Notes under the pieces: generated by a model
What the model was told of the DNA's origin: nothing
Databases searched by the model: none
Seen by the model: only the letters and a program-made list of their open reading frames with translations
Shown here: piece by piece, positions 1-22,530 of the stretch
Layout of the letters: every line of letters starts with the position of its first letter
Numbering within the stretch: the first letter of the stretch is position 1
Program-made: the position numbers and the translations under genes
IMG/VR virus record: IMGVR_UViG_3300035228_000540
Coordinates: 1-22,530 of that record
DNA from: a virus
Reading direction: 5' to 3' (one strand)
Length of the DNA: 22,530 nucleotides

Positions 1-252
1 CGTATCAATGATTACCTCCGTCAGATGTTTTATATCATGGGTATTGATCTGGTTGACTTTAAGATCGAATTCGGTTATACTGCTCATGGCGAGTTGCTAC
101 TTGCCGATGAGATCAGTCCTGACAGTATGAGATTGTGGAAGATTGGTACTGATGAAAGATTTGATAAGGATCTATTCAGAAAGGATGAAGGTGATATTGT
201 GCCAGCTTATCGTGAGATTCTTGACCGACTACAACCACTTGCTATTCAATGA
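1..252 (+). CDS. purC: SAICAR synthetase (PurC), C-terminal part
   Basis: The window opens inside this gene; the frame is open from base 1 and ends at 252. PurC joins CAIR with aspartate, using ATP, to make SAICAR in purine synthesis. The visible 83 residues contain the family's C-terminal signature: LVDFKIEFG, followed by LLLADEISPDSMRLW, which contributes to the active site and is strongly conserved in PurC. The N-terminal nucleotide-binding part lies upstream of the window. The stop overlaps the start of the next gene by 4 bases (ATGA), and purM follows one gene later, so a purine operon is likely. Cyanophages are known to carry purine genes, presumably to raise nucleotide supply during infection. 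An internal ATG at 25 is not the true start, because homologous sequence continues upstream of it. Confidence 0.9.
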   Translation, partial: RINDYLRQMFYIMGIDLVDFKIEFGYTAHGELLLADEISPDSMRLWKIGTDERFDKDLFRKDEGDIVPAYREILDRLQPLAIQ

Positions 253-518
253 AACACCACATACCTGATGAGATTAGAAGGAATTCTTTTGATTGCTTCA
301 AGAGTTTGAATCAAGCAGAGCGAGCAGTTGTTATGTTTGGTGATGAAGCATATCGTGAATCATTAGACCTTGAGAATGATGATGCCGAGTGTTGGAAGAT
401 ACCAAGTGGTGAATCAACAACATTTGTTGGTTGGAATCCTATGTGTATCCCTACCATGGATTACATAGTATGGAAACTAAAACGTCGTGAACAAATTGCT
501 AAAGGAGAAATTTACTAA
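249..518 (+). CDS. Small unknown protein between purC and purM
   Basis: This 89-residue protein has no motif I recognise. It is soluble-looking, with acidic stretches in the middle (LDLENDDAE), several Trp and Cys residues, and a basic C-terminal helix (WKLKRREQIAKGEIY). The start ATG overlaps the purC stop by 4 bases, and its own stop shares one base with the purM start, so the three genes should be translated together. The position suggests a role during nucleotide-metabolism expression, but nothing in the sequence shows a purine enzyme. The coding call rests on tight packing and normal composition. Confidence 0.75.
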   Translation: MKHHIPDEIRRNSFDCFKSLNQAERAVVMFGDEAYRESLDLENDDAECWKIPSGESTTFVGWNPMCIPTMDYIVWKLKRREQIAKGEIY

Positions 519-1453
519 TGGACTATAAGACTTCTGGCGTTGACATTATCAAAGGACGTTCCTTTGTTGAGTATCTAAAGGTATTGGCACCTAAGATTGA
601 TGGTGGGTTCAGTGGAATGATGGAAGTGCCATCAGGATATGAGAAACCTGTCTTAGTATCTGGTGCTGATGGTGTCGGAACTAAAATGAATATCTGTAGG
701 ATTGCTGATGATTACACCACTATTGGTCAGGATCTCGTTGCTATGTGCGTCAATGACGTTATATGTTCTGGTGCTAAACCATTATATTTTCTAGACTATA
801 TCTCTGCCAAAACACTTGATGGTAATGTGAGTGACATTGTATATGGAGTTAATACTGGTTGTATGATGGCAGGAATCGATCTCTTAGGTGGAGAAACTGC
901 AGAACATTTCAGACAAAATGATTATGACCTTGCTGGTTTCTGCACTGGTATTGTAGAGAAGAATGACATTGTTGATGGTAGTAACATCCACGCAGGTGAT
1001 GTAGTCATTGGTATTGAGAGTAGTGGACTCCATAGTAATGGATATACACTTGTCAATGATATGCTGTGGAGAAATTATATTTACTATAAGGAGATGCCAG
1101 AGTTGCTGAGACCTACCACAATCTACGCTCGTCTTATTCAATACCTATTGGATGAAGTTCCTATCCTAGGCATGGCACACATCACAGGTGGAGGACTGCC
1201 TGAGAATCTTCCACGATGCCTTCCAGCAGGTTTGAACGTTAATGTTGACTATAGTGCCTGGGAGAGACCAGAAATATTCAGTAAGATCCAGCAGGCAGGA
1301 GACATTTCTGAAGAAGAGATGCGTAATGTATTTAATCTTGGTATTGGATTCTGTTTAGTTGTACCACAAGAGGTAGCAACACTAACTCAAGGTCTGATTA
1401 GTGATACTCCATATGGAATGAGGTCTTGGATTATTGGAGAGGTAGTAGAATGA
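518..1453 (+). CDS. purM: Phosphoribosylaminoimidazole synthetase (AIR synthetase, PurM)
   Basis: PurM closes FGAM to AIR with ATP, a middle step of purine synthesis. The 311-residue protein carries the family motifs in order: GVDI near residue 7, GGFSGMM at 29-35, LVSGADGVGTK at 46-56, DLVAMCVND at 72-80 followed by FLDY, GGETAEH at 124-130, DYDLAGF at 136-141, GLHSNGYTLV at 170-179, and HITGGGLPENLPR at 221-233. All blocks needed for the ATP-grasp-like PurM fold appear present. It is somewhat shorter than typical bacterial PurM (about 345 residues), mainly at the C-terminus. An AAAGGAG ribosome site at 501-507 fixes the ATG at 518. The gene follows purC and one small gene without a gap, and a tRNA gene begins 2 bases after its stop. 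Confidence 0.96.
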   Translation: MDYKTSGVDIIKGRSFVEYLKVLAPKIDGGFSGMMEVPSGYEKPVLVSGADGVGTKMNICRIADDYTTIGQDLVAMCVNDVICSGAKPLYFLDYISAKTLDGNVSDIVYGVNTGCMMAGIDLLGGETAEHFRQNDYDLAGFCTGIVEKNDIVDGSNIHAGDVVIGIESSGLHSNGYTLVNDMLWRNYIYYKEMPELLRPTTIYARLIQYLLDEVPILGMAHITGGGLPENLPRCLPAGLNVNVDYSAWERPEIFSKIQQAGDISEEEMRNVFNLGIGFCLVVPQEVATLTQGLISDTPYGMRSWIIGEVVE

Positions 1454-1455
1454 TT

Positions 1456-1539
1456 GGGAGTGTGGCGGAATCGGTAGACGCACCAGACTTAAAATCTGTT
1501 GAGAGTAATCTCGTGGGGGTTCAAGTCCCCCTTCTCCCA
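1456..1539 (+). tRNA. tRNA-Leu (UAA)
   Basis: This is a class II tRNA with a long variable arm. The acceptor 5' strand GGGAGTG is followed by TGGCGGAATCGGTAGACGC, the typical Leu D-arm. The anticodon loop is CTTAAAA with anticodon TAA, the variable arm is TGAGAGTAATCTCGT, and the T-arm is GGGGG-TTCAAGT-CCCCC. The acceptor has a U-U mismatch at position 6 and a G-U at position 7. The discriminator is A, and CCA is not encoded. The gene begins 2 bases after the purM stop, so it is probably processed from the same transcript. Confidence 0.95.
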
Positions 1540-1565
1540 TCTTATAGATAATATGTAAGACAAAA

Positions 1566-1778
1566 ATGAATCCATTATCGGAATACGAACCAGGCGGTCT
1601 TGCCAGAAAACCTGTTAATATACTGAGATTGATCAGTGAACTAGAAGGATCCTCACACCTTTTTAAATGTATGGGATTTTATGAAGATCAAAAAACACTT
1701 GACGAAATTAAAAAAAAGTACTATACTATGTACTTCAAACTAAAACGAGAAGAAAAACTAAACGGGGGAGTACAATAG
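1566..1778 (+). CDS. Small basic unknown protein between tRNA genes
   Basis: The 70-residue product is lysine-rich at the C-terminus, with a predicted amphipathic helix (KTLDEIKKKYYTMYFKLKREEK). No catalytic motif or membrane segment is visible and I do not recognise the family. It sits between tRNA-Leu and tRNA-Thr, a common place for tiny phage genes. No strong ribosome site precedes the ATG (AGACAAAA upstream). The coding call is moderate: composition is protein-like and there is no better frame. Confidence 0.6.
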   Translation: MNPLSEYEPGGLARKPVNILRLISELEGSSHLFKCMGFYEDQKTLDEIKKKYYTMYFKLKREEKLNGGVQ

Positions 1779-1810
1779 ATCTGCATTTAGAAGCAGCGCC
1801 CCCAATTAGT

Positions 1811-1882
1811 GCCTCCGTAGCTCAGTGGTAGAGCAGGGCTTTTGTAAAGCTCAGGTCGCAAGTTCAAATCTTGTCAGAGGCT
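1811..1882 (+). tRNA. tRNA-Thr (UGU)
   Basis: The 72-base cloverleaf has acceptor GCCTCCG paired with CAGAGGC (one C-A mismatch at position 6) and D-arm GCTC-AGTGGTA-GAGC. The anticodon stem is GGGCT/AGCTC around loop TTTGTAA with anticodon TGT, and the T-arm is GCAAG-TTCAAAT-CTTGT. The discriminator is T and no CCA is encoded. It lies 7 bases before tRNA-Asn and probably shares its transcript. Confidence 0.94.
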
Positions 1883-1889
1883 CTCATAA

Positions 1890-1961
1890 TCCACAATAGC
1901 TCAGCGGTAGAGTCGGTGACTGTTAATCACTTTGTCCCTGGTTCGAATCCAGGTTGTGGAG
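1890..1961 (+). tRNA. tRNA-Asn (GUU)
   Basis: The 72-base cloverleaf has a perfectly paired acceptor stem TCCACAA/TTGTGGA and D-arm GCTC-AGCGGTA-GAGT. The anticodon stem is GGTGA/TCACT around loop CTGTTAA with anticodon GTT, and the T-arm is CCTGG-TTCGAAT-CCAGG. The discriminator is G, and CCA is not encoded, so host nucleotidyltransferase would have to add it. Confidence 0.95.
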
Positions 1962-1977
1962 TTACTAAAATAATATT

Positions 1978-2571
1978 ATGAATCCAACATCACAATTAAA
2001 TGTTACACCAATCTTTAGTTCATTTTTATGCCAAGGGCAACTTAATATTGATCATGATAGAGTATCTCACTGGATAGAAAAAGAAATTAGTGATAATCAT
2101 GGTAGAATTAAGTTAACATTGGATGAACCTGAGTTAGTTGAGTATTATGCAGAGGTGCGTGCAATATTTAATGATCTGCATGAAAAACTAGGTTTACGAA
2201 AACAATATTATCAGGATCTTAAAAAAGGTTGGGTTAATACAGACTGGGATGAGCGTTTTGGTATCGCTCATAAACATCCAGAAGCAACATTTATTTCAAT
2301 ATATTATCCAAAAATTGAAGGGGATCATGTAGGACATTTAGAAATGGTTAATCCCAATCCACTTCTACCATATGTTTTACCATCTGAAGCTAATGAAAAT
2401 TCTGTTATAGAAGTATTCAACATATTCAATTCTAATTTATGGAGAGTTGCTCCCAAAACTGGTATGATTGTTGTGATCCCTAGTTGGATAGATCATTTCG
2501 CACTACAGAATAAAACAGATACTGATGTAAGATATTCAGTAGCACTAGACAGTAAAACAAAATTATTATGA
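1978..2571 (+). CDS. Putative 2OG-Fe(II) oxygenase (TIGR02466-like)
   Basis: The 197-residue protein matches the pattern of phage and cyanobacterial 2-oxoglutarate/Fe(II)-dependent oxygenases of the TIGR02466 type. Visible features are W85-V-N before an AHKHPEATFISIYY block (H98/H100 candidate metal ligands), GHLEMVNPNP at 119-128 replacing the usual G-x-L-x-F-x-DP, IPSWIDHF at 167-174 (H173, distal metal ligand), and R185 in VRYSVAL, the usual 2-oxoglutarate-binding Arg. The acidic metal ligand is unclear because the family Asp-Pro is Asn-Pro here; E122 is a candidate. The substrate is unknown. The stop overlaps the next start by 4 bases. A second oxygenase of a different subfamily lies at 3273. 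Confidence 0.7.
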   Translation: MNPTSQLNVTPIFSSFLCQGQLNIDHDRVSHWIEKEISDNHGRIKLTLDEPELVEYYAEVRAIFNDLHEKLGLRKQYYQDLKKGWVNTDWDERFGIAHKHPEATFISIYYPKIEGDHVGHLEMVNPNPLLPYVLPSEANENSVIEVFNIFNSNLWRVAPKTGMIVVIPSWIDHFALQNKTDTDVRYSVALDSKTKLL

Positions 2572-2936
2572 ATTATCAATATCCCCTGTATGCACCATAT
2601 TGGAAGGTTGACGCCTTCAAAAAATCATGGTATACTACGCTTAGTTCCCTGTTCAAGATGATTAATGTCAAAGACCAAGGCGACGGTTCGTTCATCATCG
2701 AATGGGACGAAAACGACCCAGAAGAAAGTATCCTCAACGACTGGACGAAAGAAGACTTCACAAACTTCTTTAAGTACGCCGCCAAAGAAGAACTCCGTCG
2801 TGAAAACGCAGAAGAATCTGGAGAAGAACTTAAAGAAACTTACTACGACTCCCAAAGCGAAGGCAAAGACTTCTACATCCAAACGACAAACCAAGAAACC
2901 TTTGGAATTGAAGGTGATGAACTCTCGGAAGATTGA
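2568..2936 (+). CDS. Acidic unknown protein
   Basis: The 122-residue protein is strongly acidic in its second half (EELRRENAEESGEELKE) and begins with an aromatic N-terminus (MNYQYPLYAPYW). A block FIIEWDENDPEESILNDW at about 42-59 resembles small conserved cyanophage proteins, but I cannot assign a function. The start overlaps the oxygenase gene by 4 bases. Codon use changes here: from about 2660 to 2900 many codons end in C (GAC, AAC, TTC, ATC), whereas neighbouring genes favour T or A. This leaves other frames open as well. That fits either a recently acquired gene or a different selection on codon use. I chose this frame because of the ATGA coupling and the protein-like composition. Confidence 0.75.
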   Translation: MNYQYPLYAPYWKVDAFKKSWYTTLSSLFKMINVKDQGDGSFIIEWDENDPEESILNDWTKEDFTNFFKYAAKEELRRENAEESGEELKETYYDSQSEGKDFYIQTTNQETFGIEGDELSED

Positions 2937-3087
2937 GTTATTTCCCTGGATAGAAACATTTCCTATCTACTTTCAAGATTTAACAGAAAATAAAAAGTGT
3001 TGGTTTACATGTGTAGAACATGCACAAAAGTATGTGACTAGATATAATTGTGAATATAAAGCATATACTTACACGGGAAAACGATGA
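2917..3087 (+). CDS. Small unknown protein, Cys/aromatic-rich
   Basis: The 56-residue product begins MNSRKIELFPWIETFP and includes CWFTCVEHAQKYV, with two Cys and a His that could bind a metal, though no zinc-finger pattern is complete. The open frame extends upstream to 2665, but the upstream part is a Lys/Thr/Ser-rich shadow of the acidic gene in another frame. The ATG at 2917, preceded by GGAATTGAAGG, is therefore the better start. It overlaps the previous gene by 20 bases and the next by 4. Function unknown. Confidence 0.65.
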   Translation: MNSRKIELFPWIETFPIYFQDLTENKKCWFTCVEHAQKYVTRYNCEYKAYTYTGKR

Positions 3088-3227
3088 GTAAAAAAACATT
3101 TAAGAACAAGAAAAATGATCAGTGGGAATATGATGATACTCCCGAAGTTCGTGCTGCTATTGCAAAACTACATCAAGATATTAGTAAATTAGAAGAAACT
3201 GCACCAGATTATGGAATTGGAAAATAA
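3084..3227 (+). CDS. Very small unknown protein (47 aa)
   Basis: The product begins with a basic stretch (MSKKTFKNKKNDQWEYDD) and ends with an acidic helix (HQDISKLEETAPDYGIGK). The start overlaps the preceding stop by 4 bases (ATGA), the coupling used throughout this region. No motif is recognised. The coding call relies on the overlap and on the basic-then-acidic organisation common in tiny phage proteins. Confidence 0.6.
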   Translation: MSKKTFKNKKNDQWEYDDTPEVRAAIAKLHQDISKLEETAPDYGIGK

Positions 3228-3272
3228 ATGAATTATACCCTCTAACTAAATAACCCAAAGTATTAATCCAAC

Positions 3273-3896
3273 ATGAACAGAGAATGTAAAATTACGGTAA
3301 AGAATGAACCTTTTCCTTACCTGATCTTTGAAGATTTATTTGACCAAGATTCTCTAAACCAAATAGAGAAAGAATTTCAGTACTATTTTGATGGTTTTGA
3401 ACATTTCTATAGGCATCCTAGAGAAACTGGAAGTGCTGGGCATACAGATATTCCTAATGCTATGTTGAAAAGAAACAAAGGATTCTTTTTTCATGATGTT
3501 TGGCATAATCCAAATCATTCTGCATTAAGTAGAATTAGTCAAGAAATTTTTTATAAGGAAAGTATGTCCCAATCAGAGAGCACATATTTTAAAGACTTTC
3601 TTCCCAATGAAATTTCTATCTTATGCTCTTTATATGGTGATGGAGACTACTATCTTCCACATAAAGATGCAACACTCGCAACAGGTTGTCTTTGGTTGTA
3701 TAAAGAACCTAAAAAATGGGAAGGTGGTAAGTTTCGATTTGTAGACTATGACCTAGAATTTGAGTGTAAACATAACACTATGGTTGTATTTCCTGGTGCA
3801 TATCAACATGAGGTAACTGAATTGACTATGGATAATGATGATTTTGCTGATAATTATGGTAGGTACTGTATTAGTTACTTTATGAACCATAGGTAA
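3273..3896 (+). CDS. 2OG-Fe(II) oxygenase, prolyl-4-hydroxylase type
   Basis: The 207-residue protein shows the complete signature of the prolyl-4-hydroxylase/PHD2-like subgroup of 2-oxoglutarate dioxygenases. The facial triad is H130-K-D132 in YYLPHKD and H179 in AYQHEV, and R197 in GRYCISYF would bind 2-oxoglutarate. TGCLWLYKEP and WEGGKFRF (about 137-156) form the core beta strands, and NTMVVFPG precedes the distal His. The N-terminal PFPYLIFEDLF is also typical. It would hydroxylate a protein or small-molecule substrate that cannot be predicted. A weak late-promoter-like box (ACTAAATA, 3245-3252) precedes it, and a clear late promoter starts 4 bases after its stop, so it ends the auxiliary block next to the structural genes. 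Confidence 0.88.
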   Translation: MNRECKITVKNEPFPYLIFEDLFDQDSLNQIEKEFQYYFDGFEHFYRHPRETGSAGHTDIPNAMLKRNKGFFFHDVWHNPNHSALSRISQEIFYKESMSQSESTYFKDFLPNEISILCSLYGDGDYYLPHKDATLATGCLWLYKEPKKWEGGKFRFVDYDLEFECKHNTMVVFPGAYQHEVTELTMDNDDFADNYGRYCISYFMNHR

Positions 3897-3899
3897 TCA

Positions 3900-3907
3900 T
3901 ATAAATA
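3900..3907 (+). promoter_or_regulatory. Late promoter TATAAATA
   Basis: This is an exact match to the TATAAATA late promoter box used by T4-like phages (recognised by gp55-type sigma factors; known family feature). It lies 27 bases upstream of the GTG of the first structural gene and just after the preceding stop. Confidence 0.8.
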
Positions 3908-3934
3908 AACTTGTAGCAAATTGTGTGATTATTC

Positions 3935-5257
3935 GTGGGAACCAGAAAAATATCTCAGTTGGATGTTATTTCGGATGCTAATCTCTCAGGAGAAGGTATT
4001 CTTCCTGTTGTGGTGTCTGATCCGTTGATTCCCAACAGAAAAGTAAAAATCAATCAGTTATTTAAAGGTTTATCTCAGGGATCAAAAGCATCTCCTGGAT
4101 TATCTTTTGATCTTGATCGTAACACTGGGTTATACCAAGATGCTTATGATCAAATTGGATTATCTTTCGGTGAAAGTGCTATTTACATGAACGCTATTAC
4201 AAATAGCGCAACAAGTAAATCTCTATACATGACTGCTGTAGATGAAACTACTGCTAATGCTGATATTGTCCTTGCACCAAAAGGTACTGGTTCTGTAAAA
4301 GTTACTGGTAATTTTGTTGTTTCTGACCAAGCATTTGTACTAGAAGATTCACAGGGTCCTAGAGCAAGATTTGAGGTAAGTGGTGTTGGTACAGGTACTA
4401 ATACTCGTATATTTACATTACCTGCTATTACATCTGGCAATGGTACTACTGTTGTTGGTGATAATACCTCACAAACTCTAACCAATAAGACTATTCTTAT
4501 TGATGAAGATAACTTTGTTATCACTGATGGTGCTGATGAGGCAATTTTCCAAATTAATTGGGCATTAACCTCAGACACTCGTCGTTCGTACTTTCTTCCT
4601 GATGGTGGTACAGTAACAACTACTGCTGAACCAACTGCTACAGCATCTACTTTACTTGATACAAAAGCGGAGCAAACTTCTCTTAATAAAAGTTTTGTTG
4701 ATGTTAAGTTTGTTGCAAATGCAAACCTTGGAACATCATGGGCGCAGTTTAATACTGATTCATTAACTGCAAATAGAATTCTAACTGTACCAGATCAAAG
4801 TTTGACTTTGGTTGGTGAAGATTCTACTCAGATACTACAAAATAAAAGTGTTGAGGATTTAATTCTTCAAGATTCTGCTGATATTTCAAGAAAAATTACT
4901 TTTAGTATTGCAAATCAAAACTCCTCATCAAATCAAATATTTGAATTCCCCCCAACGGATGTTCTAAATAATGGTGGAAGTAACAACACGATTGTTTCTA
5001 AAACAGCAGCACAGGTCTTATCTAATAAAACATTAGTAAATCCTGTTATTAAAAATACTGTTGATAGTACAAATAGTATTACAATTGTTGCTGATAATAT
5101 CACTGGAAATAGAAACATTAGATTCCCAGATTCTGATGCAACTCTACTTTCCACACAGAATGTGAACGTGGATGACATTACCTTTGGTTCGGGTATTGGT
5201 GCCGAAACTTTAATCGGTAGAACCAGACAACAACAATTTTTTTACGCAGGATTCTAA
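3935..5257 (+). CDS. Virion structural protein with LxNKT repeats (tail-fibre-like)
   Basis: The 440-residue protein begins MGTRKISQLD, a head seen on several cyanophage virion proteins, from a GTG codon; an in-frame stop at 3926 leaves no earlier start. PGLSFDLDRNTGLY at 54-67 is a fibre motif (PGLxFxxDxNTGLY). The rest is built of beta-rich repeats. TLTNKTI (181), TSLNKSF (248), ILQNKSV (300) and VLSNKTL (361) recur every 52-67 residues. Most are followed about 30 residues later by an Arg/Asn-aromatic-Pro element (RRSYFLPDGG, NRILTVPDQS, NQIFEFPPTD, NRNIRFPDSD). Such LTNKTL repeats are common in phage tail fibres. The exact virion position is unknown. It follows a late promoter directly. 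Confidence 0.82.
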   Translation: MGTRKISQLDVISDANLSGEGILPVVVSDPLIPNRKVKINQLFKGLSQGSKASPGLSFDLDRNTGLYQDAYDQIGLSFGESAIYMNAITNSATSKSLYMTAVDETTANADIVLAPKGTGSVKVTGNFVVSDQAFVLEDSQGPRARFEVSGVGTGTNTRIFTLPAITSGNGTTVVGDNTSQTLTNKTILIDEDNFVITDGADEAIFQINWALTSDTRRSYFLPDGGTVTTTAEPTATASTLLDTKAEQTSLNKSFVDVKFVANANLGTSWAQFNTDSLTANRILTVPDQSLTLVGEDSTQILQNKSVEDLILQDSADISRKITFSIANQNSSSNQIFEFPPTDVLNNGGSNNTIVSKTAAQVLSNKTLVNPVIKNTVDSTNSITIVADNITGNRNIRFPDSDATLLSTQNVNVDDITFGSGIGAETLIGRTRQQQFFYAGF

Positions 5258-5266
5258 TTTTTAACA

Positions 5267-6727
5267 ATGGCAAATCAAGGACTTCTTGCACAACTTAAAC
5301 CATCTGCAAATACTGATACGGTGCTATACAGGGCTCCCATTAATCAGAGTGCTAGTACAGTGTTGAGTATTGCAAACGACGGAACTGGTTCCGCATTCGA
5401 TGTTGCGGTCAAGGATTATGATCAGAAACTGACTCTTGATGCAAGTACATATAAACTCCATAAAGGAGATCTTGTTACTTCATATTATATCACTCTTGAT
5501 ACTGATATGACTACTACCACAGGTATTACTCCTGGTGAACCACTTGTAACAGGTGATAAAGAAAAATCATTTAATTTTGAATCGTTTTTTATTCCTGAAT
5601 TTACTGAGATTTTTGTAAAAAAAATTACGCTTAGAAATATCTCAGTAGAATCTATAGTTGGTGAATTTCAGGTTGGTGAAACTATTACTAAAGGTAGTGC
5701 TCCAAATACTACTACTGCGGTAGTATTTACTGTAGATGGTGGTCTCGTTTCTGTTGGTCCTTCTACTTTGAACGGTACTGGAACTGAGTTTACTGACGGT
5801 GATAGTATTGCTAGTGCCTCTTCATCAGGTACTATTTCTACTGGTGGAGTTGCTGCTGGTGCAGATAAATTTATCTTTTCAACTACTACTGCTGGTGGCA
5901 CATATAACACATTTAGTAAGTTGGGTCTCTCATTCTTTGATGATCGCGCTTATAGATTTAATACATCAGACTCTTCTATGAGTGGTGCAGATTTCAAACT
6001 TTCCACTACTGTTAACGGTTTATGGGGTCCAGATGGATTAGCGGCATCAGATCCTTCTGACGCTGGTGATGCTGGTACAGAATATACAACTCAAAAAACA
6101 ACTAACGGCACTGCTGGTAGTAGTGGAGCATATATCCAATATAATTTTGCTGGTGCTAGTTTTTCTGATAATTTTCTTTATTATTTTGATGGTGACACTG
6201 GCACTGCTGCAAAGTCTAGTTTCGGTGGAGCAGATAACAAACTTGTAAAAAGTACGGCATACACTTATTCTGGATTTTATATCTATGATAAGGTAGGAAC
6301 TATCGTTGATAACTCGGACAGTTTCGTGTTTAGTGCCGTTACATATACAATCACAGCACAAAGTGCTGGAGCATATGGATATGTTAAAGAATACGATGGT
6401 ACTTCTTTAAAATTTGTTAAAGGTCTTAATTCTGCTGATTGGTCTGGATCTGATACATTTAGAGATGTTCCAGCATCAAATAGCGCAGCAAGAACCGTTG
6501 CAACTATTTCTAGTATTAGTGTTGCATCTGGAGCAGTTGAAGGTTCAAATTATATTATGATTGACCATGCAAATGCAGCAAATAATGATGAAAGGATCAC
6601 ATCTCTTGTTATTGGTCCTGGTGAAGTAGTTGTTGTTAATAGCACAACTCAAAATAATGTCTTTAGTCTCATTGGTTTTGAAGATTCTTCCAGTGCGATT
6701 ACGACTAGAGTATATGGTCAGTCCTAA
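5267..6727 (+). CDS. Virion structural protein
   Basis: The 486-residue protein begins MANQGLLAQLKPSANTDTVLYRAPINQSAS and has the Ser/Thr/Gly/Ala-rich, Cys-free, beta-prone composition of phage fibre or baseplate-associated proteins. The N-terminal 130 residues look like a globular attachment domain. The middle (about 130-400) is repetitive and Gly-rich, and the C-terminus ends in NDERITSLVIGPGEVVVVN, resembling a beta-sandwich cap. It starts 9 bases after the preceding gene without a Shine-Dalgarno sequence and so shares its late transcript. I recognise the type from cyanophage structural blocks but cannot name its gp number. Confidence 0.78.
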   Translation: MANQGLLAQLKPSANTDTVLYRAPINQSASTVLSIANDGTGSAFDVAVKDYDQKLTLDASTYKLHKGDLVTSYYITLDTDMTTTTGITPGEPLVTGDKEKSFNFESFFIPEFTEIFVKKITLRNISVESIVGEFQVGETITKGSAPNTTTAVVFTVDGGLVSVGPSTLNGTGTEFTDGDSIASASSSGTISTGGVAAGADKFIFSTTTAGGTYNTFSKLGLSFFDDRAYRFNTSDSSMSGADFKLSTTVNGLWGPDGLAASDPSDAGDAGTEYTTQKTTNGTAGSSGAYIQYNFAGASFSDNFLYYFDGDTGTAAKSSFGGADNKLVKSTAYTYSGFYIYDKVGTIVDNSDSFVFSAVTYTITAQSAGAYGYVKEYDGTSLKFVKGLNSADWSGSDTFRDVPASNSAARTVATISSISVASGAVEGSNYIMIDHANAANNDERITSLVIGPGEVVVVNSTTQNNVFSLIGFEDSSSAITTRVYGQS

Positions 6728-6732
6728 TTTAC

Positions 6733-6740
6733 AATAAATA
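6733..6740 (+). promoter_or_regulatory. Late promoter, AATAAATA variant
   Basis: The box matches TATAAATA at 7 of 8 positions. It sits 5 bases after the preceding stop and 20 bases before the start of the 1319-residue structural gene, the spacing seen at the other late promoters here. Confidence 0.6.
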
Positions 6741-6760
6741 ATCAAAAAGCAGTATAAGAA

Positions 6761-9700
6761 ATGGCTTTAACCCGTCTTAAGAATATTATTACGTCCCGAA
6801 CGGGGCGTATTATTTACGTTAATCCTGATGACTTTGATGCTTCGGATGCTATTGATAACAGAGGAAACTCAGCATTGCGTCCATTTAAGACGATTCAAAG
6901 AGCATTTCTTGAAGTTGCACGATTCTCTTATCGTGTTGGTCTGAGTAATGACGAGTTTGATGCATTCTCGATCATGCTATATCCTGCTGAATATGTAATT
7001 GATAATCGTCCAGGTGAAGTTCTATATACGAATGTTGCTCCTATTGACGAGAACTCAAATTTAGATATTACTTCCTCTAACAATGTATTGTATAAGTACA
7101 ACTCTACTGAAGGTGGAGTGATTGTTCCTAGAGGTTGTTCTTTAGTTGGTACAGATCTTCGTCGTACTAAAATTATTCCTAAGTATGTACCATATCCAAC
7201 AACTTATGCTGCGAAAGGTATTAACAGTGAATCTGATGTCCCCCCTCGCACCTCTATTTTTAAGGTAACTGGCGGTACATATTTCTGGCAATTCTCTTTC
7301 TTTGATGGTGCAGAAGAAGGAGTCTATTTCAGACCAGGAACTACAGAAACATTAGCACCTAAGTTTTCTCATCATAGACTAACTTGTTTTGAGTTTGCTG
7401 ATGGTTTGAATCCTCTTTCCAAATTAATCTCTGATGGTACAGTTCCAAATGCAGATTATACTGCGATTGCAAATATTCAAGAACGAACTGATCTAGAGAT
7501 TTATTATCAAAAAGTTTCAAAAGCATTTGCTACAATTCCTGATACCTCTGGTGATCCTACTGCTGATCAGATTCAGGCAAGAGTAGAAGAAAATAGAATC
7601 GTTGGTCCAATTTCAGATGAATACAGAGTCCTTCAAATCACTCGTAATGGTAATACTGCAACAGCAGTCACTGTTGATGAATTTGATAACCCAAGAGATC
7701 ATGGATTCTCCGTAGGTGTCAATATTAATGTTAGTGGTGTTACTGGATCAACTGGACCACAAACAGACGCAGACGCAGGAATCTATAACGGATCATATAC
7801 AGTCACATCAGCATCTGGTAATGTCTTTACTTATCAGATGAGTTCAGAACCATCTGGTAATGCTGTAGGTTCTAACATTACGGTTAAAACTGAAATTGAT
7901 ACTGTTGACTCTGCATCACCATATGCGTTTAACCTATCACTAAGAAGTGTTTGGGGTATGAATGGTATGCACGCAAACGGTGCTAAGGCAACTGGTTTCA
8001 AATCAATGGTTGTGGCTCAATTTACGGGTCTATCTCTTCAGAAAGATGATAGAGCATTTGTAAGATTTAATGCTTCCACTGGTAACTATGATGCAGCAGT
8101 TGCTGGTGATGGTGCTCACTTGGATGGTTTTGCTGAGTATCGTAAAGGATGGGGACATGAGCATATTAAGGCATCTAATGACTCATTCATTCAGGCAGTT
8201 TCGGTGTTTGCTGTGGGATACTTCGGTCACTTTGTTTCTGAAAGTGGTGCTGATATGTCTATCACGAACTCGAACTCTAACTTTGGAAATACTGCATTAA
8301 GAGCAGCAGGATTTAAGGCAAAATCATTCTCCAAAGACAAAGCAGGAGAAATTACACATATCATTCCACCTAAAGCACTTAATGTAATCTCTACATCTGC
8401 AACTGGTGCTAATGGTGCAAATACTGTTACTCTTGCTGATGATGGTTCAGTTAATGGACTTGTTCAAGGCATGACACTGACTGGAACTAATGTTGCTCCT
8501 GGTGCATTAGTTTCATCTTTCAATACAAATACTAGAGTAGTTACTCTTTCTGCTGTAAATACAGGTATAGTTAATGGTAATGTTATCTTCGGTGAAGAAA
8601 CATCTGTTAACTGGGTAAATATTGACATTCAAAGAACAAAAGTAATTAATGCTGCACTTGCTGGACAGGGGCAAACACCTGGAACCAGATTATATCTTTA
8701 TGGATATACTGTTGAAGCATCTCCACCAACAACTAGGGTTCAAGGTTTTACTGTTGGTGCTCGTCAAGATGGTACAGGTGCTAGTGCAGTTCCTGATAAA
8801 CTAAATTGTCTGTTGGTTTCTAGTGGTGCAGCAAATGCAACCGTTAAGTCTGCAAAAATTTCACCATATGGTCCTTCTGTATCTGGTAAAGCAGCAGGTA
8901 CAACTGGATCACCATTACAATATGATGCTGCAACATATACTATTGGTAGTGTTAATAATACTGTTGGTGGATGGTATCTTTCTGTAGATTCTACAGAAAA
9001 TTCAATCTATACAGATATTACATCAAATACGCAATATGATAACGTAAACTTTACTCCGACAACATTCCTTAAGAGGATTCCAGACCCTCGTGACTTACAG
9101 GATAGAACATATCGTGTTCGTATGAAGATCGATAAGGACAAGACTAATCCTCTGCCTCGTGATCCTATTAGTGGTTATGTGATGCAACCATTGAATAGTA
9201 ATACAACATCCTATAATTTACAAAGAGCATTTTATATTTACGATATTGAAGTTGTTCAAAAATTTGAGAGAGGTGTCGCTGATGGAATCTACTATCTTAC
9301 CCTGCTATGTGCATCTATTGCACCTACAACTTCTAACTTTAACGACAGAAAGTTCAGTCAAAACGTCAACGAGGTGTATCCTACGTTTGACAGAGACAAC
9401 CCTATTGCTGACCCTACTTCTTCAATATCCGTCGCTGACAACGAAACTATCGGTTTAGTATATTCTACCGATGGTGCATCACCTACACCCAATAAAGATC
9501 CTAAGAGATCAATTACTAAGGAAGGAGTAGAATTTTTATTGACTGATACTGGTTGGACACAACCAGGAACGACACCTAACTATGATAGTGTCAATAAAGA
9601 GTTGTCTGGTGTTGAATTAACTGCTCGTGCTGGTGATGAAGAAGTTAGAAAGATTAATATTCGTGAAAATAATGATGGATCTGTAGCACCTATTGCTATT

Positions 9701-10720
9701 GAGTTTAGACGCCACTCAATCATGAGATCTGGTAACCATACATTTGAATATCTTGGTTTCGGTCCTGGTAATTACTCAACTGCATTCCCTCAGACTCAGG
9801 TAGAAACTCTATCACAAGATCAGATTAAGTTCTCTCAGTCTATTAAAGAAGAAGGTGGAGTTGCATTCTACTCTGGTCTTAACTCTAATGGAGACCTATT
9901 CATTGGTAACCAGATCATTAACCCTGTTACTGGTCAGATCACTAATGAAGATATTGCACAACTAAATGTTGTTGGTGAAGAGAATACAACGATTGAAACA
10001 TTCTCTGAGTTGGTGTTGACTGATAAACTCACAGTTATTGGTGGTGCATCTAACCAGTTAGAATCAATCTTTGCTGGTCCTGTTACATTCCAAGGACTGA
10101 CTACATTCACAAACAATATTCAAGCAAAGAAGATTTCTTATTACAACCAAGATGGTACTGTAATCAAGCAAACTTTACTTGCACCTGAAGATGCTAGTGG
10201 TTTACCAGACTTTAGTAATGTTGCAGGATATGACACACCTGCTGATGGTGATTTAGTTTATAATATTAACTGGAGTCCAGGCAAATCTCTTGGTTGGATT
10301 TACTACGGTGCAAATTGGTTTGAATTTGGTCTTACTGATGTTGGTGATATTAATATTGTTAATGATGCTGGTACTACACGTATTGGTGTTGGTACTGCTA
10401 CGAATAGTTCTTATAGAATCAATATCGATGGTGCTGTAAGAGTTGATGGCGACTTAGTTGTTACTGGAACAGGTGGAGTTAGTGCTAGTAAGTATGTCAC
10501 AAGAACTTATACAGGTGACGGTGCCACAGTAACATATGCATTGACTGCATATTCTGCAACACAACACACACAAAATTCTGTGCTTGTGTTTATTAATGGT
10601 GTAGCACAGGTTGGAGGGGTAAATTATACTGTTGATGGTAATGGTACAAATATCATCTTTACTGTTGGTGATGCACCTTTAGCAAACGAAATAGTTCATA
10701 TTGTTGAACTACCTATATAA
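6761..10720 (+). CDS. Large virion structural protein, probable tail-fibre/host-contact protein
   Basis: At 1319 residues this is the largest product in the window. The N-terminus (TSRTGRIIYVNPDDFDAS, then ALRPFKTIQRAF at 38-49, later RGCSLVGTDLRRTKIIP) resembles proteins with pectate-lyase-type right-handed beta-helices, in which a G-x-x-x-x-PFKTIQ-x-A segment is typical. The middle is long, beta-rich and free of recognisable enzyme motifs. The C-terminal 75 residues (TRTYTGDGATVTYALT, LVFINGVAQVGGVNYTVDG, FTVGDAPLANEIVHIVELP) match a known C-terminal beta domain of phage fibres. This combination is common in cyanophage virion proteins. It follows a late promoter, and its stop codon lies inside the next one. 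Confidence 0.82.
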   Translation: MALTRLKNIITSRTGRIIYVNPDDFDASDAIDNRGNSALRPFKTIQRAFLEVARFSYRVGLSNDEFDAFSIMLYPAEYVIDNRPGEVLYTNVAPIDENSNLDITSSNNVLYKYNSTEGGVIVPRGCSLVGTDLRRTKIIPKYVPYPTTYAAKGINSESDVPPRTSIFKVTGGTYFWQFSFFDGAEEGVYFRPGTTETLAPKFSHHRLTCFEFADGLNPLSKLISDGTVPNADYTAIANIQERTDLEIYYQKVSKAFATIPDTSGDPTADQIQARVEENRIVGPISDEYRVLQITRNGNTATAVTVDEFDNPRDHGFSVGVNINVSGVTGSTGPQTDADAGIYNGSYTVTSASGNVFTYQMSSEPSGNAVGSNITVKTEIDTVDSASPYAFNLSLRSVWGMNGMHANGAKATGFKSMVVAQFTGLSLQKDDRAFVRFNASTGNYDAAVAGDGAHLDGFAEYRKGWGHEHIKASNDSFIQAVSVFAVGYFGHFVSESGADMSITNSNSNFGNTALRAAGFKAKSFSKDKAGEITHIIPPKALNVISTSATGANGANTVTLADDGSVNGLVQGMTLTGTNVAPGALVSSFNTNTRVVTLSAVNTGIVNGNVIFGEETSVNWVNIDIQRTKVINAALAGQGQTPGTRLYLYGYTVEASPPTTRVQGFTVGARQDGTGASAVPDKLNCLLVSSGAANATVKSAKISPYGPSVSGKAAGTTGSPLQYDAATYTIGSVNNTVGGWYLSVDSTENSIYTDITSNTQYDNVNFTPTTFLKRIPDPRDLQDRTYRVRMKIDKDKTNPLPRDPISGYVMQPLNSNTTSYNLQRAFYIYDIEVVQKFERGVADGIYYLTLLCASIAPTTSNFNDRKFSQNVNEVYPTFDRDNPIADPTSSISVADNETIGLVYSTDGASPTPNKDPKRSITKEGVEFLLTDTGWTQPGTTPNYDSVNKELSGVELTARAGDEEVRKINIRENNDGSVAPIAIEFRRHSIMRSGNHTFEYLGFGPGNYSTAFPQTQVETLSQDQIKFSQSIKEEGGVAFYSGLNSNGDLFIGNQIINPVTGQITNEDIAQLNVVGEENTTIETFSELVLTDKLTVIGGASNQLESIFAGPVTFQGLTTFTNNIQAKKISYYNQDGTVIKQTLLAPEDASGLPDFSNVAGYDTPADGDLVYNINWSPGKSLGWIYYGANWFEFGLTDVGDINIVNDAGTTRIGVGTATNSSYRINIDGAVRVDGDLVVTGTGGVSASKYVTRTYTGDGATVTYALTAYSATQHTQNSVLVFINGVAQVGGVNYTVDGNGTNIIFTVGDAPLANEIVHIVELPI

Positions 10721-10723
10721 ATA
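10716..10723 (+). promoter_or_regulatory. Late promoter TATAAATA overlapping a stop codon
   Basis: This exact TATAAATA box includes the TAA stop (10718-10720) of the large structural gene. It lies 22 bases before the next start, and a GGAGG ribosome site follows at 10729-10733. Confidence 0.78.
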
Positions 10724-10745
10724 TAACGGAGGAATTTAGAGCAGA

Positions 10746-11168
10746 ATGGCAGTCACTAAAATTCGTGGTAATCAAATTAATACCGCGACACAAGCAGTTA
10801 TCGATAGACTTACATTTTTAGATGGTGAAAGTATCTTGAGATTGCCAGCTGGCACAACTGGTCAGCAACCTACTGGTATTTCTGTTGGAACTATTCGTTT
10901 TAATACTACATTAGATTCTGCTGAAATATATGTTGCTGACGCAGATGGTGCAGGTAATCCTGGATGGACATCTGTCGGCGGCGGTGGTACTTCCGTTGGT
11001 AATGATGGATTGATTAGAACTAATGATACAACATTAACAGAAAGTGCTATTGTTGGTCCTTCTGCTGGTAGTGAATTTACTCATGGTTTTTGTGTGGGTC
11101 CGTTAACTGTTGCATCTGGTGTAACACTTACCGTTGAGACTAATGGCAAGTTACTTATTTTAGATTGA
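10746..11168 (+). CDS. Small virion structural protein (MAVTKIRG type)
   Basis: The 140-residue protein starts MAVTKIRGNQINTAT, a head common to cyanophage tail-fibre modules. It then has LRLPAGTTGQQPTG and VGTIRFNTTLDSAEIYV (about 53-83), the pattern LPxGTTxQRP...GxIRFNT...xEVY found in fibre subunits that carry a short beta domain. WTSVGGGG follows, then a beta-rich C-terminus. No enzyme motif is present. GGAGG at 10729-10733 is 12 bases from the ATG. The next gene begins 9 bases after its stop. Confidence 0.75.
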   Translation: MAVTKIRGNQINTATQAVIDRLTFLDGESILRLPAGTTGQQPTGISVGTIRFNTTLDSAEIYVADADGAGNPGWTSVGGGGTSVGNDGLIRTNDTTLTESAIVGPSAGSEFTHGFCVGPLTVASGVTLTVETNGKLLILD

Positions 11169-11177
11169 TCATCAATT

Positions 11178-12485
11178 ATGTCACAAGTAAATACAGATAA
11201 AATTATTTCAAAGGGTGATGCAACCATTGACATTGCTGCGAGCGGTAATGTGAATATTAATTCGGACATTTATATCGATGCAGCAAATGATAGAGTTGGT
11301 ATTAATACTCCTACTCCAACTAGAAGTTTAGATATTAGTGGAACTCGTGGATTTGCTTTAAATAGTGGATTTATCAGAGAGAAAGTAAACATCACAGGAA
11401 CAGGAATTTCTGGAGATACCAATCATGATATTCAATTAGGACAAGTATATCTCTGGAATACTGCAACTGCAAGTTGGACACCTAATTTTAGATATAATGG
11501 ATCGGAAACTTTCGCATCTCAAGTTGCAGTAGGACAAACAATTGGATTTAGTATTGTTGCCGCTGTTTCTGCCACAGACACATTTTGTCTTGGTGTAAAA
11601 ATTGATGGGGTTGCTCAAACTGTAGAATGGGCAGGTGGAACTGCTCCAGATGCAACAGGCGGAGAAACTTATAATTATGACTCATATTACTACCAAATTT
11701 TAAGAACTGGAACTGGTACTACTGATTATATTGTTATTGCTTCTCAAAATTCTCAGAGTGGTGCTGCTGGGGGTGGAACTCTTAAGGCAGCTATGACTAG
11801 TCTTAATAGTACTCTGTCATCTTATAGTTATAATTCGGTTTCCCAGATCAAGACCGCATTTGAAGATTTAGGATATACATTGATTGCTACACCAACATAT
11901 AATGGTATGGCAGAAAACCAATCAGGAACAACTAATATTTCTGGCACTGGTCAATTTAACTATTCAGCATTTGACTCTGGTACAAGTCTTGCAGTATCGG
12001 ATGGAATGGATAATAGTACTCTAAATGGATATCCATACATGTTATTTGCTGGTTTTAATAATAATGGATATCAAGGAGTTGCTGCTATGATGTATAGAGA
12101 TTATAGTTCTGCTGCTCTGAGAGATTTCTTTGCACCAAACCAGAATAGAAATCTCTATGCGTATGTTTTGAATGCAAATGGCAGTGAAGTAACTGATGCT
12201 AGTGGTGGCACCTCAACAATCTATTCAGATGGTCAATCTCCAAATAGTAATGGATATAACTCAACTGGTAGATTTGCATCTGACGATGGATCTTGGGGAT
12301 TTAGAATTGGTGCTAGTAGACTAGATGGTAACGGCGGTCCATATCTAAGTGATAATCAATCACAATCATATGGTTGCGAAAACAGAAATGGTGGAGATGC
12401 CTCCAACCAAGATTTCTTCTGGGGAAGTAATTACCAAAGCACAACATCATATTGTTTCTACTTTGCAGTTAAAAATGCTGTATAA
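11178..12485 (+). CDS. Fibre/adhesin protein with stem and C-terminal domain
   Basis: The 435-residue protein has two parts. Residues 1-195 form a stem with DAANDRVGINTPTPTRSLDISG, the phage fibre motif xxRVGINTxxPTxxLDIxG. This stem aligns over its length with the whole product of the gene at 12512 (shared NDRxGxN, LDI-G, SWTPNxR/NWTPNIR, VAxxIDGxxxTVEW). Residues 196-435 form a Gly/Asn/Ser/Tyr-rich domain (FAGFNNNGYQGVAAMMYRDYSS, YSDGQSPNSNGYNSTGRFAS) that is probably the surface-contact or trimerisation part. No Shine-Dalgarno sequence is visible. The stop TAA lies inside a late promoter at 12481. A host-receptor role is inferred from family and position. Confidence 0.75.
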   Translation: MSQVNTDKIISKGDATIDIAASGNVNINSDIYIDAANDRVGINTPTPTRSLDISGTRGFALNSGFIREKVNITGTGISGDTNHDIQLGQVYLWNTATASWTPNFRYNGSETFASQVAVGQTIGFSIVAAVSATDTFCLGVKIDGVAQTVEWAGGTAPDATGGETYNYDSYYYQILRTGTGTTDYIVIASQNSQSGAAGGGTLKAAMTSLNSTLSSYSYNSVSQIKTAFEDLGYTLIATPTYNGMAENQSGTTNISGTGQFNYSAFDSGTSLAVSDGMDNSTLNGYPYMLFAGFNNNGYQGVAAMMYRDYSSAALRDFFAPNQNRNLYAYVLNANGSEVTDASGGTSTIYSDGQSPNSNGYNSTGRFASDDGSWGFRIGASRLDGNGGPYLSDNQSQSYGCENRNGGDASNQDFFWGSNYQSTTSYCFYFAVKNAV

Positions 12486-12488
12486 ATA
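12481..12488 (+). promoter_or_regulatory. Late promoter TATAAATA overlapping a stop codon
   Basis: This exact TATAAATA box contains the stop (TAA, 12483-12485) of the upstream fibre gene. It lies 23 bases before the next start, so the last two structural genes can be transcribed separately. Confidence 0.78.
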
Positions 12489-12511
12489 GACTTATACTAG
12501 GAAAATAGAAA

Positions 12512-13102
12512 ATGTCTCAATTAAATGTAGACTCTCTACGACATTCCTCTGGATCTGGTTCTGGTATCGATCTTCAGAGTACAGGAAATGTTGCTATAGA
12601 CACTAATACATTATATGTAGATTCTGTAAATGACAGGATCGGTGTCAATGCTAGCATTCCAAATGCTACTCTTGACATTAATGGTAATGATGGTATAAAT
12701 ATTAACACTGCTCCTATTACTGAGAAGTTTAATACTATCAGTGGGTCTTCTAATGGTAATACTAGTGTTGATGTATTACTATCTAATGTACATTTATATA
12801 CAAGTGCTAACACTGGTAATTGGACCCCCAACATTAGAGGAAATTCTAGTACAACATTAGATAGTTTAATGGCAACTAATCAAGTATGTTTAGTTACATT
12901 AATCTCTCAAAATGGCAGTTCAAGTGGTTTTATAGCAGCAGTTAATATTGATGGTAGTGGTAGAACTGTTGAATGGTTAGATGGTGAAACACCTGACGAC
13001 AACGGCGGTGATGATGGATATGATATATATCAATTTAGTATTATTAAAAATGGTAGTAACTCTTTCCTCGTTTTTGGAAATCAAACATACTGTAGTAATT
13101 AA
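12512..13102 (+). CDS. Fibre stem protein, paralogue of the 11178 gene N-terminus
   Basis: The 196-residue protein aligns end to end with the first 195 or so residues of the preceding fibre protein. It begins MSQLNVDSLRHSS (versus MSQVNTDKIISKG), has DSVNDRIGVNASIPNATLDING, then NWTPNIRGNSSTT, then VNIDGSGRTVEW, and stops (NQTYCSN) where the longer protein passes into its C-terminal domain. It is therefore a duplicated stem without the distal domain, either truncated or completed by the next gene's product. It is expressed from the late promoter at 12481. No catalytic motif. Confidence 0.75.
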   Translation: MSQLNVDSLRHSSGSGSGIDLQSTGNVAIDTNTLYVDSVNDRIGVNASIPNATLDINGNDGININTAPITEKFNTISGSSNGNTSVDVLLSNVHLYTSANTGNWTPNIRGNSSTTLDSLMATNQVCLVTLISQNGSSSGFIAAVNIDGSGRTVEWLDGETPDDNGGDDGYDIYQFSIIKNGSNSFLVFGNQTYCSN

Positions 13103-13120
13103 TTGAACGGAGAATAAACA

Positions 13121-13960
13121 ATGCCAATTTTTTCTACATTCTCCTCAGGGGGAAACAAAATGAGAGGTGTGGGTTACGGAAAACCTGGAGTTGCTGCACC
13201 TACTGGACCTCCAGGACCATGGTATATTTTGATGGCAACTAATCAAAGTAAGAGTAGTCAACTTAATAATAACAGTTTTGGATATATTGGAGGTGGTAAT
13301 TTTGCTAATGCTACTATCGATAGTACAGGAGCACGAGATAGAATTACTTTTGGACAAGGAACGGGTGTCTATCACAACTATTTTTCTGTAAGAAATTTTA
13401 ATTACTATGCCCTAGTTAGTGGTAATGGTAATCATACTAATGTTTCAAGTCATAGTTATTATGTTGGATGGCAAGCAACTTCCTATCCTTCAGGATCTCA
13501 GAGCATGTATCAAATCCTGAGACAAATTGATATTGGTAATAGTCAAAGCAATAGAGCAGGACAAAACTATAACCAAGGCAATCCAGGAACTGGTATTGTT
13601 GGTTCTGGTCACCCAACAACGGGAAACCGTTATACAGGTAGTGGTAACTATCGTTGTAATAATGGTTCTGTTGCCAATAAATTTATGGTCTGGGGTATTA
13701 ACCATGCCTCAGATGATGACTCTCAAACATTAGTTGCCTATGATGGTAACCTATCCAATGGTAAGATGGATTCTTGGCGAGGTACTAACCCACCAGAAAC
13801 AATGTGGAGCGTCTGGGGTGCTGACTTCCACTCTAATTCAAATTCCCAAAGAATATCTGCTGCGGGACAAGGTGGTGGAGGTTGGACTAATGGTGCTTCC
13901 AGACCTCAAGAGTTGGTATATTTAATGGGGTACTCAGATAACCCTCAGTTTATCCCTTGA
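13121..13960 (+). CDS. Gly/Asn/Ser-rich putative adhesin or fibre tip
   Basis: The 279-residue protein is rich in Gly, Asn, Ser and aromatic residues. It has a short collagen-like TGPPGP at 28-33 followed by WYILMATNQSK, then Gly-rich loops (YIGGGNFANA, GQNYNQGNPGTG, GQGGGGWTNGAS). It has no membrane segment or enzyme motif. It follows the stem-only fibre protein by 18 bases with a CGGAG ribosome site, and it closes the late block before a strong terminator. The arrangement of stem gene then Gly-rich gene recalls separate tip adhesins such as gp38 of T2-type phages. That comparison is inference, because I see no direct sequence match. Confidence 0.65.
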   Translation: MPIFSTFSSGGNKMRGVGYGKPGVAAPTGPPGPWYILMATNQSKSSQLNNNSFGYIGGGNFANATIDSTGARDRITFGQGTGVYHNYFSVRNFNYYALVSGNGNHTNVSSHSYYVGWQATSYPSGSQSMYQILRQIDIGNSQSNRAGQNYNQGNPGTGIVGSGHPTTGNRYTGSGNYRCNNGSVANKFMVWGINHASDDDSQTLVAYDGNLSNGKMDSWRGTNPPETMWSVWGADFHSNSNSQRISAAGQGGGGWTNGASRPQELVYLMGYSDNPQFIP

Positions 13961-13985
13961 TGTGCCAGTTTAAGTAAGTGTCACA
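13961..13985. promoter_or_regulatory. Palindromic element, cassette A
   Basis: The left half is TGTGCCAGTT, the spacer TAAGT and the right half AAGTGTCACA. Each half matches the window consensus (TGTGACAGTT / AACTGTCACA) at 9 of 10. It begins immediately after the stop of the adhesin gene. The first base is exactly 53 bp before the -10 box at 14014. It is probably a protein-binding operator; the regulator is unknown. Confidence 0.6.
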
Positions 13986-14009
13986 GGGGGTGTTGCACCC
14001 CCTTTTTTT
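13986..14009 (+). terminator. Intrinsic terminator after the structural block
   Basis: A 7-bp GC-rich stem (GGGGGTG 13986-13992, CACCCCC 13996-14002) with a 3-base loop is followed by seven T residues. It ends the late structural transcript and stands directly upstream of the first early-region promoter. Confidence 0.9.
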
Positions 14010-14010
14010 A

Positions 14011-14019
14011 TGCTATAAT
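14011..14019 (+). promoter_or_regulatory. Extended -10 promoter, cassette A
   Basis: TGCTATAAT is an exact extended -10 (TGnTATAAT). No good -35 is visible at 17 bp. A short leader with CCAAAGGAC (ribosome site) leads to the ATG at 14043. It would drive the five-gene unit 14043-15195. Confidence 0.75.
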
Positions 14020-14042
14020 ATGAAGGTATCCAAAGGACAATC

Positions 14043-14249
14043 ATGCCTCAATTCACTCTCATCTGTACCGATGAGGACCAAACTGTAACAACTAAAGAAT
14101 TTGAAGCAACGATGTTGAATGATGTTGTTGATAAAACAGAAGACTTTTTGAAAGGTGTTGGGTATTGTTTTGAAGAACTTCGCACTCAAGTATACCGTCT
14201 TCCAGAAAATGATGAACTTACCTCACTTTACCGAGATGTTGACAACTAA
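14043..14249 (+). CDS. Small acidic unknown early protein
   Basis: The 68-residue soluble acidic protein begins MPQFTLICTDEDQTVTTKEF, a likely beta hairpin, followed by a helix (LNDVVDKTEDFLKGVGYCFEEL). It looks like a family of small conserved cyanophage proteins, but I know no function. It is the first gene after the cassette A promoter, with AAAGGA 4-9 bases before the ATG, so expression early in infection is likely. Confidence 0.8.
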   Translation: MPQFTLICTDEDQTVTTKEFEATMLNDVVDKTEDFLKGVGYCFEELRTQVYRLPENDELTSLYRDVDN

Positions 14250-14297
14250 ATCTTAATACATATATTAGTAGTTTATTAGCATTCCTACATTAAGACA

Positions 14298-14489
14298 ATG
14301 GGCAAGACTTTTCGGCGTGGTGGTAGCGAACGAGGTTACTATTCTCCTGGCAAATCTATCCGTGATAAGCGAGCAAAAGGAGGAACTAATCGATCATGGG
14401 GCGATGATAGCAACTATGATGATGACTTTCAAAAAGGTAACAAAAAGAGAAAATTCAAACAAAGTGATGATGATAGTGGATGGTATTAA
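14298..14489 (+). CDS. Small charged, disordered protein
   Basis: The 63-residue protein is Gly/Arg/Lys-rich at the N-terminus (MGKTFRRGGSERGYYSPGKS) and Asp/Lys-rich at the C-terminus (NYDDDFQKGNKKRKFKQSDDD). It is predicted to be unstructured and could bind nucleic acid. Another frame (14317-14520) is also open, but its hydrophobic Met/Ile run looks like a shadow. It is probably in the transcription unit begun at 14043. Function unknown. Confidence 0.65.
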   Translation: MGKTFRRGGSERGYYSPGKSIRDKRAKGGTNRSWGDDSNYDDDFQKGNKKRKFKQSDDDSGWY

Positions 14490-14513
14490 AGATTCAGTTT
14501 ATTACACCCTTCA

Positions 14514-14714
14514 ATGCTAAATCAAATGACCTTTGACAAAGAATCTCAAGATGTAAAATTCAATCGTGGTCTAGATCTTTTTCTAGAATCTGTATTGAAA
14601 CCCGACCCTAAGTTGAGACAATGTGCTCACAATCAAGAATGTTTTCATGAACTGATGTATATTCGTTCATATGTTCTTGATTATCTGAAAACCATACGAA
14701 GAGATGAACTGTGA
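14514..14714 (+). CDS. Small helical unknown protein
   Basis: The 66-residue, predicted all-helical protein contains two Cys and a His (QCAHNQECFHEL) that could bind a metal but form no recognised finger. A second in-frame ATG occurs at residue 5. Its stop overlaps the GTG of the next gene by 4 bases, showing translational coupling. Function unknown. Confidence 0.7.
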   Translation: MLNQMTFDKESQDVKFNRGLDLFLESVLKPDPKLRQCAHNQECFHELMYIRSYVLDYLKTIRRDEL

Positions 14715-14905
14715 TTGGTCTTCATTCCGCAATCCTTGATAAGAATGAAAAGATCATTGTTAAGAACGCATTAATTTTGTATGTTTCAGACTTGCAAAAA
14801 AGATTTTATCGTGATAAACTAATTCCTGAAGACATCTATCTTGACAAAATGAAAGAACTTCAAGACATCGTAGACAAATTACACCTAGCAGAATTATACA
14901 AATGA
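14711..14905 (+). CDS. Small helical unknown protein, GTG start
   Basis: The 64-residue charged helical protein (DLQKRFYRDKLIPEDIYLDKMKELQDIVDKLHLAELYK) has a likely coiled-coil-like C-terminal half. It starts with GTG in a GTGA overlap with the upstream stop and ends in an ATGA overlap with the next gene. No family is recognised. Confidence 0.7.
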   Translation: MIGLHSAILDKNEKIIVKNALILYVSDLQKRFYRDKLIPEDIYLDKMKELQDIVDKLHLAELYK

Positions 14906-15195
14906 CCGTGAAATTTATTCGTTTTATTAGTGGCGAAAATGTTGTTGCTGATTTAACTGAAGAGACTGCTGCTAGTATCACCATTAGTGATGCTATTGTT
15001 GCTGTCCCTGCCAATCAAGAAGGCACACAACTTGGATTTGTTCCATTTGCACCACTACAAGATCCAAATGAAAAGGATGTTACTATTGCCAAATCATTTG
15101 TGATGTTTATTACAAAACTTTCTCCTGAATTGGAGGAACAATATAATAATATGTTCAATCGAATTGTAACTCCCACTAAAAAACTCATCATGTGA
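14902..15195 (+). CDS. Small conserved cyanophage protein, beta-rich
   Basis: The 97-residue protein begins MTVKFIRFISGENVVADLTE, followed by ITISDAIVAVP and LGFVPFAPLQDPNEKDVTI. The pattern 'I-R-x-x-S/T-G-E-x-V-x-x-D', then a 'P' strand and a 'GFxPFxP' segment, then a helix (SPELEEQYNNMFNRIVTP), recurs in small T4-like cyanophage proteins of unknown function and suggests a small beta-barrel. It ends the cassette A unit. Its last two codons, ATG TGA, lie across the start of the next palindromic element. Confidence 0.75.
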   Translation: MTVKFIRFISGENVVADLTEETAASITISDAIVAVPANQEGTQLGFVPFAPLQDPNEKDVTIAKSFVMFITKLSPELEEQYNNMFNRIVTPTKKLIM

Positions 15196-15214
15196 CGGTT
15201 GACAAACCTACACA
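15191..15214. promoter_or_regulatory. Palindromic element, cassette B
   Basis: Left half TGTGACGGTT (9/10), spacer GACA, right half AACCTACACA (7/10). It contains the stop codon of the upstream gene (15193-15195). The first base is exactly 53 bp before the -10 box at 15244. Confidence 0.55.
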
Positions 15215-15221
15215 AGACCCC

Positions 15222-15249
15222 TTCACACCACTCCCCTTTACGCTATACT
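15222..15249 (+). promoter_or_regulatory. Sigma70-type promoter, cassette B
   Basis: A -35-like TTCACA (5/6, 15222-15227), a 16-bp spacer and a -10 TATACT (15244-15249). The ATG at 15254 is only 4 bases past the -10, so the first gene would be nearly leaderless unless it starts further downstream. Confidence 0.6.
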
Positions 15250-15253
15250 AATT

Positions 15254-15430
15254 ATGTTGGAGAAAGAAATCCGCCTATTGAACAAAGTCATCAAGAAAGG
15301 CGAAAATGGAGAAGTCAGGTATTCTGACGAAGAACTGCACAGACTCAAGGCAAAACGTCGCCAGTTGAAAGACTGGAAACAATCATCAATCACCTCACAA
15401 AACAATGGATTCGGTCAGTATGTACGATGA
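15254..15430 (+). CDS. Small basic helical protein
   Basis: The 58-residue protein (MLEKEIRLLNKVIKKG, then SDEELHRLKAKRRQLKDWK, ending NGFGQYVR) is a basic helical hairpin of a type common among cyanophage small proteins; function unknown. The start is uncertain. The ATG is placed where transcription should begin if TATACT is the -10. A downstream TTG at 15278 with GGAG at 15259-15262 is a weaker alternative. It overlaps the next gene by 26 bases. Confidence 0.65.
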   Translation: MLEKEIRLLNKVIKKGENGEVRYSDEELHRLKAKRRQLKDWKQSSITSQNNGFGQYVR

Positions 15431-15551
15431 AGATTTCAAGGTTTCTTGGGACGAGAATGATCAGGTTCAAGTTCAAGAAGATGAATGGATTTCTTCAGTG
15501 ATTGGCACTGAACAAGATGCAATCTATGATGTTCTTGCAGAGATTGAATGA
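15405..15551 (+). CDS. Very small acidic protein (48 aa)
   Basis: The acidic 48-residue product (DEDFKVSWDENDQVQVQED, then SSVIGTEQDAIYDVLAEIE) looks like a beta hairpin followed by a helix. A second in-frame ATG at 15420 would reduce the overlap with the upstream gene to 11 bases and is a fair alternative start. Its stop overlaps the next ATG by 4 bases. Not recognised. Confidence 0.6.
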   Translation: MDSVSMYDEDFKVSWDENDQVQVQEDEWISSVIGTEQDAIYDVLAEIE

Positions 15552-15709
15552 ACAGCAACAATCGTTACAAAGTTTGTTGGACTAGACCCAAATCAAAAAA
15601 TGGATTCTATTCACAACAACAAGTAATCGTCTTCGGTCTTGATTCTGTGCAACATGTTATTGAAAATGTGGTGCCAGAGGGTCAAGGTTGGGACGTAATC
15701 CCAATGTAA
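15548..15709 (+). CDS. Very small unknown protein (53 aa)
   Basis: The product (NNRYKVCWTRPKSKNGFYS, then VIVFGLDSVQHVIENVVPEGQGWDVIPM) has an alternating strand/helix pattern and ends in a Gly/Trp motif. It is coupled by an ATGA overlap to the upstream gene. It ends just before the G-free leader of the ParB-like gene. Function unknown. Confidence 0.65.
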   Translation: MNSNNRYKVCWTRPKSKNGFYSQQQVIVFGLDSVQHVIENVVPEGQGWDVIPM

Positions 15710-15751
15710 ATCTAATCAATCTAACCAATCCAATCCAATCAATCTAATCAA
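15710..15751 (+). repeat. G-free AATC/CTAAC low-complexity leader
   Basis: The 42 bases between the 53-residue gene and the ParB-like gene contain no G and are built from repeated AATC, CAATC and CTAAT units. There is no Shine-Dalgarno sequence, and the RNA cannot form GC pairs. It is probably an unstructured translation-initiation leader; similar G-free leaders occur at 21365-21384 and 22385-22423. Confidence 0.6.
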
Positions 15752-16948
15752 ATGACAACTCCTAACATGATCCAAGACTACAGCACTCTCGATGAGATCT
15801 TCGGTGTGCAAGATGAGCAGCACGTTATCAATGAGAACCTGCTATTCAATAGCGATATGTTGAATCGTTGTCGTGAGGATTGTAAGCAAGATATTAGTAA
15901 AATTATTGTAAAATATAAGGGAGCAATGATTGACAATCAACTACAGTTGGTTGACATTCGCACTGTGCATCCTGCTGGTAAAGAAATCACCAACAATAAG
16001 ACTGGTGAAGTATTACCTAAGGGGTTTCAAGTTCGTGCAGATCATAACATTGATATTGGACACAAAGATGCAATTCTCAATGACATTTTCAACACTGATT
16101 GGAATACTGCTGCTAACACGATAGTTCTGTTTCGTCTGCCTAAAGAGTATCAATATGTAAACAATCAAGGTATTAAAGTTATTTGGGGCATTCTTGATGG
16201 AACTCATCGATATCGTGCTGCTGCTGATGCCAATCAAGAAAATATCATCAGTTGGTTGGTAGATATGAATATTGATGACATCTATAAATTTGCTTGTGCT
16301 GAATTAAATCGTAGTAAGTATAGTGCAAAATCGCGAACTGATCGTGATACTGCTGCGGCAATTCTTCGTTCATATAAGAATCCAAACTCTGAGTTATTCG
16401 CGAAGATTAACAATGTAGAAGAGTGTGAGGTCAATAGTATCTTGATTGAAGAGATTAAGTCTTATAATTATGATCGGAGAAGTGTTAATGCTGTTCTTCG
16501 TATCATTCAACATGATCCTGATGTTACTGTTGATCGTAAGCAATATTCTTCTGCCGAGATGAAGAACTATATTTCAGAACATAAGATTGACTGGATTGAA
16601 GATTCTGGTGATAATCTAGATTATCTTACTAAAAAAGGTGTGCGAGTTATTCTCACTCAAGCAATTGCACGAAACGCTGTTATTGTTGCCCATGACATTT
16701 GTCTCTTGACGCAAAGAAGTAATGCCCCCATTGTCGTTGCATTTGCAACAGATATTAACTCAAAACTGACTCCAGAAAATGCACAAGCACGACGTGAACA
16801 ATTCAGAGAAAAGGTTTACGCAGTGATCAAAGATATGGGTCGAGGTTATAAAGCAATGTTTGAAGATTGTGATGCTGTAAATCCTAGTTGGTTGTGCTTC
16901 CCTGAACTCGCTGATGAGTTTGCCGATGGTATGATCAACCTCATGTGA
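15752..16948 (+). CDS. ParB-like domain protein
   Basis: The 398-residue protein contains ILDGTHRYRAAADA at 147-160, resembling the ParB/Srx-superfamily box (D/E-G-x-H/R-R-x-x-A-A) that binds a nucleotide or Mg in ParB-type proteins. The preceding FRLPKEYQ and IKVIWG strands fit the same fold. The C-terminal 200 residues are helical and could bind DNA (KSRTDRDTAAAILRSY, RRSVNAVLRIIQHDP), but I recognise no HTH signature. Phage ParB-like proteins can be nucleases, CTP switches or modification-system parts; which applies is unknown. It is the last gene of the cassette B unit, and its Met-stop lies in palindrome C. The nuclease/methylase unit follows. Confidence 0.55.
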   Translation: MTTPNMIQDYSTLDEIFGVQDEQHVINENLLFNSDMLNRCREDCKQDISKIIVKYKGAMIDNQLQLVDIRTVHPAGKEITNNKTGEVLPKGFQVRADHNIDIGHKDAILNDIFNTDWNTAANTIVLFRLPKEYQYVNNQGIKVIWGILDGTHRYRAAADANQENIISWLVDMNIDDIYKFACAELNRSKYSAKSRTDRDTAAAILRSYKNPNSELFAKINNVEECEVNSILIEEIKSYNYDRRSVNAVLRIIQHDPDVTVDRKQYSSAEMKNYISEHKIDWIEDSGDNLDYLTKKGVRVILTQAIARNAVIVAHDICLLTQRSNAPIVVAFATDINSKLTPENAQARREQFREKVYAVIKDMGRGYKAMFEDCDAVNPSWLCFPELADEFADGMINLM

Positions 16949-16967
16949 CAGTCAACGAACTGGAGCA
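16944..16967. promoter_or_regulatory. Palindromic element, cassette C
   Basis: Left half TGTGACAGTC (9/10), spacer AACG, right half AACTGGAGCA (7/10). It includes the stop of the ParB-like gene (16946-16948). It begins exactly 53 bp before a -10 box TATTAT at 16997. The right half runs into the terminator stem. Confidence 0.5.
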
Positions 16968-16992
16968 GCGCCCTTGACAGGGGCGCTTTTTT
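16967..16992 (+). terminator. Intrinsic terminator with -35 box in its loop
   Basis: A 7-bp stem (AGCGCCC 16967-16973, GGGCGCT 16981-16987) encloses loop TTGACAG and is followed by five more T residues (six with the last stem base). It ends the cassette B transcript. The loop is at the same time the -35 hexamer of the next promoter. Confidence 0.85.
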
Positions 16993-17005
16993 CATGTATT
17001 ATAAT
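16974..17005 (+). promoter_or_regulatory. Sigma70 promoter for the nuclease/methylase unit
   Basis: A perfect -35 TTGACA (16974-16979) is followed at 17 bp by TATTAT (16997-17002) or at 20 bp by TATAAT (17000-17005). A leader with ATCAAAGGAA leads to the ATG at 17031. Confidence 0.8.
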
Positions 17006-17030
17006 AGTATCAAAGGAACCCACCCCACCC

Positions 17031-17567
17031 ATGTTTGACTCTATCTTTGCTGATGGTTCTCTCCGTGATTACATTGATAGCAACCTCCAAGATCCTTGGA
17101 AGGGCACAAACTTTGAGGGTTATGTATTTCTTTCACCTAAGCAAAAGGGTGAGTTAGGTGAACGATTTGTGTCTCAGTTGATGAATAATCTTGGACACAA
17201 CGTTGAACGTGCTGTAACATCTACAGCGGGACATGATCGCGTTATTAGTAAAATACTGACAGAGATTAAGTTTGCTCTTGCTACTCGTAACAAGAAAGGT
17301 GGCGTGACTGTTGATAAGTTCATCATCAATCATGTCTCTGTAGGTAAAGATTGGGAGCGTCTTATCTTCTGTGGTATCAACCCTGATGAGAAAGATGCTC
17401 GCATTGTGTTCATCACCAAAGCAGACTTTGAAGCACACTTGAAGAGTGATAAGTGCTATTTCAATGTGCAGCAAGGTGGTAAGAAAGTTGGCAACGATGA
17501 CTACATTTGCACAAATGTTGCTGCTCTGCTAGAATGTGACTTCGTGAAGAATATTGCTGAATGGTGA
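17031..17567 (+). CDS. Putative PD-(D/E)XK restriction-type endonuclease
   Basis: The 178-residue protein shows a likely PD-(D/E)XK nuclease core. SPKQKGELGERFVSQLMNNLG (35-55) supplies the N-terminal helix with E41/E44, HDR (68-70) supplies the motif Asp D69, and LTEIKFALATR (76-86) supplies the E78-I-K80 catalytic pair. The strand FIINHVSVGKDWERLIFCGINP and RIVFITKADF complete the fold, and the layout resembles type II restriction enzymes. The open frame extends upstream to 16974, but that part overlaps promoter and terminator, so I chose the ATG at 17031 after AAAGGA. The 3' end overlaps the methyltransferase gene by 7 bases, which supports a paired restriction and modification role. The target sequence is unknown. 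Confidence 0.65.
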   Translation: MFDSIFADGSLRDYIDSNLQDPWKGTNFEGYVFLSPKQKGELGERFVSQLMNNLGHNVERAVTSTAGHDRVISKILTEIKFALATRNKKGGVTVDKFIINHVSVGKDWERLIFCGINPDEKDARIVFITKADFEAHLKSDKCYFNVQQGGKKVGNDDYICTNVAALLECDFVKNIAEW

Positions 17568-18298
17568 ATTTATTACTGGGTGATTGTTTAGATCTTCTGC
17601 CTACGATTGCAGATGATAGCATCGACATGCTGCTGGTAGATTTGCCCTACGGTACAACTGCCTGCAAGTGGGATAGTATTATCCCTCTAGACAAGTTGTG
17701 GGAGCAGTACAACAGAATCTGTAAAGAAAATGCGGCAATGGTATTCACTGCTGCACAACCTTTCACTGCAATTCTTGCTGCTTCAAATATCAAGAACCTA
17801 AAGTATGAATGGATATGGGAGAAACCGCAGGGAACTAACCCCATGAATGCCAAAGTTATGCCTCTTAAGAGTCATGAAAACATCCTGGTATTTTATAGAA
17901 AGAAACCAACATATAACCCTCAAATGTGGTATTCAACTCCGTATAGTGGGTTTAAGTCTGATACAGCAAAGATTGGCGAAGTTTATGGAGAAGCACAATC
18001 TAAGCATCGGGACAACCCCGAGGGGTCTCGCTACCCTAAGACCGTCTTAAAATACAAGCAAGAGAAGGGTTTACATCCAACGCAGAAACCTGTGCCACTA
18101 ATGGAGTATTTGATCAAAACATATACTCATAAAGGTGACACAGTGCTGGATAATACCATGGGTAGTGGTACAACAGGCGTTGCATGTGTCAATACAGATA
18201 GAAACTTCGTTGGAATCGAGATGGATGAGAAATATTTTAATGAAGCACAAACCCGTATCGGATCGCTGAGAAATCCTCTCACTGACCTGTTCATGTGA
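17561..18298 (+). CDS. DNA methyltransferase, N6-adenine/N4-cytosine type (beta class)
   Basis: The 245-residue enzyme has the motif order of beta-class amino-methyltransferases (PF01555 type). The catalytic motif IV DLPYGTT is at 27-33 near the N-terminus, YEWIWEKP at 82-89, and HPTQKPVPLMEYLI at 172-185. The AdoMet-binding motif I DNTMGSGTTGVA lies at 197-208, then GIEMDEKYF. DLPY replaces the more common DPPY but occurs in known relatives. It would methylate an exocyclic amino group of A or C in a specific site. It overlaps the nuclease gene by 7 bases, so it may protect phage DNA from that enzyme, or act alone against host restriction. Its C-terminal Met-stop lies in palindrome D. Confidence 0.92.
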   Translation: MVNLLLGDCLDLLPTIADDSIDMLLVDLPYGTTACKWDSIIPLDKLWEQYNRICKENAAMVFTAAQPFTAILAASNIKNLKYEWIWEKPQGTNPMNAKVMPLKSHENILVFYRKKPTYNPQMWYSTPYSGFKSDTAKIGEVYGEAQSKHRDNPEGSRYPKTVLKYKQEKGLHPTQKPVPLMEYLIKTYTHKGDTVLDNTMGSGTTGVACVNTDRNFVGIEMDEKYFNEAQTRIGSLRNPLTDLFM

Positions 18299-18318
18299 CA
18301 GTTGGTCAAACTGTCCAC
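18294..18318. promoter_or_regulatory. Palindromic element, cassette D
   Basis: Left half TGTGACAGTT is the full consensus; spacer GGTCA; right half AACTGTCCAC. The inner 7 bp (GACAGTT/AACTGTC) are perfectly inverted. It contains the methyltransferase stop (18296-18298) and starts exactly 53 bp before the -10 at 18347. There is no T tract, so it is not a terminator. Confidence 0.65.
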
Positions 18319-18326
18319 TAAACCCC

Positions 18327-18365
18327 CACAGGGCACCAAAATCATGTATATTAAGAGAGTCAAAG
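18327..18365 (+). promoter_or_regulatory. 39-bp repeated promoter, copy 1
   Basis: An identical 39-bp segment occurs here, at 19323-19361 and at 20989-21027. It begins CACAGGGCACC, carries TATATT (18347-18352) as -10 and ends AGAGAGTCAAAG, which supplies the ribosome site. No -35-like hexamer stands 17 bp upstream, which suggests activator-dependent or -35-independent recognition. It would drive 18377-19294. Confidence 0.7.
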
Positions 18366-18376
18366 GGATTCAACCG

Positions 18377-18550
18377 ATGCGAACCACCACCAAAGCACAA
18401 GCACTGGATCAGTTCCGTTACAACTGGAAGGCAAGTGGATCAACAGATAAGGTCGCAAAACGTGAGGCATGGGGCATCTTTACTGATGAACTTTGCCGTG
18501 AGGGTTACATCACCATGAAAAAGTACGAGTCATGGAGCAACCCTTTTTGA
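18377..18550 (+). CDS. Small unknown early protein, paralogue of the 22217 gene
   Basis: The 57-residue protein ends KREAWGIFTDELCREGYITMKKYESWSNPF-like: a helix, then GYIT, then a terminal W-S-N-P-F. The last 36 residues align with the product at 22217 (about 13 identities, including K, E, D, L, R, G, IT, E, W, N, F). The frame is open from 18302, but that part covers the palindrome and promoter, so the ATG at 18377 is preferred. The stop overlaps the next ATG by one base. Function unknown. Confidence 0.75.
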   Translation: MRTTTKAQALDQFRYNWKASGSTDKVAKREAWGIFTDELCREGYITMKKYESWSNPF

Positions 18551-18765
18551 TGAAGATTGACACAGTTGGTAGAGTCATAGGATCATTTCTTGTGGTCACT
18601 GCATATTTCATCATCCTACATGTTAACATATCATTAGGGGTGATTATGCAGTTTGTTGGTGATGCTATCTCCGTGCCATTCTTCATCCGAACTAAATCGT
18701 GGGATGTTGTAATCATGCTCGCATTTCTGTTAATCATCTCATCTACTAAATTGCTACCAAACTAA
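18550..18765 (+). CDS. Small integral membrane protein
   Basis: The 71-residue hydrophobic protein has two or three predicted transmembrane helices: about residues 7-26 (GRVIGSFLVVTAYFIIL), a weaker one at 28-46, and 52-68 (VVIMLAFLLIISS). A polar turn with FFIRTKSWD lies between the last two. There is no signal peptidase site or known transporter motif. It could act in the host inner or thylakoid membrane. I took the ATG at 18550, sharing one base with the upstream stop, over the ATG at 18532 inside the upstream gene. Confidence 0.72.
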   Translation: MKIDTVGRVIGSFLVVTAYFIILHVNISLGVIMQFVGDAISVPFFIRTKSWDVVIMLAFLLIISSTKLLPN

Positions 18766-18983
18766 TGTCTTGGGGTCTCCTTCCATGGTCAGAACTTAAA
18801 CACAAAAAAATGACTTATCTTCAACTTCTTGAGCAACTTCAGTGCTGCTCAAAAGAAACTCTGCAACAAACTGTGACGCTGTATAGCATCAGAGATGATG
18901 AGTTTACTCCTGCTTACATGACAGATTACACTGACAGTGAGGAACAAGTTCTCAATCGTGATCATCTTGTTATTACATATTGA
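18765..18983 (+). CDS. Small acidic unknown protein
   Basis: The protein has 72 residues from the ATG at 18765, which shares a base with the upstream stop. The conserved-looking part begins at M16 (18810): MTYLQLLEQLQCCSKETLQQ, then VTLYSIRDDEFTPA, then EEQVLNRDHLVITY. This pattern, a helix followed by strands and a final 'LxxDHLVI', occurs in small phage and bacterial proteins of unknown function. The true start may be 18810. It overlaps the next start by one base. Confidence 0.7.
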   Translation: MSWGLLPWSELKHKKMTYLQLLEQLQCCSKETLQQTVTLYSIRDDEFTPAYMTDYTDSEEQVLNRDHLVITY

Positions 18984-19294
18984 TGACAGAACTTCCTCCC
19001 GATTTTATTCATGAAGCACCAAAAGGATTTCGATACAGAACCGCTCACTTTAGGGCAAATACTATTAGTATCTGGTGTGACAATCTTAACAGTTACAGTT
19101 ACAATAATGGCGCTAGAGTTAGCACAATTTGGGGATTTTGCAAAAGAACGACAACAAAGAAGAGAGGCACTGAGAGCACTTACTATGCCCCCATCAACTC
19201 AACTAAGATAGGTGCAGTTGTTGACATTAACTCCACACGTCCGTTAACAGCGATGCAGATAAAACGGACAGGGTTAGAGTTACTTTGGATGTGA
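18983..19294 (+). CDS. Conserved small cyanophage protein (IWGF/YYAPINS type)
   Basis: The 103-residue protein shows FRYRTAHFRANTISIW, then STIWGF, then YYAPINSTKIGAVVDI and STRPLTAMQI. This is a pattern I recognise from small cyanobacterial and cyanophage proteins: a strand ending in IW, an 'IWGFY' strand and 'YxxPINSxxxGxxVxxxxTxPYTAM'. Function unknown. A polar insert (CKRTTTKKRGTES) interrupts the usual IWGFY-YYAPIN spacing. The ATG at 18983 shares a base with the upstream stop. It ends in Met-stop inside palindrome E. A second frame inside it (19011-19211) is open and hydrophobic; see findings. Confidence 0.75.
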   Translation: MTELPPDFIHEAPKGFRYRTAHFRANTISIWCDNLNSYSYNNGARVSTIWGFCKRTTTKKRGTESTYYAPINSTKIGAVVDINSTRPLTAMQIKRTGLELLWM

Positions 19295-19313
19295 CACCCC
19301 TTGTAGTGGCACA
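19290..19313. promoter_or_regulatory. Palindromic element, cassette E
   Basis: Left half TGTGACACCC (7/10), spacer CTTG, right half TAGTGGCACA (7/10). The outer bases TGTGACAC and GTGGCACA are inverted at 7 of 8 positions. It holds the stop of the preceding gene (19292-19294) and starts exactly 53 bp before the -10 at 19343. Confidence 0.55.
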
Positions 19314-19322
19314 CAGACGCCC

Positions 19323-19361
19323 CACAGGGCACCAAAATCATGTATATTAAGAGAGTCAAAG
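19323..19361 (+). promoter_or_regulatory. 39-bp repeated promoter, copy 2
   Basis: Identical over 39 bp to copies at 18327 and 20989; identity with copy 1 extends to 43 bp (19320-19362). The -10 is TATATT (19343-19348) and GTCAAAGGAA precedes the helicase ATG. It gives the helicase its own promoter. Confidence 0.7.
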
Positions 19362-19373
19362 GAACGCCATTCA

Positions 19374-20612
19374 ATGCAACTTCGTCCCCACCAGCAACGC
19401 GCCTTCGATGCCATGCAAGAGCACGACTGTGGGCAGGTGATCATCCCCACTGGCGGTGGTAAAACATACATCATGATCGCAGATGCTCTGCATCGTGCTG
19501 CACAAGGTCAAACGATTGTTGTTGTTGCTCCACGCATCTTGCTCGCTAATCAACTCTGTGAGGAGTTTATGGAGCATATCAGTGGTACTTGGACGCATGT
19601 CTGTCATGCACATAGCGGAGAGACTCACTACTTCAGCAGCACAAAACCTGAGAAGATTGCACTCTTCAATGATACTGCGCGTGCTGCTAGTGAGTCCTGC
19701 ATTATATTCACCACCTATCATTCTCTGCACCGCGTTGTAGATAGTGGCATCAATATTGACACTATCTATTTTGACGAAGCACACAATGGTTGCGGTCGTC
19801 ACTTCCACAAGGCAGTATTTGCCACGGCACAGTATGCCAAGCGTCGTTACTATTTCACTGCTACCCCTAAGAATGGTCGTGGTGTGAGTCTTTCGCGTGG
19901 CATGAATAACACCTCTGTTTATGGTCGCACTCTGTGCAATGTTCCTGCTGCTGAGTTGATCGCTGCTGGTGCAATCGTCCCTCCTAAAATTGTTGCTTTT
20001 GAGACAAGTCGCAGTCGTAACAAGTACAACGCGCACGAGGTTGATGGTGACAACCTGAAGGATATGTTTGAGCAACTTGATGTATTCCAGAATCCTAAAG
20101 TCTTGGTGGCAGCACCATCCAGTAAAGTTCTGGGTAACATGCTCGGACAGACTGATATCCTTGAGTATTTCTATCGCAAGGGATATGACGTGATGCACAT
20201 CACCTCTAAGTTTGGTGCTATCATCAACGACAAGAAAGTAGGACGCGAAGAGTTCTTCCAGACGCTGCAATCGTGGGGTGCTGATGACTCTAAGAAGTTT
20301 GTGATCTTTCACTATTCTATTCTGTCTGAGGGTATCAATGTGCCAGGTCTGACACATACAATCTTGCTGCGTAATCTGCCCATCGTAGAGATGGCACAGA
20401 CAATCGGTCGTGTTATCCGTGTTCATCAAGATGACCGCCGTGATGTTGCTGAGGGTCGCATTCCTGCTGGAGCGTTTCACCTCTACAAGAAATCTGAGGG
20501 TATTGTTACCATGCCAACAGGTTACAAGATGGGCAACGCTATCGCCCAAAGATTGCAAAACGTTGTTAACGCCATCTTCATTGAAGGTATTCCTCCCGTC
20601 GCATTCTGCTAA
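19374..20612 (+). CDS. SF2 DEAH-box DNA/RNA helicase
   Basis: The 412-residue ATP-dependent helicase carries the superfamily 2 motifs in order. LRPHQQRAFDAM (3-14) is Q-motif-like, PTGGGKT (25-31) is Walker A, VVVAPRILLANQ (49-60) is motif Ia, DEAH (134-137) is motif II, TAT (162-164) is motif III, SEGINVPGLTHTILL (318-332) is motif V and QTIGRVIRVH (342-351) is motif VI. It resembles bacterial and phage type-III-res/UvsW-like helicases. T4 UvsW is longer (about 500 residues), and this protein lacks an extra N-terminal domain before the RPHQ motif, so I leave it unnamed. It may remodel replication forks or R-loops. It follows its own promoter and shares one base with the next gene. Confidence 0.92.
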   Translation: MQLRPHQQRAFDAMQEHDCGQVIIPTGGGKTYIMIADALHRAAQGQTIVVVAPRILLANQLCEEFMEHISGTWTHVCHAHSGETHYFSSTKPEKIALFNDTARAASESCIIFTTYHSLHRVVDSGINIDTIYFDEAHNGCGRHFHKAVFATAQYAKRRYYFTATPKNGRGVSLSRGMNNTSVYGRTLCNVPAAELIAAGAIVPPKIVAFETSRSRNKYNAHEVDGDNLKDMFEQLDVFQNPKVLVAAPSSKVLGNMLGQTDILEYFYRKGYDVMHITSKFGAIINDKKVGREEFFQTLQSWGADDSKKFVIFHYSILSEGINVPGLTHTILLRNLPIVEMAQTIGRVIRVHQDDRRDVAEGRIPAGAFHLYKKSEGIVTMPTGYKMGNAIAQRLQNVVNAIFIEGIPPVAFC

Positions 20613-20803
20613 TGACACCAACAACAACTGACTCCACTTGGTTTACACATACATCCGACAAATTGTATGATCGACATTATTACACCATCAACAAAAAACG
20701 ATTTGATGACTATGAACAACTCAGGCAGTATTGGTGGCAACAAACTATCACTAATCAAACGGTGATTGTCCATGACTATAAAAAGAAGAAAGGGTTTAGT
20801 TAG
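20612..20803 (+). CDS. Small basic/aromatic unknown protein
   Basis: The 63-residue protein (TWFTHTSDKLYDRHYYTINK, FDDYEQLRQYWWQQ, VIVHDYKKKKGFS) suggests a strand, a helix with conserved-looking aromatic residues, a strand and a basic tail. The ATG shares a base with the helicase stop, so it is co-translated with it and may act with it. No family is recognised. Confidence 0.65.
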   Translation: MTPTTTDSTWFTHTSDKLYDRHYYTINKKRFDDYEQLRQYWWQQTITNQTVIVHDYKKKKGFS

Positions 20804-20815
20804 TATCAATCAGTC

Positions 20816-20880
20816 TTTTTTCCATATCGGGAGCGGGAGGCATGACCAAACACACCTGACAGACAAAAATATGGAAAAAA
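20816..20880. repeat. 12-bp perfect inverted repeat in a noncoding stretch
   Basis: TTTTTTCCATAT (20816-20827) is exactly inverted as ATATGGAAAAAA (20869-20880) around a 41-base loop. It lies in the longest gene-free stretch of the early region (20804-21038). A second pair, TGGTGGT (20897-20903) and ACCACCA (20943-20949), follows. No T tract follows the stem, so a terminator is unlikely. It could be a protein-binding site or a structured RNA. Confidence 0.6.
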
Positions 20881-20956
20881 CAGGTCTTTGCTCTAGTGGT
20901 GGTCAGGGTTCTCAAGGCAGGATAGCGACAGGATGACAGCATACCACCAACCAGAC

Positions 20957-20980
20957 CAAACCAGTTGGCAAGGTGTCCAC
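20957..20980. promoter_or_regulatory. Degenerate palindromic element, cassette F
   Basis: CAGTTGG and TGTCCACTA match the same parts of element D, but the outer TGTGA is lost (left half CAAACCAGTT, 5/10). It lies 52 bp (start to start) from the -10 at 21009, one base less than in the other cassettes. No gene stop overlaps it. Confidence 0.35.
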
Positions 20981-20988
20981 TATTCTCG

Positions 20989-21027
20989 CACAGGGCACCA
21001 AAATCATGTATATTAAGAGAGTCAAAG
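20989..21027 (+). promoter_or_regulatory. 39-bp repeated promoter, copy 3
   Basis: Identical over 39 bp to copies at 18327 and 19323. The -10 is TATATT (21009-21014). The following AAAGAAACG is a weaker ribosome site than in the other copies. It would drive 21039-21633. Confidence 0.68.
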
Positions 21028-21038
21028 AAACGAACCCA

Positions 21039-21191
21039 ATGCGCTACACAACTCCATCAGGTCGCGAGTATTACTTCCCTGAGTCAATCTCTCGCTCTGA
21101 AGCACTAGAACGCATGGCACAGTATGCAAAGAAATATGAGAATGATGAGCGTTCTGGACAACAACTATTCGACGACATGTTCGGAGGTTGA
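21039..21191 (+). CDS. Small unknown early protein (50 aa)
   Basis: The product begins MRYTTPSGREYYFPESISRS, a beta hairpin, followed by a charged helix (EALERMAQYAKKYENDERSG) and ends FDDMFGG. The open frame reaches back to 20973 but covers the promoter repeat, so the ATG at 21039 is chosen. It is the first gene of the cassette F unit. Function unknown. Confidence 0.72.
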   Translation: MRYTTPSGREYYFPESISRSEALERMAQYAKKYENDERSGQQLFDDMFGG

Positions 21192-21196
21192 TTAAC

Positions 21197-21364
21197 ATGA
21201 ACGCACAACTTGACATGTTAATGAGCAGAGAACAATTGATGGAAGACGTTGAGAACATTGTTGATGGATTTTTCAATGATTATCTTGAACAATATCAGGG
21301 AGAACGTGATGATTTAACTCGCATCCTATGTGATGCTGTCTGCAAGAACTTCCCCACTAACTAA
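21197..21364 (+). CDS. Small acidic helical protein (55 aa)
   Basis: The acidic product (MNAQLDMLMSREQLMEDVEN, then GFFNDYLEQYQGERDDLTRI, ending KNFPTN) is predicted to be all helical. It begins 5 bases after the previous stop (GGAGGTTGATTAAC upstream includes GGAGG at 21182-21186, 10 bases before the ATG). Not recognised. Confidence 0.68.
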   Translation: MNAQLDMLMSREQLMEDVENIVDGFFNDYLEQYQGERDDLTRILCDAVCKNFPTN

Positions 21365-21384
21365 CACACACTCCACTAACTAAC

Positions 21385-21633
21385 ATGTTTGACACCACTT
21401 TGGATCTTTTCACATTCAACGAGACTAACAGCGAGACCGATGATCATGATGACATGATTGATACTATGGCAGAGACTTATTTCAAAGCAATGACAACATT
21501 GGCAGCAGATAACCGCAACTTTGATGCAATTGCTTGCTATGAAGAGTGGGTAGTTGATGGTAAAGACCCTCAAGATGGTGATGTAGAGATATTCTTCGCA
21601 CCTGATCTTACACGCGAGAGAGAAGAGAATTAA
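21385..21633 (+). CDS. Small acidic unknown protein
   Basis: The 82-residue strongly acidic protein begins MFDTTLDLFTFNETNSETDD, then has a helix (MIDTMAETYFKAMTTLAAD) and CYEEWVVDGKDPQDGDVEIFF. It could mimic DNA or bind a basic partner, but nothing proves this. It is preceded by a 20-base G-free leader (21365-21384, CTAACTAAC type) without a Shine-Dalgarno sequence. It is the last gene of the cassette F unit. Confidence 0.7.
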   Translation: MFDTTLDLFTFNETNSETDDHDDMIDTMAETYFKAMTTLAADNRNFDAIACYEEWVVDGKDPQDGDVEIFFAPDLTREREEN

Positions 21634-21641
21634 ACCCCGCG

Positions 21642-21705
21642 TGTGCCAGTTCCCAAAGAGCACACTATCACTTGCATTCCGCGCCCTAGGGTGCCATACT
21701 ATAAG
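21642..21705 (+). promoter_or_regulatory. Palindrome half-site and promoter, cassette G
   Basis: TGTGCCAGTT (21642-21651, 9/10) is followed by a poor right half ending GCACA (21664). The -10 is TACTAT (21697-21702) or TATAAG (21700-21705); TTGCAT (21672-21677) is a weak -35 at 19 bp. AGAGTCAAAGGAA then matches the leader of the 39-bp repeats. The start-to-start distance is 55 bp, slightly longer than elsewhere. Confidence 0.5.
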
Positions 21706-21724
21706 AGTCAAAGGAAAACACCAC

Positions 21725-21997
21725 ATGCAAATCTCAAACTCCATCTGCGTCGTTGATTTCTTCCCTGAGGCATTTATTGCTGAGTCATGTGAAATCAAAG
21801 GCATGAAAGTTACAGTTCGTCGTTTCAACAAACGTGTGACATTCCTTGATAACGGTGCTAAGTCTTACAGCACTGTCACAGCACTCACAGCACGTAATGA
21901 GTGGGCAGAGCGTATCGCTGGCGGTGCAACAGTTACTGACTACAACACCGACAAAATGCCTCGCTCTGAGTATGCTCCCATGGCATGTGTGGGGTGA
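21725..21997 (+). CDS. Small unknown early protein (90 aa)
   Basis: The product (MQISNSICVVDFFPEAFIAE, EIKGMKVTVRRFNKRVTFLD, then ARNEWAERIAGGATVTDY) looks like a small beta domain followed by a helix. The frame is open from 21641 but that part covers the promoter, so I use the ATG at 21725 after AAAGGA. A hairpin formed by GTGTGGGG and CCCCTCAC spans its stop codon. No family is recognised. Confidence 0.72.
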   Translation: MQISNSICVVDFFPEAFIAESCEIKGMKVTVRRFNKRVTFLDNGAKSYSTVTALTARNEWAERIAGGATVTDYNTDKMPRSEYAPMACVG

Positions 21998-22032
21998 TTC
22001 CCCTCACTCACTGTAAATCCTTATCTAACATC

Positions 22033-22212
22033 ATGCCAACTGACTTCCCCATCTACAAGAAACAACTCCCACAAGTATGGTTAGAGGATGGTAACTTTGT
22101 CATCGAATCAGACTCGTTTCGTTATGTAATTAAGGATGACTTGAAACTGCTGTTTAAACTATGCAGACGTTTCAAAACTGATGCAATCGCACAAACCTAC
22201 GTCACTAACTAA
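22033..22212 (+). CDS. Small unknown protein (59 aa)
   Basis: The product (MPTDFPIYKKQLPQVWLEDG, then FVIESDSFRYVIKDDLKLLF, then a basic helix) has a strand-helix pattern. I use the ATG at 22033, after CTAACATC, rather than the ATG at 21985, which lies inside the upstream gene. The same CTAACATC precedes the next gene's ATG. Function unknown. Confidence 0.66.
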   Translation: MPTDFPIYKKQLPQVWLEDGNFVIESDSFRYVIKDDLKLLFKLCRRFKTDAIAQTYVTN

Positions 22213-22216
22213 CATC

Positions 22217-22384
22217 ATGCTCAAAGGTCAACTTCTCAAAGTCGTCGGTGAAACTTCAAAGGGCATTGATGCTAACCTGTCACGAGTTGAAAAGTTTGAA
22301 GTATTCTGTCAAGTGTGTGATGGATTACTCAGAGATGGCAGGATTACTGCAATTCAACATGAAAGATGGACCAACGTATTCTAA
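22217..22384 (+). CDS. Small unknown protein, paralogue of the 18377 gene
   Basis: The 55-residue protein (MLKGQLLKVVGETSKGIDAN, then RVEKFEVFCQVCDGLLRDG, then ITAIQHERWTNVF) aligns in its last 36 residues with the 18377 product: GLLRDGRIT with LCREGYIT, and a terminal W-T-N-V-F with W-S-N-P-F. The ATG at 22217 sits 4 bases after the preceding stop. The two copies are in different cassette units, so the gene was probably duplicated or acquired twice. Confidence 0.7.
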   Translation: MLKGQLLKVVGETSKGIDANLSRVEKFEVFCQVCDGLLRDGRITAIQHERWTNVF

Positions 22385-22423
22385 CCCCTAACTAACACTC
22401 ACTCACCCTTACTTACTCTTCTC
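22385..22423 (+). repeat. G-free CTAACT/ACTCAC leader
   Basis: These 39 bases without any G lie between the 55-residue gene and the last, partial gene. They contain repeated CTAAC and ACTCAC/TTACTTACTC units, with no Shine-Dalgarno sequence. They resemble the leaders at 15710 and 21365. Confidence 0.55.
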
Positions 22424-22530
22424 ATGAATTACACTCTCAAGCAACTTCAAGACCGAGTATCATCTATGATCAAAGAACAGGGGGAGGATGCAGAGTGTGC
22501 CGCGTGGATTTATACCAAGAATGATTGTCA
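22424..22530 (+). CDS. Unknown small protein, N-terminal part
   Basis: The gene runs off the window end after 35 codons. The visible part (MNYTLKQLQDRVSSMIKEQG, then EDAECAAWIYTKNDC) has an N-terminal helix followed by CAAWIYTKND, a segment typical of small cyanophage and picocyanobacterial proteins of unknown function. It is preceded by a G-free leader. Confidence 0.65.
   Translation, partial: MNYTLKQLQDRVSSMIKEQGEDAECAAWIYTKNDC

Follow-up and report, generated by a model that had tools for sequence, protein, structure and literature searches.

How do T4-like cyanophages, which are without the factors that redirect polymerase in T4, start and order their transcription? The question is an old one, and the mechanism of both is called unclear in the available part of a 2010 review (PMC2984593). 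The same part describes cyanomyoviruses as being without alt, modA, modB, motA and asiA, which leaves room for another early factor. The question arises again in a 22,530-nucleotide stretch of viral DNA (IMG/VR record IMGVR_UViG_3300035228_000540, positions 1 to 22,530; hereafter the window), where imperfect palindromes precede -10 boxes at a nearly constant distance.

Seven cassettes in the window

The initial annotation placed seven such palindromes, here lettered A to G, and all seven lie where it put them. A trained matrix run over the whole window returns exactly A-G as the sole strong matches, seven at 20-35 bits; the next-best places reach 10.6 and 9.9 bits. All features given below are on the plus strand.

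Cassette A opens with the palindrome TGTGCCAGTT-taagt-AAGTGTCACA (13961..13985, loop 5, 34.9 bits), which starts directly 3' of the stop codon that ends the 13121-13960 ORF. An intrinsic terminator with an 8-bp stem and a T run (13985..14009) lies between it and the -10 box TATAAT (14014..14019), which is 53 bp from the palindrome start and is preceded by the extended -10 element TGC; the -35 spacer is 15 bp. The palindrome of cassette B, TGTGACGGTT-gaca-AACCTACACA (15191..15214, 20.6 bits), overlaps the upstream ORF's stop codon and is followed by a -35-like TTCACA (15222..15227, 16-bp spacer) and, 53 bp from its start, by TATACT (15244..15249). Cassette C, with TGTGACAGTC-aacg-AACTGGAGCA (16944..16967, 26.6 bits) again overlapping the upstream stop codon, carries in its spacer an intrinsic terminator of 9-bp stem and T run (16967..16992); its -35, TTGACA (16974..16979, 17-bp spacer), is inside that hairpin. 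Its -10 is TATTAT (16997..17002, 53 bp), although another scoring rule chooses TATAAT at 17000, 56 bp away.

Cassettes D, E and F share the -10 sequence TATATT and have no TTG at the -35 position. The D palindrome, TGTGACAGTT-ggtca-AACTGTCCAC (18294..18318, loop 5, 31.7 bits), overlaps the upstream stop codon and has its -10 at 18347..18352 (53 bp). The palindrome of E, TGTGACACCC-cttg-TAGTGGCACA (19290..19313, 25.4 bits), also overlaps the stop codon of the ORF before it; the -10 is at 19343..19348 (53 bp), and the helicase gene follows. F has CAAACCAGTT-ggca-AGGTGTCCAC (20957..20980, 20.0 bits), with a left arm that is weak outside the core, and a -10 at 21009..21014 (52 bp). Cassette G combines TGTGCCAGTT-ccca-AAGAGCACAC (21642..21665, 25.7 bits) with a -35, TTGCAT (21672..21677, 17-bp spacer), assigned from the sequence and the TTG position rule, and with the -10 CATACT (21695..21700, 53 bp).

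The fixed spacing first reported for five cassettes therefore holds and now extends to six (A-E and G, with F at 52 bp), the 55 bp once given for G having disappeared when its -10 was reread. The remark that several promoters lack a -35 is right for D, E and F; C and G do have one, and B has TTCACA. Of the seven, C and G have the full sigma-70 arrangement, while the spacers of A and B are shorter than 17 bp. That the spacing is not simply copied is borne out by A, B, C and G, which differ from one another; D, E and F have an identical stretch of 24 nt, GCACCAAAATCATGTATATTAAGA, ahead of unrelated downstream genes, so that their common spacing is partly copied. A promoter accompanied by a terminator occurs in two of the seven (A and C), in 22 of 153 cassettes overall (see below) and in 3 of 3000 random stretches.

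Spread and geometry among T4-like cyanophages

Applied to the window together with 15 T4-like cyanophages, a two-block matrix finds 153 cassettes of at least 14 bits on the gene strand, against one in reversed and none in complemented sequence; the opposite strand gives 43 matches of at least 14 bits, the element being a palindrome. Phages held out from training carry 19 sites (P-SSM2), 17 (P-HM2), 14 (P-TIM40), 23 (S-CRM01) and 21 (S-SSM7), where the corresponding two-scan controls give 2, 3, 1, 0 and 2. Of 22 phage records, 15 of which had supplied training sites, 20 have 7-23 matches to model R1 at E<=0.01. A lack of enrichment in other cyanophages had been named beforehand as one of two outcomes able to refute the proposal; enrichment over controls was found, and in the matching block of the genome. 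The carriers were isolated on Synechococcus, on Prochlorococcus and on one freshwater host. Sites concentrate in the small-gene block around the helicase, and run along the genes in Syn9 and Syn33. Syn9 has 11 sites, of which the one at 142607, inside the DNA polymerase gene, is probably a false match. The element was not found in a SAR11 phage or a T7-like cyanophage, and is nearly lost from S-SM2, itself a T4-like cyanophage.

Among the 148 matrix matches with a placed -10 (out of the 153), the distance from palindrome start to -10 is 52 bp in 20, 53 in 74, 54 in 35 and some other value in 19, so that 129 fall at 52-54 bp. The end of the right half-site lies 29 bp from the -10 in 65/110 sites with a loop of 4 and in 23/38 with a loop of 5. 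The more constant quantity is thus the distance from the near (right) half-site, with a mode of 29 bp in both loop classes. An activator-like position five helical turns upstream, with the left half-site near -65, had been proposed; the position stands, and the better-phased half-site is the promoter-proximal one. The same peak appears when palindromes are chosen without regard to any -10, a search that gives 168 matches, against 14 when the sequence is reversed. Of these 168, 11% have a strict TATAAT-like box 28 bp beyond the right arm and 15% have one at 29 bp; distances of 5-74 bp average 0.8%, and no antisense-side value exceeds 2.4%. When inverted repeats of any kind were sought de novo beside -10-like strings, the 53-bp distance was prominent in S-SSM7, with 22 cases where the mean is 9.6, and ranked top, alone or tied, in S-CRM01 and P-TIM40; in the other nine genomes it did not do so because -10-like strings are too common.

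The promoters themselves are of the sigma-70 type, with a TATAAT-like -10 and a TTGACA-like -35 about 17 bp apart. TTG occurs exactly 23 nt before the -10 in 64/142 sites (32/99 without near-copies) and at any other tested distance in at most 10, which places it at the -35 position, with a 17-bp spacer, in one third to one half of sites. The mean -35 match of cassettes is 3.73/6, versus 2.52 at random places in Syn9. Palindrome strength and -35 match are anticorrelated (rho -0.21, p 0.045, n=90, uncorrected), a weak result with p just under 0.05. An anticorrelation between palindrome and -10 scores (rho -0.25) was set aside as an artefact of the threshold on the summed scores, and a tally of stop triplets around the left arm (108/153) was discarded since the motif itself contains TGA. 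The core common to the sites is G[AC]CA[GC]TT-N4/5-AA[CG]TG[GT]C, spanning about -65 to -41.

The nature of the palindrome and its putative binder

Is the palindrome a DNA site at all? As an RNA stem-loop it would be a terminator, a processing site or the PeSL stem-loop of the upstream transcript, and its position at upstream stop codons (just past one in A, overlapping in B-E) and the real intrinsic terminators of A and C fit that description. The arms, however, show no covariation, with 6.03 pairs per site versus 6.21 when arms are re-dealt (n=118) and, in a second test, 62.6% paired cells versus 63.1% shuffled (n=70), and no consensus fold was found for the palindrome RNA. These two results led us to reject an RNA hairpin or terminator identity, now extremely improbable, and to treat the element as a DNA operator. 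The palindrome itself, moreover, has no T run after it, and the terminators are separate spacer hairpins present in only the 22 cassettes. It is nearly as hard to credit that the cassettes are mobile, PeSL-like recombination modules in which copying alone has kept the palindrome. The copied 24 nt of D, E and F and the cassettes with promoter plus terminator speak for such mobility, but 118 palindromes remain after removal of 90-mers at least 75% alike, the -10 peak stays at 28-29 bp (14% at 28 and 21% at 29), and half-sites and distance are constant while spacers vary.

The initial annotation attributed all units to one phage or host regulator. The shared site agrees with a single regulator; a host protein is disfavoured. 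Early genes need host polymerase plus factors already in the cell, so a phage might exploit a host activator present at time zero, and the available text of PMC10976474 supplies a precedent in host PhoB, which binds S-PM2 promoters. This is nevertheless unlikely. The full model at E<=0.01 matched 0 of 151 genomes of the Synechococcus WH7803 family, in a search with stricter filters and 35 candidates scored per genome among the matches listed; that search had no positive control within the group, the phage records serving as the model's positive control, and an empty answer of this kind shows nothing by itself. The 31 Synechococcus-genus genomes gave one partial match (E 0.03), and the loop-4 core occurred in 1/31 genomes of the WH7803 genus versus 6/31 for the backwards control. 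A host regulon was thus looked for in 3, 31 and 151 host genomes and not found, and a single element is common to phages of Synechococcus, Prochlorococcus and a freshwater host. From these sequence comparisons, the binder is most likely phage-encoded.

Whether a phage protein would activate or repress is a separate matter, for a repressor that later shuts the promoters off would leave an identical sequence signature. The operator would then belong to an early-to-middle switch, perhaps bound by an AbrB/MazE-like protein near the block end. Every unit does bear the same operator, and an AbrB-like protein (the Syn33_085 family, which matches Pfam MazE weakly, with E 2.5e-4, and stays below the curated cut-off) is present in 16/21 data sets of T4-like cyanophages; S-SM2, where the palindrome is nearly lost, is without it. 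The absence of alt and modA, reported in the part of PMC2984593 available, also fits. Against a repressor, the rigid distance and weak -35s favour activation, and the AbrB-like protein was not found in three motif-bearing whole genomes (P-HM2, S-CRM01 and S-SSM7), for which reason it was rejected as the binder; it was not found in the 22 kb covered of S-CAM1 either. The site, moreover, is upstream of the -35, at -65 to -41, where bound repressors rarely block polymerase. We regard repression as improbable.

Other candidates for the binder fared no better. A phylogenetic profile queried with 218 Syn9 ORFs (45 aa or longer), which would miss smaller or fast-changing proteins, returned no protein family that all ten motif-bearing whole genomes have and S-SM2 lacks; the sole candidate, NrdB, was rejected, being present in S-SM2 too. 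Loss of the element in S-SM2 was therefore not accompanied by loss of a recognisable shared protein. The 'transcriptional regulator' beside phoH (PHROG 385), which matches nothing in Pfam at E<=0.1, occurs in every one of the eleven T4-like whole genomes, S-SM2 included. Pfam identifies the 'DNA binding protein' Syn33_146 as a pyrimidine-dimer glycosylase. A 54-aa protein (Syn9 57929-58093), helix-turn-helix-like by eye and without a Pfam match, is in 8/12 whole genomes, again including S-SM2. The S-SM2 block, nearly without the element, has the densest exact TTGACA promoters, 6 or 4.4 per 10 kb against 0-3.1 in ten others with block limits set by the analyst, a weak result that would favour activation.

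Taken together, the sequence evidence makes it rather likely that a dimeric activator at about -65 to -41 would help host RNA polymerase at weak sigma-70 promoters. Each cassette would be a host sigma-70 promoter, its -10 often extended and its -35 present or degenerate, with the operator adjoining the -35 on the upstream side. A dimeric protein would bind the palindrome, and its promoter-proximal subunit, 29 bp from the -10, may touch sigma region 4 or the alpha C-terminal domain of the polymerase, a contact that could compensate for the weak -35. One factor would in this way turn on the units of the early-type block in T4-like cyanophages, presumably early in infection. If the binder acts first, it would have to arrive in the virion or come from an early promoter that works without it. 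It is possible, though doubtful, that the system is host-independent, with a virion-delivered or immediate-early dimeric activator of an unrecognised family recruiting unmodified host polymerase at the operator; this activator would then do in T4-like cyanophages the job of Alt-modified polymerase in T4.

A precise operator of fixed geometry makes cyanophage transcription control testable. With it, regulated units can be predicted in the genomes and metagenomes of cyanophages, and it is a probe for fishing out the putative binder, with S-SM2 as a natural exception. It would amount to a regulatory code shared across a lineage of abundant marine viruses.

Relation to known systems

CRP, FNR and NtcA act at class I or II promoters through an inverted repeat upstream of a sigma-70 promoter. 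The cassettes resemble these in that arrangement and in TGTGA-like outer bases, but 14-15 bp, not 6, separate TGTGA and TCACA and the centre is near -53; the half-site spacing of 14-15 bp in the matrix is neither that of TGTGA-N6-TCACA nor that of GTA-N8-TAC. At the MotA/AsiA middle promoters of T4, which have a weak -35, host sigma-70 polymerase is assisted by a phage activator, much as proposed here. In the cyanophages, however, the palindrome is upstream of the -35 and the -35 position is retained, with TTG enriched there, whereas a MotA-dependent promoter has a box near -30 that replaces the -35. The MotA box is mentioned in the available text of PMC5780444, and motA and asiA are absent from cyanomyoviruses according to that of PMC2984593.

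The cassettes are also like PeSL cassettes in being compact, presumably early promoter units among small genes, some with a terminator and some copied; they differ in that a terminator is present in just 22/153, the phased operator palindrome being the constant part. PeSL cassettes of T4-type phages were reportedly described in Arbiol 2010 and Comeau 2014, and are named in the available text of PMC4503421. No description of the palindrome was found in the literature searched, part of it in incomplete text, a search whose scope left out most subscription papers, Doron 2016 and two PeSL papers.

The initial annotation treated the element as unreported, a view that needs qualifying. Doron et al. 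2016 (ISME J, doi 10.1038/ismej.2015.210) reportedly describe, for Syn9 and P-TIM40, a novel element of non-host type that controls early genes and is both abundant and conserved in T4-like cyanophages. The palindrome is probably that element, so its novelty is limited; the operator geometry, the absence from hosts and the loss in S-SM2 may go beyond that account, or may already be in it. Syn9 and P-TIM40 both carry the palindrome here, with 11 and 14 sites, and, like the element of that account, it is conserved and not host-like, occurring in 20/22 phage records and 0/151 host-family genomes.

Palindrome and -10 box across T4-like cyanophages

The window, a virus record of 22,530 bases, is a fragment of a T4-like cyanophage, related to Syn33 (classified in Kyanoviridae), S-RIM12 and ACG-2014a/b, with about 88-90% identity across about half of 13900-22530. 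All seven palindromes proposed in the initial annotation (cassettes A-G, 13961-21705) were found. Iterative training on the window plus 15 phages yielded a matrix that models both arms, the loop between them, the spacer and the -10. The phages were Syn9 and Syn33, taken whole, and the early-type regions of ACG-2014a, S-RIM12, S-CAM8, ACG-2014g, S-MbCM6, S-SM1, S-RIM2, S-RIM8, S-ShM2, S-PM2, Syn1, S-CAM1 and S-SKS1. A-G score 20-35 bits; outside them, the two best scores in the window are 10.6 and 9.9 bits, and the region upstream of 13961, where Rfam identifies three tRNA genes (1456-1961), has no strong match.

At 14 bits, the matrix finds 153 matches on the gene strand across the window and 15 phages, versus 1 in reversed and 0 in complemented sequence. 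Another 43 lie on the opposite strand, as expected because the element is a palindrome. With strands merged, all sites in Syn9 (11 of 11) and Syn33 (16 of 16) fall on the plus strand, that of the genes downstream; the Syn9 site at 142607, inside the DNA polymerase gene, is probably a false match. A palindrome-only scan, blind to any -10 box, returned 168 matches versus 14 in reversed sequence, and 118 remained after removal of 90-mers at least 75% identical. Of the 168, 11% and 15% have a strict TATAAT-like box 28 and 29 bp, respectively, beyond the right arm; of the non-redundant 118, 14% and 21% do. The mean across distances 5-74 is 0.8%. The antisense-side maximum is 2.4% and 3.4% for the two sets, respectively.

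Because the matrix was trained and counted on the same loci, held-out genomes matter. Sites number 19 in P-SSM2, 17 in P-HM2, 14 in P-TIM40, 23 in S-CRM01 and 21 in S-SSM7, with 2, 3, 1, 0 and 2 control matches, respectively, summed over two scans. The same search finds four sites in T4-like S-SM2 (control 1 over two scans) and none in T7-like Syn5 (control 0 over two scans). The enrichment in other cyanophages to which the initial annotation had looked is thus borne out, both over the sequence controls and in held-out phages.

R1, a sequence-only profile model of the cassette, was built from 70 sites: 77 had been chosen for a distance of 52-54 bp, and the seven with the lowest scores were dropped. 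Among 22 phage records, 15 of them sources of training sites, R1 at E<=0.01 gives 7-23 matches per record in 20, one in S-SM2 and none in Syn5. Of the 21 T4-like cyanophages whose records were scanned with R1, only S-SM2 (NC_015279) nearly lacks the operator. Pelagibacter phage HTVC008M, in Kyanoviridae according to its record, has no R1 match at E<=1.

Cassette anatomy and genomic position

The core in the matrix consists of a left arm G[AC]CA[GC]T[TC] and a right arm AA[CG]TG[GT]C, with weaker outer bases. Where a -10 could be placed (148 sites), it lies 52 bp from the left arm in 20, 53 in 74, 54 in 35, 55 in 13 and other in 6, ties being resolved towards 53. Measured from the end of the right arm, a distance of 29 bp is found in 65 of the 110 sites with four bases between the arms and in 23 of the 38 with five. 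The near half-site is anchored, given that tie rule, and the far half-site slides by the extra loop base. The initial annotation, which phased from the first base of the palindrome, was right about 53 bp as the modal distance, but the fixed point is the near half-site.

Of 142 sites, 64 have a TTG exactly 23 nt before the -10, which makes a 17-bp spacer; once near-copies are removed, the figure is 32 of 99. No other distance tested has a TTG in more than 10 sites. TGn precedes the -10 in 47% of 90 sites. With the -10 taken to start at -12, as is standard, the palindrome covers about -65 to -41, abutting the -35. An intrinsic terminator separates palindrome from -10 in 22 of 153 sites, including A and C, against 3 of 3000 random stretches.

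The block of small genes that surrounds the helicase, presumably the early region, as the initial annotation supposed and as is generally assumed, holds 10 of 16 sites in Syn33 (35.9-45.7 kb) and 7 of 11 in Syn9 (44.8-53.0 kb). Outside it, both phages have sites upstream of the gp32 single-strand-binding-protein gene, and Syn33 has others upstream of a peptidase gene and cobS. Comparable clusters occur in P-SSM2, P-TIM40, S-SSM7 and S-SKS1, and some sites lie on the other strand in P-HM2, P-SSM2, S-CRM01 and S-SKS1. At 35.7-39.8 kb in P-HM2, five minus-strand cassettes (36.9-39.3 kb) are flanked by plus-strand ones, which suggests an inverted piece within the block.

In the window, palindrome A comes immediately after the stop codon of the preceding ORF, and palindromes B to E overlap the stop codon of theirs. 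At 15244-15260, the ORF after cassette B has its ATG only 10 nt past the -10 start; either it is leaderless or the true start lies further on. Annotated Syn33 starts at 38206, 42698, 43109 and 45707 lie upstream of or on a predicted promoter, so these four genes are probably annotated as starting too early.

Operator or hairpin, and proposed mode of action

If the palindrome acted as an RNA hairpin, its arms should covary. Arms in the 118 non-redundant sites form 6.03 pairs on average versus 6.21 with right arms re-dealt (sd 0.10), no better than two consensus halves alone give. In the 70-site alignment, paired cells make up 62.6% versus 63.1% shuffled, the covariation score is 0.110 in both, and sliding the partner columns leaves 33-41% paired, as expected for a palindromic consensus. 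No consensus structure is predicted for the element. Absent covariation and absent structure rule against the hairpin; each half-site keeps letters of its own, as in the target of a dimeric protein.

The initial annotation allowed for a phage or a host regulator. Three hosts, WH7803, RCC307 and WH5701 (7.9 Mb), contain no match to the strict core with loop 5 (control 1) or loop 4, and none to R1. In 15 phage records, each about 0.2 Mb long, the strict core occurs 27 times with loop 5 (control 1), spread over 10 records with no more than 6 in any one, and 10 times with loop 4 (control 0), spread over 6 records. R1 finds one partial match (E 0.03) among 31 genomes from the same genus as WH7803, and none at E<=0.01, under stricter filters, among 151 from its family, which presumably comprises Synechococcus, Prochlorococcus and Cyanobium. 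The loop-4 core matches one of the 31, and its control six. With core and R1 matches near absent from the host genomes searched, a host regulon based on the palindrome is unlikely, and the phage side of the proposal is the likelier.

The palindrome is best read, from its sequence context, as the site of a putative activator that would bind just upstream of the -35 with its near half-site at a rigid distance. This reading draws on that position and distance, on a -35 that is mediocre though above random (3.73 of 6 matched in 90 cassettes versus 2.52 at random Syn9 places) and on a weak inverse relation by which stronger palindromes tend to go with weaker -35 boxes (rho -0.21, p 0.045, n=90). 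With block limits chosen by the analyst, the early-type block of S-SM2 is the densest among 11 phages in exact TTGACA promoters (6 or 4.4 per 10 kb, versus 0 to 3.1 in the other ten), as if plain strong promoters had replaced the lost element. Both the inverse relation and this density are suggestive only. The same palindrome could possibly serve a repressor for early shut-off.

Candidate binders and known early elements

A screen for families in all ten motif-bearing whole genomes but absent from S-SM2 left none; NrdB, the only one to emerge, was rejected as also present in S-SM2. Four candidates, annotated or sequence-based, were examined and none fits. The binder of the putative activator site could be a core protein with an altered site in S-SM2, a fast-evolving small protein or a host protein.

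An AbrB/MazE-like small protein (Syn33 47599-47769, Syn9 53843-54016) occurs in 16 of 21 T4-like cyanophage data sets, in most of them close to where the early-type block ends. Window 15752-16948 encodes a 398-aa protein with a DGTHR-like motif (ParB/DGQHR-type, by eye), no PHROG match, and relatives in only three phage records (P-SSM7 twice, and a single-cell virus contig). At 17031-18298, a PHROG 6927 protein, PD-(D/E)XK nuclease-like by eye, overlaps a DNA methyltransferase (PHROG 67); the two may form a restriction-modification pair. In Syn33 and ACG-2014a, an "endonuclease" or "restriction endonuclease" adjoins a DNA adenine methylase immediately ahead of the helicase.

According to PMC2984593, alt, modA, modB, motA and asiA are absent from cyanomyoviruses, and PMC9692554 describes a MarR-type factor of a T7-like cyanophage that interacts with the alpha subunit of host polymerase; a phage-encoded factor thus has precedent. 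PeSL elements are far less dense in S-PM2 than in other T4-like phages, according to PMC4503421. By matrix scan, Syn9 and P-TIM40 both carry the palindrome. Doron and coworkers (in 2016) reportedly found that a novel regulatory element governs early-gene transcription in Syn9, that its middle genes are driven by host-like promoters, P-TIM40 behaving alike, and that the elements are conserved among T4-like cyanophages. Given that description and the palindromes of Syn9 and P-TIM40, we file the window cassettes as probable members of this kind of early element.

Follow-up and report, generated by a model that had tools for sequence, protein, structure and literature searches.

Does a T4-like cyanophage carry a restriction-modification system of its own, and if so, how would its DNA escape the enzyme? 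An earlier note on the 22.5-kb window (the whole stretch of DNA that was analysed) had proposed that two overlapping open reading frames, driven by a strong promoter of their own, encode a restriction endonuclease and a DNA methyltransferase, which are referred to here as R and M. Our reading, to which we give a probability of about 0.8, is that R and M together form a type II restriction-modification pair with TCGA as its site, and that phage DNA is spared either by methylation or by loss of the site.

A gene pair that recurs in T4-like cyanophages

The window belongs to a T4-like cyanophage, as it carries purM, tail-fibre-like proteins and small genes common to such phages. The features in and around the gene pair are as follows.

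16967..16987, + strand: intrinsic terminator-like hairpin between the pair and the upstream gene, with a 9-bp stem and a T tail
16974..17002, + strand: promoter-like site ahead of R, TTGACA-17-TATTAT, matching the consensus at 11 of 12 bases
17031..17567, + strand: R, putative type II restriction endonuclease of the PD-(D/E)XK kind, 178 amino acids, phrog_6927 (a family of unknown function)
17561..17567, + strand: overlap of the R stop and the M start, ATGGTGA, 7 bases
17561..18298, + strand: M, beta-class N6/N4 DNA methyltransferase, 245 amino acids, predicted to protect TCGA

As the earlier note had it, the two frames overlap by exactly 7 bases, an arrangement that likely reflects translational coupling. 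Its claim of a strong promoter stands only in part. Promoter-like sites of this kind are not in excess in the window (5 found compared with 4.0 +/- 2.4 expected from shuffled sequence), and the -35 box of the site upstream of R forms the loop of the terminator-like hairpin. Nevertheless, a promoter ahead of the pair is plausible from the sequence, because TGTATAnTAATAGTATCAAAG, directly 5' of the R start, is conserved in several relatives whose upstream genes are unrelated; the -10 region is also partly kept in relatives with other upstream genes. We noted an intergenic repeat, ACAGGGCACCAAAATCATGTATATTAAGAGAGTCAAAG, ahead of several genes (window positions 18307-18390, 19303-19386 and 20969-21052), with a related cassette ahead of R at 16992-17019; the cassette is probably a combined terminator and promoter unit.

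Scans of IMG/VR for relatives of R returned 33 and then 148 loci, with 80 kept, and isolates with relatives of R include P-SSM7, S-SSM4 and ACG-2014f, with S-ShM2 and S-BM3 carrying more distant ones. The same 7-base overlap was found in 48 of 89 related loci; among the other 41, M follows after a short gap (4 loci), lies beyond an HNH-like insertion (2), is absent from the vicinity (30) or is affected by contig-end cuts (5). Because the identical overlap recurs in so many loci, the coupling of R to M is not due to chance, and a fortuitous overlap with an orphan methyltransferase can be ruled out. The gene upstream of the pair varies (among others, it can encode a ResIII helicase or a 398-amino acid ParB-like protein), and in the loci with no nearby M, which make up about a third, the catalytic residues of R are all kept and R is under purifying selection. 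Mapped onto the R tree, the presence of M requires about 5 changes (bootstraps give 4-6, and the starred branches force just 2), compared with 17.7 when shuffled, and it is thus probable that the pair was broken up or assembled on several occasions.

Two further features of these loci were noted. The 398-amino acid protein (15752-16948), which precedes R in the window, contains an ILDGTHRYRAA motif that recalls ParB/Srx proteins, and a family search with it gave no significant match; it also precedes R, directly or one gene apart, in P-SSM7-like and L053/L054-like loci. In L059 (4535-5300), and at the corresponding position of L062, an insertion of about 720 bases separates R from M; it encodes a 212-amino acid HNH-like endonuclease (Pfam HNH E 0.0016, short of the curated threshold), perhaps a homing endonuclease within the module.

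Outside phages, no relative of R was found in plasmids or in a scan of genome contigs, the sole cellular relative found being one from Pseudomonadota (L160), described below. A search of 386 cyanobacterial genomes with an R profile gave just weak, partial matches (E 0.01-0.1), and a search of cyanobacterial genomes with the type II restriction-enzyme model PDLC03515 gave no relative of R, control genomes likewise yielding no match. Recent acquisition of R from a cyanobacterial host was considered and is unsupported.

The predicted nuclease and its methyltransferase partner

The catalytic residues assigned to R are E44 (in KGxxGE), D69 and E78-I79-K80, and E44, D69, E78 and K80 are invariant in alignments of 20 and 39 members, including distant members at about 30% identity. 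In the AlphaFold (AF2) model of R (pLDDT 80, pTM 0.78), E44 lies in helix 36-53, D69 opens strand 69-72, and E78 and K80 are in strand 75-83. The top structural matches of the model (VIA-align) were the restriction endonucleases Eco15I-N/NhoI (Z 9-10), followed by the restriction endonuclease-DNA complex 3ndh (Z 8.2) and then I-Ssp6803I (Z 8.2; Foldseek rank 1), Hjc resolvases (Z 7-8), DpnI and PvuII; Z scores of 8-10 are moderate, and Foldseek alone gave no match reaching E 0.001. The structure prediction and structural search that the earlier note had called for thus returned a PD-(D/E)XK model with restriction endonucleases as its nearest matches, and the core that it had read from D69, E78 and K80 is supported, with E44 as an extra conserved residue. 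The PADLOC model PDLC03515 (REase_II) matched window R (E 2e-8) and 20/20 members of alignment A1, with the distant S-BM3 member at E 1.5e-27. No Pfam or NCBIfam model matched R, nor was there a Pfam match to Hjc, and searches of PDB sequences with R alone or with an R profile gave nothing convincing. The TaqI family, whose members are known TCGA enzymes, was absent among the Pfam matches (E<=1) of R and its relatives, though R may still be related to it remotely. Further, dN/dS of R is 0.02-0.15 with or without M, indicating purifying selection. Taken together, the identification of R as a restriction-type PD-(D/E)XK nuclease is supported.

M matched N6_N4_Mtase (Pfam E 9.5e-31) and the PADLOC model MTase_II (E 1.2e-85), and its motifs, DLPY at residues 27-30 and GSGTTG at 201-206, stand in the beta-class order, in agreement with the class that had been assigned to it from sequence. 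DLPYGTT was found in M of 48/48 overlap loci, and M is intact in these loci except where contig ends cut it. The family of M consists mostly of lone phage methyltransferases, and we infer its specificity for TCGA solely through that of R.

The two genes display several of the traits that define an orthodox type II system, namely separate, adjacent endonuclease and methyltransferase genes, a nuclease fold with an intact active site, and SAM-binding and catalytic methyltransferase motifs. The pairing that had been suspected is supported by the conserved catalytic residues, the restriction endonuclease fold, the PADLOC matches, the recurrent overlap and the bacterial relative in a restriction-modification pair. 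The earlier note would have counted against this pairing homologues that lack both a methyltransferase partner and the D/E-K residues; homologues without an adjacent M do exist, but loss of these residues was not seen.

TCGA loss in phages carrying R without M

If R is active, phages that carry it without protection should avoid its site. We compared 25 loci with R but no M (R-only) with 72 cyanophage control stretches, comprising 64 purM contigs whose stretch contains no R and 8 isolates that lack R; most controls are fragments, and R may lie beyond their ends. For the R-only set, one near-duplicate and the exceptions L033 and ACG-2014f were first removed, as were the two distant members. In an unbiased scan, TCGA was the most depleted of 136 tetranucleotides in R-only loci relative to controls, with 9 seen and 222 expected (log10 P -81; next was AGCC, log10 P -22), although the loci are related and partly near-duplicates, so that the P values overstate the evidence, the number of independent R-only lineages being about four. 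The top longer depleted words mostly contain TCGA. TCGA fell to 10% of expectation or less in 21/25 R-only loci and in 0/72 controls, and in 1/26 and 14/28 loci with both genes (R+M) of clades A and B, respectively. Cyanophages without R keep the site (observed/expected 0.62). The same is seen in long genomes: S-SSM4 (0 seen/327 expected), a 178-kb contig (G002, 3/262) and G001 (0/85) carry R only, whereas P-SSM7 (256/336) and G003 (96/122) carry both genes. The sole three TCGA sites of G002 (L175) lie within 0.9 kb (70681-71542), as if in recently acquired DNA.

We note that R+M clade B (L056-L090) is TCGA-poor despite an intact M (pooled observed/expected 0.24), and site loss is therefore not strictly tied to loss of M; in this clade, M may be a later addition or may protect incompletely. 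Two close relatives of R without an adjacent M retain TCGA. ACG-2014f (335 seen/416 expected) has five DNA methyltransferase genes in 8 kb (L167:11971-19537; two D12, one N6_N4 and two Eco57I-type), which may explain the survival of the site, and in G005/L033 (206/196) a methyltransferase-like gene lies downstream of R at a distance of about 0.5 kb. Among the distant homologues, TTAA is absent from S-ShM2 (0/590; L181-L189) and reduced in S-BM3 (76/552; L190-L198), and no other phage examined shows TTAA loss. As both keep TCGA, this suggests that the specificity of their R has changed.

It is well documented (PMC4687349) that genomes with orthodox type II systems avoid the corresponding sites. 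The loss of TCGA from genomes that encode R without M supports the view, at the level of genome composition, that R is an active sequence-specific nuclease, and its retention in TCGA-purged phages suggests that R shreds unprotected DNA during infection.

Other palindromes are also missing from these phages. CCGG is near zero in most cyanophages (L199-L217, P-SSM7, S-SSM4 and syn9; L190-L198, S-BM3; L300, L301 and L305), GCGC and CGCG are wholly absent from P-SSM7, and GTAC is missing from 15-kb stretches of Syn1 and S-SM1, and CTAG from one of S-SM2. Such losses may reveal further restriction pressures, whether from the host or from a phage.

Proposed role, alternatives and known systems

We propose that R would cut double-stranded DNA at unmethylated TCGA, and that M would methylate TCGA in phage DNA, probably to TCGm6A. 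During infection, R would then fragment any DNA with bare TCGA, i.e. the host chromosome and the DNA of any co-infecting phage; sampled cyanobacterial genomes, whose kinship to the hosts is assumed, contain 0.7-8 TCGA per kb, about expectation. Phage DNA would be protected by M or, where a lineage has lost M or never possessed it, by near-total elimination of TCGA, so that with R alone the absence of the site would itself be the mark of immunity. On balance we favour the view that the TCGA-specific enzyme is an offensive weapon with two interchangeable modes, together with M or alone after the site has been purged, and that the TTAA sister family may match it.

A tentative but serious alternative, which concerns the role alone and overlaps the reading above, is that the system mainly excludes co-infecting phages or stabilises itself as a selfish module, rather than destroying host DNA. 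Cyanophages without R retain TCGA and would be cut, and the module recurs in changing contexts. However, a module that lives from killing on its loss does not explain purifying selection on R in the absence of M, and because this selection acts with or without M, R pays for itself beyond a mere selfish restriction-modification module. As for exclusion, chlorovirus restriction endonucleases are believed to break down host DNA, and mutual exclusion was found not to result from them (PMC7019647).

It is improbable that TCGA loss is driven by host restriction or another phage nuclease, with R unrelated to TCGA or acting as a junction resolvase or repair nuclease. Cyanophages lose CCGG, GCGC and GTAC with or without R, so another agent can cause such losses, and Hjc resolvases are structural neighbours of R. 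Yet host-driven loss should strike phages without R too, whereas among the sequences examined only R-bearing phages, in about four lineages, have lost TCGA. Even less probable is that R is a homing or otherwise selfish nuclease like I-Ssp6803I lying by chance beside an orphan methyltransferase: the structural match to that enzyme, the movement of R between contexts, its many relatives without M and the mostly lone family of M point this way, but the overlap is identical in 48 loci, a 4-bp palindrome rather than one long site is lost genome-wide, a real HNH-type insertion occurs separately between R and M, and the bacterial relative of R sits in a restriction-modification pair.

If R and M are indeed a TCGA-specific pair, abundant ocean phages would join the few viruses known to have restriction systems of their own, and a mechanism would be at hand by which host DNA is broken down, and phages exclude one another, in cyanobacteria. 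It would also mean that a virus can remodel its entire genome to suit a single enzyme of its own. Site loss offers a sequence-only route to the specificity of phage nucleases, and TCGA is a site that could be tested at once in isolated phages (S-SSM4, P-SSM7, ACG-2014f and S-ShM2).

The nearest cellular counterpart is in L160 (G638, Pseudomonadota), where a relative of R (hhalign E 5e-14 with the phage family; PDLC03515 E 5e-42) has hemE beside it and a beta-class methyltransferase gene 4 bases away, making a cellular restriction-modification pair. It shares with the phage pair the adjoining beta-class methyltransferase but differs in that the latter is of another family (PDLC03300), precedes R and does not overlap it, on a bacterial contig. 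NhoI/Eco15I (PDB 8q5n, 8rpx and 8q5o) show the best structural likeness to R, over about 130 residues, at just 14-16% identity; according to their PDB titles, these are complexes with methylated DNA targets, whereas the predicted substrate of R is unmethylated TCGA. The S-BM3 "restriction endonuclease" (T4-GC_685, with relatives in S-ShM2 and S-RIM14) is a distant member of the R family (about 33% identity) and has the same active-site motif but, unlike window R, no adjacent methyltransferase; TCGA is kept, and TTAA is lost in S-ShM2 and reduced in S-BM3. In the open-licence papers searched, no description of the R and M pair in cyanophages was found; a comparative analysis of T4-like cyanophages lists an N6A-methylase once, and its main text does not contain the words restriction or methyltransferase (PMC3037559). 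Chloroviruses likewise have adjacent R and M genes in a lytic virus, with packaged endonucleases (PMC7019647), but they infect eukaryotic algae and carry the enzymes in their virions, whereas the pair described here belongs to T4-like cyanophages, and some cyanophage lineages, unlike chloroviruses, appear to swap methylation for site loss. Overall, virus-borne type II restriction-modification is already known from chloroviruses, and what appears to be new is that it recurs in T4-like cyanophages and that methylation is exchanged for loss of the site.
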